From Rahnella bruchi (GTDB taxonomy: Bacteria; Pseudomonadota; Gammaproteobacteria; Enterobacterales; Enterobacteriaceae): DNA of 64,000 nt. Positions 1 to 64,000 of this stretch are shown piece by piece; positions within the stretch are counted from its first letter, which is position 1; each line of letters opens with the position of its first letter. Made by a program: the position numbers and the translations under genes. The stretch lies in the NCBI RefSeq assembly GCF_003614975.1, contig NZ_QZWI01000008.1, forward strand, positions 124,001 to 188,000, read 5' to 3'. Below the pieces are notes generated by a model. It had not been told where the DNA came from, did no database searches, and saw nothing but the letters and a program-made list of their open reading frames with translations.

Positions 1-209
1 CAGCCTATTTCTACAGCCAGAATCTGCAGCGTATTTTCCGCGTCGCGGATGCCATTGAAAGCGGGATGATCGGCATTAACGAGTGTGCGATTTCCAATGA
101 AGCCGCGCCATTTGGCGGTGTGAAAGAGTCCGGTCTGGGGCGTGAGGGTTCAGTGCTGGGGCTGGAAGAGTACTTACAGGTGAAAACGCTGCATTTAGGA
201 AATCTGTAA
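1..209 (+). CDS. Aldehyde dehydrogenase, succinate-semialdehyde dehydrogenase type (C-terminal fragment)
   Basis: The reading frame is open from base 3 to a TAA at 207-209 and gives the last 68 residues of an aldehyde dehydrogenase. The 5' part lies outside the window. The fragment carries the family C-terminal signature: an N-E-C-A-I stretch, then PFGGVKESGLGREGS, which closes the active-site tunnel in NAD(P)-dependent succinate-semialdehyde dehydrogenases (GabD/Sad). These enzymes oxidise a semialdehyde to the acid in the cytoplasm. The family is clear from this tail, but the substrate is not, because the catalytic Cys/Glu region is missing. No strong terminator separates it from the RNase gene 90 bases downstream. 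Confidence 0.8.
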   Translation, partial: AYFYSQNLQRIFRVADAIESGMIGINECAISNEAAPFGGVKESGLGREGSVLGLEEYLQVKTLHLGNL

Positions 210-273
210 GCTCGCTTTCCAGATGCCGTGTTTTAAGAAACAATAAACAGGAACAGATGATTTCTGGCTTATT

Positions 274-295
274 TACAAAGGACTCTACAAAGGAC
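274..295 (+). promoter_or_regulatory. Tandem 10-bp repeat containing Shine-Dalgarno-like AAAGGA
   Basis: The decamer TACAAAGGAC occurs at 274-283 and again at 286-295, two bases apart, just before the RNase start at 300. The second AAAGGA is slightly close to the ATG (about 6 bases). The first is too far away to act on the same start. A duplicated ribosome binding site or a chance slippage product are both possible. Confidence 0.45.
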
Positions 296-299
296 GTCA

Positions 300-749
300 A
301 TGAAGGCATTTAACTGGCTGCGTTCGCGCAAAATGATGATGGCAGTCGCGGTAACTTTGGGGCTGTCCGGGGTGGCCGGGCATGTTGTCGCAAAATCGAC
401 ATACAAGCAGGGCACAATCGTTGCGGGCACGGATGAACAAGCCGTGGTGAGCTATTTGCGCCAGAATCACAGACTGCCTGACAATTACATTACCAAGAAA
501 AAGGCGCGTGCAGCAGGTTGGGACGCGCGCTCAGGTAACTTGTGTGATGTGCTGCCGGGCAAGGCTATTGGCGGCGACCGGTTCTCAAACCGGGAAGGTC
601 GTCTGCCATCGGCCAGTAAACGGGTATGGCGCGAGGCAGATATCAATTATCGCTGTGGTCGCCGTGGCGCTGACCGCGTGCTGTTTGCCAGCGACGGGCT
701 GATTTACGTCAGTAAAGACCATTATCAGAACTTCGTTCGGGTGGAGTAA
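300..749 (+). CDS. Exported guanyl-specific ribonuclease, barnase family
   Basis: The 149-residue product has an N-terminal signal peptide (basic start, hydrophobic residues 12-26, likely cleavage near A31). It is followed by a near full-length barnase domain (about residues 42-149). Familiar blocks are LPDNYITK, GGDRFSNREG, WREADINY and the C-terminal DHYQNF. By alignment to Bacillus barnase, the general base Glu73, Arg83, Arg87 and the catalytic His102 correspond to E112, R122, R126 and H141, so the enzyme should be active. It would cleave RNA after G, in the periplasm or outside the cell. C82 and C119 are absent from Bacillus barnase and could form a disulfide. The stop overlaps the ATG of the barstar gene, so production of the toxin and its inhibitor is coupled. 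Confidence 0.93.
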   Translation: MKAFNWLRSRKMMMAVAVTLGLSGVAGHVVAKSTYKQGTIVAGTDEQAVVSYLRQNHRLPDNYITKKKARAAGWDARSGNLCDVLPGKAIGGDRFSNREGRLPSASKRVWREADINYRCGRRGADRVLFASDGLIYVSKDHYQNFVRVE

Positions 750-1048
750 TGTCGATGAATAAAATGAGCTTCGATTTTAATCATATCCCGGATTTACCCG
801 CATTCTATGCCGAGTTTGTCCGTCAGTTTGAACTGACCGACAGTTTTGGCGCGAATCTGGACGCACTCTGGGATGAGGTAACAGGCGGAATTGCGCTGCC
901 GGTGGAGATTGATTTTATTAATCTGAATGCCAGCCGTAAGCGGCGTTTCGGCGCACTGATTTTGCTGTTTGAAGAAGCAGAAGAAGAGCTGGAAGGCGAT
1001 CTGCGGCTGAATCTGCTGGATAAGCCGGTTGCGAAAGCGAAAGGCTGA
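749..1048 (+). CDS. Barstar-like ribonuclease inhibitor
   Basis: This 99-residue acidic cytoplasmic protein has the barstar signature ANLDALWDEVTG at residues 35-46. D38 and D42 match barstar Asp35 and Asp39, which plug the barnase active site, and W41 matches Trp38. An acidic helix at about 74-82 covers the region of barstar Glu76. No signal peptide is present, as expected for an inhibitor that protects the cell from RNase before export. The ATG overlaps the RNase stop codon by one base (TAATG). E. coli YhcO belongs to the same family, but the gene here is physically paired with its RNase. An intrinsic terminator follows. Confidence 0.92.
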   Translation: MSMNKMSFDFNHIPDLPAFYAEFVRQFELTDSFGANLDALWDEVTGGIALPVEIDFINLNASRKRRFGALILLFEEAEEELEGDLRLNLLDKPVAKAKG

Positions 1049-1052
1049 AAAG

Positions 1053-1093
1053 AAAAAACCCGCCGATTTTGTTAAGTAAAAGGGCGGGTTTTT
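1053..1093. terminator. Bidirectional intrinsic terminator between barstar gene and darP
   Basis: Stem AAAACCCGCC / GGGCGGGTTTT with a loop of about 17 bases. An A-rich flank on the left and a T tract on the right let it work for both convergent genes. Confidence 0.85.
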
Positions 1094-1100
1094 GTTTTTT

Positions 1101-1652
1101 TTAGTCCTGGCCTTCAGCCAGTTCGCGCAGATACTGGAAAATCTGGCGGTAAGATTTTGGCGGTTTGTTCGCCGCTTTCTCTTTCTGTGCGTTGCGGATC
1201 AGCGCACGCAGTTGCTGGCGGTCAGCTTCCGGATACAGATCCAGCACGGTTGGCACAGCATCATCACCTTCCTCAACCAGACGGTCACGCAGCATTTCCA
1301 GTTTATGGAACAGCGAAACCTGCTGGTTGTGGCGGTTTTTCAGCTTATCCAGCGCGGTTTCAATCGGCTCCACATCGCGGGAACGCAGCATTTTACCGAT
1401 CAGCTGCATCTGACGACGACGGCCTTCTTTCTTGATCTTCTGGCATAAGTCGATAGCAGCACGCAGATCTTCATCCAGCGGCAGCTTGTCCAGCGAGTTT
1501 TTACCCAGATCCACCATTTCTGCACCGAGATCTTTCAGCGCCTCGGCGTCACGTTTGATTTCACTTTTACTGACCCAGATGATTTCTTCTTCATCTTCGT
1601 TCTCGTTGGTCTCGGGAACGTCATCGTGCCAGTCGTCAATTTTCTTTGTCAT
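1101..1652 (-). CDS. darP: Ribosome-associated 50S maturation factor DarP (YjgA)
   Basis: The 183-residue, highly charged, largely helical protein belongs to the YjgA/DarP family (DUF615). In E. coli it associates with late pre-50S particles and promotes 23S rRNA maturation at the peptidyl-transferase region. The N-terminus is acidic (a run of E and D at about residues 15-24), followed by the conserved helical core with [22 protein letters not shown] near residues 65-86. Length matches the E. coli protein. It lies head-to-head with pmbA, as in E. coli, where yjgA and pmbA are also neighbours, about 220 bases apart here. Confidence 0.95.
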
Positions 1653-1873
1653 GGGCGCTTCCTCTTAACGAGGTAATCCTGTCAGTTTGATTGTGCTTTA
1701 TTGCTTTGGCGGCATTATGCAGGGTTATGCGGCATACATCCATGTTCTGTTGCAACTTTGGGCATAACAACGCCGGAGTGAATGCGAAATTGTGGCGAGT
1801 CTCTGTTAGACTCAAAGGTATAAGTTTCTCAATACCAGTGTAGAACAATCCCTTTTATCTCATAAGCGATGAC

Positions 1874-3220
1874 ATGCCGATGAACGTAGTGAATCAAGTA
1901 GCGCAGCAGCGTAAAACTCTGGAACAGGCCGTATCTCAGGCTCTGGAACTGGCGAAAGCGGGTTCAGATGCCGCAGAAGTGGCGGTCAGCAAAACCACCG
2001 GTATCGGCGTCAGTACCCGTTTTGGCGAAGTCGAGAACGTGGAATTTAACAGCGACGGCGCACTGGGCATCACCATTTATTATCAGAACCGTAAAGGCAG
2101 CGCGTCTTCTACCGATTTAAGCCCGGACGCCATTTCCCGCACCGTACAGGCCGCGCTGGATATCGCCCGTTACACTTCGCCGGATCCGTTCGCGGGCGTG
2201 GCCGATAAAGAGATGCTGGCGTTCGAGGCACCTGATCTGGATTTATTCCACCCGGAAGAGCTGGATCCGGATCGCAGTATTGAGCTGGCCGCCCGTGCAG
2301 AACAAGCCGCATTGCAGGCCGACAAACGCATCACCAATACTGAAGGCGGCAGCTTCAACAGCCATTACGGTATCCGCGTATTCGGTAACAGCCACGGCAT
2401 GCTGCAAAGCTATTGCTCGACGCGTCATTCAATTTCCGCTTCAGTAATTGCCGAACACGAAGGCGACATGGAACGCGATTATGCCTATTCCATTGCCCGT
2501 AAAATGAGTGACCTGAAAGATCCTGAATGGGTGGGTGCTGAGTGCGCGCGGCGCACGCTTTCACGTCTGGCACCCCGTAAGCTGCCAACCATGCAGGCTC
2601 CGGTATTGTTCGCTTCCGAAGTGGCGACTGGCCTGTTTGGCCATCTGGTCGGCGCGATCAGCGGCGGCAGCATTTACCGTAAATCCTCTTTCCTGCTCGA
2701 CAGCCTCGGCAAACAAATTCTGCCAGAGTGGCTGACCATTGAAGAACATCCGCACCTGCTACAAGGGCTGGCTTCAACACCGTTCGACAGCGAAGGTGTC
2801 CGCACTGAGCGCCGCGATATCGTCAAAGACGGCATTCTGCAAAACTGGCTGATGACCTGCTATTCCGCCCGCAAACTCGGCCTGCAAACCACAGGTCATG
2901 CGGGTGGTATCCACAACTGGCGCATCGCCGGTCAGGGTGATGATTTTGCCGGCATGCTGCGCAAGCTTGACAAAGGCCTGGTGGTGACTGAGCTGATGGG
3001 GCAGGGCGTCAGCGGTGTGACCGGTGATTACTCACGCGGGGCGGCAGGTTTCTGGGTCGAAAACGGCGAGATTCAGTATCCGGTAAGTGAAATCACTATC
3101 GCCGGTAATCTGAAAGACATGTGGCGCAATATGGTCGCCATCGGCAGCGATATTGAAACCCGCAGCAACATTCAGTGTGGTTCCGTACTGTTACCTGCGA
3201 TGAAAATTGCCGGAGAATAA
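1874..3220 (+). CDS. pmbA: Metalloprotease-complex subunit PmbA/TldE
   Basis: The 448-residue product aligns over its whole length with E. coli PmbA (TldE), including the diagnostic C-terminal block [18 protein letters not shown]. TldE pairs with TldD in a cytoplasmic heterodimeric protease that matures microcin B17 and degrades the antitoxin CcdA. TldD supplies the HExxxH zinc site. TldE lacks it, and none is visible here. tldD is not in the window. The start at 1874 has only a weak Shine-Dalgarno, and the ATG at 1880 is a possible alternative. A hairpin terminator follows the gene, so cybC is probably transcribed separately. Confidence 0.96.
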
Positions 3221-3228
3221 TCCGCAAT

Positions 3229-3256
3229 AAAGCAGCGATCGCCCGGTCGCTGCTTT
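3229..3256 (+). terminator. Hairpin terminator after pmbA
   Basis: Inverted repeat AAAGCAGCGA / TCGCTGCTTT around an 8-base loop, 8 bases after the pmbA stop. The T tract is short, so efficiency is uncertain. Confidence 0.7.
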
Positions 3257-3378
3257 CCACCTGCCACCATTCTTTACAAAAAATTCATCCCGTTTTTCCC
3301 TCTCCCGGCCTATTTTTATAAAGCCTTACAAGCAATGTCGTTTTATCTAACAAATAAATAACAATAGAGAGAAAGATT

Positions 3379-3765
3379 ATGCGTAAACAACTGATGGCGT
3401 TAGCGGTAGTCGCAATGCTGGGAAGCAGCACGGTGGCACTGGCGGCAGATTTAGAATCTGACATGGACACGATTTCTGATAACTACAGCAAAGTGCTGAA
3501 AACCAGCGATCAGGCCGAACTGACCACGGGTCTGGCAAACATGAAAGCCGCGGCGGAAGATGCGAAAAAAGCTACCCCACCGAAGCTGAAAGGCAAAGCG
3601 CCGGACAGCCCGGAAATGCAGGATTACCACAAAGGGTTGGATACGCTGATCGGCCAGATTGATAAAGCTTCCGCTTTAGCCAAAGCGGGCAAGGTAGATG
3701 AAGCGAAGAAAGAAGCCGAAGGGTTTAAAGCGACGCGGAACGAGAACCATAAGAAATTTAAGTAA
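3379..3765 (+). CDS. cybC: Soluble cytochrome b562
   Basis: The 128-residue precursor has a classic signal peptide (MRKQ... cleaved after A22, giving mature ADLESDM). The mature 106-residue protein matches the four-helix-bundle cytochrome b562 of E. coli. The axial haem ligands Met7 and His102 of the mature protein are present (precursor M29 and H124). There is no CXXCH, so haem is bound non-covalently. It is periplasmic and its physiological redox partner is unknown. The gene follows pmbA, as in E. coli. A strong GAGAGAAAG Shine-Dalgarno lies 6 bases before the ATG. Confidence 0.95.
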   Translation: MRKQLMALAVVAMLGSSTVALAADLESDMDTISDNYSKVLKTSDQAELTTGLANMKAAAEDAKKATPPKLKGKAPDSPEMQDYHKGLDTLIGQIDKASALAKAGKVDEAKKEAEGFKATRNENHKKFK

Positions 3766-4402
3766 GCAGATGGCTGCTGCTTAGGCGGTTTCTCAATACT
3801 TAGAGCGCTGAGAGCGGTGAAAATTTCGGTTTCTCAATCGCAGTGAACACTCGACCTTTCGCACCGAAACCGACCAAAGAGGGCTAAGACGAGCCCTCTT
3901 TGGAATCTCCACGTCTTAAACTGCGCGCTCCGCTCGCTGACTATGTTTCAGATACCACCGCGACAGGCTGGAAATCTTGCCGCTGCGCGGTGCCTTCTCT
4001 CGGGTTTCGAGCCTCTGGTCTCGAACCTCTCGCTCAGCAAGATTTCTGAATCGCCCGCACGATCTTAAATTCAACGGCAGATTGTTTTCATCTTTCAAAT
4101 AAGCTTAATGGCGTGCTCAAAAATGGCACCGAATGAATGGTTCGAGACCTGAGGCTCGAAGCCTGAAATGAGGGAATCGCGCAGCGATGACATTTTGCGC
4201 CACTCACTGTTGCCATGGAACATGTCCATCGAGCCTGCGATAGCGCGCAGTAAAAAAGCGGGGAAAGATCCAAGAGAGGGAAAGCACTTCCCTCTCTTGG
4301 GCGGTTTCGGGGCAGCGCGTTAAGCGATCACTGCGATTGAGAAACCGAAACGTTCTCGGTCTTTAGTAAAGCCGCCATTGCAGCGGCCTCTGCAAAAAAA
4401 TC
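3766..4402. other. Long non-coding gap between convergent cybC and rnk
   Basis: No credible coding sequence was found in these 637 bases. Most of the space (3824-4350) is taken by a paired inverted structured repeat, listed separately. A 12-base direct repeat, CGGTTTCTCAAT, occurs at 3786-3797 and 3827-3838. No tRNA or IS feature was seen. Confidence 0.8.
3824..4350. repeat. Inverted pair of a structured intergenic repeat (about 220 bp per arm)
   Basis: The two ends are perfect 22-base inverted repeats (3824-3845 against 4329-4350). Moving inward, the arms stay similar but diverged. Each has a stable hairpin: 3874-3903 (stem CCAAAGAGGGCT) and 4270-4300 (stem CCAAGAGAGGGAA). Next comes an ACTGCGCGCT block (about 3919-3928 and 4241-4250), then a palindromic TTCGAG...CTCGAA segment (4006-4027 and 4139-4163). 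The two hairpin stems differ by paired substitutions that keep base pairing, which suggests the RNA or cruciform structure is under selection. The pair is centred near 4087. The sequence shows the structure directly. Membership in a genome-wide family is inference. Confidence 0.85.
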
Positions 4403-4813
4403 TTAACTTCTCAGTTCCCCTGCCGCCTCCGGCTGAAACAACAATTCCAGCACGGTGATGTGGCTTTCCTCGCCATTCGGCATTTCCCACGTGATGCTTC
4501 CACCTACGCGCAGTCCAAGCAAAGCCGCTCCCAGCGGGGCCATCACAGACAGCTGCTCGTTGCTGTCTTTCAGCGCAGCCGGATAGACCAGCGTGCGGAT
4601 GTGTTCTTCGCCTTCTTTACCTTCAGTAAAGCGAACCTTGCTGTTCATCGTAACCACGTCGGCCGGGATTTGCTCGGGAGGCAAAATCTCAGCGCGATCC
4701 AACTCTTCATTCAGTGCGTCGGCGACCGGGCTGCTCGCAAACGCCGGTTGCGCCAGCAGTGTGTCCAGGCGTTCTGCGTCAAGTTCATTGATGATCAGTG
4801 TCGGTTTACTCAT
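4403..4813 (-). CDS. rnk: Regulator of nucleoside diphosphate kinase, Rnk
   Basis: The 136-residue protein matches E. coli Rnk over its full length, with the C-terminal block [20 protein letters not shown] shared with the GreA/GreB C-terminal fold. Rnk binds RNA polymerase near the secondary channel without the Gre coiled-coil finger and influences Ndk levels and alginate or nucleotide metabolism in related bacteria. The start at 4813 is preferred over an in-frame ATG at 4825 because GGAG lies about 8 bases upstream of the former. A terminator-like hairpin lies 60 bases upstream on the same strand, so the mRNA leader may be attenuated. Confidence 0.93.
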
Positions 4814-4871
4814 AACATTCTCCATGGTTCCTTTTGCATCACACGCTTCATGCGAGTGGGGTGCCGGTCGG

Positions 4872-4909
4872 CAAAAAATAACACCCCCGCGGGTAAGCCG
4901 CAGGGGTGT
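4872..4909 (-). terminator. Intrinsic-terminator-like hairpin in the rnk 5' region
   Basis: Read on the minus strand, ACACCCC-mismatch-GCGG / CCGC-ACCCC-type arms (12 positions, one mismatch) close a 5-base loop. They are followed by a T-rich run (TTATTTTTT), ending about 60 bases before the rnk start. A -10-like TAGTAT sits at 4933-4938 on the minus strand, so a transcript starting there would reach this hairpin after about 50 bases. It could be an attenuator of rnk, the end of a very short RNA, or a shield against upstream transcription. Confidence 0.6.
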
Positions 4910-5212
4910 CAGTGATTTGCATGTGTTCTTTGATACTAGGCACTCTTAAGCGGAAATGAAAGCGTTGTGAGGGAATTAATCCGCATTGCGAAAATTCCGA
5001 TTACCAGTGAAATACGCTGCTACAGACGGCAATATTCAGTGATATGGCGACTTAACTTTTCGTTTTGCGAATTGGATCTGCTCAGCTCATCGTATTTCCA
5101 CTTTGAACTGGAAAAAGACCCACTACACAGGAAATCTCCCCAGGGTTAGGGTAAAGACAGACGAAATAAACGGCTGAAATAGTGAGTCAGGTAAGGAGAG
5201 AGGTAATCGCGA
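4910..5212. other. Gap upstream of the PRD/SFCGS cassette
   Basis: It must hold the promoters for rnk (minus strand) and for the cassette (plus strand). I see no convincing -24/-12 (sigma-54) motif and no clear operator. A 60-codon frame at 4967-5149 has no recognisable homology or ribosome binding site and is not called. AAGGAGAG at 5193-5200 serves the GTG start at 5213. Confidence 0.6.
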
Positions 5213-5563
5213 GTGAATAACGCAATCGCATCTGTGAACGGAATCGGGCGGATTGAATTGAATGATGCCCCGGCGATAACAGAGCAAGTTTTAAAAGATA
5301 TTCAGACGATGCAAAGCGCAAAGAATATCTACACCACAGATGTTCAGTTGCAGATGTTAACGTCTCACGTAAAAGCCATGGTATTACGCTCCATAACCGG
5401 CGAGCCGTTACCTGAAGTTGAGAAAGATTTATTTGATGAAATATCTGCCGGGTCCATGCAAATGGCAGAGGAAGTGGTCAGCTGGTTCGGAAATTTACCG
5501 ATTGAGGAGGCGTATTTGCTCTCGGTACATTTTGAAGTCGCAAGAGACAACGAGCCGAAATAA
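5213..5563 (+). CDS. Stand-alone PRD-domain protein of the SFCGS/DUF4310-4312 cassette
   Basis: The 116-residue protein consists almost entirely of one PTS regulation domain (PRD). The two histidines that PRDs offer for phosphorylation are visible: H52 in LTSHVKAMVLR and H106 in YLLSVHFEVAR. It has no DNA- or RNA-binding domain, so it probably works by protein-protein contact, with phosphorylation state reporting PTS flux. Families of this type are always seen in the same cassette (recalled as the EF_0829-type TIGRFAM). The start is GTG with AAGGAGAG 12 bases upstream. The next gene follows 44 bases later. The exact role is unknown. Confidence 0.8.
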   Translation: MNNAIASVNGIGRIELNDAPAITEQVLKDIQTMQSAKNIYTTDVQLQMLTSHVKAMVLRSITGEPLPEVEKDLFDEISAGSMQMAEEVVSWFGNLPIEEAYLLSVHFEVARDNEPK

Positions 5564-5607
5564 CTTTTTTAGAATACAGCGAATTAATTAATCTGGAGAT
5601 GTGAATT

Positions 5608-5973
5608 ATGGGACAAGTATTAGTAGTGATCGGCGACCGTTTAGGTAAAGGCCAGAAAGTAGCGGCAGGCGTGGAAGCGGCTGGCGGAAAAGCCATTGTT
5701 GTCCCAGGTATGGCAGCGGATATGAAACTCGGCGACGTGATGAAAGCAGAAGGTGCCAGCTTAGGTATTTCCTTCTGTGGCAGTGGCGGCGCAGGTGCGA
5801 TTACCGCACAAAACAAATATGGATATAAAGCCAAGTACGGGATGCGTTCAGTGGATGAAGGCGTCACGGCAATCAACGAAGGCTGTCTGGTATTAGGGTT
5901 CGGATTTATGGATAAAGAAGAACTGGGTCAGCGTCTGGTCGAAGCTTATAACAAGAAGTATGGTCAGGCGTAA
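5608..5973 (+). CDS. SFCGS-family glycine-rich small protein
   Basis: The 121-residue soluble protein opens with a beta-strand/Gly pattern (QVLVVIGDRLGKGQK). At residues 52-65 it carries LGISFCGSGGAGAI, the motif that names the family, with Cys57 in a tight glycine-rich loop. Small proteins with a Rossmann-like fold and a Cys after a strand resemble PTS EIIB domains, and the region also resembles DUF2620 (E. coli YhfU), with GACNTGAGA at the same place. A role as EIIB-like phosphocarrier or substrate-binding partner of the membrane proteins is inference. Its stop overlaps the next ATG by one base (TAATG), so the two are translationally coupled. Confidence 0.82.
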   Translation: MGQVLVVIGDRLGKGQKVAAGVEAAGGKAIVVPGMAADMKLGDVMKAEGASLGISFCGSGGAGAITAQNKYGYKAKYGMRSVDEGVTAINEGCLVLGFGFMDKEELGQRLVEAYNKKYGQA

Positions 5974-6272
5974 TGAAGCAGCAATTAACCACGACGGTTC
6001 GGGTTGAAGGAAAAGGCGAAAATAAGGCTGCCGCCTTTTCTTCCGCACTGAGTCAGGTTCAGAGAACGATTCTCAAATCTTCTGCCAGTAATGTCTTGCT
6101 GCGAATTGAACCGCAGGACGTCAAGGTAATAAAGGCAGAAGAGTCAGTTAAAAGAGAAAAGTTTCTGTTCTTTTTTCTGGCCAGGGAAAGAAAGACTTAT
6201 TACGTGGCGCTAGACATTATCGTCAACCTGACTGTTATTAATACGGAACAGGTAGTTTTTGTCACGAAATAA
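5973..6272 (+). CDS. DUF4312 family protein
   Basis: The 99-residue protein has an N-terminal helix (KAAAFSSALSQVQRTIL), a basic middle (VKREKFLFFFLARERKTYY) and a C-terminal strand. No signal peptide or clear membrane span is seen, though the FLFFFL stretch may insert or pack in a core. It matches the DUF4312 family, whose members sit only in this cassette as far as I recall. Start and stop coupling to its neighbours (one-base overlap upstream, 32-base gap downstream) suggests fixed stoichiometry with the SFCGS and DUF4311 proteins. Molecular function is not known. Confidence 0.78.
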   Translation: MKQQLTTTVRVEGKGENKAAAFSSALSQVQRTILKSSASNVLLRIEPQDVKVIKAEESVKREKFLFFFLARERKTYYVALDIIVNLTVINTEQVVFVTK

Positions 6273-6304
6273 AAACGTTAGCTATAAATGACAAGGATAT
6301 ACTG

Positions 6305-7081
6305 ATGTTTTTAATTATTTTATTTAAGTCGCTTATTATCGGCGGACTGGTTGGTGTGGGCGTAGGTGCGGGTGCCGCACGTATGTTCCATGCGCCTACC
6401 GTGCAAGGGATGGGGGCTTTTCGTACTCTTGGGGAATTAAACTCCTGTGAAGGCGATCCAGCTTCGCATTTCTCATTTGGTCTGGGCTTCTTCTTTAACG
6501 CCTGGGCATCTTCTGTTGCAGCAGGTTCTTTCACGCAGGACGTCGACCACCGCATCATCCCTCACTGGGCTACCGCGGCGCTGATGTTCAAAAACCGCAA
6601 TGTCGCTGAAACCATGCATGATCCGCGCAAGATGGCGATTGCCGGCGGCATCATCGGCATGATTGTGGTGGCGTTCCTTAACACCACCGCATCAGCCGTT
6701 CCTCCGGCGTTACAGGTCACCGCCATCAAAGTGCTGGTGCCTGCGGCTAACCTTCTGGTGAACACCGTTATGCCGGTGATCTTCTGGCTGGCAGCTATCG
6801 ATGCAGGACGTCGTTCCGGTTTCTGGGCCACCATCTTTGGCGGTCTGGCGCAGATGATTATGGGTAACGCCGTACCAGGTCTGGTGCTGGGTATCCTGAT
6901 CGGCAAAGGCGTCGAAGAAAGCGGCTGGAACCACGTCACCAAAGTGATGATGGCGGCGATTATCGCGCTGTTCGTCCTCAGCGGTTTCTTCCGTGGTTTC
7001 GACGTCAAACTGTTGCAGTCATTCATGCTGGATGTCCCGACATGGCTGAACGGCATTCACAATTCACTCAGCGGTAAGTAA
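6305..7081 (+). CDS. DUF4311 integral membrane protein, putative transporter subunit
   Basis: The 258-residue protein is strongly hydrophobic and glycine-rich. Apparent membrane spans lie at about residues 1-22, 118-138, 142-167, 172-200 and 215-235, and a conserved polar N-terminal segment (ARMFHAPTVQGMGAFRTLGE) may line a substrate path. It matches DUF4311. Together with the DUF4310 protein next door it looks like a two-subunit permease, comparable in layout to PTS EIIC/EIID pairs, but I cannot demonstrate homology by eye. The gap to the DUF4310 gene is only 6 bases. Confidence 0.78.
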   Translation: MFLIILFKSLIIGGLVGVGVGAGAARMFHAPTVQGMGAFRTLGELNSCEGDPASHFSFGLGFFFNAWASSVAAGSFTQDVDHRIIPHWATAALMFKNRNVAETMHDPRKMAIAGGIIGMIVVAFLNTTASAVPPALQVTAIKVLVPAANLLVNTVMPVIFWLAAIDAGRRSGFWATIFGGLAQMIMGNAVPGLVLGILIGKGVEESGWNHVTKVMMAAIIALFVLSGFFRGFDVKLLQSFMLDVPTWLNGIHNSLSGK

Positions 7082-7087
7082 GGGAGC

Positions 7088-7741
7088 ATGATAATGGAAG
7101 AACAAGCCAAACGTGGTTTCTGGTACGCCGAGTGGTCGTTCCCGATTTTTGTTGGACTGTTGTCCTCTGGCGTTTTTGCCGGGACACACATGTATTACCT
7201 GTACGGCATCGGCGCATTTAACGAAGTGGCATTTGTGTCGATGTTGCGTTCCGGCATGGATACCGGTGTGTATGGCGCAGTAGCGGCCTTCGGTGCCAGC
7301 TTCCTGTTTGCCCGCATCATCGAAGGCTCACTGGTCGGTATTCTTGATATCGGCGGTGCAATCCAGACAGGTATCGGTCTGGGGGTCCCGGCGCTGCTGC
7401 TCGGCGCAGGGATTATCTTCCCGGTGGCGAACTTCGCAGCTTCACTGGTGACCGGCCTGATCCTCGGATTAGCCGTGGGTTACCTCATCGTTCTGGCACG
7501 TAAATTCACCATCAACCAGAGCAACTCGACCTACGGCGCTGACGTGATGATGGGTGCGGGTAATGCATCTGGCCGTTTCCTCGGGCCGTTGATTATCCTG
7601 TCAGCAATGGCGGCATCGATTCCTATCGGTCTGGGATCGTTGCTCGGCGCACTGGGTTTTTATCTGTGGCAGAAGCCAATCACCGGTGGGGCGATCCTCG
7701 GTGCCATGCTCCTGGGTGCCATCTTCCCGGTTTCACTGTAA
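7088..7741 (+). CDS. DUF4310 integral membrane protein, putative transporter subunit
   Basis: The 217-residue protein has a short cytoplasmic start (MIMEEQAKRGFWYAEW) and about five or six glycine/alanine-rich membrane segments. It contains the motif GADVMMGAGNASGRFLGPLI around residues 151-170, which could be a substrate or subunit contact. It matches DUF4310. The start may instead be the ATG at 7094, since GGGAGC lies close to 7088. It ends the transport half of the cassette. An 87-base gap with a hairpin separates it from the enzyme half. Confidence 0.78.
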   Translation: MIMEEQAKRGFWYAEWSFPIFVGLLSSGVFAGTHMYYLYGIGAFNEVAFVSMLRSGMDTGVYGAVAAFGASFLFARIIEGSLVGILDIGGAIQTGIGLGVPALLLGAGIIFPVANFAASLVTGLILGLAVGYLIVLARKFTINQSNSTYGADVMMGAGNASGRFLGPLIILSAMAASIPIGLGSLLGALGFYLWQKPITGGAILGAMLLGAIFPVSL

Positions 7742-7782
7742 GAACAGCAGTGCAGTAGCACAGCAGTACATAAGCAGTATAA

Positions 7783-7809
7783 GGGCGTCGGGAACACTCC
7801 TGACGCCCG
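7783..7809 (+). promoter_or_regulatory. Intercistronic hairpin between transport and enzyme genes
   Basis: GGGCGTC-GGG / CCT-GACGCCC arms enclose a short loop in the 87-base gap. There is no T tract, so it is more likely an mRNA stability or processing element than a terminator. It could set different levels for the upstream and downstream genes. Confidence 0.55.
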
Positions 7810-7828
7810 AGATTATGGAGAACGTCGT

Positions 7829-8962
7829 ATGTATGACTTAATCATCCGAAGGGCAAAGCGCACAGACGGCAGCCTGACTGATATCGCAATTCAGGACGGC
7901 AAATTCGCCGCCTTTGGTACCCTGGCAGCCGATGCGACTGCCCGCCAGACTCTTGATCTTCAGGGCAAGGTTTACGCCAGCGCTGGCTGGATCGACTCCC
8001 ACGTTCACTGTTACCCCAAATCGCCGATTTATCATGACGATGCCGACCTGATTGGCGTGGCCTGTGGTGTCACCACCGTGGCGGATGCCGGAAGTACCGG
8101 CGCGAATGATGTCGACGACTTCTATCAGATAACCCGTACGGCGAAAACCAACGTCTACGCGTTTCTCAATATCGCCCGCACCGGCATTGTCACGCAGAAC
8201 GAACTGGCGGATATGTCGCAGATCGACAAAGTCGGTGTGCGTGACGCCATCGCGCGAAATCCCGGTTTTATCATTGGTATCAAAGCGCGCATGAGCAGCA
8301 GCGTGGTCGGCCAGAACGGCATCAAGCCACTGGTGCGGGCCAAAGAAATTCAGCAGGAAAACGACGACCTGCCGCTGATGGTGCATATCGGCAACAACCC
8401 GCCGAATCTCGATGAAATTGCGGATTTACTGACATCGGGCGACATCATCACTCACTGCTATAACGGCAAACCGAACCGCATTCTCTCGCCACAAGGCGTG
8501 CTGCGCGATTCCATTAAACGTGCGCTGAGCCGCGGCGTGCTGCTGGATGTCGGTCACGGCACCGCGAGTTTCAGTTTTGAAGTGGCGGAGCTGGCTATCA
8601 GACAAGGCATTTTGCCGCACACCATCAGCTCCGATATTTACTGCCGTAACCGTATGAACGGGCCGGTGCATAGCCTGGCAACGGTGATGTCGAAATTCTT
8701 TAGCGTGGGTATGACGCTGACACAAGTGATTGATTGTGTCACGTCTCAGGCGGCTGACGCGCTGCGCCTGCCTGCCAAAGGCCGGCTGGAAGTGGGCGCT
8801 GACGCCGATCTGACCCTGTTCGAGCAGCGTTTTGCGCCGCAGGTGTTTGTTGATTCCGAAGGACAGTCCGTGAAGGGCGAAAGTTTGCTGGTGCCTCTGG
8901 CCGCTGTGGTCGCGGGCATCACCCTGTTAACTGAAGAAGGGAAATCTGCTCATGTCTTCTGA
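7829..8962 (+). CDS. Amidohydrolase/deacetylase family metallohydrolase
   Basis: The 377-residue TIM-barrel hydrolase has the metal ligands of the amidohydrolase superfamily: H58 and H60 in SHVHCY, candidate carboxylated Lys152 (GIKARMS), H186 (MVHIGNN), H209 (ITHCYNG) and catalytic D269 (SSDIYCR). N- and C-terminal beta-sandwich segments flank the barrel (residues 1-50 and about 320-377). It belongs to the EF_0837-type family, variously labelled adenine deaminase, dihydroorotase-like or deacetylase. In this setting removal of an N- or O-acyl group from an amino sugar acid before ammonia elimination is a reasonable inference. It overlaps the PLP enzyme gene by 11 bases. Confidence 0.88.
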   Translation: MYDLIIRRAKRTDGSLTDIAIQDGKFAAFGTLAADATARQTLDLQGKVYASAGWIDSHVHCYPKSPIYHDDADLIGVACGVTTVADAGSTGANDVDDFYQITRTAKTNVYAFLNIARTGIVTQNELADMSQIDKVGVRDAIARNPGFIIGIKARMSSSVVGQNGIKPLVRAKEIQQENDDLPLMVHIGNNPPNLDEIADLLTSGDIITHCYNGKPNRILSPQGVLRDSIKRALSRGVLLDVGHGTASFSFEVAELAIRQGILPHTISSDIYCRNRMNGPVHSLATVMSKFFSVGMTLTQVIDCVTSQAADALRLPAKGRLEVGADADLTLFEQRFAPQVFVDSEGQSVKGESLLVPLAAVVAGITLLTEEGKSAHVF

Positions 8963-10079
8963 ACAATCTTTGTATGAAAAGTACCAGTTAAAACAAGTGA
9001 TTAATGCTTCAGGCCGCATGACGATTCTGGGTGTGTCGACACCGCGTGAAGAAGTGGCTGCGGTGGTGAACACCGGACTGAATCATTTCTTTGAGATGAA
9101 AGATCTGGTGAACAAAACCGGCGCTTACATCGCTAAACTGCTGAACGTCGAAAACGCGGTGGTCGTTTCCTGCGCTTCCGCCGGGATCGCGCAGTCAGTT
9201 GCGGCAGTGATCGTCAAAGACGACGCCTGGTTGCGGGAAAACCTGCACGCCGCGCCGCTGGAAGTTCCGCACGATATTGTGTTGCCAAAAGGCCATAACG
9301 TGAACTTCGGCGCGCCGGTAGCGACGATGGTCACGATGGGCGGCGGCAAAGTGGTGGAAGCCGGTTACGCCAACGAATGTTCTGCCGCGCAGCTTGCTGC
9401 CTGCATCACGCCGCGCACGGCGGCCATTCTTTACATCAAATCGCATCACAGCGTGCAAAAAAGCATTCTGTCGGTTGAGGAAGCCGCCGAAGTGGCGCGG
9501 GCGAATAATCTGCCGCTGATTGTCGATGCTGCCGCAGAAGAAGACCTGACCTGCTATTACGAGATGGGCGCGGATCTGGTGATTTACAGCGGCGCGAAAG
9601 CCATCGAAGGGCCGACCAGTGGTCTGGTGCTTGGCAAAAAACAGTACGTGGAATGGGTGAAACTGCAATCGGGCGGTATTGGCCGTGCGATGAAAGTCGG
9701 TAAGGAAGGCATTCTTGGTCTGACGCAGGCTATCGAAAGCTACATCACGTTGCCTAAAACGACCGGGCAGGAAATGGTCGACAAGATGACGCCATTTATC
9801 GCCAGTCTGAATGAAATCAACGGCGTAACAGGCCGCGTGGTCTGGGACAGCGCCGGACGCGATATCGCGCGTACGGAAATTACTTTTGATGAAGCGGTAC
9901 TTGGCTGGAAAACCAAGGCCATTGTAGACGCCATGAAAAACGGCGACATCGCCATTTATTTCCGTGGCTACCGCGCCAACGAAGGCAAGATTGAAGTCGA
10001 TGTGCGCAGCGTGACACCGCCGCAACTCGCCATCGTTGCAGAACGTTTTAAACAACTTTTTAGTGGAGAGAAAGCATGA
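8952..10079 (+). CDS. DgaE-family PLP-dependent ammonia-lyase
   Basis: The 375-residue protein is a fold-type I PLP enzyme of the SelA-like subgroup. The internal aldimine lysine is K216 in IYSGAKAIEGP, preceded by the cofactor aspartate in LIVDAAAEED (D192). The closest characterised member I know is Salmonella DgaE, which converts D-glucosaminate 6-phosphate to 2-keto-3-deoxygluconate 6-phosphate and ammonia. The adjacent aldolase gene supports that product. The ATG lies inside the end of the amidohydrolase gene, and the stop overlaps the aldolase start by four bases (ATGA), so all three enzymes are translationally coupled. The exact substrate is inferred from context. Confidence 0.88.
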   Translation: MSSEQSLYEKYQLKQVINASGRMTILGVSTPREEVAAVVNTGLNHFFEMKDLVNKTGAYIAKLLNVENAVVVSCASAGIAQSVAAVIVKDDAWLRENLHAAPLEVPHDIVLPKGHNVNFGAPVATMVTMGGGKVVEAGYANECSAAQLAACITPRTAAILYIKSHHSVQKSILSVEEAAEVARANNLPLIVDAAAEEDLTCYYEMGADLVIYSGAKAIEGPTSGLVLGKKQYVEWVKLQSGGIGRAMKVGKEGILGLTQAIESYITLPKTTGQEMVDKMTPFIASLNEINGVTGRVVWDSAGRDIARTEITFDEAVLGWKTKAIVDAMKNGDIAIYFRGYRANEGKIEVDVRSVTPPQLAIVAERFKQLFSGEKA

Positions 10080-10816
10080 AGCTGACCCCGAATTTTTACC
10101 GTGATCGTGTGTGCCTGAATGTGCTGGCGGGTTCGAAAGACAATGCCCGTGACATCTATGAAGCAGCAGAAGGTCATGTTCTGGTGGGTGTGCTTTCCAA
10201 AAATTATCCGGACGTCGCGAGCGCGGTGGCGGACATGAAAGAGTATGCCGCACTGATTGAAAACGCGTTGTCAGTAGGCCTTGGCGCGGGCGATCCGCGT
10301 CAGTCGCTGATGGTCAGCCAGATTTCTGCACAGGTTCAGCCGCAGCACGTGAATCAGGTCTTTACCGGTGTGGGCACCAGCCGTGGAATGCTTGGGCAAA
10401 ACGACAGTGTGGTCAACGGTCTGATTTCACCGACCGGTAAAGTCGGCTTTGTGAAAATCAATACCGGGCCGCTGAGCTCTGCCTCTGCTGACGCCATTGT
10501 GCCGGTAGAAACCGCCATTGCGCTGCTCAAAGACATGGGCGGCAGCTCGGTGAAGTATTTCCCGATGGGCGGTCTGAAAACCCGTGACGAGTTCGCTGCG
10601 GTAGCCCGTGCCTGCGCGGAACAGGATTTCTGGCTGGAGCCGACCGGCGGTATCGATTTGGAAAACTTCGAGCCGATTATGGAAATCGCGCTGGCGGCCG
10701 GTGTGACCAAAATCATCCCGCATATCTACAGCTCAATCATCGACAGCGCATCGGGCAACACCCGTCCTGAAGATGTGAAAACCCTGCTGGCCAGCGTCAA
10801 AAAGCTGGTGGGCTGA
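10076..10816 (+). CDS. dagF: 2-Dehydro-3-deoxy-phosphogluconate aldolase, DgaF/EF_0839 type
   Basis: The 246-residue TIM-barrel protein differs from the Eda-type aldolase and matches the family found beside DgaE. It would split 2-keto-3-deoxy-6-phosphogluconate into pyruvate and glyceraldehyde 3-phosphate. Conserved strands include VGFVKINTGPLS (about 121-132), GSSVKYFPMGGLK (about 153-165, holding the likely Schiff-base lysine) and FWLEPTGGIDLENF (about 182-195). It overlaps the upstream ammonia-lyase gene by four bases. No strong intrinsic terminator follows. An ACCCTG/CAGGGT inverted repeat around 10862-10895 is the only candidate. Confidence 0.87.
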   Translation: MKLTPNFYRDRVCLNVLAGSKDNARDIYEAAEGHVLVGVLSKNYPDVASAVADMKEYAALIENALSVGLGAGDPRQSLMVSQISAQVQPQHVNQVFTGVGTSRGMLGQNDSVVNGLISPTGKVGFVKINTGPLSSASADAIVPVETAIALLKDMGGSSVKYFPMGGLKTRDEFAAVARACAEQDFWLEPTGGIDLENFEPIMEIALAAGVTKIIPHIYSSIIDSASGNTRPEDVKTLLASVKKLVG

Positions 10817-10936
10817 AGGTTCTGACCTTTCCTGCGCGGTAAGCCGTCTGCGCGGTTAAACACCCTGTATGCCACAGTCACTGAGCGGATGCAGGGTTCT
10901 CTCGTTTGTCTGATATCCCAAATTCTGAGGAAATGT

Positions 10937-12136
10937 ATGAGAAACTGGTTTCTGATTTCAGGTTTAACCTCCGCGATGCTGGCAGTTTCTGCCATGCCGC
11001 TTTATGCAGCAGAAAAAACAATGACTTCGACGACTCCACATTTTGCTTACGTCGGCACCTACAACCCGAACGGGGAAGGTGTCTACCGCTTTAAATTCGA
11101 TCCGAAAACCGGCGCGCTGAGTGATAAAACACTCGCCAGCCAGTTGCCCAATCAGGCGCAGATGGTGCTCAGCCACGATGGAAAAACCCTGTTTATCGGC
11201 AGTGAAATAGATAATTACAACGGCGGCAAACATGGCGCTGTGGCGGCCTACCGTATTGCGCCAGAAGACGGCAGCCTGACGCTGATGAATCAGGTGGATT
11301 CACAGGGCGCAGGGCCGGTGTATTTGTCGCTGACGCCAAAAGGTGATCATCTGCTGGTGGCGAACTACATCAGCGGCGTGGTGGCAATCTTCCCGGTCGA
11401 TGCCAGCGGAAAATTGAGTGAAGCCAGCAACAGTCAGCAGGATTCCGGTCCGGCGGGTGCAGGCAAACCGGCAGCGGCGGCGGAAGGCAGTTTTGCCATC
11501 AGCGATCACAACGGGCCGCACGCGCATATGGTTGCCACCGATCCTTCCGGCAAATTCGTGTTCTCCACCGATCTGGGGCTGGACCGGATTTACCAGTGGA
11601 AGCTCAATAGTGAAACAGGCGCGCTGGAAGCCAACGTTCCGCCATTTATTAAAGCCTCTTCGCAAGGCGCCGGACCGCGCCATTTTGTATTCCATCCAAA
11701 CGGCAAAGTGGTTTTCCTGATCAACGAAGAAGCCTCGACGCTGACCAGTTATCGTTTTGACGCCGCAAAAGGCACGCTAACGGAGTTGCATAGCCTGTCA
11801 TCGCTGCCAGCCGGTTTCAAAGGCACCAACTTTGCCGCAGGCATTGTGCTGAGCAAAGACGGCAAGCATCTGTATGTGGCGAACCGCCTGCATAACAGCA
11901 TCGCGCAGATTAATGTGACCGGCGAAGGCGCGATGACCTGGAGTGAAGAAACCTGGACGCGCGGCGACTATCCAAGAACGCTCACTTTGTCACCGGATGG
12001 CAAATATATTTACGCATTGAATCAACGAAGCGATAACATCACCAGATTCAAGGTATCTGGCGAAAACGGCAAACTGTCATTCGTTGATGATTATGTGGCT
12101 GTGGGCAGCCCGTCACAGATGGTGATTGTGCCCTGA
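10937..12136 (+). CDS. Secreted lactonase, 7-bladed beta-propeller (YbhE/Pgl-like)
   Basis: The likely start is 10937, where TGAGG sits 6 bases upstream. A longer in-frame extension to 10889 has no such site. The 399-residue product begins with a signal peptide (MRNWFLIS... cleaved after LYA at about residue 24), then a lactonase-family propeller with repeats such as VGTYNPNGEGVYRFKFD, FVFHPNGK and LTLSPDGKYIYALNQ. E. coli Pgl (YbhE), the 6-phosphogluconolactonase, has no signal peptide, so this protein should act on an unphosphorylated lactone in the periplasm. Placed between the cassette enzymes and their regulator, it may open a sugar-acid lactone before uptake. That link is inference. Confidence 0.87.
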   Translation: MRNWFLISGLTSAMLAVSAMPLYAAEKTMTSTTPHFAYVGTYNPNGEGVYRFKFDPKTGALSDKTLASQLPNQAQMVLSHDGKTLFIGSEIDNYNGGKHGAVAAYRIAPEDGSLTLMNQVDSQGAGPVYLSLTPKGDHLLVANYISGVVAIFPVDASGKLSEASNSQQDSGPAGAGKPAAAAEGSFAISDHNGPHAHMVATDPSGKFVFSTDLGLDRIYQWKLNSETGALEANVPPFIKASSQGAGPRHFVFHPNGKVVFLINEEASTLTSYRFDAAKGTLTELHSLSSLPAGFKGTNFAAGIVLSKDGKHLYVANRLHNSIAQINVTGEGAMTWSEETWTRGDYPRTLTLSPDGKYIYALNQRSDNITRFKVSGENGKLSFVDDYVAVGSPSQMVIVP

Positions 12137-12225
12137 CAGCGTCCTGCATCAGAACCAAACCCTTTGCGTAGAAACCTCATCCGGTGACTGCGCAGAGGGC
12201 GTATCCGCAATAATATGGAAGAACA

Positions 12226-14145
12226 ATGGTGAGATTTCCCAATCAACGTCTGGCGCAATTGTTTGATGCGCTGCAAACCGAAACCCTTCCTCAGGATGAG
12301 CTGGCAAAACGCCTGTCGGTCTCAACGCGCACAGTGCGTGCGGATATCACTGCGCTGAACGAAATTATCGCTGACTTCGGCGCGACATTTGTTCACAGTC
12401 GTGGCAGCGGGTATCAGCTGCGCATTGACGATCAGACGCTTTTCTCAACGTTACAGCAGTCAACGCAACGCAAGCCAAATCCGACGCCGCGCACTGCCGC
12501 TGAGCGGGTGAAAACGTTGCTGATCCGCTTTTTGACCTCAGCTTTTTCATTAAAGCTGGAAGATCTGGCCGATGAATGGTTTGTCAGCCGGGGAACCCTG
12601 CAAAATGATATGGCTGAGGTGAGGGAGCATCTGGCTCGCTATCACCTGAATATCGAAACCAAGCCGCGCTACGGCATGAAACTCTTCGGGGCGGAGCTGG
12701 CTATCCGCGCCTGTCTGACCGATCTGCTGTTTCAGCTTGATGCGGAAGAGCAGGCTAATCCGCTGCTGAAGGCGGAAAGTCTGGAGCCGGAAGCGCTGGT
12801 GCCGCTGACGCGGCTGATGCATCAGGTACTGACGCAGTCTTCTATTCAGCTGACGGATGAAGGCGAGCAATATCTGATCCTTTACTGCGCAGTGGCTATC
12901 AAACGCATTACCGGCGGATATCCTCTGACGGATTTTGATGCCGAAGACGGGGATCCGGCAGTGAAACAGGTTTCCGTGCGGCTGGCGGCCGAGCTGAGGA
13001 ATCTGGTCGGCAAAGAAATTCCGGCCTCTGAAGAAGCTTATCTGCGGGTGAACATCGCCGCGCGTCGCGTGCAGCAAATTTTACCGACGGATATTAATGC
13101 CGACGACGACGAATCGCTGGTCGATTACATTCTGTCGTATATCAACGCGCACTATAACTATGATTTACAAGGTGATAAGCAGCTGCGCGCCGACCTGCTT
13201 ACGCATATCAAGACCATGATTACGCGGGTGAAGTATCAGATAAACATCCCTAATCCGCTGCTGAATAACATCAAACAGCATTACCCGATGGCGTATGACG
13301 TCACACTGGCGGCAGTCTCCAGCTGGGGAAAGTACACGCCGTATACGCTGAGTGAAAACGAGATTGGCTTTCTGGTGCTGCATATCGGCGTCGGGCTCGA
13401 GCGGCATTACAACATCGGCTACCAGCGCCATCCGCAGGTGATGCTGGTGTGTGACACCGGTAATTCAACCATCCGTATGATCCAGGCGCAGATTAACCGC
13501 AAGTACCCGCAACTGGTGATGAAGCAGGTGGTTTCGCTACGCGATTACGAGCAGCTGGAGCATATCGACGAAGATTTTATTATCTCCAATGCGCGCATTA
13601 CCGAGAAAAATAAGCCGGTAGTGGTGCTGTCGCCGTTTCCGACCGAATACCAGATGGAACAGCTCGGCAAGCTGGTGCTGGTCGACCGAACGCGTCCTTA
13701 TATGCTGGAAAAATTCTTCGACGAAAAACACTTCATGATCGTCAACGAGCCGATGACGCAGGCTGAATTGTTCCGCCACGTGTGCTCGCAGCTTGAAGAA
13801 GAAGGGTATGTCGATCAGGCGTTTTATCCGTCAGTGGTGGAGCGCGAGGAGATAGTCTCGACCATGTTGGGCGAAGGGATTGCGCTGCCGCACTCGCTGG
13901 GTCTGCTGGCGAAGAAAACCGTGGTGATCACGCTGCTCTCACCGCAGGGTATTCCCTGGGGCGAAGGGGAAACGGCGCACGTGATATTCCTGCTGGCGAT
14001 CAGTAAGGCGGATTACGAAGAGGCGATGGCGATTTACGATTTGTTTGTGACGTTTGTGCGGGACCGCTCAATGAGCCGTTTGCTGAGCAGTGAAAACTTT
14101 GAGAGCTTCAAGGCCATTGCTATAGACTGCTTAAGCCGCATTTAG
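12226..14145 (+). CDS. Multidomain PRD regulator (HTH-PRD-PRD-EIIB-EIIA), BglG/MtlR class
   Basis: The 639-residue protein reads: HTH_11 (about 1-65, with RLSVSTRTVRADI), a second HTH (about 90-160), PRD1 (about 190-290), PRD2 (about 295-400, with H327 and H386 in VLHIGVGLER), a GatB-like EIIB domain (about 402-490, Cys409 in VCDTGN) and a mannitol/fructose-type EIIA domain (about 495-639, His556 in GIALPHS). It is a DNA-binding activator whose activity is set by PTS phosphorylation. In PRD1 the position of the second histidine reads LILYCAVAIKR (Y220-C221), so one regulatory phosphosite appears lost. It lies downstream of the cassette and faces ptsO. It probably controls the 5.2-10.8 kb operon. 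Confidence 0.9.
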   Translation: MVRFPNQRLAQLFDALQTETLPQDELAKRLSVSTRTVRADITALNEIIADFGATFVHSRGSGYQLRIDDQTLFSTLQQSTQRKPNPTPRTAAERVKTLLIRFLTSAFSLKLEDLADEWFVSRGTLQNDMAEVREHLARYHLNIETKPRYGMKLFGAELAIRACLTDLLFQLDAEEQANPLLKAESLEPEALVPLTRLMHQVLTQSSIQLTDEGEQYLILYCAVAIKRITGGYPLTDFDAEDGDPAVKQVSVRLAAELRNLVGKEIPASEEAYLRVNIAARRVQQILPTDINADDDESLVDYILSYINAHYNYDLQGDKQLRADLLTHIKTMITRVKYQINIPNPLLNNIKQHYPMAYDVTLAAVSSWGKYTPYTLSENEIGFLVLHIGVGLERHYNIGYQRHPQVMLVCDTGNSTIRMIQAQINRKYPQLVMKQVVSLRDYEQLEHIDEDFIISNARITEKNKPVVVLSPFPTEYQMEQLGKLVLVDRTRPYMLEKFFDEKHFMIVNEPMTQAELFRHVCSQLEEEGYVDQAFYPSVVEREEIVSTMLGEGIALPHSLGLLAKKTVVITLLSPQGIPWGEGETAHVIFLLAISKADYEEAMAIYDLFVTFVRDRSMSRLLSSENFESFKAIAIDCLSRI

Positions 14146-14155
14146 TACGGCTTAA
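14131..14155. terminator. Hairpin at the end of the PRD regulator gene, before convergent ptsO
   Basis: TTAAGCCG / CGGCTTAA inverted repeat with a 9-base loop that contains the TAG stop. No clear T tract is present, so terminator strength is uncertain. Confidence 0.5.
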
Positions 14156-14170
14156 ACAGTGCGCTAATTC

Positions 14171-14443
14171 TCAGTCTTCGTCAAAACCTGAATTAATCAG
14201 ATTTACGACGGCGGTGAGAGCCTGTTCTTCATCAGGCCCTGTGGCTTCGATCTCGATTTTCTGACCTTTCGGGGAATCGAGCATCAGCAGCGCGATCACG
14301 CTGCTGGCTTCTGCTTCAATGCCTGTGCCGTTACGCAGCATCACTTCTGACTCAAAGCTCTGCACCAGTTCAAACAACTTCATCGCCGGACGGGCATGCA
14401 TCCCTAACCGGTTTTTGATTTCTACCGTTTGTTTTACCGTCAT
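14171..14443 (-). CDS. ptsO: Phosphocarrier NPr of the nitrogen PTS
   Basis: The 90-residue HPr-like protein has the phosphorylation site H16 in GMHARPA. It relays phosphate from EI-Ntr (PtsP, not in the window) to PtsN and tunes potassium transport, LPS synthesis and other targets. The ATG overlaps the rapZ stop by four bases, as usual for the rpoN operon. In E. coli the next gene would be yrbL. Here the PRD regulator of the accessory cassette converges on it. Confidence 0.96.
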
Positions 14444-15294
14444 GATTTACGTTTTTCCAGCGTACGATGGCGGGATTGCACATTCTTCCCGCGGGAACGG
14501 AAATAGTCGGCCAGTTGCTCTGCGATATACACCGAACGGTGTTTACCGCCGGTACAGCCAATGGCGACGGTCAGATAGCTGCGGTTATTGGTTTCCAGCA
14601 TCGGCAGCCACTGTTCGAGATAACTGCGGGTCTGGTAGATAAAGTTATGTACTTCGGTATGACGGTCGAGGAACGCCGCTACCGGTTTGTCGAGGCCGGT
14701 CATCGGACGCAGTTTCGGATCCCAGTGCGGGTTCGGCAGGAAACGCACGTCGAAGACATAATCCGCATCAATCGGAATGCCGTGTTTAAAACCAAAGGAT
14801 TCGAAGACCATCGTCAGTTCACGTTCACGTTTACCCAGCAGACGGGTACGCAGCATTTCTGCCAGCTCATGAACGGACATTTCGGACGTGTCGATGATGA
14901 GATCGGCGGAAGAACGCAGAGGCTCGAGCAGGTCGGCTTCTTCATCAATGGCACTTTCGAGAGAAAGGTTTTTGCTGGAAAGCGGGTGCAGACGACGGGT
15001 GTCGCTGTAGCGGCGGATCAGCGTATTGCGGTCAGCATCTAGAAACAGCAGCTGCGGAGAGAAGCTCTCAGGCAACTGGGACATCGCGTATTCATAAACT
15101 TCCGGGGTTTCCGGCATGTTACGCACGTCGATGCTGACGGCCGCTGACGTATTACGTTCAACGAGGGTTTGGGCAAGCTGCGGCAATAACACCACCGGCA
15201 GGTTATCCACACAGTAAAAACCCATGTCTTCTAATGCCCTTAGGGCAACCGACTTCCCGGAACCGGAACGGCCGCTGACAATCATCAGCACCAT
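14440..15294 (-). CDS. rapZ: RNase adapter RapZ
   Basis: The 284-residue protein has a Walker A motif GRSGSGKS at residues 8-15 and the C-terminal block [17 protein letters not shown] that binds the GlcN6P signal and sRNA. RapZ delivers the sRNA GlmZ to RNase E, so that glmS expression follows glucosamine 6-phosphate supply. GlmY sequesters it when the sugar phosphate is scarce. Length and sequence match E. coli closely. It overlaps ptsO and follows ptsN after a 67-base gap with a small hairpin (about 15328-15350). Confidence 0.97.
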
Positions 15295-15361
15295 GGTGTC
15301 ACTCCCCTGGCATTCAGTGTTCAGAATTCATTTTCCCGGCACCGTACCGGGAATCAGCAAT

Positions 15362-15832
15362 TTATTCGTTTTCAGTCATTATCTGGAACAGTTCTTCGTC
15401 ACTTTGCGCGCCTCGCAGGCGGCGGCACACTGTTTTATCAGCTAATTTCTTAGCCACCAAAGATAATGTATGTAAATGGGTTTTACATTGATCCGCCGGC
15501 ACCAGCAAGGCAAAAAGTAAGTCTACCGGCTGATTATCGATGGCATCAAAAGCGATAGGTTGTTCCAGCTGAATGAACACCCCGACTGCACGTAAAGTAT
15601 CTTCTTCCAGCTTACCGTGCGGGATGGCGATCCCGGCACCGATCCCGGTGCTGCCCATACGTTCACGGGTCAAAATGGCGTCGAAAATCACCTGTGGCGA
15701 CAAATTCAGTTGCTTAGCGGCCAGTTCGCTGATGATTTCCAGTGCGCGTTTTTTGCTGGCGCAATGAACGCCGCTTTTGGTGCATTCGGCATTGAGCACC
15801 GACGTTAATTGCATTGCTATATCGTTGATCAT
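15362..15832 (-). CDS. ptsN: Nitrogen-PTS EIIA protein PtsN
   Basis: The 156-residue EIIA-Ntr has its phosphorylatable histidine at about residue 72 in GIAIPHGKL. In E. coli it controls K+ uptake (TrkA, KdpD) and other targets according to its phosphorylation state. I prefer the ATG at 15832 because it aligns best with the E. coli N-terminus. A GTG four codons upstream (15844) is also in frame. It sits between hpf and rapZ in the conserved rpoN operon. Confidence 0.95.
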   Translation of the reverse strand: MINDIAMQLTSVLNAECTKSGVHCASKKRALEIISELAAKQLNLSPQVIFDAILTRERMGSTGIGAGIAIPHGKLEEDTLRAVGVFIQLEQPIAFDAIDNQPVDLLFALLVPADQCKTHLHTLSLVAKKLADKTVCRRLRGAQSDEELFQIMTENE

Positions 15833-15942
15833 GTCATCTTTCACTTTTGCGCTGTTTCACCCTTAAAGCTATATCGGCTCGTTTCCCGAAGGTCACAAGC
15901 CGATGCCCGAAGGTTTGTAGCACAGGGTTGGCTACATGAATG

Positions 15943-16230
15943 TCAGTGCTGTTTCAGTTTGTCTTTATGTTTATTCAGCTGGCGGGCCAGTTTATCAACC
16001 AGTCCGTCAATCGCTGCGTACATATCCTGATGTTCCGAGGTGGCATGTAACTCGCCTCCATTCACATGCAAAGTCGCTTCCGCAACTTTTTGCACCTTTT
16101 CCACGCTCAACACCACATACACCTGATTAATCCTGTCGAAATACTGCTCAAGCTTGGCCAGCTTCGACGTGATGAATTCTCTCAGGGGATCCGTGATCTC
16201 AATGTGATGTCCGGTAATGTTGAGCTGCAT
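15943..16230 (-). CDS. hpf: Ribosome hibernation-promoting factor HPF (short form)
   Basis: The 95-residue protein starts MQLNITGHHIEITDPL and ends LARQLNKHKDKLKQH, like E. coli HPF. It binds the 30S A/P-site region and with RMF drives formation of 100S ribosome dimers in stationary phase. The start at 16230 is chosen over a nine-codon upstream extension because GAGAAGGAAG lies just ahead of it and the family begins here. The gene directly follows rpoN by 23 bases. Confidence 0.96.
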   Translation of the reverse strand: MQLNITGHHIEITDPLREFITSKLAKLEQYFDRINQVYVVLSVEKVQKVAEATLHVNGGELHATSEHQDMYAAIDGLVDKLARQLNKHKDKLKQH

Positions 16231-16253
16231 AATGTCTTCCTTCTCTGTTGAGG

Positions 16254-17687
16254 TCAAACTAACTGTTTACGTTGGTTTGAGGGCGGGATGGACAAAGACT
16301 CTCGGTATTTGGCGACAGTTCGGCGGGCAACCATAATTCCCTGATCGGAAAGCAGGGTCGCTAACTTACTGTCACTGAGCGGTTTTACAGGATTCTCCGC
16401 TGCGATTAATTTCTTCACCAGCGCCCGGATCGCGGTAGACGATGCCTCGCCGCCGCTGTCTGTACTGACATGGCTGGAAAAGAAATACTTCAGTTCGAAA
16501 ATGCCACGCGGGCTGTGCAGGAACTTCTGCGTCGTCACGCGGGATATCGTCGATTCGTGCATTTCTACGGCGCTGGCGATATCGGCCAGCACCATAGGTT
16601 TCATAAATTCTTCACCCAGTTCAAAGAACGCCTGCTGCTGCTCAACAATGCAACGGGTGACTTTCAACAGCGTGTCGTTACGGCTTTCCAGGCTTTTGAT
16701 TAACCACTTGGCTTCCTGCAGATTGCTGCGGATAAATTGCCCGTCGCTGTCGCTGCGTGAGGAATTTCCCATCGCGGCGTACTGCTGGTTAATCTTCAGA
16801 CGCGGAATGCTGTCGGAATTGAGTTCTACCGTCCAGACACCTGAGACTTTTCGCACCAGCACATCCGGGATGACGTATTCAGATTCGCCGGTGTTAATCG
16901 ACTGGCCCGGACGCGGATCAAGAGACTGGATCAGGAGCATCGCTCCTTTCAGTGTATCTTCTTTTAACCGGGTTGATCGCATAAGTGCGCGGAAATCATG
17001 GTTCGCCAGCAAATCGAGATGTTCGCTGATGATAAGACGGGCTTCGGTGATGAAAGGCGTATCAGTAACATACTGGGAAAGTTGGATAAGCAGACAATCG
17101 CGCAGGTCGCGCGCAGCCACGCCCACTGGGTCAAAACGCTGTACGCGTTTCAGAACGGCTTCCACTTCATCCATCGTGACGTCTTCATCCCCGATACTTT
17201 CCAGGATGTCGTCAAGGGAAATGGTCAGATAACCGGTGTCATCCACTGCATCCACAATAGACGTCGCAATGGCTGCGTCAGTATCAGTAAACGGGGTCAG
17301 CTCGACTTGCCACATCAGGTAATCCTGAAGTGTCTGGGTGGTCTCGCCCTGATAAATCGGCAGCTCGTCATCGCTGTAATCGTTACCGGTGCCTGAAGGC
17401 GTGCCAGCGGTATAGATTTCATCCCAGGTCGCATCCAGCGGCAACTCTTCGGGCATATCTTTTTGCTCGAGCGCTTCGCGGGTGTCTAACCCTTCGCTGT
17501 CGGTGACTTCTACGGAGTCGATTTCTTCATGAAGGTCTGTTTGTTCCAGCAGAGGGTTGCTCTCCAGCGCGAGTTGGATCTCCTGTTGGAGCTCGAGCGT
17601 GGACAATTGCAACAGGCGGATGGCCTGTTGTAACTGTGGAGTCATTGCCAGTTGTTGGCTGAGTCTGAGTTGCAAACCTTGCTTCAT
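16254..17687 (-). CDS. rpoN: RNA polymerase sigma-54 factor RpoN
   Basis: The 477-residue protein has the three sigma-54 regions. The glutamine-rich region I is at 1-50 ([20 protein letters not shown]) and the acidic region II at about 50-115. Region III holds the core-binding and DNA-binding parts and ends in the RpoN box [10 protein letters not shown] at 454-463. It directs polymerase to -24/-12 promoters that need AAA+ activators, mainly for nitrogen metabolism. It is co-located with lptB upstream and hpf-ptsN-rapZ-ptsO downstream. Confidence 0.98.
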
Positions 17688-17789
17688 ATCTTGGCTTTAT
17701 TTCCGTTGATGAGTGAATACGGCAACACTTCTGTCAGAGACGGCCTGTTTCAGTTTAAGGCGCAACAGGCACGGTTCCGGCGGCACAGA

Positions 17790-18515
17790 TCACAGACGGA
17801 ATTCTTCACCAAGATAAACGCGTTTAACTTGTTCATCAGCAAGAATATCGGCTGGCGTGCCGTGGGCGATCAATTTCCCCTGACTGACGATGTAAGCGCG
17901 TTCACACACGTCGAGCGTTTCGCGAACGTTATGGTCAGTGATCAGTACGCCGAGGCCGCTGTCACGCAAATGCTCAATGATTTTTTTGATGTCGATAACT
18001 GAAATCGGGTCAACACCGGCGAACGGTTCATCCAGCAGAATGAATTTAGGGTTCGCCGCCAGCGCACGGGCGATTTCAACACGACGGCGTTCACCACCGG
18101 ACAGTGACTGACCGAGGTTATCGCGCAAATGAGAAATATGGAACTCTTCCATCAGTTCATTAGCGCGATCGTTACGCTGTTCTTTGTTCAGATCGTCGCG
18201 GATCTGCAACACGGCCATCAGGTTATCAAACACGCTGAGGCGGCGGAAAATGGAGGCTTCCTGAGGAAGATAGCCAATGCCGCGACGCGCGCGGGTGTGC
18301 AATGGCAACAGGCTGATGTCTTCATCATCGACGATAATACGGCCCGCATCACGCTGCACAATGCCGACGACCATGTAAAACGTTGTGGTTTTACCCGCCC
18401 CGTTTGGCCCTAATAACCCGACGATTTCGCCGGAGTTTACCATCAGGCTGACATCTTCAACGACCTTGCGGCCTTTGTAGGCTTTTGCCAGATTCTCTGC
18501 GATTAATTTAGCCAT
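17790..18515 (-). CDS. lptB: LPS export ABC transporter ATP-binding protein LptB
   Basis: The 241-residue ATPase has Walker [10 protein letters not shown] (about 36-44), signature [15 protein letters not shown] and Walker [13 protein letters not shown], then the switch histidine in LITDHNVRE. As a dimer it powers LptFG to extract LPS from the inner membrane and push it along LptC-LptA-LptDE. It follows lptA after 5 bases. Confidence 0.98.
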
Positions 18516-18520
18516 AAAAA

Positions 18521-19078
18521 TCAGTTACTCTTTTTGGTCGGCTGGCCAGCCGCTGCGGGTGTTTTCTGTTGCAGCTGCGAAGGAACCAGAACGGTCGTCA
18601 CACGGTTGCCTTTATCACTGAAAGCTTCCATCTGCTGTTTCTGCACCAGATAAGTAATACGGTCGCCTTTGACATTGCTGTCGAGCTGTTCAAGGTAAGC
18701 GTTGCCGGTCAGCGTCACCAGATCGTTTTCTACTTCATAGCGGACTTTCTGCGCATGGCCTTTTACCGGCTTGCCGTTGTCCTGCATCTGATAGAACGTT
18801 ACCGGATTACCGTAGCCTTCAACCACTTCTTTGCCGGAAACACCTTGCGGGCGAATGACGACAACTTTGTCCGCTTTAACCTGGATAGTGCCCTGGTTGA
18901 CTACCACGTTACCGGTAAAGGTCGCGGTATTGGTATTAACGTCCAGCGCCTGATTAGCCGAATCAATGGTGATCGGTTTGGTCGTGTCATCTTTTAAGGC
19001 GAATGCCGGCACGCTGACGGCTAACAATGAGCTGACGATCAGGAGATTACGGATTTTGTTTTTTGCTTTGAATTTCAT
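18521..19078 (-). CDS. lptA: LPS transport periplasmic protein LptA
   Basis: The 185-residue precursor has a signal peptide ([13 protein letters not shown]... cleaved after AFA at about 27). A beta-jellyroll OstA domain follows, with [16 protein letters not shown] and [14 protein letters not shown]. LptA oligomerises into the bridge that carries LPS through the periplasm. The C-terminal tail is Gln/Ala/Pro-rich and probably flexible. Its start lies inside the end of lptC (32-base overlap). Confidence 0.97.
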
Positions 19079-19625
19079 AAGAGGTCGTTACCTTTTCGAT
19101 CAGCTCTGCTGTTTTATCACGCAGATTACCACGCATTTTCATGCCGTTAGATGTAAAACCTGTGCCATAAAGCGTTACTTCATCGTCTGAGGCAACGTCC
19201 TGTGTCGTCAGGTTAACCCGTGCATTGTCCGTTTTGATTCTTTGCAACTGTGACGTGTCTGGTGTCAGGCTGTCTGCCTGCACATGCCCGTAAAGATAGA
19301 GCATTTTATCCTGAGTCAGCTTGGCCTTGTCAGAATGCAGCACCCACGTCGGAACTTTATTCTTGTCGTACATGGTCGCTACCGGATTGGTAAACCATGT
19401 CACCTGATCAGTGGTGTAATACTTCACCTGATCTGAAACCAGTTTATACGTCAGGCTGCCCAGCGGATCGTACACCATCGTGACGGTGTGGGAGCTCTGA
19501 TAGGTCGGATCCTGATCGTTGACTTCCGGCTGGACTTTATCGTTGTTGTCAGACATTGATAAGCCGAGCAGCACCAGAACGATAACCGTCAGCGCCAGAA
19601 TAATCCAAAGTCTTGTTTTACTCAT
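19047..19625 (-). CDS. lptC: LPS export component LptC
   Basis: The 192-residue protein has one N-terminal membrane anchor (residues 5-23) and a periplasmic LptA-like jellyroll (with VTWFTNPVATMYDKN and GHVQADSLTPDT). It couples the LptB2FG extractor to LptA. It overlaps kdsC by four bases upstream and lptA by 32 downstream, the same coupling as in E. coli. Confidence 0.96.
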   Translation of the reverse strand: MSKTRLWIILALTVIVLVLLGLSMSDNNDKVQPEVNDQDPTYQSSHTVTMVYDPLGSLTYKLVSDQVKYYTTDQVTWFTNPVATMYDKNKVPTWVLHSDKAKLTQDKMLYLYGHVQADSLTPDTSQLQRIKTDNARVNLTTQDVASDDEVTLYGTGFTSNGMKMRGNLRDKTAELIEKVTTSYEIQSKKQNP

Positions 19626-20188
19626 ATCGAGAGCCCTTTGGCGTCCTCCAGCTTACCCTGTGCCAGTAAAATCAAATCGCACAATTCGCGTACTGCACCA
19701 CGTCCGCCGGCAATGCGGGTGACATAATGCGCCTTCGGCAACAGGATGGGATGCGCGTCCTGAACAGCGACTGAAAGACCGACTTCAGCCATCACTGGCC
19801 AGTCAATCAGGTCATCACCGATGTAGGCCACTTCGTCGGCCCGCAAAGACAGTGTATCTAACAGTTCGCGGAAGGCCAAAAGCTTATCCGATTGCCCCTG
19901 ATACAAGTGGCGTATACCGAGGGTTTTAGCGCGATCTTCCAGTAATTTCGCATTGCGGCCTGTAATAATCGCGACCTCAATGTCAGAAGTCAGCAGGCAG
20001 CGGATACCATAACCGTCGCGAACGTTAAAACTTTTCAGCTCTTCTCCCTGATTTCCCATGTAGATCAAGCCATCAGACATCACGCCATCTACATCGCAAA
20101 TCAGCAGGCGGATAGCTTTCGCCCGTTCAAGCACTTGCGTGCTGACTGGACCGTAGCAAGTCTCCACCAGGGCTGCGCTATTACTCAT
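19622..20188 (-). CDS. kdsC: 3-Deoxy-D-manno-octulosonate 8-phosphate phosphatase KdsC
   Basis: The 188-residue HAD-superfamily phosphatase has the nucleophile motif ICDVDGVMSDG (about 31-41), motif II ITGRNAKL (about 75-82) and the metal-binding GDDLIDWPVM. It forms tetramers and releases phosphate from Kdo8P to give Kdo, the inner-core sugar of LPS. It follows kdsD by 16 bases, so two Kdo-pathway enzymes are co-transcribed with LPS export genes. Confidence 0.96.
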   Translation of the reverse strand: MSNSAALVETCYGPVSTQVLERAKAIRLLICDVDGVMSDGLIYMGNQGEELKSFNVRDGYGIRCLLTSDIEVAIITGRNAKLLEDRAKTLGIRHLYQGQSDKLLAFRELLDTLSLRADEVAYIGDDLIDWPVMAEVGLSVAVQDAHPILLPKAHYVTRIAGGRGAVRELCDLILLAQGKLEDAKGLSI

Positions 20189-20204
20189 TCAGAGATTTCC
20201 TCAA

Positions 20205-21191
20205 TTAAACTACGCCAGCGCGCAGCATGTCGTGCATATGTAACACACCCAGTAACTGGTCACCATCAGCAACCATCACGCAGGTTATGTTTTTTTCCTG
20301 CATTAAATTCAACGCATCCACCGCCAGGAGAGAAGGGCGGACGCGGATGCCGCCGGTCGTCATGACCTCGGCAATCGAGGCTTCATTGATGTTAACGCCC
20401 ATATCGAAGATGCGGCGTAAATCACCATCGGTAAAGATCCCTTCGATTCTCATCAAATCGTTGCAGATAACCGTCATACCCAGATTCTTACGGGTGATTT
20501 CCAGCAACGCGTCACGCAAAGAGGCGTCACGGCTGACATGCGGAATTTCGTTACCCGTATGCATAATATCGCTCACGCGCAGTAAGAGCTTGCGACCCAG
20601 TGCTCCGCCCGGATGGGAAAGGGCGAAATCTTCAGGCGTGAAACCACGGGCTTCCAGCAGTGCTACCGCCAGCGCATCGCCCATGACCAACACCGCCGTG
20701 GTGCTGCTGGTCGGTGCCAGACCCAGCGGGCAGGCCTCTTTTGGCACTTTGACGCAAAGATGTACATCGGCGGCTTTACCCATGGTACTTTCCGGATTAG
20801 ACGTCATGCAGATAAGCGTGATGTCCAGGCGCTTGAGTACCGGGATCAGCCCGAGAATTTCGTGTGCTTCGCCGGAATTGGAAATCAGGATCACAACGTC
20901 CTGTTTCGACACCATGCCCAGATCACCGTGGCTGGCTTCACCCGGATGGACAAAGAATGCCGGTGTACCTGTGCTGGCAAAGGTCGCGGCCATCTTACGG
21001 CCAATGTGGCCGGATTTACCCATGCCCATGACGACGACTTTGCCGTTGCAGGCGAAGATTTTTTCGCAGGCACGGGTAAAATCGCCGTTAATGTATTGAT
21101 CTAACTGCTCAAGTCCTTCACGTTCTGTTTTCAGCACATCACGCCCGACAGCCTGAAAATCAAAGTCGGAGGCGAAGGTAAAGTTAGCCAT
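20205..21191 (-). CDS. kdsD: D-arabinose 5-phosphate isomerase KdsD
   Basis: The 328-residue protein has an N-terminal SIS sugar-isomerase domain (MGMGKSGHIGRKMAATFAS, ISNSGEAHEI) and two C-terminal CBS domains (about 210-328). It converts ribulose 5-phosphate to arabinose 5-phosphate, the first step to Kdo. The start at 21191 (MANFTF) gives exactly the E. coli length. A 26-codon upstream extension to 21269 overlaps yrbG and lacks support. Confidence 0.96.
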   Translation of the reverse strand: MANFTFASDFDFQAVGRDVLKTEREGLEQLDQYINGDFTRACEKIFACNGKVVVMGMGKSGHIGRKMAATFASTGTPAFFVHPGEASHGDLGMVSKQDVVILISNSGEAHEILGLIPVLKRLDITLICMTSNPESTMGKAADVHLCVKVPKEACPLGLAPTSSTTAVLVMGDALAVALLEARGFTPEDFALSHPGGALGRKLLLRVSDIMHTGNEIPHVSRDASLRDALLEITRKNLGMTVICNDLMRIEGIFTDGDLRRIFDMGVNINEASIAEVMTTGGIRVRPSLLAVDALNLMQEKNITCVMVADGDQLLGVLHMHDMLRAGVV

Positions 21192-21210
21192 AGTCAGTTC
21201 CTGACAAAGT

Positions 21211-22188
21211 TCAGAAGGCAATGCTGTCCGGTAAGAGGAACAGCACTGCCATATAGGCGATAAATCCACACAGTAGCAGTGCGCCGGCGAGATGACCGAT
21301 ACGGTGTTTACGCATCAGGCACAACCCGGAAAGCACGATACTGACTGCCAGCATGACCCAGTAATCGCGGTGAAACGCGTCCGGGTTAAACGAGCCTGGC
21401 GCAACCAGCGCGGGTAATCCCAGCACCAGACAGGTATTAAAAATATTCGCGCCAATGATATTGCCCAGTGCGATATCATCTTCGCCTTTAATCGCTCCGG
21501 CGATAAACGTTGCCAGTTCCGGCAGGCTGGTGCCGATGGCGATGACCGTCAGGCCAATCACCAGTTCGCTGACGCCAAAGTAACGGGCTATCACTGTACT
21601 GTTATCGACAATCATGCCCGACGCCAGTGGCATGATGATAAAGCCCAGCGCCAGCCACAGAAACGCCACGGTGTTGCTGCTGTCCTGAGGAAGTTCGGAC
21701 ATCTGCTCGTACGTCAGCGTATCCAGCCCTTCTTTTTCTGCCGCGCGGGCGATTTTTATCACCAGCATCATAAACACGGCGGCACTGGCCAGCAGCAGAA
21801 CGCCATCAAACCGGCTGAGTTCTCCGTCACTTAACACAAAACCACAGAGTGCCGTGACCAGTAACAATAATGGGAGTTCGCGGCGTAATATATCAGAACG
21901 AACGGAAAGTGGATGAATCAGGGCTGCACCGCCCAAAATCAGAAGAATATTAATGATATTCGAACCAATTGCGTTTCCGACGGCCAAATCCATCTGATCA
22001 TTGATGGCGGCTGTGGTAGAAACCACCAGTTCAGGAAGAGATATTCCGACGCCGACGACGGTCATGCCAATCACCAGCGGAGGTATGCCTATTGAGCGTG
22101 CCAACACTGCGGCTCCGTACACCAGACGATCGGCGGCGTAAACTAACAGTAACAAGCCGACAATCATCAGTACGATAGCGAGAAGCAT
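21211..22188 (-). CDS. yrbG: Inner-membrane Ca2+/Na+:H+ antiporter family protein YrbG
   Basis: The 325-residue membrane protein has the two inverted alpha repeats of the CaCA exchanger superfamily, VGISLPELVVSTTA and IGTSLPELATFIAG, each within a block of about five spans. The acidic residues of both repeats form the ion site. E. coli YrbG has the same length. The start at 22188 is used because ATGCTTCTCGCT follows an AAAGGATG Shine-Dalgarno. A longer frame to 22257 adds a non-homologous polar leader. Ion specificity is not known. Confidence 0.93.
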   Translation of the reverse strand: MLLAIVLMIVGLLLLVYAADRLVYGAAVLARSIGIPPLVIGMTVVGVGISLPELVVSTTAAINDQMDLAVGNAIGSNIINILLILGGAALIHPLSVRSDILRRELPLLLLVTALCGFVLSDGELSRFDGVLLLASAAVFMMLVIKIARAAEKEGLDTLTYEQMSELPQDSSNTVAFLWLALGFIIMPLASGMIVDNSTVIARYFGVSELVIGLTVIAIGTSLPELATFIAGAIKGEDDIALGNIIGANIFNTCLVLGLPALVAPGSFNPDAFHRDYWVMLAVSIVLSGLCLMRKHRIGHLAGALLLCGFIAYMAVLFLLPDSIAF

Positions 22189-22495
22189 GAAACATCCTTT
22201 ATTGGGTATAATGCGAGGTTCGTTGCCTTTGCAGGCAGGCGATTCCTTCGTCAACATGAGCTAAGGCGACATTTTCTCTGAAAACAAGGCCAGCAGGTTC
22301 CTGTATGTTAGACGATGAAGGCTTTTAATTTAAAATGGTAATTCATCGATTTTGACCGTCTGTGGCGGAAAAGTAAATCGATGGCAACTTTGGTAACGAA
22401 ACCGAGGTAAGTTTTTGTAAAAATACCAAAGTTATACGACACCCCATCAGGGTCAGACGTATTCTTAGCGAAAGCATTCCGAAGGGATAAACTGA
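22189..22495. other. Divergent promoter region yrbG / mlaF
   Basis: The 307-base gap between the minus-strand kds/lpt genes and the plus-strand mla operon must carry both promoters. I see no clear repeat or structured RNA. An AAGGGATAAA site precedes the mlaF start. Confidence 0.6.
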
Positions 22496-23299
22496 ATGAG
22501 TCAAAGCGAATCGAATCTGGTTGAGATCAAGGGCATGAGCTTCGTGCGCGGCGATCGTCCCATTTTCGAAGAGATCAATATGACCGTGCCACGCGGCAAA
22601 GTCACCGCCATTATGGGGCCTTCGGGGATCGGTAAAACCACCTTGCTGCGCCTGATCGGCGGGCAACTCTCGCCAGACAGCGGGGAAATCTGGTTCGACG
22701 GCGATAACATTCCGACGTTGTCACGCCGTAAGTTGTACGAATCCCGTAAGAAAATGAGCATGTTGTTTCAGTCCGGTGCATTGTTTACTGACCTGACTGT
22801 GTTCGAGAATGTGGCATTCCCGTTGCGTGAGCACAGCAAATTACCCGAAGAACTGCTGCGCAGCACTGTGACCATGAAACTCGAAGCGGTAGGTTTACGC
22901 GGCGCTGGCGACCTGATGCCTGCTGAGTTGTCTGGCGGGATGGCGCGTCGTGTGGCGCTGGCGCGTGCTATCGCGCTTGATCCGGAACTTATCATGTTCG
23001 ATGAGCCTTTTGTGGGGCAGGACCCGATCACGATGGGCGTGCTGGTTAAACTTATCGATGAACTTAACCATGCGCTGGGCGTGACGTGTATCGTTGTCTC
23101 TCATGATGTACCTGAAGTACTCAGTATTGCGGATTATGCGTATATTGTTGCAGCGCAGCATGTCATTGCTGAAGGTACACCAGAGGAATTGCAAAATAAC
23201 CCAGACCCGCGAGTTCGCCAGTTCCTCGACGGTATTGCCGACGGACCGGTGCCTTTCCGTTTCCCAGCTGGTGATTACAAAACCGAGCTGCTCGGATGA
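22496..23299 (+). CDS. mlaF: Phospholipid ABC transporter ATPase MlaF
   Basis: The 267-residue ATPase has Walker A GPSGIGKTT (about 41-49), signature LSGGMARRVALARA and Walker B IMFDEPFVGQDP, plus the family C-terminal extension that contacts MlaB. It powers MlaE/MlaD in retrograde or bidirectional phospholipid traffic, keeping the outer leaflet of the outer membrane free of phospholipids. It is the first gene of mlaFEDCB. The mlaE gene starts 15 bases downstream. Confidence 0.97.
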   Translation: MSQSESNLVEIKGMSFVRGDRPIFEEINMTVPRGKVTAIMGPSGIGKTTLLRLIGGQLSPDSGEIWFDGDNIPTLSRRKLYESRKKMSMLFQSGALFTDLTVFENVAFPLREHSKLPEELLRSTVTMKLEAVGLRGAGDLMPAELSGGMARRVALARAIALDPELIMFDEPFVGQDPITMGVLVKLIDELNHALGVTCIVVSHDVPEVLSIADYAYIVAAQHVIAEGTPEELQNNPDPRVRQFLDGIADGPVPFRFPAGDYKTELLG

Positions 23300-23314
23300 T
23301 GGAGTTCTTTATTC

Positions 23315-24112
23315 ATGTACCTTGTTTTGAAAATAAATAGGGCTTTAGCCTCTGTCGGGCGCCGCGGAATAAACACCTGCGTGTCTTTTGGCCGTGCCGG
23401 TTTGATGCTCTTTCGGGCGTTGGTCGGTAAGCCTCAATTTGCCAAACAATGGCCGCTGCTGATCAAGCAGCTTTACAGCGTTGGCGTGCTTTCCCTGCTG
23501 ATCATCCTCGTTTCCGGCCTGTTTATCGGCATGGTGCTGGGCTTACAGGGATACCTGATTTTAACTACCTACAGTGCTGAGGCCAGCCTCGGCATGATGG
23601 TGGCGCTTTCCCTGCTGCGAGAGCTGGGTCCGGTGGTGACAGCATTACTGTTTGCCGGTCGTGCAGGTTCTGCGCTGACCGCTGAGCTGGGTTTGATGAA
23701 AGCCACTGAGCAAATTTCCAGTCTGGAAATGATGGCTATCGATCCGTTGCGCCGCGTTGTGGCACCGCGTTTCTGGGCCGGTTTGATTTCCATGCCTCTG
23801 CTGACGGCGATTTTTGTCGCGGTCGGGATCTGGGGTGGCTCGCTGGTCGGCGTGGACTGGAAAGGGATCGACAGTGGTTTCTTCTGGTCAGCAATGCAAA
23901 CTTCCGTAGACTGGCGGACTGACCTGCTTAACTGTCTGATTAAGAGCCTTGTTTTCGCTATCACAGTGACCTGGATTGCGTTGTTCAATGGCTATGATGC
24001 GATACCGACGTCCGAAGGGATTAGCCGGGCAACGACACGTACTGTGGTGCATTCGTCACTGGCGGTGCTGGGATTGGATTTTGTGCTGACAGCACTGATG
24101 TTTGGAAATTAA
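23315..24112 (+). CDS. mlaE: Phospholipid ABC transporter permease MlaE
   Basis: The 265-residue permease has about five or six membrane segments and the conserved cytoplasmic coupling block [20 protein letters not shown] (about 104-123) and [19 protein letters not shown]. The dimer forms the transport path above which the MlaD hexamer sits. A GGAG about 9 bases ahead supports the ATG at 23315. A TTG four codons later would give the exact E. coli length. Confidence 0.96.
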
Positions 24113-24115
24113 ACC

Positions 24116-24682
24116 ATGCAAACGAAAAAGAGTGAAATCTGGGTAGGCGCATTTTTAATCATCGCACTGATTGCGGTGTTATTCCTGTGTCTGAAAGTGG
24201 CCGACATCCGTTCTATTGGCTCAGATCCGACCTATCGTATCTCAGCTGATTTCGACAATATCGGTGGCCTGAAAAGCGGCTCTCCGGTAAAAGTTGGCGG
24301 CGTGGTGATTGGCCGCGTCAGCAGCATTACGCTGGATAAGAACTATTCTCCACGCGTGGAAATGGACATTGACCAAAAATACAACCAGATCCCGAGCACC
24401 AGTACGCTGGCTATCCGTACTTCGGGTTTACTGGGTGAGCAATTCCTGGCGCTGAACATTGGTTTTGAAGACCCTGACATGGGAACGACTATCCTTAAAA
24501 ACGGTGGCGTCATTCAGGACACCAAATCAGCGCTGGTTCTCGAAGACCTGATTGGCCAGTTCCTTTATAAGAGCGGCGACGGTAAAGCGGATCCGGATGC
24601 AGGTTCTGCAACCGCAGCACCCGCGGGCAATTCTGCCCCTGCGCCTGACGCTGATACAGCACCGCAACCGGCCGCTCATTAA
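24116..24682 (+). CDS. mlaD: Phospholipid-binding MCE protein MlaD
   Basis: The 188-residue protein has an N-terminal membrane anchor (about 8-28) and one MCE domain (about 38-115, with [18 protein letters not shown]). It ends in an Ala/Pro-rich tail (about 160-188) that is likely disordered. Six copies form a ring with a hydrophobic pore that hands lipid between MlaE and MlaC. The gene starts 4 bases after mlaE. Confidence 0.96.
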
Positions 24683-24723
24683 GAACTTGTTACTACGGAT
24701 TCTCCATCAAAGAGGAAATGATT

Positions 24724-25356
24724 ATGTTTAAACGTTTAGTGATCGCCGCACTGCTGGTGGTTATGGCTCCGCTGGCCAATGCTGCGGTTGATAAAACCAA
24801 CCCGTACAGCGTGATGAATGAAGCGGCGAACAAAACCTTCACCCGTCTCAAAACCGAACAGCCGAAAATCAAGCAGGATCCTAACTATCTGCGCCAGATC
24901 GTTCGCGATGAACTGCTGCCGTACGTGCAGATCAAATACGCCGGGGCGCTGGTGTTAGGCCGCTACTATCAACAGGCGACCCCTGCGCAGCGTGATGCCT
25001 ACTTCGCGGCGTTCTCTGAATACCTGCAACAGGCTTACGGGCAGGCACTGGCGATGTACAACGGCCAGAACTACACCGTGCAGCCGGAACAGTCTTACGC
25101 AGATAAAGACATCATTGCTATCCGCGTGACTATTACCGATCCGAACGGTCGTCCGCCTGTGCGTCTGGATTTCCAGTGGCGTAAAAACAGCCGTACCGGT
25201 GAGTGGCAGGCTTACGACATGATCGCCGAAGGCGTCAGCATGATTTCGACCAAGCAAAACGAATGGGCGGATATCCTGCGTCAGAAAGGGATTGATGGTC
25301 TGACTGCGCGTCTGAAACAAGCTGCCGCAGAACCGATTACTCTGGATAAAAAATGA
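24724..25356 (+). CDS. mlaC: Periplasmic phospholipid shuttle MlaC
   Basis: The 210-residue precursor has a signal peptide ([20 protein letters not shown]). The mature part matches the MlaC/Ttg2 lipid-binding fold ([20 protein letters not shown] and [10 protein letters not shown]). It carries phospholipid between MlaA-OmpC at the outer membrane and MlaD. The ATG at 24724 is chosen over 24718 because AGAGGA is then 8 bases away instead of 2. Confidence 0.96.
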
Positions 25357-25646
25357 GTGAAGCATTGCGCTGGGAATCGCAGCCGCCGCGACTGACGTTG
25401 CACGGTGAACTGGATCGCGAAACGCTGGTCCCTTTCTGGGATGCGCGTAAAAAGCTGATGTCCGGGATTACCTGTCTGGATGTTTCCGGGCTGGAGCGGG
25501 TGGACTCTTCCGGTCTGGCGCTGTTAGTGCATTTGCGTGAGGAAGCCAGCCAGCAGGGTGTTGTTCTGACGGTTGCCGGTATTACCGACAGGCTGAATAC
25601 TCTGATTGCGCTCTACAATCTTCAGGACATCATTCCGGCAGCCTGA
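25353..25646 (+). CDS. mlaB: STAS-domain subunit MlaB of the Mla transporter
   Basis: The 97-residue STAS protein has the motif [16 protein letters not shown] (about 46-61), with the conserved D-S-S in the loop that in anti-anti-sigma factors holds the phospho-serine. In this complex MlaB binds MlaF and stabilises it. It overlaps mlaC by four bases (ATGA). A strong terminator follows about 70 bases on and closes the operon. Confidence 0.95.
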
Positions 25647-25710
25647 GCAAATAAGCCAGCAGTTCCGGTAAGTTAGGCGGCTGAATGCCTGCCGTCGCCT
25701 GACTCTCTGC

Positions 25711-25747
25711 AAAGCCCCTGTGCGAAACTCTTGCTCAGGGGCTTTTT
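25711..25747 (+). terminator. Intrinsic terminator of the mla operon
   Basis: AAAGCCCCTG / CAGGGGCTTTTT hairpin with T tract, 65 bases after mlaB. Confidence 0.9.
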
Positions 25748-25819
25748 CGTGGTTTAAGAATTGCGCCGATCCCTATAAGATATCGGGCTGTTATGATTCT
25801 TTAGAAGAATAGATCCCCT

Positions 25820-26074
25820 ATGGAAACGAGTGAAATTAAAGACGTGCTGATGAACGCATTGGCACTGGACGAAGCCCACATTACTGGCGATGGCAGTCAT
25901 TTTCAGGCCATTGTCGTTGGTGCGATGTTTGATGGCATGAGCCGCGTGAAAAAACAGCAGACCGTTTACGCCCCGCTGATGGAATACATCGCCGACAACC
26001 GAATCCACGCACTGTCTATCAAGGCTTATACCCCTGAAGAATGGGCGCGTGACCGTAAACTGAGCGGTTTATAA
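25820..26074 (+). CDS. ibaG: BolA-family iron metabolism protein IbaG
   Basis: The 84-residue protein is a BolA-family member with the helix-turn [21 protein letters not shown] and the conserved tail [15 protein letters not shown]. IbaG partners the monothiol glutaredoxin Grx4 through a shared [2Fe-2S] cluster and is induced by acid stress. It stands between mlaB and murA as in E. coli. Confidence 0.96.
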
Positions 26075-26129
26075 GACTGCCGGAGTTCCGGCAGCTTCCT
26101 CGTATCTGACCTGTCGTATTAATGAATAG

Positions 26130-27401
<1,272 letters not shown>

Positions 27402-27420
27402 TTTGTTAAGCCTGACGCAA

Positions 27421-27457
27421 TAAAAAAGCCGGAAGGGGAGACCTTTCCGGCTTTTTG
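27421..27457. terminator. Bidirectional terminator between murA and degS
   Basis: AAAAAGCCGGAAAGG-type arms (AAGCCGGAAGG / CCTTTCCGGCTT) with A and T flanks. It works for both convergent genes. Confidence 0.9.
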
Positions 27458-27478
27458 CTTTGTATGATTCAGCGGCTG

Positions 27479-28546
27479 TCAGTGATCAGGATATTCCTGC
27501 ACGGTGACCTGCAGGGTCAGCTGCTGACCGTCGCGGATGATCTCAACCGGGATTACCGTACCAGGGCGAACTTCTGCCACCTGATCCATTGTCTCAATCG
27601 CGGAGACAGCCGGTTTATTGTTCACGTTAACAATCACATCCCGTACCTGCATACCCGCATTCGCCGCCGGACCGTTCGGGGTGACTTCGTTAACCACAAT
27701 CCCCTGAATGCGATCCAGCCCGCTGTTCGGCCCGTGCAGAGGAGAAACCTCGCGGCCGCTGATACCGATATAACCACGAATAACGCGACCATCACGGATA
27801 AGCTTGCCCATCACCTTTGTTGCCAGCGCTGTCGGGATCGCAAAGCCAATGCCTTCGGGTGTTGCGCCATCATTACTCTGGTCAAACGACAACGTGTTAA
27901 TCCCCATCAGCTCACCCAGTGAGTTCACCAGCGCACCGCCGGAGTTCCCCTGGTTGATGGAGGCATCCGTTTGCAGGAAGTTCTGGCGGCCTGAAGGGCT
28001 CAGACCAATACGACCGGTGGCGCTGATGATGCCCTGTGTGACGGTTTGCCCGAGATTATACGGGTTACCTATCGCCATCACGACGTCACCGACATGCGGA
28101 GTACGGTGGGAATTAATCGGGATCACCGGCAGATTACCGGCATTAATTTTGAGTACAGCCAGATCAGTCAGGCTGTCAGAGCCCACCAGTAAGGCTTCAA
28201 ATACGCGACCATCCTGTAAAGCGACGATGATCTGGTCAGCATTATTAATGACGTGTTTGTTGGTCAGGATATAGCCGTTGTCATTCATGATAACGCCGGA
28301 ACCCAGCGTGCGGATGGCCAGTTCGTTTTGCGAACTGTTGCCCATGTTTCGGTTATAAACGTTCACGACGGCAGGCGCGGCGTGACGGACGCCCGAGTTA
28401 TAGCTGACAGGCTCTGCGCTGGTTTGGGTGAAATTGCGTTCGAACAGCGGGTCTGTGATGTTTTTACGCAGCATAGGTACCGCCGCCAGCAAAATGCCAG
28501 CAACAATCAGGCCGATAACAGCGGATCTCAATAACTTAACAAACAT
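27479..28546 (-). CDS. degS: Outer-membrane stress sensor protease DegS
   Basis: The 355-residue protein has one N-terminal membrane anchor (about 5-24), a trypsin-like protease domain with the triad H98 (TNKHVI), D128 (LTDLAV) and S202 (QGNSGG), and one PDZ domain (about 255-350). It senses C-termini of unfolded porins and cuts RseA to release sigma-E. The start at 28546 (MFVKLLRSA) matches E. coli. The upstream in-frame codons to 28612 add no signal. Confidence 0.97.
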   Translation of the reverse strand: MFVKLLRSAVIGLIVAGILLAAVPMLRKNITDPLFERNFTQTSAEPVSYNSGVRHAAPAVVNVYNRNMGNSSQNELAIRTLGSGVIMNDNGYILTNKHVINNADQIIVALQDGRVFEALLVGSDSLTDLAVLKINAGNLPVIPINSHRTPHVGDVVMAIGNPYNLGQTVTQGIISATGRIGLSPSGRQNFLQTDASINQGNSGGALVNSLGELMGINTLSFDQSNDGATPEGIGFAIPTALATKVMGKLIRDGRVIRGYIGISGREVSPLHGPNSGLDRIQGIVVNEVTPNGPAANAGMQVRDVIVNVNNKPAVSAIETMDQVAEVRPGTVIPVEIIRDGQQLTLQVTVQEYPDH

Positions 28547-28633
28547 GGGTGTATGGGATGCGAGATGAAAAGTGTCTGAAGAATAGCATGACTTAATCGG
28601 ACGCAGCAGCACCTGCGTCCGATTTTCAACCCT

Positions 28634-30001
28634 TTACGGCATGAATAAGTAGATATTTTGCCCTTTACGCACAATGCTCAGCGCAATCAGGTCTGGTTTG
28701 CTTTCCAGTATTTTACGGAAGGCAGCCAGATTTTCGAGCGGCTCGCGGTTGACACCGATAATCACGTCGTCTTTTTGCAGACCTATCTGATCGGCTGGGG
28801 CGCCTTTCTTCACATCATCGACATGTACGCCTTTGGCGTTTTTATCTGCCGGATCACTGAGCGTCACACCCTGCAATGCAGGATTGAGTTTCTCAATGCT
28901 GACTTCCACGGCCGGACTTTTATCCAGCGTGACACTGACCGTCATTGGTTTGCCATCACGCAGCAAACCAATCTGCATGGTGATGCCAGGACCGGCGGTG
29001 CCGACTTTTGCGCGTAATTCTGCAAAGCTGCTCAGCTTTTTACCCTGAAGGGTGACCAGCACGTCACCGGATTTAATCCCGGCTTTTGCTGCGGCTGAAT
29101 CAGGCAGCACTTCATTGACGAAAGCGCCACGCTGGCTGTCGAGTTTAAATGCCTCTGCCAGTTCCGGCGTCATTTCACTGCCGCGGATCCCCAGCAGGCC
29201 ACGTTTCACTTCGCCGAATTCAATCAGCTGATGGCTAAGATTTTTCGCCATGTTCGCCGGAATGGCAAAACCGATACCGACGCTGCCACCCTGAGAAGAA
29301 ATTATGGCGGTGTTGATACCAATCAGTTCACCTTTCAGATCGAGCAGAGCGCCACCGGAGTTGCCGCGGTTAATTGACGCATCTGTCTGAATAAAGTTTT
29401 CCAGTCCTTCAAGATTGAGTCCGCTGCGACCGAGTGCGGACACAATGCCGGACGTCACGGTCTGGCCGAGTCCGAACGGATTACCGACGGCGACAGCGAA
29501 ATCGCCCACGCGCAGATTATCTGAATCAGCCATGGTGATTTGTGTGAGATTTTTAGCATCGATCAGCTGGATGACGGCGATGTCAGACTGATCGTCTTTT
29601 CCGATGAGCTTGGCTTTATATTCGCGGCCATCGTTGAGCTGTACGCTGATTTTGTCGGCGTTATTCACCACATGATTGTTGGTGAGAACGTACCCTTTAG
29701 CGGCATCAATGATCACGCCCGAGCCCAGACCTTCAAACGGCTGTGGTCCCGGATTGGGTTCCGGATCCTGCTGACCAAAGAAGAATTTGTATTCCGGTGG
29801 CACATCCGCACTTGGCGGCTGGGTGCCGGAAACCTGAACGCCCACGACAGCTGGCAGCACTTTCTCCAGCATTGGCGCCAGGCTTGGCAAAGGTTGTCCC
29901 TGAACTTGTGTCGGTAAAGCAGCATTCGCCATAGGCGCAGAAGCGAAAGTTAATCCAAGGCTAACAGCTAACACACTGAGCAAAAATGACTTTTTCTTCA
30001 T
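28634..30001 (-). CDS. degQ: Periplasmic serine endoprotease DegQ
   Basis: The 455-residue precursor has a signal peptide ending ANA at about residue 27, a protease domain with triad H110, D140 and S215 (GNSGGALL), and two PDZ domains. It lacks the long Q-linker loop of DegP and matches DegQ in length and context (degQ-degS pair). It degrades misfolded periplasmic proteins. The ATG at 30001 is preferred to the adjacent upstream GTG. Confidence 0.95.
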   Translation of the reverse strand: MKKKSFLLSVLAVSLGLTFASAPMANAALPTQVQGQPLPSLAPMLEKVLPAVVGVQVSGTQPPSADVPPEYKFFFGQQDPEPNPGPQPFEGLGSGVIIDAAKGYVLTNNHVVNNADKISVQLNDGREYKAKLIGKDDQSDIAVIQLIDAKNLTQITMADSDNLRVGDFAVAVGNPFGLGQTVTSGIVSALGRSGLNLEGLENFIQTDASINRGNSGGALLDLKGELIGINTAIISSQGGSVGIGFAIPANMAKNLSHQLIEFGEVKRGLLGIRGSEMTPELAEAFKLDSQRGAFVNEVLPDSAAAKAGIKSGDVLVTLQGKKLSSFAELRAKVGTAGPGITMQIGLLRDGKPMTVSVTLDKSPAVEVSIEKLNPALQGVTLSDPADKNAKGVHVDDVKKGAPADQIGLQKDDVIIGVNREPLENLAAFRKILESKPDLIALSIVRKGQNIYLFMP

Positions 30002-30155
30002 CACGATAACTCTCTCGCTTTCTGTAAGGGACGTCAGTTATGGACAATAGAACGATGATTCACTGCACGGGAAGGGTCTGGAGAACGGCACATGCACGGA
30101 ACATGTGCCGTAAATACGTCTGCACAACGATTGTCATGCAGGTCAGGAACGTCTG

Positions 30156-30557
30156 TTATTTACGAACCGGACGCTCGCCGCGCAGCAGACCAGATGCGCC
30201 ATCAGAATAATCACGTGGCATCTGTACCGGCACCTGATCGTTATCGGCTTCTGAACCGGTCAGGCGATAGTTGAACGGATTATCCTGATCTGGCATATCA
30301 GGCAGCAGATTGTTGGAGCTCTTCGCCATATGCTGATAAAGCTGACGGTAATCCGTCGCCATGTTATCAAGCAACTCTGCGCTGCGGGCAAAATGCCCCA
30401 CCAGCTCCTGACGGTATTCGTCGAGTTCGGCTTTGCTTTTCTCCAGTTCGTTTTTCATGACTTGTTGATCACGTAATTTACGATTACCAAAGCGCATCGC
30501 TACCGCACCAATCGCGATACCGACCACTAATCCAATGAGTGCATACTCCCAGGTCAT
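30156..30557 (-). CDS. zapG: Cell-division/envelope-coordination protein ZapG (YhcB)
   Basis: The 133-residue protein has one N-terminal membrane span (about 5-22, IGLVVGIAIGAVAM). A coiled-coil region follows (DQQVMKNELEKSKAELDEYRQ), then a disordered tail. YhcB/ZapG (DUF1043) links division, cell-wall and LPS synthesis in E. coli. It is transcribed away from zapE across a 285-base divergent region. Confidence 0.94.
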   Translation of the reverse strand: MTWEYALIGLVVGIAIGAVAMRFGNRKLRDQQVMKNELEKSKAELDEYRQELVGHFARSAELLDNMATDYRQLYQHMAKSSNNLLPDMPDQDNPFNYRLTGSEADNDQVPVQMPRDYSDGASGLLRGERPVRK

Positions 30558-30842
30558 AATGACTCCTATTTTGACTTCGTTGTCCCGCAGGGCTTTTTCA
30601 CGTAACTTTTATGACTTAACTTTTTTACACAATGGTTTTAACGTAATTGTCACACGCATTCGTCATGCAATAGCTCCACTATAACCGTTAACCTTGTCAG
30701 AGTGGAATCCTGCCGGGAAAATCGCTGCCGTCTGATGGTTTTTTCGTACGCAGACAGCCGGGAAAAGCGGCGAACCCACCGCAAAAAAGCGGCTAAACGA
30801 CGTGAAAAACTTAAAATTTTTTTCTCAGGGACGTTAATTAAG

Positions 30843-31985
30843 ATGCAACCCAAATCACCACTTTTCGTGTATCAGAATGCCGTTGATGCTGGCGAGTTCC
30901 AGCCGGACGCGGTTCAGAAGCAAGCTGTTGCCCAGCTCGACGCTATTTATCAGGCATTATCTTCCCGTCCGGCGGCGGAATCTTCGACTTCGGCCAGCCG
31001 CGGTGGCTTGATCGGGCGACTCTTTGGCAAAAGTGCACCAAAAACCACGCAACGTCCGGTTCAAGGCTTATATATGTGGGGCGGAGTAGGGCGCGGCAAA
31101 ACCTGGCTGATGGATTTGTTTTTCCACAGTTTGCCGGGAGAGCGCAAACTTCGTCTGCACTTTCATCGTTTTATGTTGCGCGTTCACGAAGAGCTGACTC
31201 AGCTTCAGGGACAGGAAGATCCGCTGGAAGTGATTGCTGACCGTTTCAAAGCTGAAACTGACGTTCTGTGTTTCGATGAGTTTTTTGTCTCGGATATCAC
31301 CGATGCGATGTTGCTGGCCACGTTGTTGCAGGCGCTTTTTGCCCGTGGCATCACCTTAATCGCCACATCTAACATTCCGCCTGATTCGCTGTACCGTAAC
31401 GGGCTGCAACGCGCGCGCTTCCTGCCGGCTATCGATCTGATTAAACAGTATTGCGATGTACTGAATGTGGATGCAGGGATTGATTACCGCCTGCGTACGC
31501 TGACTCAGGCAAATTTATGGCTTGCTCCTGCGGACGGCGAAACGACGACAGCCATGCAAAGTATGCTGGGAAAACTGACCGGTAATCACAGCGGTGATGC
31601 CGGTACTGAGGCTGTCACGCTGGAAGTGAATCACCGCCCGATGCGGGCGATTGCTGCCGTTGACGGGGTGCTGGCGATAGAATTCCATACGTTATGCGAA
31701 GAGGCTCGCAGCCAGCTCGATTACATTGCGCTGTCAAAAATCTATCACAGCGTGCTGCTGCACAATGTGCCGGTGATGAAGGCGGACAATGAAAATGCGG
31801 CGCGACGTTTTCTGGCGCTGGTGGATGAGTTCTATGAACGTCACGTCAAACTGGTCGTTTCTGCCTCGGCGCCGATGTTTGAGATATATCAGGGCGAACG
31901 GCTGAAATTCGAGTATCAGCGCTGCCTGTCACGACTCCAGGAAATGCAAAGTGAGGAATACCTCAAGCGACCGCATCTGCCGTGA
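30843..31985 (+). CDS. zapE: Cell-division ATPase ZapE
   Basis: The 380-residue AFG1-like ATPase has Walker A WGGVGRGKTW (about 76-85), Walker B VLCFDEFFVSDI and the C-terminal ERHVKLVVSA block. ZapE associates with the Z-ring late in division and destabilises FtsZ polymers in the presence of ATP. The start at 30843 (MQPKSP) aligns with E. coli. The open frame extends 47 codons further upstream, but that part is low-complexity and basic, without homology. Confidence 0.96.
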   Translation: MQPKSPLFVYQNAVDAGEFQPDAVQKQAVAQLDAIYQALSSRPAAESSTSASRGGLIGRLFGKSAPKTTQRPVQGLYMWGGVGRGKTWLMDLFFHSLPGERKLRLHFHRFMLRVHEELTQLQGQEDPLEVIADRFKAETDVLCFDEFFVSDITDAMLLATLLQALFARGITLIATSNIPPDSLYRNGLQRARFLPAIDLIKQYCDVLNVDAGIDYRLRTLTQANLWLAPADGETTTAMQSMLGKLTGNHSGDAGTEAVTLEVNHRPMRAIAAVDGVLAIEFHTLCEEARSQLDYIALSKIYHSVLLHNVPVMKADNENAARRFLALVDEFYERHVKLVVSASAPMFEIYQGERLKFEYQRCLSRLQEMQSEEYLKRPHLP

Positions 31986-32733
<748 letters not shown>

Positions 32734-32746
32734 TTCGGGATTATAG

Positions 32747-33142
<396 letters not shown>

Positions 33143-33474
33143 TTTTCTGCTGCTTTGCAGCTCAGTGCTTCGGCACGAAAATCAGCGTCAAAAACCCGGT
33201 GCTTCACCGGGTTTTTTTATGTCTTTTTTCAGCAATCGCAGGGGAAATGATCTCCTGACACACAATTCGCCACGAAATCGTCTCACCGTCCACCACAGCC
33301 CGCGTAAAATCTGGTAAACTATCACACACTTTTGTGTCTATTCGCCGAGCAGTTGACGTTGCCGCGCTTCCTGGCTGGGTTCGCCTTGCCGATGGTTGTC
33401 TATGAAACTACGGGACAAAAACTGCAGGCTGGCGATAACTCGCTGTATTTTTCTAGATAAACTTGGAGGTTTTC
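33143..33474. other. Gap between rpsI and sspA with sspA promoter region
   Basis: These 332 bases hold the rpsI terminator (33190-33218) and then the sspA upstream region. A TAAACT hexamer (33315-33320) followed by a small ACACA..TGTGT hairpin is the only promoter-like pattern I can point to. A GGAGG Shine-Dalgarno precedes the sspA ATG. Nothing else is recognisable. Confidence 0.55.
33190..33218 (+). terminator. Intrinsic terminator of rplM-rpsI
   Basis: AAAACCCGGTG / CACCGGGTTTTTTT hairpin with a long T tract. Confidence 0.92.
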
Positions 33475-34116
33475 ATGGCTGTCGCTGCCAACAAACGTTC
33501 GGTAATGACGCTGTTTTCCGGCCCGACCGACATTTTTAGCCATCAAGTACGTATCGTACTGGCGGAAAAAGGTGTCAGTGTCGAGATCGAGCAGGTTGAG
33601 ATGGATCACCTGCCGCAGGATCTTATTGACCTCAACCCTTACCGCACCGTACCGACGCTGGTTGATCGTGAACTGACCCTGTTCGAATCCCGTATCATCA
33701 TGGAATATCTTGATGAGCGTTTCCCGCATCCACCGCTGATGCCGGTTTATCCGGTTGCCCGTGGTGAAAGCCGTCTGATGATGCACCGCATCGAAAATGA
33801 CTGGTATTCTCTGATGCGTCAAATCGAACAAGGTTCTGCAACTGAAGCCGATGCTGCGCGTAAGCAACTGCGTGAAGAGCTGCTGGCGATTGCGCCAATC
33901 TTCTCGTATATGCCTTACTTCAAAAGCGAAGAGTTCAGCCTGGTCGATTGCTACCTGGCTCCGCTGCTTTGGCGTTTGCCACAGCTGGGCATTGAGCTGT
34001 CAGGTGCCGGTTCTAAAGAGCTGAAAGTCTACATGACCCGCGTCTTCGAACGTGATGCTTTCCTGGCTTCCCTGACCGAAGCAGAGCGCGAAATGCGTTT
34101 GCATACCCGAGGTTAA
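33475..34116 (+). CDS. sspA: Stringent starvation protein A
   Basis: The 213-residue glutathione-S-transferase-fold protein (thioredoxin-like N-domain to about 85, helical C-domain after) matches E. coli SspA closely, including the PHPPLMPVYPV surface loop. It binds RNA polymerase with sigma-70, lowers H-NS levels in stationary phase and supports acid tolerance and phage P1 late transcription. It is not a GST enzyme. GGAGG lies 5 bases before the ATG. sspB follows 3 bases after the stop. Confidence 0.97.
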   Translation: MAVAANKRSVMTLFSGPTDIFSHQVRIVLAEKGVSVEIEQVEMDHLPQDLIDLNPYRTVPTLVDRELTLFESRIIMEYLDERFPHPPLMPVYPVARGESRLMMHRIENDWYSLMRQIEQGSATEADAARKQLREELLAIAPIFSYMPYFKSEEFSLVDCYLAPLLWRLPQLGIELSGAGSKELKVYMTRVFERDAFLASLTEAEREMRLHTRG

Positions 34117-34119
34117 GGT

Positions 34120-34614
34120 ATGGAGATGACCGACATGTCTCCGCGTCGCCCCTATCTGCTGCGGGCTTTTTATGACTGGTTGCTCGACAACCAGTTAACC
34201 CCGCATCTGGTGGTTGACGTGACGATGCCTGGCGTGATGGTGCCGATGGAGTTTGCGCGTGACGGACAAATCGTTCTGAACGTTGCGCCGCGTGCTGTCG
34301 GCAATCTCGAACTGGGTAACGATGATGTACGCTTTAACGCCCGCTTTGGTGGCGTACCGCGTAACGTGTTTGTACCGATTGCTGCTGTGCTGGCGATTTA
34401 CGCCCGCGAAAACGGTGCCGGTACCATGTTCGAACCTGAACCTGCTTATGAAGCTGAAGGCGCCTTTGACGGCGATCTGAGCGCGGATGGGCCGACAGAG
34501 CCGACCATGTCAGTCATTGATGGCGATTTGCCGGATGTGGCTGAAGAAGACCCGGATGATGAGCCGCCGACTCCGCCACGCGGTGGTCGCCCGGCATTGC
34601 GCGTTGTGAAATAA
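34120..34614 (+). CDS. sspB: ClpXP adaptor SspB
   Basis: The 164-residue protein has the dimeric substrate-binding domain (about 5-112) and a long acidic linker rich in D, E and P. It ends in the C-terminal ClpX-docking peptide RPALRVVK. SspB tethers ssrA-tagged proteins and RseA fragments to ClpXP. The ATG at 34120 has GAGG about 7 bases upstream. A terminator follows. Confidence 0.97.
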   Translation: MEMTDMSPRRPYLLRAFYDWLLDNQLTPHLVVDVTMPGVMVPMEFARDGQIVLNVAPRAVGNLELGNDDVRFNARFGGVPRNVFVPIAAVLAIYARENGAGTMFEPEPAYEAEGAFDGDLSADGPTEPTMSVIDGDLPDVAEEDPDDEPPTPPRGGRPALRVVK

Positions 34615-34642
34615 CAACCCGACTCAACCCGGCTTCACGCTT

Positions 34643-34671
34643 AAACCCTGCGTTGTTACGCGGGGTTTTTT
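34643..34671 (+). terminator. Intrinsic terminator of sspAB
   Basis: AAACCCTGCG / CGCGGGGTTTTTT hairpin (one G-T pair) and a T tract, 30 bases after sspB. Confidence 0.87.
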
Positions 34672-34779
34672 ATTGCCCTGAATCTGCAAGTCTCTCCTTT
34701 CGCCTGTGCAGATTTGCTGTGTTATCATTCAAAAAATCATTCTCACACCTTCTATTAATCAGGGTCTGATCCCGACGCT

Positions 34780-35562
34780 ATGAGCACATTCGACGAACAA
34801 CCGGCAGAGACCAGTGACACCTTTGGGCATGCAATGCGCCGCCGTCCGCTCGCACGCAAAAAGCTTTCAGAGATGGTGGAAGAAGAGCTGGAGCAGATGA
34901 TCCGCAGGCGTGAATTCGCCGAAGGTGAGCAACTGCCGTCAGAGCGTGAGCTGATGACTTTCTTCAATGTTGGCCGTCCTTCGGTGCGTGAAGCGCTGGC
35001 GGCGCTCAAACGCAAAGGGCTGGTGCAGATAAGCAACGGCGAGCGCGCCCGCGTATCCCGTCCTTCGGCTGAAACTATCATCAGCGAGCTGTCGGGTGTG
35101 GCAACAGACTTTCTGGCGCGTCCTGAAGGGATTGCCCATTTCGAACAGCTGCGGATGTTTTTCGAATCCAGCCTGGTGCGTTACGCCGCTGAGTTTGCTA
35201 CCGACGCTCAGATTGAACGTCTTGGCAAAGCGCTGGAAATGAACAGCCAGTCGCTCGATGACAACGATCTCTTCATCCGCTCTGATATCGAATTCCATCG
35301 CGAGTTGGCTGAAATCCCGGCCAATCCTATCTTCATGGTGGTACATGTTGCCCTGCTGGACTGGCTGATTGCGGCTCGTCCTTCCGTCCCTCAGGAAGAG
35401 CTGCACGCGCATAACAACGTCAGCTATCAGCAGCACATCGAAATCTACAATGCTATCCGGGCGCGTGATCCTGATGCCGCGGATGGGGCACTGAAAGCTC
35501 ATCTGAAAAGTGTGTTCGCAGCGTATTACGCGGCAAAGCCTAAGCGCGGATCGAAGAAATAA
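34780..35562 (+). CDS. nanR: Sialic-acid-responsive repressor NanR
   Basis: The 260-residue GntR/FadR-type regulator has an N-terminal winged helix ([20 protein letters not shown]...[21 protein letters not shown]) and a C-terminal FCD ligand domain with metal-binding histidines ([20 protein letters not shown]). NanR represses nan genes by cooperative binding to GGTATA repeats and is released by N-acetylneuraminate. Such an operator lies in the 182-base gap before nanA. Confidence 0.97.
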
Positions 35563-35683
35563 TCCATTCTGGACTGAGATCTTCCCCACATTCCTTTTGA
35601 TCGCCTCTGATCATCCATAACTATTTCGTATGCACAAGATCACACTCTGAGCTTTCAGTTGTATTGTGTTTGTTTTTTGGTCT

Positions 35684-35706
35684 GGTATAACAGGTATAAA
35701 GGTATA
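35684..35706. promoter_or_regulatory. NanR operator: three GGTATA repeats
   Basis: GGTATA occurs at 35684-35689, 35693-35698 and 35701-35706, with 3- and 2-base spacers. This is the same arrangement as the E. coli nanA operator. It ends about 38 bases upstream of the nanA ATG, overlapping the expected promoter. Confidence 0.95.
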
Positions 35707-35744
35707 TCGAATTTACCCAAAAACCCAATAACCAGGATGCGTTT

Positions 35745-36644
35745 ATGAAACAAAATCTGCGGGGTGTGATGCCGGCACTGCTCACTCCTTTTAATCAGCA
35801 ACAGCAAGTAGATACCGACAGTCTGCGCCGTCTGGTGCGTTTCAATATCGAACAGGGGATCGATGGCCTGTATGTCGGCGGTTCTACCGGCGAGGCTTTT
35901 TTACAAAGCCAGCAGGAGCGTGAGCAGGTACTGGAAATCGTGGCGGAAGAAGCGAAAGGGAAGGTGACGTTAATCGCACATGTCGGTGCTATCAGCACCC
36001 GTGAAAGCCAGACGCTTGCCGCTGCTGCGCACCGTTATGGTTTTGACGCTGTCTCCGCAGTGACACCTTTCTACTATCCTTTCAGCTTTAATGAACACTG
36101 CGACCACTACCGCGCGGTCACGGATTCTGCCGAAGGCCTGCCGATGGTGGTTTACAACATCCCGGCACTCAGCGGTGTGAAACTGACGCTGGATCAGATC
36201 GAAACATTGATCAAAATGCCCGGCGTGGGCGCGCTTAAACAAACGTCCGGTGATTTGTATGAAATGGAAAAAATCCGCCGTGCGCATCCGGATTTAGTGC
36301 TCTACAACGGTTACGACGAAATCTTTGCATCCGGCTTGCTGGCAGGAGCGGATGGGGGCATTGGCAGCACGTACAACGTGATGGGCTGGCGTTATATGGC
36401 CATCAAAAAAGCTGTGCAGGAAGGAGACGTACAGCGCGCCATGCACCTGCAAAGTGAATGCAACAAGGTCATTGATCTGCTGATCAAAACGGGCGTGTTC
36501 CGCGGACTGAAAACGATTCTGCATTACATGGATATCGTTGCCGTGCCGTTGTGCCGAAAACCTTTCGCGCCGGTAGATGAACAATATCTGCCTGCCCTTA
36601 AGGCACTGGCCGCGCAGCTTCAGGCGGAGCGTGGCACCTTCTGA
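35745..36644 (+). CDS. nanA: N-acetylneuraminate lyase NanA
   Basis: The 299-residue TIM-barrel class I aldolase has Schiff-base Lys165 (GALKQTSGD), Tyr137 (VVYNIPA) and the carboxylate-binding GGSTGE (45-50). It splits sialic acid into N-acetylmannosamine and pyruvate in the cytoplasm. It is the first gene of nanA-nanT-nanE-nanK under NanR. A small hairpin (GATGCCGG / CCGGCATC) follows the stop and may tune nanT expression. Confidence 0.98.
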
Positions 36645-36732
36645 ATCCGGATGCCGGGATGTCCGGCATCACCCGTTCTCTATCAGTCCTGACCAAAGGG
36701 TGGATTAATGCTCATCCGCCCGGGGGTGATTT

Positions 36733-38226
36733 ATGCGTAACAATGCTCGACAGATCTCATGGTTTCGCCATTTGACTAAACCGCAATGGAAAGCATTTTC
36801 GGCCGCCTGGATTGGCTACCTTTTGGATGGTTTTGATTTTGTCCTGATCGCATTAGTGCTGACAGAAATTAAAAGTGAGTTCGACCTGACCGGCGTTCAG
36901 GCGGCGAGTCTGATTTCTGCGGCGTTTATTTCCCGCTGGTTTGGCGGATTATTGCTTGGCGCGATGGGCGATCGTTATGGCCGCAAACTGGCGATGATCA
37001 CCAGTATCGTGCTGTTTTCTGTCGGGACGCTCGCCTGCGGTTTTGCTCCCAACTTCACGGTGATGTTCCTCGCTCGTCTGATTATCGGCATGGGCATGGC
37101 GGGTGAATACGGCTCGAGTGCCACCTATGTCATCGAAAGCTGGCCAAAGCATTTACGTAATAAAGCCAGCGGATTCCTGATTTCCGGCTTCTCGGTGGGT
37201 GCCGTGATTGCCGCCCAGGTTTACAGCGTGGTGGTGCCGGTCTGGGGCTGGCGCGCACTGTTTTTCATCGGCATCTTACCGATTATTTTCGCTCTTTGGC
37301 TGCGTAAAAATATTCCGGAAGCGGAAGACTGGCAGACGAAGTTTGCCCACAAGAAACCGGTCAAAACCATGGTGGATATTCTGTACCGCGGCAAGCATCG
37401 GGTTATCAATATTGGGACGACGATAGTTGCCGCCACTGCGTTGTATTTCTGTTTCACCGGTGAGGTGGGCAGCGCTGCGGTGATTGCGATTCTGGGGCTG
37501 GTTTGCGCCGCTATCTTCATCAGCTTTATGGTGCAGGGCAGCGGTAAACGCTGGCCCACCGGCGTCACGCTGATGGTCGTCGTCTTCTTTGCCTTTCTGT
37601 ACTCCTGGCCGATTCAGGCGCTGTTACCGACTTACTTAAAAACCGAACTGGCCTATTCGCCGACGCTGGTGGCGCACGTGCTGTTCTTCAGCGGCTTTGG
37701 CGCGGCGGTCGGTTGCTGCGTGGGTGGTTTCCTCGGCGACTGGCTGGGAACGCGCAAAGCGTACGTGTACAGCCTGCTGGCCTCGCAGCTGCTTATTATT
37801 CCGGTATTTGCTATCGGCGGCGGAAATATCTGGGTGTTGGGATTACTGTTATTCCTGCAACAAATGTTAGGTCAGGGGATCTCTGGCATTTTGCCTAAAC
37901 TGATTGGTGGCTATTTCGATACCGAACAGCGCGCGGCAGGGTTGGGTTTTACCTATAACGTCGGCGCACTGGGTGGCGCACTGGCACCGGTTATCGGAAT
38001 AGCGATTGCCCAGCGTTTGGATCTTGGCACCGCGCTGGCGTCACTGTCGTTCGGGCTGACGTTTGTGGTGATCCTGCTCATCGGGCTGGATATGCCGTCG
38101 CGCATTCAGCGCTGGGTTCATCCTGATGCCTTACGCACGCATGACACCATTGACGGCAAGCCTTTCAGCGGGGCATTGAAGAAAGCGAAGCCAGAAAATC
38201 CTAAAAACGGATTGGTCAGAAACTGA
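36733..38226 (+). CDS. nanT: Sialic acid transporter NanT
   Basis: The 497-residue major-facilitator protein has the MFS motif [13 protein letters not shown] after the second span and the extra central spans (about 225-270) typical of NanT. It imports N-acetylneuraminate with protons across the inner membrane. The charged C-terminal tail (PEN..KNGLVRN) is cytoplasmic. nanE begins 18 bases after the stop. Confidence 0.96.
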
Positions 38227-38244
38227 TTTTTGCAGGGAGTTCCT

Positions 38245-38934
38245 ATGTCATTGCTTGAAAAACTGGATACACAGATTACAGAGGCTGGCGGACTGATTGT
38301 GTCCTGTCAGCCGGTCCCTGGCAGTCCGCTGGATAAGCCTGAGATTGTGGCCGCGATGGCATTGGCCGCACAACAGGCCGGTGCGGTGGCATTGCGCATT
38401 GAAGGTATTGAGAACCTTAAAGCCACACATGCACGGGTGTCAGTGCCCATCATCGGCATTCTCAAACGCGATCTGCCTGATTCGCCGGTGCGTATTACGC
38501 CTTTTCTTGAAGACGTGGATGCACTGGCTGCGGCGGGAGCCAGCATCATTGCGGTTGATGGCACTGAGCGCGAAAGGCCGGTGCCGGTGGCGGAATTACT
38601 GGCACGAATTCACCAACATAAGTTGCTGGCAATGGCCGATTGTTCCTCGCAGGAAGACGGCCTCAAATGTCACCGGATGGGGAGCGATATCATCGGCACC
38701 ACGTTATCCGGTTATACCACTGCACAAACGCCACAGGAGCCGGATTTTGATTTAGTGAAAGTGCTCAGTGATGAAGGATGCCGCGTGATTGCAGAAGGGC
38801 GCTATAACTCGCCGGCGCTGGCAGCTCAGGCGATGCAAAACGGCGCATGGGCAGTGACGGTTGGTTCTGCCATTACCCGTCTGGAACATGTCTGTCAGTG
38901 GTTTCGGGATGAGATTGTAAAGGTCGCGAAATGA
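38245..38934 (+). CDS. nanE: N-acetylmannosamine-6-phosphate 2-epimerase NanE
   Basis: The 229-residue TIM-barrel enzyme has [19 protein letters not shown] and [10 protein letters not shown]. It converts ManNAc-6-P to GlcNAc-6-P. The ATG at 38245 has AGGGAG 7 bases upstream. The TTG at 38230 lies inside that Shine-Dalgarno region and is not the start. The stop overlaps nanK by four bases. Confidence 0.96.
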
Positions 38935-39806
38935 TCACGCTGGTGATCGATATTGGCGGAACCAAACTGGCGGCGGCGCTGGCAGACAGCGCGTTAACTC
39001 TCACCCAACGGCGGGAAATGCCTACGCCCGCGAGCAAAACACCGGATGCCTTGCAGGCTGCGCTGGCGGAACTGGTCGCCCCGTTGTTTCCACAGGCGCA
39101 GCGGGTCGCCATTGCTTCTACCGGGATCATCAGGCATGGCGTTCTCACTGCACTCAATCCGGATAATCTCGGCGGTCTTAGCCATTTTCCTCTGGTCGAT
39201 GTGATTTCGCGTCTGACGCAATTGCCGTGTATGGCGGTAAATGACGCACAGGCGGCCGCCTGGGCTGAGTATCACGCACTTTCAGCTGATATTACGAATA
39301 TGGTCTTTCTCACCGTTTCGACCGGCGTAGGCGGCGGAATGGTCAGTAACGCAAAGCTGCTCACAGGTACTGAAGGGCTGGCAGGGCATTTCGGTCATAC
39401 GCTGGCTGATCCGCTCGGGCCGAAATGTGGTTGCGGAAGAACCGGTTGCGTTGAAGCGATAGCATCCGGGCGTGGTATTGCCAGCGCAGCGCACGGTGAT
39501 TTAGCCGGTTGCACGGCAAAACAAATTTTTGCTCATGCGGCGGCAGGGCATCGGCAGGCAGCGGAACTGATACTGCGTTCTGCCAGCGTGCTGGCGCGTT
39601 TAGTCGCGGATATCAAAGTGGCGACCGATTGTCAGTGCGTGGTGATGGGCGGCAGTATGGGGCTGGCCGATGGTTATTTAGCGCAGGTCAGAACATTTCT
39701 GGATGAGGAACCGCAGGTGTGCCGCGTGCCGCTTTTCAGGGCAAAATATCAGCATGACGCGGGTTTGCGCGGGGCGGCGTTACTGGCACAGGATATGACG
39801 TTGTAG
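38931..39806 (+). CDS. nanK: N-acetylmannosamine kinase NanK
   Basis: The 291-residue ROK-family sugar kinase has the phosphate-binding loop [11 protein letters not shown] (5-15). The ROK zinc site is present: a histidine in GHFGHTL and cysteines in [10 protein letters not shown] (about 164-173). It phosphorylates ManNAc between NanA and NanE. In E. coli nanQ (yhcH) follows. Here no such gene is present and the operon ends in a terminator shared with gltD. Confidence 0.96.
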
Positions 39807-39819
39807 ATCAGGTTCTGTT

Positions 39820-39860
39820 AAAAAAACAACGGGGCTGTCATTGCTGACAGCCCCGTTTTC
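39820..39860. terminator. Bidirectional terminator between nanK and gltD
   Basis: Perfect 12-bp stem ACGGGGCTGTCA / TGACAGCCCCGT with a 4-base loop, A tract on the left and T tract on the right. Confidence 0.93.
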
Positions 39861-39873
39861 ATCACAAAGCGGA

Positions 39874-41301
<1,428 letters not shown>

Positions 41302-44300
41302 TTACTGCGCTTGTACCCGCAGCTCAGCTGCGGAACGACTACGGTGACCCAACAATGCTTTGACATCACTGGACTTCGGTTTTACCAGGGCAAATTTGGA
41401 TGCCCATTCCGGCCAGTTCGCCAAAATTTCTTCACCACGAGCCGAGGCGGTCAACTGTACGTGTTCGATGATCAAACCGCGCAGATGCTCTTCATGGATG
41501 GCCAGTTCGGCCACTTCCAGGACTTCAACAAGTTCCGGGTTAACGCGTTTGCGGAATTCGCCATCTTCATCAAGAACGTACGCGAAACCCCCGGTCATGC
41601 CTGCGCCGAAGTTGACGCCGGTACGACCCAGCACACAAACAATGCCGCCCGTCATGTATTCACAACCGTTATCGCCGATGCCTTCGACGACGGTGATAGC
41701 ACCGGAGTTACGCACCGCGAAACGTTCGCCCGCACGACCCGCTGCAAATAACTTGCCGCCGGTTGCGCCGTACAGACAGGTGTTACCGATGATGCTGGCT
41801 TCGTGGCTGCGGAACGCTGAGCCGATTGGCGGGCGGATAGCAATACGGCCACCGGCCATACCTTTGCCCACATAGTCGTTCGCGTCGCCGGTCAGCATCA
41901 AATCAACGCCGCCTGCGTTCCAGACGCCGAAGCTCTGGCCTGCGGTACCGTTGAAGTTAATGCGCACCGGATCGGCTGCCATACCCTGATCGCCATGTTT
42001 CTCTGCAATCGCACCGGACAACATTGCGCCGACAGAGCGGTCAGTGTTGCGGATATCAAAGTAGAACGCTTTGCTCTGCTTGGACTCAATGTGCGGAGCA
42101 GCCTGCTCCAGAATGTCTTTGTTCAGCTGACCCTTATCAAACGCCGGGTTGCTTTCGGTGCAGTACACCGCTTTGCCTTCATGCGGTGTGGCAGTCGCCA
42201 GCATCGCAGAGAGGTCAAGATTGTTTTGCTTGGCAGTGAAACCGTCCAGCTCAGTCAGCAGGTCGGTGCGACCAATCAGGTCTACCAGCTGGCTGACGCC
42301 CAGTTCGGCCATGATTTCACGGGTTTCCTGAGTGATGAACTTGAAGTAGTTCGTCACACGTTCTGGCAGGCCGTGATAATGGTTACGACGCAGTTTGTCG
42401 TCCTGAGTTGCCACGCCTGTTGCGCAGTTGTTCAGGTGACAAATACGCAGGTATTTACAGCCGAGTGCAACCATCGGTCCGGTACCGAAACCGAAGCTTT
42501 CTGCACCCAGAATCGCAGCCTTGATGATGTCGAGACCGGTTTTCAGACCGCCATCCACCTGCAGACGGATTTTATGACGCAGGCCGTTGGCGACCAGTGC
42601 CTGTTGTGTTTCCACCAGACCCAGTTCCCACGGACAACCGGCATATTTCACCGAGGATAGCGGGCTAGCACCGGTGCCGCCATCGTAGCCAGCGATAGTG
42701 ATAAGGTCCGCATAGGCTTTCGCCACGCCGACAGCGATAGTACCTACGCCCGGTTCAGAAACCAGTTTCACCGAAATCATCGCTTTCGGGTTGACCTGTT
42801 TCAGGTCGAAAATCAGCTGTGCCAGATCTTCGATAGAATAAATATCGTGGTGCGGCGGTGGAGAAATCAGAGTGACACCCGGCACCGAATAACGCAGTTT
42901 CGCGATGTACGGCGTCACTTTGTCACCCGGCAGCTGACCGCCTTCACCTGGTTTTGCACCCTGTGCGACTTTGATCTGAATAACATCAGCATTGACCAGA
43001 TACGCCGGAGTCACACCGAAACGGCCAGAAGCGACCTGTTTGATACGGGACACTTTATTGGTGCCGTAACGCGCAGGATCTTCGCCGCCTTCGCCGGAGT
43101 TCGAACGACCACCGATGCTGTTCATCGCTTCAGCCAGAGATTCGTGGGCTTCCGGGCTCAACGCACCGATAGACATCGCTGCCGTATCGAAGCGGGTATA
43201 CAAACCTTCCGCCGGTTCAACCTGATCCACAGGGATCGGCTGACCTTTTGGTGTCACTTTCAGCAGGTCACGCAGTGTAGCGACCGGACGTTCGTTAACC
43301 AGTTTGGCGTACTTTTTATAATCGTCGTAATCACCGCTGTTCACTGCGGTTTGCAGGGTCGTGACCACGTCCGGGTTGTAAGAGTGATATTCGCCACCGT
43401 GGACAAATTTCAGCAGGCCGCCCTGATCCAGTGTTTTGCGTTTCAGCCACGCGCGTTTGGACAGGTTCAGCAAATCCTGTTCGAAATCGCTGTAACCGGC
43501 ACCGCCGATGCGGCTGACCACGCCGTTGAAGCAGGTGTTGCACAGATCCTTAGCCAGACCGACCGCTTCAAACAGTTTGGAGCAGCGGTAAGAGGCGACC
43601 GTCGAGATGCCCATTTTGGACATGATCTTGTACAGGCCTTTATTGATGCCGTTACGGTAGTTCAGCATCACTTCACGGTATTTCTTCTCGATAACCTGAG
43701 TGTCGACGAGTTTGGCCAGCGTTTCGTAGGCCAGATACGGGTAAACCGCAGTGGCACCGAAACCAATCAGTACGGCGAAATGGTGCGGGTCGCGGGCGCT
43801 GGCGGTTTCAACAATGATGTTGGCATCGCAGCGCAGGCTTTTCTCCACCAGACGCAGTTGCAGCGCGCCGACGGCCATAGGTGCAGGCAACGGCAGGCGG
43901 TTTGGGGCGATATTGCGGTCAGACAGCACCAGCAGAACCGCGCCGTTACGCACTTTCTGTTCGCCTTCGTCACAGAGTTTCTGGACGAACTGCTCCATAT
44001 TTTGTTCTGCCGGATCGTAAGTCAGGTCCAGCGTTTCAGCGCGATAGTGTTTGCTGTCGAGTGTGGTGAGCTGTTTAAAGTCAGACCACAGCAGGATTGG
44101 CGATTTGAAGCTCAGACGGTGCGCCTGGCCTTCGGCTTCGCAGAACACGTTCATCTCGCGGCCAATGCTGGTCGCCAGGGACATCACGTGGGCTTCACGC
44201 AGCGGATCGATTGGCGGGTTGGTGACCTGCGCAAACTGCTGACGGAAGTAGTCATAAACAATACGCGGACGGCTGGAAAGCACGGCGAATGGCGTGTCAT

Positions 44301-45759
44301 CGCCCATTGAGCCGACGGCTTCCTGACCGTTTTCACCCAGTACACGGATGATTTGATCGAGTTCTTCGCTGCTGTAGCCGAACTGTTTCTGGAACGTTTC
44401 CAGTAAGGTGTCTTCCATCTCGCGGCTGCCGACCTGATCTTCCGGCAGGTCTTCGAACGGCACCAGACGCTGAACGTTTTTCTCCATCCATTGTTTATAA
44501 GGATGGCGGCCTTTCAGGTCGTTATCGGTTTCCGCTGAGTGGTGGATCTTGCCGCTGCGGGTGTCGATTACCATCAGTTCGCCCGGTCCGACGCGACCTT
44601 TTTCGACCACTTCATCAGGCTGGTAATCCCAGATCCCGACTTCAGATGCGCAGGTGATCAGCTTATCTTTGGTGATGACATAACGCGCCGGGCGCAGACC
44701 GTTACGGTCAAGGTTACAGGCGGCATAACGGCCATCTGACATCACGATACCGGCGGGACCGTCCCACGGCTCCATGTGCATGGAGTTGAAGTCGAAGAAC
44801 GCGCGCAGATCGTCGTCCATATCCGGGTTCTGCTGCCAGGCTGGCGGAACCAGCAAACGCATGGCGCGCAGCAAATCCATCCCGCCAGCCAGGAACAGTT
44901 CCAGCATGTTATCCAGCGAACTGGAATCAGAGCCGGTTTCGTTCACGAAAGGCGAAGCGTCTTGCAGATCCGGGATCAACGGCGTTTTGAATTTATACGC
45001 ACGGGCACGCGCCCACTGGCGGTTACCGGTGATGGTGTTGATTTCGCCGTTGTGCGCCAGATAGCGGAAAGGCTGAGCCAGCTGCCAGCGCGGAACGGTG
45101 TTGGTCGAGAAACGCTGGTGGAACAGGCAAATTGCTGATTCCAGACGCAGGTCAGCCAGGTCTAAATAGAAACGTGGCAGATCCGCAGGCATACACAGGC
45201 CTTTATAGATCGTGACCACGTTGGAGAAGCTGCACACATAGAAATCTTTATCCTGAATGCGTTTCTCAATGCGGCGGCGCGCCATGTAAAGGCGGCGCTC
45301 CATGTCACGCGGACGCCATCCGGCAGGCGCGTTGACAAAAATTTGTTCGATACGAGGCAGGGAGGAAAGTGCGATTTCACCGAGTACGTCCGGATTGGTC
45401 GGAACGTCACGCCAGCCCACCACGGACAGCGTCTCGTTTTGCAATTCTTCTTCTACAATGCGGCGGCTCGCTTCAGCTTCTTTTTCATCTTTGCTGAGGA
45501 ACAGCATGCCCACGGCGTAGTTTTTCGCCAGACGCCAGCCACGTTCTTCGGCAATCATGCGGAAGAAGCGGTCAGGTTTTTGCAGATGAAGGCCACAGCC
45601 GTCGCCGGTCTTGCCGTCAGCAAGGATCGCGCCACGGTGTTGCATACGGGCCAGTGCGTGAATTGCCGTACGCACGACCTTATGGCTAGGTTCGCCTTCT
45701 ATATGGGCGATCAGGCCGAAACCACAGTTGTCCCTCTCTTGGGATTTATCGTACAACAT
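41302..45759 (-). CDS. gltB: Glutamate synthase (NADPH) large subunit GltB
   Basis: The 1485-residue protein has an N-terminal class II amidotransferase whose nucleophile Cys12 (RDNCGFG) becomes the mature N-terminus. A central domain follows, then an FMN synthase domain with the 3Fe-4S ligands CKYLRICHLNNC and a C-terminal beta-helix. It makes glutamate from glutamine and 2-oxoglutarate. The start at 45759 is chosen because GGGGAGG lies 8 bases upstream. The frame stays open to 45834, which resembles the old E. coli annotation with a longer propeptide. Large frames on the opposite strand (such as 42847-44310) are artefacts of codon bias. Confidence 0.98.
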   Translation of the reverse strand: MLYDKSQERDNCGFGLIAHIEGEPSHKVVRTAIHALARMQHRGAILADGKTGDGCGLHLQKPDRFFRMIAEERGWRLAKNYAVGMLFLSKDEKEAEASRRIVEEELQNETLSVVGWRDVPTNPDVLGEIALSSLPRIEQIFVNAPAGWRPRDMERRLYMARRRIEKRIQDKDFYVCSFSNVVTIYKGLCMPADLPRFYLDLADLRLESAICLFHQRFSTNTVPRWQLAQPFRYLAHNGEINTITGNRQWARARAYKFKTPLIPDLQDASPFVNETGSDSSSLDNMLELFLAGGMDLLRAMRLLVPPAWQQNPDMDDDLRAFFDFNSMHMEPWDGPAGIVMSDGRYAACNLDRNGLRPARYVITKDKLITCASEVGIWDYQPDEVVEKGRVGPGELMVIDTRSGKIHHSAETDNDLKGRHPYKQWMEKNVQRLVPFEDLPEDQVGSREMEDTLLETFQKQFGYSSEELDQIIRVLGENGQEAVGSMGDDTPFAVLSSRPRIVYDYFRQQFAQVTNPPIDPLREAHVMSLATSIGREMNVFCEAEGQAHRLSFKSPILLWSDFKQLTTLDSKHYRAETLDLTYDPAEQNMEQFVQKLCDEGEQKVRNGAVLLVLSDRNIAPNRLPLPAPMAVGALQLRLVEKSLRCDANIIVETASARDPHHFAVLIGFGATAVYPYLAYETLAKLVDTQVIEKKYREVMLNYRNGINKGLYKIMSKMGISTVASYRCSKLFEAVGLAKDLCNTCFNGVVSRIGGAGYSDFEQDLLNLSKRAWLKRKTLDQGGLLKFVHGGEYHSYNPDVVTTLQTAVNSGDYDDYKKYAKLVNERPVATLRDLLKVTPKGQPIPVDQVEPAEGLYTRFDTAAMSIGALSPEAHESLAEAMNSIGGRSNSGEGGEDPARYGTNKVSRIKQVASGRFGVTPAYLVNADVIQIKVAQGAKPGEGGQLPGDKVTPYIAKLRYSVPGVTLISPPPHHDIYSIEDLAQLIFDLKQVNPKAMISVKLVSEPGVGTIAVGVAKAYADLITIAGYDGGTGASPLSSVKYAGCPWELGLVETQQALVANGLRHKIRLQVDGGLKTGLDIIKAAILGAESFGFGTGPMVALGCKYLRICHLNNCATGVATQDDKLRRNHYHGLPERVTNYFKFITQETREIMAELGVSQLVDLIGRTDLLTELDGFTAKQNNLDLSAMLATATPHEGKAVYCTESNPAFDKGQLNKDILEQAAPHIESKQSKAFYFDIRNTDRSVGAMLSGAIAEKHGDQGMAADPVRINFNGTAGQSFGVWNAGGVDLMLTGDANDYVGKGMAGGRIAIRPPIGSAFRSHEASIIGNTCLYGATGGKLFAAGRAGERFAVRNSGAITVVEGIGDNGCEYMTGGIVCVLGRTGVNFGAGMTGGFAYVLDEDGEFRKRVNPELVEVLEVAELAIHEEHLRGLIIEHVQLTASARGEEILANWPEWASKFALVKPKSSDVKALLGHRSRSAAELRVQAQ

Positions 45760-46630
45760 AACGTGAACCTCCCCAGGCTCTGCGAGACTCTCACACCAAT
45801 CGCGAGCGGTCTTATTCACAGAGTTTGTCCGCAATTTCGCGCACTCTTGCGGTGCGTTGATTGCCCGGACATCTCCGTCAAAGGCCTCTCGTGATGGTTC
45901 TCACAAGTGGTGGTTGACTTGTTTTAATGAGGGAGTCTTCAATTACTGCATAAATATGACGAGTTGCTCACTCGTCGAGATTGCTTCCAGCGGACTCCCA
46001 ACTTAGCGAGAAAGCACCATCAGGTCAAATGGCGGATTAACTTATATTAAAAGTGATATAAAAGAGTTTAACTAATTGATATATATTAATTAATTAGCCT
46101 TTTTAATGGCATAATGTCGGTGTGGTAAAGCGTCTAAAGTGTGAGCTGACTCACTATAGGAAAAGCTTCAGATCTCCGCACCGTGCTGGCAGGTGGTTAT
46201 TTACCAGTATTTTATACTGGAAAACTCTGCGGGCATGCGGTTTGTCACTGTTTTTAACCTGATAGTAATAATGTGTCTGAGTGATGTTTGTAATAAGAAT
46301 TATTCATATTGCCGCGAATGACTTTATTTGCAGTAATAATGAATAGTTATGCCTGCGCGAAAGGCGCCGAGAGAGAAAGAATTCGGAGGATTGAAGGAAA
46401 AGATGTTAGCCACACGGCATTTGGCAACTTTATCAGCCTGATAAAGCCGGCCGATATTAATAATATCACCCTGCAAAATAGTCAATAACTCTGCCCTTAT
46501 TTCCTGCATTGCACCATGACCAGCCCTTGTACGGTGCATCTCACAAACTTCATGCTCAATGATGACCCTGCCATCACGCAGGGGAGGTTTTGCGGTATGA
46601 TTCAGGCGTCTTCGTTTTAAGGGAACCGTT
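45760..46630. other. Long divergent region gltB / arcB (no gene)
   Basis: These 871 bases are AT-rich around 46040-46110. They contain a GACGAGT/ACTCGTC hairpin in the gltB leader (45958-45976), a TAATATAAG -10-like motif for gltB (minus strand, about 46046-46054) and a CCAGTAT/ATACTGG hairpin (46204-46220) on the arcB side. In E. coli K-12, yhcC lies between gltB and arcB. No trace of it is visible. The 71-codon frame at 46324-46539 has no homology I recognise. Lrp control of gltB is known in E. coli, but no site was identified here. Confidence 0.65.
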
Positions 46631-48970
46631 ATGAAGCAAATCCGGGTTTTAGCGCAGTATTATGTCGATCTGATGGTCAAGCTGGGGTTAGTGAGATTCT
46701 CACTGCTACTGGCGTCTGCGCTGGTGGTACTGGCCATGATCGTCCAGATGGCAGTCACCATGCTCCTGCGCGGGCAGGTTGAAAGTATCGACGTCGTTCG
46801 TTCCATCTTCTTTGGTTTGCTGATTACGCCCTGGGCGGTGTACTTCCTGTCGGTGGTGGTCGAGCAGCTTGAAGAGTCGCGCCAACGTTTAGCGCGGCTG
46901 GTCGATAAGCTGGAAGAAATGCGCCATCGCGACCTCGAACTGAATCAGCAACTCAAAGACAACATCACTCAGCTGAATCAGGAAATCGCCGATCGTGTGA
47001 AAGCGGAAGAAGCGCGTCTGGCCGTGGTCGATAAACTGAAACTGGAAATGCAGCACCGCGAACAGGCGCAGATCGAACTGAGCCAGCAATCTGCATTATT
47101 ACGCTCTTTCCTCGATGCCTCGCCGGATCTGGTCTATTACCGTAACGAAGACAAAGAGTTCTCGGGCTGTAACCGTGCGATGGAATTGCTGACCGGTAAA
47201 AGTGAAAAACAGCTGATCGGCCTGACACCTGACGATGTTTATACCCCGGACATCGCCGAAAAAGTGGTTGAAACCGACGAGAAAGTGTTCCGCCACAACG
47301 TTTCCCTGACTTACGAACAATGGCTGGTGTATCCGGACGGGCGCAAAGCCTGCTTTGAACTGCGTAAAGTGCCGTTCTATGACCGGATTGGCAAACGACA
47401 TGGTCTGATGGGCTTTGGGCGCGATATTACCGAGCGTAAGCGTTATCAGGACGCGTTAGAGAATGCCAGCCGGGAGAAAACCACCTTTATCTCCACCATC
47501 AGCCATGAGCTGCGTACGCCGCTTAACGGTATTGTCGGGCTGAGCCGCATTCTGCTCGATACTGAGCTGGATAAAGAACAGCACAGCTATCTGAAAACCA
47601 TTCACGTCAGCGCGATCACGCTCGGCAATATCTTCAACGACATTATCGAAATGGACAAAATCGAGCGCCGCAAAGTGCAGCTTGATAATCAGCCGGTTGA
47701 TTTCACTGAATTCCTGTCAGACCTGGAAAACCTTTCCGGCCTGCTGGCACAGCCGAAAGGGCTGAAATTCGTGATGGAACCGGATCTGCCACTGCCACGC
47801 AGTATTACCACCGACGGTACACGTTTGCGTCAGATCCTGTGGAATCTGATTGGCAATGCGGTCAAGTTCACCCGTGAAGGGGAAATTGTCCTGAGCGTGC
47901 ATTACGAACCAAACGACATGCTGCGTTTTGTGGTGCGCGATTCCGGAATGGGGATCCCGCAGGACGAACAGGACAAAATTTTCGCCATGTATTACCAGGT
48001 GAAAGACCAGAATGGCGGCAAACCAGCGACCGGTACGGGCATCGGCCTGGCGGTATCAAAACGTCTGGCACAGACGATGGGCGGCGACATTACCGTCAGC
48101 AGCGTACCGGGGCAGGGTTCCAGCTTCACGCTTACCGTGCGCGCGCCTAAACTGGATGCACCAGACGAACAGGTCGACGAAGAAGAAGATATGCCTCTGC
48201 CTGCGCTGCATGTGCTGCTGGTTGAAGATATCGAGCTGAACGTCATCGTGGCACGTTCGGTACTGGAGAAGCTGGGTAACAGCGTCGAAGTGGCGATGAA
48301 CGGGCACGATGCGCTGGAGATGTTTGATCCTGACGAGTTTGATCTGGTGTTGCTGGATATTCAGTTGCCTGACATGACCGGGCTGGATATCGCCCGCAAG
48401 TTACGCACTGATTACGCCGGTAAACATCTGCCGCCGCTGATTGCGCTGACGGCAAACGTACTTAAAGACAAAAAAGAATACCTTGATGCAGGAATGGACG
48501 ACGTGCTGAGCAAGCCGCTGTCTGTTTCCGCGCTGACTGCGATGATTCAGCAGTTTTGGGATCATCAGCCTGAAGTTTCCGTTTCTGAAAAGGAGCCTGT
48601 AGTGATGAAAGACAGCGAATCGTTGCTTGATACCGCCATGCTTGAGCAGTACATCGATCTGGTTGGCGCGAAACTGATTTATCAAAGTGCAGACATGTTT
48701 GAAAAGATGATGCCGGGTTATCTGGCGGTGCTTGATTCCAACATGACGGCGCGTGACCAAAAAGGCATTGCAGAAGAAGGGCACAAAATCAAAGGCGCTG
48801 CGGGTTCCGTTGGACTGAAGCATTTGCAGCAACTGGCGCAACAGATCCAGACCCCGACACTGCCGGCATGGTGGGACAACGTTCAGGAATGGATTGATGA
48901 GCTGAAGGCCGAATGGCGTAATGACATCAAAGTTTTACGCGACTGGACTGCAAACGCTGAAAAAAAATAA
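46631..48970 (+). CDS. arcB: Anaerobic/redox sensor hybrid histidine kinase ArcB
   Basis: The 779-residue kinase has two membrane spans (about 22-47 and 57-77), a leucine-rich coiled coil (80-150), a PAS domain (about 155-270) and the transmitter H292 (ISHELRTP). A HATPase domain, a receiver with D576 (LLDIQLPD) and an HPt domain with H718 (GHKIKGAAGS) follow. The redox cysteines C180 and C241, which form intermolecular disulfides with oxidised quinones in E. coli, are both present. It phosphorylates ArcA under low respiration. Its last codons overlap the arcZ terminator on the other strand. Confidence 0.98.
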   Translation: MKQIRVLAQYYVDLMVKLGLVRFSLLLASALVVLAMIVQMAVTMLLRGQVESIDVVRSIFFGLLITPWAVYFLSVVVEQLEESRQRLARLVDKLEEMRHRDLELNQQLKDNITQLNQEIADRVKAEEARLAVVDKLKLEMQHREQAQIELSQQSALLRSFLDASPDLVYYRNEDKEFSGCNRAMELLTGKSEKQLIGLTPDDVYTPDIAEKVVETDEKVFRHNVSLTYEQWLVYPDGRKACFELRKVPFYDRIGKRHGLMGFGRDITERKRYQDALENASREKTTFISTISHELRTPLNGIVGLSRILLDTELDKEQHSYLKTIHVSAITLGNIFNDIIEMDKIERRKVQLDNQPVDFTEFLSDLENLSGLLAQPKGLKFVMEPDLPLPRSITTDGTRLRQILWNLIGNAVKFTREGEIVLSVHYEPNDMLRFVVRDSGMGIPQDEQDKIFAMYYQVKDQNGGKPATGTGIGLAVSKRLAQTMGGDITVSSVPGQGSSFTLTVRAPKLDAPDEQVDEEEDMPLPALHVLLVEDIELNVIVARSVLEKLGNSVEVAMNGHDALEMFDPDEFDLVLLDIQLPDMTGLDIARKLRTDYAGKHLPPLIALTANVLKDKKEYLDAGMDDVLSKPLSVSALTAMIQQFWDHQPEVSVSEKEPVVMKDSESLLDTAMLEQYIDLVGAKLIYQSADMFEKMMPGYLAVLDSNMTARDQKGIAEEGHKIKGAAGSVGLKHLQQLAQQIQTPTLPAWWDNVQEWIDELKAEWRNDIKVLRDWTANAEKK

Positions 48971-48989
48971 CCCCAGCCGAGGCCGGGGT
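48961..48989 (-). terminator. Intrinsic terminator of arcZ, overlapping the arcB stop
   Basis: Minus-strand hairpin CCCCGGCC / GGCTGGGG (one mismatch) followed by TTATTTTTTT. The T tract is templated by the A run of the final arcB lysine codons (48961-48967). Confidence 0.88.
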
Positions 48990-49077
48990 GCGCGAATACT
49001 GCGCCAACACCAGGGAAAGAGGTAACCCACGATAGTTTTTAGGGTTCGGTTTTCGCAGGTCTTGGAATTCAGTCTTA
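48961..49077 (-). ncRNA. arcZ: Hfq-dependent small RNA ArcZ
   Basis: On the minus strand the 3' part reads CCCTGGTGTTGGCGCAGTATTCGCGCACCCCGG, which matches my memory of the conserved processed half of E. coli ArcZ, including the seed GTGTTGGCGCAG. It is followed by a GC-rich hairpin and TTATTTTTTT. A promoter-like TTGTTA (49107-49112) and TGTATT (49084-49089) with a 17-base spacer place the 5' end near 49077, for an RNA of about 117 bases. ArcZ activates rpoS and represses motility and other mRNAs, and feeds back on arcB. The 5' end is approximate. Confidence 0.9.
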
Positions 49078-49865
49078 AAGTCTAATACATCCTGTAGCAA
49101 TCAACATAACAAATATAAGCAGAACTGTTACAACATTCATTAAAAACTGTGATGTAGATTAGTCTTTGTCTATACAAAACATCAAGCCTTTATCGCAGGA
49201 TTTTTGACAGAATACAAATGAAGCATGTTGATGTTGTATTGGCGACATGCAATTTTGCTTATCGAAGTGAACAATCACAAGCTATGTAGCCAGTGGTTTT
49301 AAAACATATACGGCTATGAAACCGGTTCTATAAACCGCAAAATCACTGGCAAGTTACTGTAATTCATCGTTTATGCATGATTTTTAGCAAAATGGCCTTT
49401 CAGGGGCGAAAAGAGATCTGAAATTTATTTTAAATGAAAAAATTTCACTTAGGTAACTGCGCTTTTTGTCTGACAAAAAGATGTACACGCTACTGATTTT
49501 TTATGGTTTACAGGAGCCGGATTTGACTTAGGAGGTCGGTTGCGACGGAATAATCGATGAGAATTTATTCACTTTTCCAATCGCAACTCATAAGAAATGC
49601 TTACGCATTGATTATGGCTCCATTCACAAATATTTTACTTTTTCGTTTAAAAATTCACCGGCATGAAAAAAGTAAGAATTTCAGGTCCTTTGACGGAACC
49701 CCTTGATGGCAGTGAGGAAATCGGAATTTTCCGCTCTGGATGTAAGCAAAAGTTTCATTCATATTGCTCAATTGTTAGCAATGTTGCTGTACATTTCGCT
49801 AGCCTGATCTTGCGGGTTATTATTGAGATTGATTAGATGGTCGGATGTGTTGTGGAAAACGCTAA
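49078..49865. other. Long AT-rich gap between arcZ and mtgA (no gene)
   Basis: No coding sequence or remnant of elbB, which lies here in E. coli, was found. Structured pieces: a nested inverted repeat at 49289-49350, a CTTTTTGTC/GACAAAAAG palindrome near 49461-49480 and a GTTGCGA/TCGCAAC repeat near 49538-49587. Base composition is clearly more AT-rich than the flanking genes. Confidence 0.65.
49289..49350. repeat. Nested inverted repeat in the arcZ-mtgA gap
   Basis: Outer arms GCCAGTGGTTTT (49289-49300) and AAAATCACTGGC (49339-49350) pair at 11 of 12 positions, with the twelfth a possible G-T. An inner hairpin CGGTT/AACCG lies at about 49323-49337. It could be part of an RNA leader or a cruciform. 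Function is unknown. Confidence 0.5.
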
Positions 49866-50588
49866 ATGAATAAAATTACTCGAAAGGGTCACTTGCGCAG
49901 ACCAGTATTGTGGCTGAAACGTGCGCTGATACTGTTACTCTGCTTATGGGTAGCGGGCATTCTTCTTTTTTCATTTCTACCGGTACCTTTCTCCGCAGTC
50001 ATGGTGGAGCGGCAGGTTTCAGCCTGGCTGACCGGTGATTTTGGCTACGTCGCACATTCCGACTGGGTACCGATGAGTGAAATTTCCTCACCAATGGCGC
50101 TCGCGGTGATGGCCGCTGAAGATCAAAAATTCCCGGAGCACTGGGGTTTTGATGTGGATGCTATCCAGTCCGTTCTGGACAAAGATGGCGGCAAAATGCG
50201 CGGTGCCTCGACGTTATCCCAGCAAACTGCCAAGAATTTGTTCCTTTGGGACGGGCGCAGCTGGGTGAGAAAAGGGCTGGAAGCGGGGCTGACAGTCGGA
50301 ATCGAAACAGTTTGGACTAAACGCCGCATTCTGACGGTATATCTGAATATCGTGGAATTTGGTGACGGCGTATTTGGTGTGGAACAGGCTTCACAGCATT
50401 TCTTCCACAAACCAGCCAGTCGTCTTACCGCCTCTCAGGCGGCCTTGCTGGCGGCGGTGTTACCTAATCCTCATCTGTTCAAGGTGAATGCTCCTTCCGC
50501 TTATGTACTGCGTCGCCAGCAATGGATACTTCGCCAGATGAGTCAGCTTGGCGGTGAGTCTTTCCTGCAAGAGCATAAACTTCATTAG
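49866..50588 (+). CDS. mtgA: Monofunctional peptidoglycan glycosyltransferase MtgA
   Basis: The 240-residue protein has one N-terminal membrane anchor (about 18-40) and a GT51 domain. The catalytic glutamate is in [15 protein letters not shown], and [13 protein letters not shown] and [10 protein letters not shown]-type blocks follow. It polymerises glycan strands from lipid II without a transpeptidase domain and works at the divisome in E. coli. elbB, which separates it from arcB in E. coli, is missing here. Confidence 0.97.
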
Positions 50589-50609
50589 CAGCCGACGTTT
50601 TTGCGAAAT

Positions 50610-50641
50610 AAAAAAGGACAGCCCGGAAGCTGTCCTTTTTC
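50610..50641. terminator. Bidirectional terminator between mtgA and dolP
   Basis: AAAAAGGACAGC / GCTGTCCTTTTT stem with a 6-base loop serves both convergent genes. Confidence 0.92.
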
Positions 50642-50663
50642 GTTGTAGCGGGCTGAATCTTAA

Positions 50664-51239
50664 TTATTTAACGTAAGTGAACGCCGTTGTGACGTGTTTA
50701 ACGCCGCTGACGCCAGCCGCAATGCCAGCCGCCGATTTACCTTCTTCCTGAGTGACCAGACCCAGCAGGAAGACTTCACCGTTTTCAGTGGTGACTTTCA
50801 CGTTAGAGGATTTCACAGAATCGCTGGTCAGTAACTGAGAGCGGACTTTGGTAGTGATCCATGTATCCGTTGACGCGGTGCCCATGCTGACTGGCTTGCC
50901 TGTACGGATCTCGTTATACACTTCTGTCGCACCGTCTACACCCACAGCAATCTGTTTGGCGCGGGCGGCCATGTCAGGTGTTGGTGTCTGACCGGTCAGC
51001 AGGACTTTACCCTGATAGGCAGTAGCCACAATACGGGCTTCATCTTTCAGCTGTTTGTCTTTACTGATAGCGTTGGAAACACGGGCTTCCAGAGTGCTGT
51101 CATCAACCTGAGTACCCACGGTACGCGGGTCAGTGGTCGTTTTAGTGGCCACGCCGGCCACGCCAACCACAGCTGCTGCAACACAGCCTTGTAAAAGAAG
51201 GGCGCTTAACAATACAGCAAAGAGAGGACTCGCCTTCAT
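50664..51239 (-). CDS. dolP: Outer-membrane lipoprotein DolP (YraP)
   Basis: The 191-residue precursor has a lipobox LLQGC (lipidated Cys19) and two BON domains (about 45-115 and 122-190). DolP binds anionic phospholipid, localises to the division site and supports BamA function and envelope integrity. It belongs to the sigma-E regulon in E. coli. It lies 9 bases after diaA. Confidence 0.96.
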   Translation of the reverse strand: MKASPLFAVLLSALLLQGCVAAAVVGVAGVATKTTTDPRTVGTQVDDSTLEARVSNAISKDKQLKDEARIVATAYQGKVLLTGQTPTPDMAARAKQIAVGVDGATEVYNEIRTGKPVSMGTASTDTWITTKVRSQLLTSDSVKSSNVKVTTENGEVFLLGLVTQEEGKSAAGIAAGVSGVKHVTTAFTYVK

Positions 51240-51248
51240 TGGATCTCC

Positions 51249-51839
51249 TTAATCGTCCTGGTGTGGGAACAGCGTATTATCTATCAGGTCACAGAGGCAG
51301 TTCACTGTGAGCATATGCATTTCCTGAATACGGGCGCTGCGATGAGAGGGAATACGAATCTCAACATCGTGTGGGCCCAGTAAACCCGCCAGTTCACCGC
51401 CGTCATAACCCGTCAAAGCGACAATCGTCATATCGCGGGTTACCGCTGCTTCAACGGCTTTGACAATATCACGGCTGTTGCCGCGGGTCGAAATAGCCAG
51501 CAGAACATCACCCGCCTGACCTAAGGCGCGCACCTGTTTGGCATAGATTTCATCATGCAAGCGATCATTCGCAATCGCGGTCAGCACAATGTTATCTGCA
51601 CATAGTGAGATTGCAGGAAGGCTCGGACGTTCAGTTTCAAAACGATTAATCAGACTGGCGGAAAAATGCTGAGCATTCGCCGCAGAAGTGCCGTTGCCGC
51701 AGCACAGAATCTTATTGCCGTTGAGCAGCGATTGCACCAGCGTCATCGCGGCGCGCGAAATCGCGTCAGGCAAGGCTTCTGCCGCTGCAATCTGAGTTTG
51801 GATACTTTCTGTAAAGCAGACTTTGATTCTATCCAGCAC
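51249..51839 (-). CDS. diaA: DnaA initiator-associating protein DiaA
   Basis: The 196-residue SIS-domain protein has [14 protein letters not shown] (about 48-61) and [11 protein letters not shown]. It resembles sedoheptulose 7-phosphate isomerase (GmhA), but the context (yraN upstream, dolP downstream) and full-length similarity identify DiaA. The tetramer binds several DnaA molecules and promotes timely initiation at oriC. Confidence 0.95.
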
Positions 51840-51869
51840 GGGTTTTCGTCCAGTCAGTCGTCGTAATAT

Positions 51870-52238
51870 TTATTCCGCATTGAATGCATCACGCAGCCAT
51901 TCTATCTGGCTGCCGGTGATAGCTAATACATCAAAACGGCAAGATGATGTGTCAAAGCTTGCATTCTTTCCTGCAAGCCAGAAAGACGCCGCGCGTAACA
52001 GGCGCTGCTGTTTTTGAACTGTCACGCTGGCCGCCGCACCGCCAAAATCAGCGTTACGCCGGTAGCGGACTTCTACAAACACCCAGGTTTGCTGGTCACG
52101 CATGATAAGGTCAATTTCACCTGCGCGGCAGGCCACGTTGGCGGCCACGAAGATTAACCCGGCTCTTTCAAGATAACGTCGGGCAAAGGCTTCGTACTTA
52201 TCGCCACATGCCCGCGTCTTAGACAAAAAATTGTTCAT
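51870..52238 (-). CDS. yraN: UPF0102 protein YraN, putative nuclease-fold protein
   Basis: The 122-residue protein has the core [12 protein letters not shown] and WVFVEVRYR, which has the D...ExK-like layout of restriction-endonuclease-fold enzymes. Activity has not been shown to my knowledge. The start at 52238 has AGGGACG about 7 bases upstream. An 11-codon extension to 52271 is not supported. It sits between lpoA and diaA as in E. coli. Confidence 0.92.
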
Positions 52239-52301
52239 TAGTACGTCCCTGTACCTGCCATGGCTGAGCATTCCCGGCTCAGCGGCGCGGTCAGGTTTCT
52301 C

Positions 52302-54329
52302 TTATGAAGAAACCGGCACCAGCGAACCCTGGCGGTATTGCAGCCACGGCAGTTTGCGATGAATAACGCAATTCTCATTGGCGCTCAGGTCGCCAGTGCT
52401 GCCGGAAACCTGGAAGCCAGGCAATGTGCGCATCTGCGAGAAGTGATTCGCCAGACTCCAGGCATCAATCCCCATCGCGTAGAGGCGAACCAGCGAGTAG
52501 TCGTTACCGAATTTTGCAGCGGCCTGCTGCATCAGCGCCGGGTTGACACCCGCCAGCAATGGAATATCGCTGAACTGCACGCCTTCCATTTCCAGACGAT
52601 AATCCGGACCTGCACCTGCCTGATAGCTGCGGGAACTGGCGTAAACGGAAGGATGCACGCGGCCATTTACGGCCAGATCCAACATCGGTTTAATCAGTGT
52701 CAGTTCACTTTGCGTTGCCACAACATAAACGGAATCCACTGCGCCGCCGGAGCTGCCCTGAGTAATCTGCGCATCGGTTGGCGGAGCCGGAATGGTGATC
52801 CCACCAATAGTGACGCCCTGCGATTGTGCCGGTGCGGCTGCATCGGTGGCGATAACCGGTGTACCGGTCAGACGGATACCACTGCCGATAGAAGAACGTA
52901 ATTCGCCGGCTGAGCCGAGACCTTGTTTCAGCACGGTCTGGCCACCCAGTTTTTGCCATTCGTTAGCAAAAGCCTGCGCGATACGGTCACCAAAGTTGCC
53001 TCGCGGAACCAGTAACAGCGGCATACGTTTTTGCTCCGCCCACATGTGGCGCGCGGCGTCCTGCGCTTCGTCTTCCGGCGAGAGCGCAAAGTAACAGATA
53101 TTCGGGCTGTTTTTCTCAGTTTCTGGCTGATTAAGCGCTAAAACATTCAGCGGAGTCTGATCTGAAGAGAGTTCGTTGACCTGATCTTTGAGCAGCGGGC
53201 CGACAACCAGCGTGGCGCCATCTTGCTGAGCCTGTGTCAGAAGCGCGGCCAGCGGCTGACCATTGGTGTCATACACTTTCACCTGCGCATTGCTGCTGGC
53301 GACAGGCGCTGTCACTGCTGGCGTTGCAACAGGCTGTGCCTGAGCGGGATCGGTCTGCGGCTGGCTGGCATCCGGTGCGGAAGTACTCACCGCTGCGTTC
53401 GGATCTGCCGGTGGCTGCGTTTGTGTATTCGGGTCAGCAGGCGTCGCTTGCGGGGCTGGCTGGCTTAGCTGACCGTTCATTGCCGCGTTGAAACCTTGCG
53501 AAATTGCATTCCCGTAAACCTGCGCAGGGCCGCTCATCGGCAGGAAAAGCGCAATTTTGCCGGTGGAGGCAGGCTGGAAATTCAGCACATTGTTCAGCTG
53601 TGTCGGCAGGGTTTTCGCTGCCGGGTTCACCGGATAACGACGCTGCCAGTCTTTGATCCCGGCTTTCAGCAGATCAGGATCCTGCTTGTTGCTCTGCCAG
53701 ACACTCAGTAAATCCAGCCATCCCTGCAAGGTGTTTTCGTCGGCATTAATCACAATGCTGTTGACGTCCTGCGCGGACATTTGCGTCAGCGCTGTCCAGG
53801 TCTGGTCAATGTTGTCCTGATGCAGTTTGCCCTGCACCAGCGGTTCCTGAGCGATGTACGCGCGGATCAGCCCGAGGCTGGTGCGTCCCTGACTGGCATC
53901 GATTTGCGCCTGATAGTAACGCGCTTTCTGATCGTTGGTCAGATTGCCTGGGTCTATCTGGCTCAGACTGGTGGCAGCGGCCTGATAATTTTTCTGGGCT
54001 ACCTGCACTTCCGCGCTGGTCAGTTGCTGTTCGCGTGTTTGTGCGGCGGTCAGATTTTGCGGCACTTTAGCCAGTTGTTCCGCCGCCTGAGGCACTTTGC
54101 CTTCGCGTATCAGGGCACGCACTGCAAGCAATTGCCAGTCAGCCTTGTTATCATCACCGCTTTGCTGTGCCTGTTGCAGATAATAGTCAGAGCTGCCGGA
54201 CGCTGCGCCCTGGACACTTTCAGTGGGTGCTTGTGGCGCCTGACCGGAACAGCTGGCGAGAAGCATCGCCACAATAATGGCAGGGAGTAAACGTCCCGAA
54301 CGGGTACGAAAGGTCATTGAGGAAGGCAT
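52302..54329 (-). CDS. lpoA: Outer-membrane lipoprotein LpoA, activator of PBP1A
   Basis: The 675-residue precursor has a lipobox LLASC (Cys27), an N-terminal helical TPR-like domain (about 30-255) and a C-terminal periplasmic-binding-protein-like domain. Between them (about 290-345) is a long Pro/Gln/Ala/Asp-rich low-complexity insert. It spans the periplasm to stimulate the transpeptidase of PBP1A. It is divergent from rsmI, with a 61-base gap. Confidence 0.96.
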   Translation of the reverse strand: MPSSMTFRTRSGRLLPAIIVAMLLASCSGQAPQAPTESVQGAASGSSDYYLQQAQQSGDDNKADWQLLAVRALIREGKVPQAAEQLAKVPQNLTAAQTREQQLTSAEVQVAQKNYQAAATSLSQIDPGNLTNDQKARYYQAQIDASQGRTSLGLIRAYIAQEPLVQGKLHQDNIDQTWTALTQMSAQDVNSIVINADENTLQGWLDLLSVWQSNKQDPDLLKAGIKDWQRRYPVNPAAKTLPTQLNNVLNFQPASTGKIALFLPMSGPAQVYGNAISQGFNAAMNGQLSQPAPQATPADPNTQTQPPADPNAAVSTSAPDASQPQTDPAQAQPVATPAVTAPVASSNAQVKVYDTNGQPLAALLTQAQQDGATLVVGPLLKDQVNELSSDQTPLNVLALNQPETEKNSPNICYFALSPEDEAQDAARHMWAEQKRMPLLLVPRGNFGDRIAQAFANEWQKLGGQTVLKQGLGSAGELRSSIGSGIRLTGTPVIATDAAAPAQSQGVTIGGITIPAPPTDAQITQGSSGGAVDSVYVVATQSELTLIKPMLDLAVNGRVHPSVYASSRSYQAGAGPDYRLEMEGVQFSDIPLLAGVNPALMQQAAAKFGNDYSLVRLYAMGIDAWSLANHFSQMRTLPGFQVSGSTGDLSANENCVIHRKLPWLQYRQGSLVPVSS

Positions 54330-54390
54330 TCAGTTTCCAGTGATGTTTTTTCAAGATGCTCAATATTAAATCGGCAATCCGGATGAAACA

Positions 54391-55260
54391 ATGAATCAAG
54401 ACGATCAAGCAGATATTTCTGCCTCAACGCTGTATATCGTACCGACGCCAATTGGCAATTTAGGGGATATTACCCAACGCGCGCTGGCCGTACTGAACAG
54501 TGTAGATTTGATTGCCGCAGAAGACACCCGCCACACCGGATTGCTGCTGCATCATTTCGCAATCACCGCCAAAATGTTTCCGCTGCATGATCATAATGAA
54601 CAGCAGAAAGCCGAGCATTTACTGGCGAAATTGCAGGAAGGACAGACCATCGCGCTGGTATCCGATGCCGGTACGCCGCTGATCAATGACCCCGGTTATC
54701 ACCTGGTGCGTCGTTGTCGTGAGGCGGGTATTCGCGTGGTGCCGTTACCGGGTGCCTGTGCGGCAATCACCGCGTTGTGCGCCGCCGGTTTGCCTTCCGA
54801 CCGTTTCTGTTACGAAGGATTTCTGCCAGCCAAAACTAAATCACGCAAAGATACGTTGCAGGCGTTAATCGAAGAACCGAGAACGCTGATTTTCTACGAA
54901 TCTACTCACCGCCTGCTCGACAGCTTACAGGATATGGTCGAAGTGTGGGGGCCGCAGCGTTATGTGGTGCTGGCGCGTGAGCTGACCAAAACCTGGGAAA
55001 ATATTCACGGTGCGCCGGTGGGCGAACTTCTGGCCTGGGTGCAGGAAGTGGAAACACGCCGGCGTGGTGAAATGGTGTTGATTGTTGAAGGCCATAAAAT
55101 CGACACCGAAGCCTTACCGGCAGAAGCACTGCGTACTCTGGCGCTGTTGCAAAAAGAATTGCCACTGAAAAAAGCCGCCGCGCTGGCCGCGGAAATCCAC
55201 GGTGTGAAGAAGAATGCGTTGTATAAATACGCGCTTGATGAGCAAGAGGGTGACAAATAG
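54391..55260 (+). CDS. rsmI: 16S rRNA (cytidine1402-2'-O)-methyltransferase RsmI
   Basis: The 289-residue tetrapyrrole-methylase-fold enzyme has [11 protein letters not shown] (about 13-23), [11 protein letters not shown] and [12 protein letters not shown]. With RsmH it makes m4Cm1402 in the P-site of 16S rRNA. It starts 61 bases from the divergent lpoA. The -35 element of rnpB overlaps its last codons. Confidence 0.97.
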
Positions 55261-55278
55261 GGCGTAATACCCTATCAT
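55250..55278 (+). promoter_or_regulatory. Promoter of rnpB
   Basis: -35 GTGACA (55250-55255) within the end of rsmI, 17-base spacer, -10 TATCAT (55273-55278), predicted start near 55285. This matches the compact arrangement at E. coli rnpB. Confidence 0.75.
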
Positions 55279-55285
55279 CCGCCGC

Positions 55286-55663
<378 letters not shown>

Positions 55664-55672
55664 GTCAAAAGG

Positions 55673-55710
55673 AAGCCCGCGTAGCTAACACTACGCGGGC
55701 TTTCGTCTTT
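55673..55710 (+). terminator. Intrinsic terminator of rnpB
   Basis: Perfect stem AAGCCCGCGTAG / CTACGCGGGCTT with a 6-base loop and a T-rich tail (TTTCGTCTTTCT). Confidence 0.92.
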
Positions 55711-55739
55711 CTATTATCCTGGAACTCTTTCCAAAAAAT

Positions 55740-56444
55740 TCACACCGGCATATCAATCAGCAGCGCCCGCAATGGCGTAATGGCCGAAACTACCAGACTG
55801 TTTTCCTGATGGATGAATGCGCCATCGCCACAGGCCAGCTTTTGAAGCTCACGGCTGACCGAACCCTGTGCATCTATTTGCCCGTGAATTGATTGCAAAT
55901 AGGCACGCGGTCCGCGCACCGGCAGCGTGATTTTCTCACCCTCCTCTAAATCGAGATGATGGATCCACACGTTTTGCCGCAGTTGCAGGCTGCCATTTTC
56001 ACCGTCCGGTGACGCCAGCAGGAAATGCCTGGTGTCCGGCAGCGTCATTTTCTGCGTGAGTGCATTTTCATGCTCGGGGCAGGCATCAAGCCACAGCTGC
56101 ATCCGTGTCAGCGGCTGACTGACGCTGATGTTCAGTTCGCTGTAACTGACATTGGGCTGTGTTGATAATAATGCCGCTTCACCGGCTTGCGCCCGGATGC
56201 TGTTGCCTGCGCTGTCGCGATATTCCGCGGCACCTTGCAGGACGATATTCAGGACATCAACCCGCGGATAGGTGCGTGGCTGGAAACTGGCACCCGGCGC
56301 CAGCACTTCCTGATTCAGTACGCGCAGTGACGCATAGCCCATCAGTTTGGGATCAAAGTAATGGCCAAAGGAAAATGTATACCGTGCCTGGAGCCAGCCA
56401 AAGTCAGCGGTACCGCACTCTTTTGCCGTTCTGCTGGTGATCAT
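55740..56444 (-). CDS. yhaK: Pirin-family bicupin protein YhaK
   Basis: The 234-residue two-cupin protein matches E. coli YhaK (start MITSRTAKECG, with YTFSFGHYFDP and VLAPGASFQPRTYP). E. coli YhaK is a cytosolic pirin-like protein without a canonical metal site and is proposed to sense oxidants through cysteines. It is divergent from the LysR gene yhaJ across about 110 bases, which suggests regulation by YhaJ. Confidence 0.94.
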   Translation of the reverse strand: MITSRTAKECGTADFGWLQARYTFSFGHYFDPKLMGYASLRVLNQEVLAPGASFQPRTYPRVDVLNIVLQGAAEYRDSAGNSIRAQAGEAALLSTQPNVSYSELNISVSQPLTRMQLWLDACPEHENALTQKMTLPDTRHFLLASPDGENGSLQLRQNVWIHHLDLEEGEKITLPVRGPRAYLQSIHGQIDAQGSVSRELQKLACGDGAFIHQENSLVVSAITPLRALLIDMPV

Positions 56445-56554
56445 GGCGGTCGCCTCTCTTAAAAATTTCGATGTATAAATGGTAAGCGTCTGGACGTGCG
56501 ATTGTTAGCCAGTTAATCTGATCGCTATATTCAAATTTCCTGAAAGAGAAGAGA

Positions 56555-57463
56555 ATGGCTAAGGATCGCGCACTCACACTGGAAGCCTTACGGGTCATGG
56601 ATGCTATTGACCGCCGGGGCAGTTTTGCCGCTGCTGCCGACGAGCTGGGCCGCGTCCCGTCTGCACTGAGCTACACCATGCAGAAGCTGGAGGAAGAGCT
56701 GGACGTTGTGTTATTTGACCGTTCAGGTCATCGGACAAAATTCACCAATGTTGGCCGTATGTTGCTCGAACGCGGGCGGGTTTTACTGGAAGCGGCCGAT
56801 AAGCTGACCGTCGATGCTGAAGCCTTAGCACGCGGCTGGGAAACCCACATCACCATCGTTTGTGAAGCCTTATCACCAGCCGCACAGTTATTCCCGCTGA
56901 TTGAAAAACTGGCGCTGAAAGCCAATACCCAGGTTTCGCTGATTACCGAAGTGCTGGCAGGGGCGTGGGAACGTCTGGAGCAGGGGCGTGCAGATATTGT
57001 GATCGCGCCCGATATGCATTTTCGTTCCTCTACCGAAATTAACAGCCGTAAGCTGTATAAACTTGTCAGTGTTTATGTGGCCGCACCGGATCACCCGATC
57101 CATCAGGAAGCCGAACCGTTATCTGATGTGAGCCGGGTGAAATACCGCGGGATTGCGGTGGCCGATACCGCCCGTGAACGACCGGTGCTCACCGTTCAGC
57201 TGCTGGATAAACAACAGCGTCTGACCGTGAGTACGATTGAAGAAAAACGCAAGGCGTTGCTGGCAGGATTAGGCGTGGCGACGATGCCTTATCCGATGGT
57301 TGAGAAAGACATCGAGGAAGGGCGTCTGCGGGTGGTCAGCGCGGAATATAACCGTGAGACGGATATCATCATGGCCTGGCGCCGCGACAGCATGGGCGAG
57401 GCAAAAGCCTGGTTCCTGCGTGAAATTCCAAAATTACTGGCGACGCGGGAAGCGAAGTCATAA
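56555..57463 (+). CDS. yhaJ: LysR-type regulator YhaJ
   Basis: The 302-residue protein has a winged helix at 1-65 (GSFAAAADELGRVPSALSYTMQKLEEEL) and a LysR substrate domain to the end. It matches E. coli YhaJ almost throughout. In E. coli YhaJ activates yqjF and responds to aromatic breakdown products such as those of dinitrotoluene. yhaK (divergent) and yqjG-yqjF (convergent) lie beside it here. A weak hairpin (57464-57490) separates it from yqjG. Confidence 0.95.
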   Translation: MAKDRALTLEALRVMDAIDRRGSFAAAADELGRVPSALSYTMQKLEEELDVVLFDRSGHRTKFTNVGRMLLERGRVLLEAADKLTVDAEALARGWETHITIVCEALSPAAQLFPLIEKLALKANTQVSLITEVLAGAWERLEQGRADIVIAPDMHFRSSTEINSRKLYKLVSVYVAAPDHPIHQEAEPLSDVSRVKYRGIAVADTARERPVLTVQLLDKQQRLTVSTIEEKRKALLAGLGVATMPYPMVEKDIEEGRLRVVSAEYNRETDIIMAWRRDSMGEAKAWFLREIPKLLATREAKS

Positions 57464-57499
57464 GTTCTTCCCCTTGTGAAAGGGGAAGGAACAAAAAGA

Positions 57500-58483
57500 T
57501 CAGAAGCGTTTGTCGCGGCCGTGATCAGACTCTAAATCCTGTGCCGGTCCGGTCGAAATAATCCCGTAAGGATTGATGGTCGCGTGGCTGCGGTAATAGT
57601 GATTACGGATATGTGCAAAATCCACCGTGTCACGAATGCCCGGCATCTGGTAGATATCGCGCAGGAAACCGTACAGATTCGGATAATCGCTGATGCGGTG
57701 ACGATCGCACTTGAAGTGCGTGACGTACACTGGATCAAACCGCACCAGTGTGGTCCACAGTCGAAGATCGGCTTCGGTCAGCTGGTTGCCGGTCAGATAA
57801 CGGTGCTGACTCAGCAATTCCTCGGCCCGGTCAAGTGCCGAGAAAACACCATCAACTGCTTCATCATAAGCGTCCTGAGACGTGGCAAAACCCGCTTTAT
57901 AAACGCCATTATTGATTTGCGGATACACCCACTCATTAACCTCATCAATCGCCGGACGTAATGACGGCGGATAATAATCCCCGGCTTTGGCACCCACGGC
58001 ATCAAACGCGGTGTTAAACATACGGATGATATCGGCGGATTCATTGCTGACGATGGTCTGCTGTTTTTTATCCCACAGAATAGGCACAGTGACGCGACCG
58101 GTATAATCGTTCTGCGCCCGCAGATAGATTTCATACGCATAATTCAGATGATACAAATCATCGCCGGTCGCCGCCGGAAAATCAGTGCCGAAAGTCCAGC
58201 CATGCTCCAGCATCAGCGGATGAACGACCGAGACAGGAATAATATCGTCCAGTCCTTTCAGTGTCCGCATCAATAATGTGCGGTGTGCCCACGGACATGC
58301 CAGGGAAACATACAGATGGTAGCGGTCGCGCTCTGCGGCAAAACCACCCACACCATGCTCGCCCGGCGCGCCATCTGGCGTTATCCAGTTACGAAACTGC
58401 GCTGCTGAACGTTTGAAATGACCACCGGTCGACTTGGTGTCGTACCAGGTGTCCTGCCAAACGCCATTCACTAGTTGTCCCAT
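57500..58483 (-). CDS. yqjG: Glutathionyl-hydroquinone reductase YqjG
   Basis: The 327-residue xi-class glutathione transferase has the catalytic Cys63 in SLACPWAHRTL. The C-terminal block with conserved Tyr residues is also present (TLVRFDPVYVTHFKCD). It reduces glutathionyl-hydroquinones to hydroquinones in the cytoplasm. TTGGAGGAAAT precedes the ATG. The neighbouring DoxX protein YqjF is likewise linked to aromatic or quinone stress. Confidence 0.96.
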   Translation of the reverse strand: MGQLVNGVWQDTWYDTKSTGGHFKRSAAQFRNWITPDGAPGEHGVGGFAAERDRYHLYVSLACPWAHRTLLMRTLKGLDDIIPVSVVHPLMLEHGWTFGTDFPAATGDDLYHLNYAYEIYLRAQNDYTGRVTVPILWDKKQQTIVSNESADIIRMFNTAFDAVGAKAGDYYPPSLRPAIDEVNEWVYPQINNGVYKAGFATSQDAYDEAVDGVFSALDRAEELLSQHRYLTGNQLTEADLRLWTTLVRFDPVYVTHFKCDRHRISDYPNLYGFLRDIYQMPGIRDTVDFAHIRNHYYRSHATINPYGIISTGPAQDLESDHGRDKRF

Positions 58484-58502
58484 ATTTCCTCCAATAAATG
58501 TG

Positions 58503-58533
58503 AAAAAGGGCGAGGTGATAAATCACATCGCCC
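58503..58533 (-). terminator. Intrinsic terminator of yqjF
   Basis: AGGGCGA-GTGAT / ATCAC-TCGCCCT hairpin. On the minus strand it is followed by TTTTTC. Confidence 0.82.
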
Positions 58534-58596
58534 TGCAGGTTACTTTTTTGTCTTATTTAATTATAGCTTGGTTGCTGCTCCCTGGTGCCGGGGCAA

Positions 58597-58989
58597 TTAC
58601 CAGTTTTTCTTGATCAGGCGGTCGATGCTGAATGCGCCCGGACCGGATGCGAACAGTACGAAGAAACCACCGGCGATGGACAGGTTTTTCATGAACATCA
58701 TCTGGTTCACGCCCTGTGCGAAATCAGTGTGGAAGATCAGCGCAGTCAGAATGGTAAAGATTGCAGTGATCAGCGCCGTAGTACGGGTGAAGAAACCAAA
58801 CAGAATCGCCAGACCGCCGCCAAATTCTAACAGGATGGTCAATGGCAGGAAGAAGCTTGGCACGCCCATTGAGGTCATGTAACCGGCAGTCGCGGTGTAA
58901 CCGTTAATTTTGCCCCAGCCTGCAACGATAAACAGGATTGGCATCAGAATACGTGCAACCAGCAAAGCGGTGTCTTGTAACTTGTTCAT
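58597..58989 (-). CDS. yqjF: DoxX-family inner-membrane protein YqjF
   Basis: The 130-residue protein has four membrane spans and the DoxX signature (ARILMPILFIVAGWGKINGY, GGGLAILFGFFTRTTAL). E. coli yqjF is the YhaJ-controlled gene induced by dinitrotoluene metabolites. Its function is thought to concern quinone or aromatic detoxification. It lies directly upstream of yqjG, but an intrinsic terminator separates the two transcripts. Confidence 0.94.
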   Translation of the reverse strand: MNKLQDTALLVARILMPILFIVAGWGKINGYTATAGYMTSMGVPSFFLPLTILLEFGGGLAILFGFFTRTTALITAIFTILTALIFHTDFAQGVNQMMFMKNLSIAGGFFVLFASGPGAFSIDRLIKKNW

Positions 58990-59176
58990 TTTCTACTCCA
59001 GATTGATATGCCCAAAGGGGGCTAAAAGTGTTATCGGCCCGGTCAGAAAATGTTTCATGCCGTTACCGCATCAGTTGATGACGAGATAATAAGTCGGATG
59101 GTTGCGCTTTGTTAGCAAGTAAAACTGTTGGAATGCTTCAAATTAATTGAACAGCTGAGGGATTGTTATTCAAAAA

Positions 59177-59211
59177 GAAAAGGGCTGATTGTTTTCCAAT
59201 CAGCCCTTTTA
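59177..59211. terminator. Terminator after yqjK
   Basis: AAAAGGGCTGATT / AATCAGCCCTTTT stem with a 7-base loop and T tracts on both strands. It ends the yqjDEK group. Confidence 0.9.
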
Positions 59212-59228
59212 ACAGGAGGAGGTTGAGG

Positions 59229-59513
59229 CTATTTGTTGCCGATGGTCTTACGGAACAACCTGACGGTGCCCCAGATACCAAAAGCGCGCCGTGACCAGCG
59301 GACGATCGCACTGGGATGGCGGATACCGTAAACTGCCAGCAGGCTTGAGCCCACGACCAGATATTTACGCATATCCACCAGTTTTACCCAGTAATGATCG
59401 ACTTTTGCGGTGGCCTCCAGCCAGTCAGAACCGGCCTGAGAAAGCTCGCCACGCTGACGCTCAATTTTGCGCAGCAGCCTGACTTTTTCGATAGCGCGGT
59501 CCGGAATACTCAT
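59229..59513 (-). CDS. yqjK: YqjK-like protein
   Basis: The 94-residue protein has a helical N-terminus (RAIEKVRLLRKIERQRGELSQ) and a hydrophobic stretch at about 52-62, then a basic tail. It belongs to the YqjK family, always next to yqjE and yqjD. Function is unknown. The start overlaps the yqjE stop by four bases. Confidence 0.9.
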   Translation of the reverse strand: MSIPDRAIEKVRLLRKIERQRGELSQAGSDWLEATAKVDHYWVKLVDMRKYLVVGSSLLAVYGIRHPSAIVRWSRRAFGIWGTVRLFRKTIGNK

Positions 59514-59917
59514 TGCTCGTCATCCTTTTCCAGCAGGGCGCGGTCGACGTCCAGTTGCTTGCGGGTGAGGCTGAGCAGGGTGGAACGTTTGGCTTTCGCC
59601 AGCGTCATCGCACCGAGGATCACTGCCAGAAGCAACAATACGCCCGTTGTCGTCGCTATTGCCGTAAGACGATAGGCGGGATCGATGGCCCAGAAGAGAA
59701 CCACCAGCAAACTCATAAGACCAAAAGCGGTAAATATCAGGGTAATACCGGCCATGAGCAGCAATTGGAAAATATTGGCCTTTTCCTCTTCCAGCTCAAC
59801 AACAGCCAGTCTGACACGTGTTTCAACAATACTCACCACGACAGTGGCGATACGGGAAACAATGTCAAACAGCCCTTTACCCGGTCCTTGTGGTGCAGGT
59901 TTGATTGGCTCTGCCAT
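59510..59917 (-). CDS. yqjE: YqjE inner-membrane protein (phage-holin-like superfamily)
   Basis: The 135-residue protein has two membrane spans (about 52-74 and 84-106) and charged ends. It resembles the Holin_X/YqjE family. E. coli YqjE is expressed with YqjD in stationary phase under RpoS. The gene lies 2 bases after yqjD and overlaps yqjK, so the three are one operon. Confidence 0.9.
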   Translation of the reverse strand: MAEPIKPAPQGPGKGLFDIVSRIATVVVSIVETRVRLAVVELEEEKANIFQLLLMAGITLIFTAFGLMSLLVVLFWAIDPAYRLTAIATTTGVLLLLAVILGAMTLAKAKRSTLLSLTRKQLDVDRALLEKDDEQ

Positions 59918-59919
59918 AA

Positions 59920-60222
59920 TTAGCGGCGGGCTAACAGAACGCCAATGACAACGCCGACTGCGGCACCAATACCGACGCCAGTCCAGGGTTTTTCATGTAC
60001 GTAATCGTCAGCTTTGCCGGCAATTTCTTTGGTCTGGTAGGCAATCTTATCGCCCGTATCGCCCAGACGTTCGCGGGTATCTTTGAGCAGAGATTCTGCT
60101 TTGCCACGCAGTTTATCGAGTTCAGCTTTCGGCTTATCGGTAGAGGTCTGGAGAACTTCTTCCAGGGTGTCCGCCAATGACTTGAGTTCAGCGCGCAGTT
60201 GTTCTGATGTATTACTAGCCAT
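59920..60222 (-). CDS. yqjD: Membrane-anchored ribosome-binding protein YqjD (ElaB/YgaM family)
   Basis: The 100-residue protein has a coiled-coil N-terminal part (RAELKSLADTLEEVLQTSTDKPKAELD) and a C-terminal membrane anchor with the glycine motif GVGIGAAVGVVIGVLLARR. YqjD of E. coli binds ribosomes through its N-terminus and moves them to the membrane in stationary phase. It is the first gene of yqjD-yqjE-yqjK. Confidence 0.95.
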   Translation of the reverse strand: MASNTSEQLRAELKSLADTLEEVLQTSTDKPKAELDKLRGKAESLLKDTRERLGDTGDKIAYQTKEIAGKADDYVHEKPWTGVGIGAAVGVVIGVLLARR

Positions 60223-60380
60223 GTGTAAGTCACTCCATACGTTAACTGATTCGAACTTTTAACATAGCGGATATTCGGGTGATCGCAAATGCGAATAATC
60301 TGTTTAGACCCGCAGAAACCCTGAAAAATCCGCTATATCGCGGTAAATCGATCTCCGGAAATCGACCCTGACAGAGACAA

Positions 60381-60758
60381 TTATTTGCCTTCAGCTTCTT
60401 TCAGTTCAGACTTCGCTTCATCCAATTTCTGCTGCTTTTTGATGACTTTGTCATGGTCGCCTTTCGCCTGAGCTTCTTTCAGTTCCTGCTCACGTTCCGC
60501 AACTTTTTCACGTTTTTCTTCAATATTTTTCTGCTTTTCGGCTTTTAAACCCGCATCGGTACAATGTGCTTTGTTCTCACGCAGCGCCTTTTCCAGACCG
60601 TCAACGCGGTTCTGATTATTGTGCGCACGGGCTTCTTCGATTTGCTTTTGGATTTCGTGTTGCTTGGTCATGCAGCTTTCCGGCTGGGACGCAGCAAACG
60701 CGGTAGTAGCGAAGAATAATGTCGGGACAAGCGTGAGGGCAGATAAAGTGAGTTTCAT
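60381..60758 (-). CDS. yqjC: DUF1090 periplasmic protein YqjC
   Basis: The 125-residue precursor has a signal peptide ending AFA at about residue 22, followed by a highly charged Lys/Glu coiled coil (EKREKVAEREQELKEAQAKGDHDK). Two cysteines (about 29 and 62) could pair. The family is widespread in enterics and its function is unknown. It is separated from yqjD by about 160 bases, so it may have its own promoter. Confidence 0.92.
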   Translation of the reverse strand: MKLTLSALTLVPTLFFATTAFAASQPESCMTKQHEIQKQIEEARAHNNQNRVDGLEKALRENKAHCTDAGLKAEKQKNIEEKREKVAEREQELKEAQAKGDHDKVIKKQQKLDEAKSELKEAEGK

Positions 60759-60892
60759 CGTCGGTTTTCCTTTTGACAGTTAAGTGAGTTTGGCACTTAA
60801 TTCCATTTGTTGATGCGTTTTGTGAATAAATAACTTAGGAATCATGTCATCGGTGAATGTATGGATAACTGAGACGAATCTTAAGTATCAGG

Positions 60893-61276
60893 TTATCCAA
60901 ACTTCAGACGGTCGCGGTCCAGTTTATGGATCCACGCTTTCGCGGTTGGCGGTTCGTAGAACTGAATCATAAATCCTGGCGGCAGAATGTCCTGCAAGGC
61001 TTCTTCTGCCAGTTTGCGCTGAGATGCAGAATCAAGCTGAACCACCAGCCCGTCATTGAGCGGCGTGATACTTTTGATGTGGATTCCCCGCTGGCTGAGG
61101 CTCTGATATACATAAAAACCGTCAGGCAACGACGTCCCGGTTCTGGCAGGACGGATTTGCAGCGCGCTGGCAGGTACCGGCAGGCGCGATAATGCCAGGC
61201 CGAACATGGCTACGATCGCCACTAACATGAGCATTCCCGGCCAGAAAAATGACCGGCTTTTCAGCCTCTGGCTCAT
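60893..61276 (-). CDS. mzrA: EnvZ/OmpR modulator MzrA
   Basis: The 127-residue protein has one N-terminal membrane span (about 12-30) and a small periplasmic domain (with [20 protein letters not shown]). MzrA binds the periplasmic part of EnvZ and links CpxR to OmpR activity in E. coli. It overlaps the yqjA stop by four bases and is co-transcribed with it. Confidence 0.94.
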
Positions 61277-61956
61277 GATGCGCTCTTACCTTTGTTCTGG
61301 CGATCAGCATGTTTTTTCCGCCACAACACCCAGATTGACCCCACCAGACCGCCGATTAATAACAGCACCGGCAACAGCATCAGGCAATTCATGACCTGAT
61401 CCTCATACTTGAGGAACAGCGGAGTTTTCCCGAGGAAATACCCCAGCGAAGTCAGGATCAGGATCCACAACAGTCCGCTGACCCAGTTGAAAAACTGAAA
61501 TCGACTGTTGCTCAGGCCTGACAGACCGGCAATCGTTGGCAGGAGTGTGCGGACAAATGCCAGAAAACGGCCAACTAACAGCGCCGAAAGGCCGTGTTTA
61601 TGGAAAAGCGCATGTGCGCGTTCGTGATAATGCACGGGAAGATGTGCCAGCCAGCTTTGAACTATTCGTGTATTTCCCAGCCATTTTCCCTGTGCGTAAC
61701 TGAGCCAGCAACCGAGACTGGCGGCACTCGTAAGCAGGAAAAGCGTTAACGGGAAGTTCATGGCGTCTTTGGCAATCAATACTCCGACCAGGATCAGGAG
61801 GCTGTCACCGGGCAAAAAAGCCGCAGGAAGCAGGCCGTTTTCCAGAAAAATGATCATGAATAAAATCAGGTACAGCGCCCAGACCAGCGAAGGGTCCGCG
61901 AGAGTTTTATAATCTTGTTGCCAGAGGGCATCGATGAGTGAGCTGATAATTTCCAT
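61273..61956 (-). CDS. yqjA: DedA-family membrane protein YqjA
   Basis: The 227-residue protein has the DedA pattern [18 protein letters not shown] (about 37-54) with two re-entrant-like segments, and the conserved [19 protein letters not shown]. YqjA and its paralogue YghB support proton-motive-force-dependent processes, drug and alkali tolerance and undecaprenyl phosphate recycling. It is Cpx-controlled in E. coli. The start at 61956 aligns with E. coli. Confidence 0.95.
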
Positions 61957-62366
61957 CTGTCGTGTGAAACTCCATCATTTTCAGTGAGTCAGCGAAGGCA
62001 TCAGCGGAGAAATTGTCTCGACGCTGCCTGCCGGGCTGATAGGTTAGCCAAGTCCCTGGCCGGTTCTTTATTTCTGTAACCGTTGTTTCCGATGCTGTTA
62101 TTTCTGATCCCATTGTATTTACGCGCCATTTTGCTTTCTGAAACGCGGCACAAACGGGTAAAAAAAGTGGTCTAACTGTAACAAAATACCAATAACTCAG
62201 ACAGGTAAATATAGCGCGTTGAGACCGATCATTTAAGTCTGAAGCGCGTTTGGGAAAGGGTTTTACATTGGCTGACACTACTCGACAGTGCCTGACAGGT
62301 TCAGCGGGAGAGAGGGCAGAGAGAGTAAAACGGCAGGTTGGGGGAATTAACCTGCCTTAAAGGGAA
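61957..62366. other. Gap between exuR and yqjA
   Basis: These 410 bases contain the exuR terminator (62326-62356) and the yqjA-mzrA promoter region. The 123-codon frame at 61907-62278 overlaps yqjA, has no homology and is not called. No repeat was recognised. Confidence 0.6.
62326..62356 (-). terminator. Intrinsic terminator of exuR
   Basis: GGCAGGTT / AACCTGCC hairpin with a 9-base loop. On the minus strand it runs into GTTTTA. Confidence 0.75.
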
Positions 62367-63143
62367 TTATTTGGTGTTGAGTAAAGGGGGATCGAGATGA
62401 ACGACCGGGTTTTCTGAGTACAGATAACGGTCTACATTGAACTCGAAATCATCACTGGTCGCGCGGAAAAGCATTTGTTTGGTGTTTTCCAGATGCTGCC
62501 ACATCGCCAGTTTCGCGGCATGCGGATCACGGCGGATCAGCGCTTTGAGGATCAGGTCATGATCCTCACACCAGCTTTCAATCGATTTCTCATCGATATG
62601 CTCATGCAGTTTTCGCCAGTATGGGTTGTGTAACCGCTGGCTCCACATCTTCTCAACAATGGTCGCCAGTGCGCTGTTTTGCGTCGCCTGTGCAACCTGC
62701 ACGTGGAATTTCAAATCCCACTCAGAATCACGAAAACGATCTTCCTGCCGGGCATGTTCCTGAATTTCCATCAGACGCATGATGTCTTGTTTTGTCACCT
62801 GGGTCGCAGCGAATTCAGCGATGTTACTTTCAATCAGTTGACGGGCCTGCAAAAGCTCAAACGGACCGGAGGTTCCAAACTCACTTCCACAATCCGGCAC
62901 GACAAGATGGCGCTGCTGGTTGGACATGACATGAATGCCCGACCCTTTACGCACTTCCACGTAACCTTCCACTTCAAGCATGATAATCGCTTCACGCACC
63001 ACGGTGCGGCTGACATCCATTTCATCGGAAATCAGACGTTCGGCCGGTAACTTCTCGCCAACCGGATACAAACCCGTTTCGATCCGTTCCTTGAGCGTGG
63101 CAGCCAGTTGTTGGTAGAGGCGTCTGGTGTCTGTGGATTCCAT
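62367..63143 (-). CDS. exuR: Hexuronate regulon repressor ExuR
   Basis: The 258-residue GntR/FadR-type regulator has a winged helix at 10-75 ([37 protein letters not shown]) and an FCD ligand domain. It represses exuT, uxaCA, uxaB and, together with UxuR, the uxu genes until galacturonate or glucuronate is present. It is transcribed in the same direction as exuT, with operator-like palindromes in the 190-base gap. Confidence 0.96.
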
Positions 63144-63202
63144 ATGAGTGCTCTTTAAAGTAGTGAAACCTGTAAGAAGTAAATGTCGGACAGACCTGTG
63201 AA

Positions 63203-63230
63203 CTTATTATACAAGTACCAGTATACGATT
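63203..63230. promoter_or_regulatory. Candidate ExuR/UxuR operator between exuR and exuT
   Basis: The AT-rich segment around TATACAAGTACCAGTATAC contains GTATAC and TGGTAC half-site-like elements similar to hexuronate regulator boxes (AAATTGGTATACCAATTT type), but the match is incomplete. It lies 60-90 bases upstream of the exuR ATG. Confidence 0.4.
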
Positions 63231-63282
63231 TACGAAAGGCTGTTGCACCGTGCATTGGACAGAAAGGTTTTGGAGAAATGTC

Positions 63283-63319
63283 AGAAAACAGCAAAGCCCG
63301 GTAAAAGAGTTACCGGGCT
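63283..63319 (-). terminator. Terminator of exuT
   Basis: AGCCCGGTAA / TTACCGGGCT 10-bp stem with a 5-base loop. The minus-strand continuation TTTGCTGTTTT is moderately T-rich. Confidence 0.75.
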
Positions 63320-63332
63320 GTCGTGCTGGTGA

Positions 63333-64000
63333 TCAGGCTTTTGCGGTTTTAAGTGCAGCCGGAGCCACTTCTGCGGCGGACCGGTTTTGCAGAACGGTCC
63401 AGATGATGATGGCGCCCAGCAGGTCGAAGACCGCAAGCGCTGCAAACAGCGGGCTGAAACCAATGGTATCGGCCAGTGCACCCACCACCAGGGCGAACAT
63501 GGTACTTGCCATCCAGGCTGCCATACCGGTCAGACCGTTGGCTGTCGCCACTTCGTTACGACCGAACACGTCAGAAGACAAGGTGATCAGCGCACCGGAC
63601 AGTGACTGGTGAGCAAAGCCACCCACACACAGTAGGGCGATAGCGGCGTAAGGGCTGGTGAACAGGCCGATCATGCCAGGGCCAATCATCAGAACCGCAC
63701 CCATGGTCACGACCATTTTACGGGAAACGATCAGGTTAACTTTGAAGTACTTCTGGAATAACGGTGGCAGATAACCGCCGAGGATACAGCCGAGGTCAGC
63801 GAACAGCATCGGCATCCAGGCAAACATCGCGATTTCTTTCAGGTTAAAACCATACACTTTGAACATGAACAGCGGGATCCATGCGTTGAAGGTCCCCCAG
63901 GCAGGTTCAGCCAGGAAACGTGGCAGCGCGATGCCCCAGAACTGGCGGTTACGCAGGATCTGCCAGGCAGACATTTTCTTGCCGTTGTCGGTCTGGTGCT
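63333..64000 (-). CDS. exuT: Hexuronate transporter ExuT (C-terminal part)
   Basis: The frame is open to the window end, so the N-terminal half lies outside. The visible 222 residues match the C-terminal half of E. coli ExuT (QILRNRQFWGIALPRFLAEP, AWIPLFMFKVYGFNLKE, SSDVFGRNEVATANGLTG), with about six membrane spans. It is a major-facilitator symporter for galacturonate and glucuronate. The methionine at 63974 is internal, not the start. uxaCA would be expected beyond the window in an E. coli-like order. Confidence 0.95.
   Translation of the reverse strand, partial: HQTDNGKKMSAWQILRNRQFWGIALPRFLAEPAWGTFNAWIPLFMFKVYGFNLKEIAMFAWMPMLFADLGCILGGYLPPLFQKYFKVNLIVSRKMVVTMGAVLMIGPGMIGLFTSPYAAIALLCVGGFAHQSLSGALITLSSDVFGRNEVATANGLTGMAAWMASTMFALVVGALADTIGFSPLFAALAVFDLLGAIIIWTVLQNRSAAEVAPAALKTAKA

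Follow-up and report, generated by a model that had tools for sequence, protein, structure and literature searches.

The window, i.e. the whole 64,000-nucleotide stretch of Rahnella bruchi contig NZ_QZWI01000008.1 that was analyzed, carries ten successive genes on the forward strand, and position and strand were confirmed for all of them. Every named gene scored above a curated NCBIfam or Pfam cut-off (NCBIfam scores are given here as bits/cut-off). The first gene (5213..5563, GTG start) encodes a stand-alone single PRD protein of the EF_0829/AHA_3910 family (TIGR03582, 130.7/69.35), which stayed just under the Pfam cut-off (21.6 against 23). It is followed by genes for an SFCGS protein with RpiB/LacAB fold (5608..5973; PF14272; TIGR03577, 218.9/141.1), a DUF4312 protein of the EF_0831 family (5973..6272; PF14189; TIGR03578, 121/89.65), and two membrane proteins proposed as transporter subunits, DUF4311 (6305..7081; PF14188; TIGR03580, 498/301.1) and DUF4310 (7088..7741; PF14187; TIGR03579, 389.2/215.45). 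Three enzyme genes come next, encoding an amidohydrolase/deacetylase of the EF_0837 family, proposed as an N-deacetylase (7829..8962; TIGR03583, 548.6/432.15), a DgaE-family PLP ammonia lyase (8952..10079; TIGR01437, 583.1/385.3), and a DgaF-type KDPG aldolase (10076..10816; TIGR03581, 399.2/222.4). Further downstream lie a 7-bladed lactonase (10889..12136; PF10282) whose N-terminus looks signal-peptide-like by eye, and an MtlR-like regulator (12226..14145; Pfam) consisting of HTH, Mga, two PRDs, a Cys-containing linker, and a C-terminal EIIA2. Spacings between the ten genes were +44, −1, +32, +6, +87, −11, −4, +72, and +89 nt, the negative values confirming that the overlapping junctions noted in the initial annotation are real. 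Its same-strand run also stood; its count of seven genes plus two was corrected to eight close genes plus two. Scanning the locus for sigma-70 promoters and terminators gave no excess over shuffles.

The window genes are the EF_0829-EF_0839/AHA_3910-3917 cassette, already modeled in NCBIfam as "hypothetical equivalogs" (TIGR03577-TIGR03583 and TIGR01437), with the same genes in the same order and no essential difference. The initial annotation had pointed to this kinship with Enterococcus, and it was borne out by all eight models scoring over their curated cut-offs. The Salmonella version runs from STM4440 to STM4447 (locus tags read: 4440-4443 and 4447), and the papers available for searching included no study of the function of the cassette. 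Relatives of a cassette membrane protein are encoded on at least 541 stretches of one genome collection. Among the closest 80 of these, nearly all from Enterobacterales, a gene-neighborhood comparison recovered all eight genes in identical order in 78; the exceptions were a locus with a broken SFCGS gene (L044) and one cut by a contig end (L080). Conservation of this order is far beyond chance. DUF4311, DUF4310, and SFCGS occurred together in 54 of 119 related genomes, including one with broken copies (G699); separate occurrence, named beforehand as the refuting outcome, was not found for these three families in the 119 genomes, bar a single decayed remnant.

Occurrence of the cassette in more than one phylum was likewise upheld, with copies in Enterobacterales, on a Bartonella plasmid, and in Enterococcus. 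The cassette or its DUF4311 was found in Yersinia, Serratia, Klebsiella, Salmonella, Enterococcus, and Bartonella (on a plasmid), and DUF4311 also in Aeromonas caviae. DUF4311 shared 67-88% identity with five other sequences compared, that of Enterococcus being the lowest. The Firmicute sample consisted of two loci, one of them labeled as a Listeria phage. A search for viral carriage returned 279 pattern matches and 0 relatives; matches in phage records are probably bacterial DNA, since some of these records lack annotation, one is flagged UNVERIFIED, and two are Salmonella contigs. Two weak DUF4311 matches (L009; G777, above cut-off) were read and both fell on DjlA-like genes, and the one of two weak DUF4310 matches in another class that was read lay, by eye, among branched-chain ABC permeases.

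Solved relatives exist for the deacetylase (8wzy, 2ics), the lyase (7lc0/7lce), and the aldolase (3lm7, 3m0z). For the Salmonella lyase, the PLP lysine, His162/163, and the phosphate-site arginines Arg301/332/346 have been described (PMC9529869), and the window lyase keeps the equivalents of all of them: K216 (the PLP lysine), H166, R307, R338, and R352 were present in 85/85 aligned sequences and H165 in 84/85. A phosphorylated 2-amino sugar acid, as initially predicted, is therefore the likely intermediate, judging from these catalytic and phosphate-site residues. Against the DgaE equivalog model NF047797 the lyase reached 354.1 bits, under the cut-off of 600, which sets it apart from the Salmonella Dga system, and the sugar may therefore differ. 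The aldolase passed the KDPG aldolase DgaF model NF047796 (389.9 bits, cut-off 300) in addition to TIGR03581. Lyase and aldolase families, a proposed KDPG intermediate, and a PTS link are common to the cassette and the Salmonella D-glucosaminate pathway DgaABCD-EF, which as described contains no deacetylase, in contrast to the window cassette (PMC9529869).

His52 and His106 of the small PRD protein, for which 3nuf is a solved relative, were conserved in 92/92 aligned sequences. In the regulator, Cys409 was found in 81/83 and His556 in 83/83 aligned sequences; this set includes two Firmicute regulators in which the aligned His556 means little, since Pfam finds no EIIA2 there. Both the window regulator and that of Bartonella end in an EIIA domain. 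The two Firmicute copies further differ from the window copy in having the regulator in front of the cassette. The lactonase was present in 40 of the 80 relative loci.

The SFCGS protein is an RpiB-fold protein, a recognition that is new here. Its AF2 model (pLDDT 84.8) retrieved RpiB/LacAB structures at all Foldseek ranks 1-12 (prob 1.00, TMq 0.57-0.71, best E 1.5e-3), and hhalign against five RpiB sequences gave 91.7% (E 7.8e-7, 0/100 shuffles). The SFCGS profile also scored 22.3 bits (E 1.4e-4) on one RpiB gene, short of its cut-off of 27.3. An assignment as EIIB by fold was discarded, a lactose EIIB chain appearing only at Foldseek rank 37; SFCGS does have an invariant Cys, as an EIIB-type phosphocysteine protein would. 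An H99N mutant RpiB structure was among the fold-search matches.

Both membrane proteins remained apart from known carriers. No EIIC family of Pfam matched DUF4310 or DUF4311, and profile comparisons of the two retrieved neither an EIIC nor another known transporter. ManY, ManZ, MtlA, and UlaA profiles were not set apart from other membrane proteins when compared with those of the cassette. The cassette differs here from Dga of Salmonella, whose uptake Miller et al. (2013) are said to have assigned to a mannose-family PTS. A hint of kinship between DUF4310 and the glucitol EIIC SrlA (E 0.012) disappeared with 12-sequence profiles, and SrlA/SrlE profile comparisons scored no better than shuffles. 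The DUF4311 structure model was poor (pLDDT 62.9) and a fold search with it found no match; polar residues of DUF4311, including H29, E44, D51, H55, D79, and H82, were invariant in 75 sequences. DUF4312, whose window copy has neither His nor Cys, gave no useful match to solved structures.

We consider it about an even chance (roughly 0.5) that the locus encodes a complete catabolic route for an N-acetylglucosaminate-type compound, an N-acylated 2-amino-2-deoxy aldonic acid. The exported lactonase, where present, would open an aldonolactone outside the inner membrane, and the carrier would consist of DUF4311 and DUF4310 together with DUF4312 and the RpiB-like SFCGS protein. On entry or afterwards the substrate would receive a phosphate at C6, most likely in a PTS-linked step, and the amidohydrolase would remove the acyl group, as its family suggests. 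Given its conserved catalytic and phosphate-site residues, the DgaE-type lyase would then eliminate ammonia to yield a 2-keto-3-deoxy sugar acid 6-phosphate, which the DgaF-type aldolase, placed by its family cut-off, would cleave into pyruvate and glyceraldehyde-3-phosphate. The invariant histidines suggest that expression, and perhaps transport, may be controlled by the PTS, which would phosphorylate the PRD/EIIA regulator and the small PRD protein. The pathway part of this explanation is probable; PTS-linked phosphorylating transport has somewhat less than even odds. The explanation as a whole is supported by the retained lyase residues, the aldolase score over the KDPG cut-off, the signal-peptide-like lactonase N-terminus, the invariant PRD histidines, and the coincidence of the membrane pair with SFCGS among the 119 genomes. 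It is weakened by the lack of any transporter match for DUF4310/DUF4311, the poor DUF4311 model, the lyase score below the DgaE equivalog cut-off, and the two Firmicute regulators without EIIA2. The cassette is widespread and appears to import and degrade an acetylated amino-sugar acid by means of a carrier that matches no known type.

Neither a kinase nor an ordinary EIIC is present in the window copy, as initially stated, and no kinase gene was annotated or read within the Salmonella, Klebsiella, and Bartonella cassettes either. The Bartonella plasmid copy is directly followed by an HPr-Enzyme I fusion; in Aminobacter, a glucitol-PTS operon similarly ends in a ptsP gene. These features favor the PTS-linked reading. 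The E. faecalis copy counts against it: a KDG-kinase-like gene lies shortly after its aldolase region, and it also carries a LacE-type EIIC and a MupG-like gene (the aldolase reading frame is split in the record examined). The initial argument that the DUF proteins are the likely phosphorylating transporter for want of a kinase is accordingly weaker than proposed; they match no EIIC family, and the SFCGS fold is of the RpiB rather than the EIIB type. Phosphorylation of the substrate by the cassette membrane proteins is a plausible hypothesis. It is also conceivable, with somewhat less than even odds, that the membrane proteins are a secondary transporter: the acid would enter unphosphorylated and be deacetylated and deaminated to KDG, from which a KDG kinase, encoded in the cassette in E. 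faecalis and presumably elsewhere in other genomes, would form KDPG, the PTS parts serving regulation only. Besides the E. faecalis gene, which is related to KDG kinases, and the lack of resemblance to any EIIC, this agrees with the marine-bacterial ong pathway of oxidative chitin use, which proceeds without prior phosphorylation (PMC9537276). The ong pathway shares an N-acetyl aldonate, deacetylation, deamination, and KDPG with the proposed cassette route but relies on a transporter of the SSS family, a deaminase of fold-type III, and the kinase KdgK (PMC9537276). Against secondary transport stand the kinase-free cassettes, the HPr-Enzyme I fusion beside the Bartonella copy, and the phosphate-site arginines in 85/85 lyases, although the distant enzyme 8t7j likewise has arginines at these positions.

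The SFCGS protein might instead be an active RpiB/LacAB-type isomerase or epimerase acting on a sugar phosphate, with no part in transport. Fold, homology, and Cys57, invariant in 71/71 sequences and located in the same loop as the RpiB catalytic Cys, point in this direction. The position aligned to the ring-opening His of RpiB (His99 of E. coli), N90 in the window protein, is Asn in 64 sequences, Ala in 3, and Lys, Glu, Gln, and Gly in one each, with His in 0/71. Moreover, its length of 121 aa falls short of the 147-179 aa of five RpiB reading frames, conversion of an aldonic acid to KDPG needs no isomerization, and the gene lies among those of the membrane proteins, away from the enzyme genes, all of which makes this role unlikely. 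Uptake of GlcNAc-aldonic acid released by the cell's own chitin LPMO is disfavored as quite improbable: the chemistry (N-acetyl, C1-oxidized) would fit, DUF4311 occurs in A. caviae, NCBIfam names cite AHA_ genes, and a study of A. rivuli and A. bestiarum reported distant or no OngB/OngC homologues (PMC11653859), but the cassette was found in 11/22 LPMO_10-positive and 43/97 LPMO-negative genomes (119 genomes, Fisher p = 0.64) and the window genome has no LPMO_10 match.

No blastn match to DUF4311-DUF4310 DNA was found in E. coli. From profile comparisons, which are new here, the trio of single PRD, RpiB-like Cys protein, and membrane protein appears to recur in the E. coli yhfSTUVWXYZ operon as YhfY, YhfU, and YhfT, clearly for the PRD protein and tentatively for the other two. 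The small PRD protein aligned with YhfY at 94% in hhalign. SFCGS and YhfU reached 35.6% (0/60 shuffles, reversed 6.7%) after 1.5% in a first attempt. DUF4310 and the C-terminal half of YhfT gave 50-60% with 13 YhfT sequences (E about 1e-4; 0/60 and 0/40 shuffles) and 5% with 6 or 7. In 30 random subsets (9 of 13), DUF4310-YhfT scored 22.7-41.5 versus at most 20.5 for other families, 13 family profiles being compared, DUF4310 itself, YhfT, and DUF4311 included; the T2N-T2C score, an overlap artefact, was left out. This similarity is seen profile to profile only, single YhfT sequences ranking 2 to 59 of 61 membrane proteins against DUF4310. A by-eye motif linking DUF4311 to the N-terminal half of YhfT was unsupported by profile comparison. 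In both systems the trio neighbors a phosphotriesterase-type hydrolase and PLP enzymes; the yhf operon differs in its one membrane protein of 434 aa, the absence of DUF4312, and other enzymes (phosphopentomutase-like YhfW, PLP protein YhfX).

A more speculative and rather unlikely extension is a PTS-like carrier of a new class built from different folds, with yhf as second member. The stand-alone PRD with its invariant histidines would take the place of EIIA, the RpiB-fold protein with its invariant Cys in an anion-binding loop that of EIIB, and DUF4311 plus DUF4310 (YhfT in E. coli) that of EIIC, phosphate passing from HPr via PRD His and RpiB-like Cys to the incoming sugar acid. The RpiB fold of SFCGS and the tentative yhf link join two orphan operons in a single question open to testing, namely whether PRD and RpiB-like proteins are phosphate carriers to a new type of permease. 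No notable CRP site was seen upstream of the window cassette, where the best core had 3 mismatches (mean of 3.2 in shuffled upstream regions of relatives). A CRP-like core with at most 2 mismatches was observed upstream in 33 of the 80 relatives.

On the + strand of the window, eight genes with short gaps or overlaps (5213-10816; PRD, SFCGS, DUF4312, DUF4311, DUF4310, deacetylase, DgaE-family lyase and KDPG-type aldolase) are followed by a lactonase gene (10889-12136) and a regulator gene (12226-14145). All ten were identified by Pfam and NCBIfam, confirming the gene content given in the initial annotation. The genome measures 5.5 Mb and its DUF4311 protein is identical to that of two Rahnella species. 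By recognition of the translations, we take the flanks to be an rnk-like gene on one side and the npr/rapZ/ptsN group on the other. The genes so named (nitrogen PTS; 14171-15844) adjoin the cassette end. The Klebsiella and Salmonella cassettes are sited elsewhere, between cybC and a RelBE-type pair next to nrdG.

The cassette itself is a known, uncharacterised unit. NCBIfam models exist for each of the eight core genes; seven take their names from EF_0829 to EF_0839 (six of these from AHA_3910 to AHA_3917 as well) and are classed as hypothetical equivalogs, and the eighth is the DgaE family. Curators thus already recognise the cassette, with no function stated for it. On a Salmonella contig its genes bear tags of the STM4440 series, of which 4440-4443 and 4447 were observed. 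No study of cassette function was found in the literature searched, and the mentions found were single genes named in expression or annotation tables, or other genes. STM4441-2 is among the unknown genes listed with crp in PMC11000858. A Rahnella aceris paper (PMC9015054) enters a 'DgaE family' lyase as selA among the genes of selenium metabolism; the name is probably an error for a gene of this type (cf. 8952-10079 in the window).

For conservation analysis, 84,980 species genomes of one collection were scanned for DUF4311 relatives, giving at least 541 stretches, the best 80 of which were kept. Among these 80, the eight core genes lie in order, on one strand and within 9 kb in 78; the exceptions are a copy with a broken SFCGS gene (L044) and one stopping at a contig edge (L080). 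The lactonase is present in 40/80 and the regulator follows in 78/80 of these best relatives. The same order was found in a Bartonella plasmid copy, a contig labelled as Listeria phage, five genomes from three further families of the same taxonomic order (L213-L216, L218; aldolase cut by the stretch end in four of the five) and Enterococcus faecalis, with extra genes and, in this record, the aldolase frame split in two. The kinship to EF_0829-EF_0839 given in the initial annotation is supported by model names and gene order alike. Cassette pieces also occur in records filed as phages (OR850993, OR845273, OR848318, PQ520413, OR846593), probably as bacterial contamination.

Genes occurring apart, a check named in the initial annotation, were sought in 119 genomes drawn evenly from the window organism's family and searched for DUF4311 (matches in 55), DUF4310 (54) and SFCGS (55). 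All three coincide in the same 54 genomes, including one with a decayed cassette in fragments, some with stops (G699:C1). The 55th DUF4311 match (G777) falls on a DjlA-like gene and was rejected. The 55th SFCGS genome has a decayed remnant, keeping PRD, SFCGS and DUF4312 beside cybC, the remainder being lost (G714:C7; L103:8529-9554). Small PRDs were found apart from the cassette in 6/17 fetched neighbourhoods (L206, L208, L209, L210, L212, L217), all in genomes of a single further family (f3) within the order. These are YhfY-type, with no other cassette or yhf gene within the 10-kb stretches.

Among the enzymes, the aldolase passes its NCBIfam model, and the lactonase N-terminus was judged by eye to be signal-peptide-like, as in the Klebsiella, Ewingella and Sodalis copies. 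Dihydroorotase and adenine deaminase are reportedly wrong names for the group of the cassette deacetylase; 8wzy and 2ics, which it resembles, were deposited under them. The lyase scored 354 bits on the NCBIfam true-DgaE model, below the cut-off of 600. According to PMC9529869, His162 and His163 lie near the active site of the Salmonella enzyme, and manual docking placed the substrate phosphate beside Arg301, Arg332 and Arg346. At the corresponding places and the PLP lysine, the window lyase has His165, His166, Lys216, Arg307, Arg338 and Arg352, of which all are invariant in 85 aligned lyases (window included) except His165 (84/85). As 8t7j, a more distant enzyme, also has arginines at these places, they constitute good but non-exclusive evidence for a phosphorylated substrate. 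Taken together, these features fit a pathway in which an N-acyl 2-amino aldonate is taken up as the acid or the lactone and broken down to pyruvate and glyceraldehyde-3-phosphate, and the pathway logic of the initial annotation is mostly sound.

In the ong pathway, GlcNAc-aldonic acid is deacetylated without phosphorylation; PMC9537276 names the phosphorylated order as an alternative and finds against it for the authors' strain. The cassette looks like this alternative order. Use for products of the organism's own LPMO would predict co-occurrence, which was absent (cassette in 11/22 LPMO-positive and 43/97 LPMO-negative of the 119 genomes; p = 0.64, uncorrected for relatedness and genome size), so that this use is not supported.

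Searching solved structures by sequence gave no useful match for SFCGS. The NCBIfam RpiB model matches the window protein weakly (E 0.0059), and the SFCGS Pfam model matches RpiB genes weakly, below cut-off (L104, RpiB by Pfam, and L105). An AlphaFold2 model (pLDDT 84.8) was compared with the PDB using Foldseek: the top twelve hits were all chains of RpiB or LacAB, each with probability 1.00, query TM-scores of 0.57-0.71 and modest E-values (1.5e-3 and above); a lactose EIIB chain ranked 37. Profile comparison with five RpiB sequences gave 91.7% at E 7.8e-7, a score that none of 100 shuffles reached, and aligned Cys57 with the RpiB cysteine. In RpiB, the loop holding this cysteine is an anion-binding loop. 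All 71 distinct SFCGS sequences keep Cys57 and the CGSGGAG loop, and the position of the RpiB ring-opening His is Asn in 64/71 and His in 0/71. These results make SFCGS a relative of RpiB, one in which ordinary isomerase chemistry has probably been lost and the loop cysteine kept.

In the E. coli yhfSTUVWXYZ operon, YhfY is likewise a protein with a single PRD, YhfU (DUF2620) has 117 aa, and YhfT is a membrane protein of 434 aa. Judged by sequence, the cassette PRD and YhfY are firmly linked (hhalign 94%, E 8.5e-8); His52, Arg59 and Glu76 are invariant in 12/12 small PRDs of both systems together. The second PRD His of the cassette is not kept in YhfY. The other two links are tentative. YhfU carries a loop cysteine, within the motif C-x-[TS]-G (13/13), and matches RpiB weakly (8.7%, 0/100 shuffles); against SFCGS, a first attempt gave 1.5% (3/100 shuffles) and broader alignments 35.6% (E 3.9e-4, 0/60 shuffles; reversed 6.7%). 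Comparing DUF4310 with the C-terminal half of YhfT gave 50-60% at E about 1e-4, and no shuffle scored as high (0/60 and 0/40); of 13 membrane-family profiles, YhfT was the best non-self match, also when a reduced YhfT set brought the figure down to 5%. The likeness is absent with single sequences, and DUF4311 did not match YhfT. The trio was seen together in 12/13 yhf loci, the L099 stretch being too short to show the PRD. Titles and abstracts of the literature searched gave no function for these yhf genes, and neither the RpiB identity of SFCGS nor the shared trio was found in that literature.

The initial annotation took the DUF proteins for a phosphorylating transporter, which is possible. 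A PTS-linked carrier would suit enzymes that appear to need a 6-phosphate and the lack of a kinase in the window, Salmonella, Klebsiella and Bartonella copies; the E. faecalis copy (L012) argues against it, since it includes a LacE-family EIIC, a MupG-like protein and a KDG-kinase-related enzyme of the PfkB type. The window copy has no kinase or ordinary EIIC, as the initial annotation stated, and the E. faecalis genes weaken the argument drawn from this. Both PRD histidines are invariant (92/92), favouring PTS linkage, whereas both Firmicute regulators are without EIIA2. Against a carrier of this class also speak the SFCGS fold, which is not EIIB-like, and Pfam and profile comparisons, which found no EIIC relationship. 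A 671-aa HPr-Enzyme I fusion follows the Bartonella plasmid copy, a point in its favour, and could serve the regulator only; as an alphaproteobacterial parallel, an Aminobacter plasmid glucitol-PTS operon ends with a ptsP gene (L158:3710-3737). Weighing these points, we give the phosphorylating reading a probability of about one in three.

In E. faecalis, the LacE-family EIIC, a small hypothetical protein and the MupG-like 6-phospho-glycosidase lie inside the cassette (L012:10620-13355), and the kinase gene (L012:16325-17335) begins about 10 bp or less from the aldolase region; together these extra genes hint that the substrate may take a disaccharide form. The split aldolase frame (L012:15573-16315), just before the kinase gene, consists of two open pieces of 163 and 84 aa, the second being assigned to the aldolase from its place and size.
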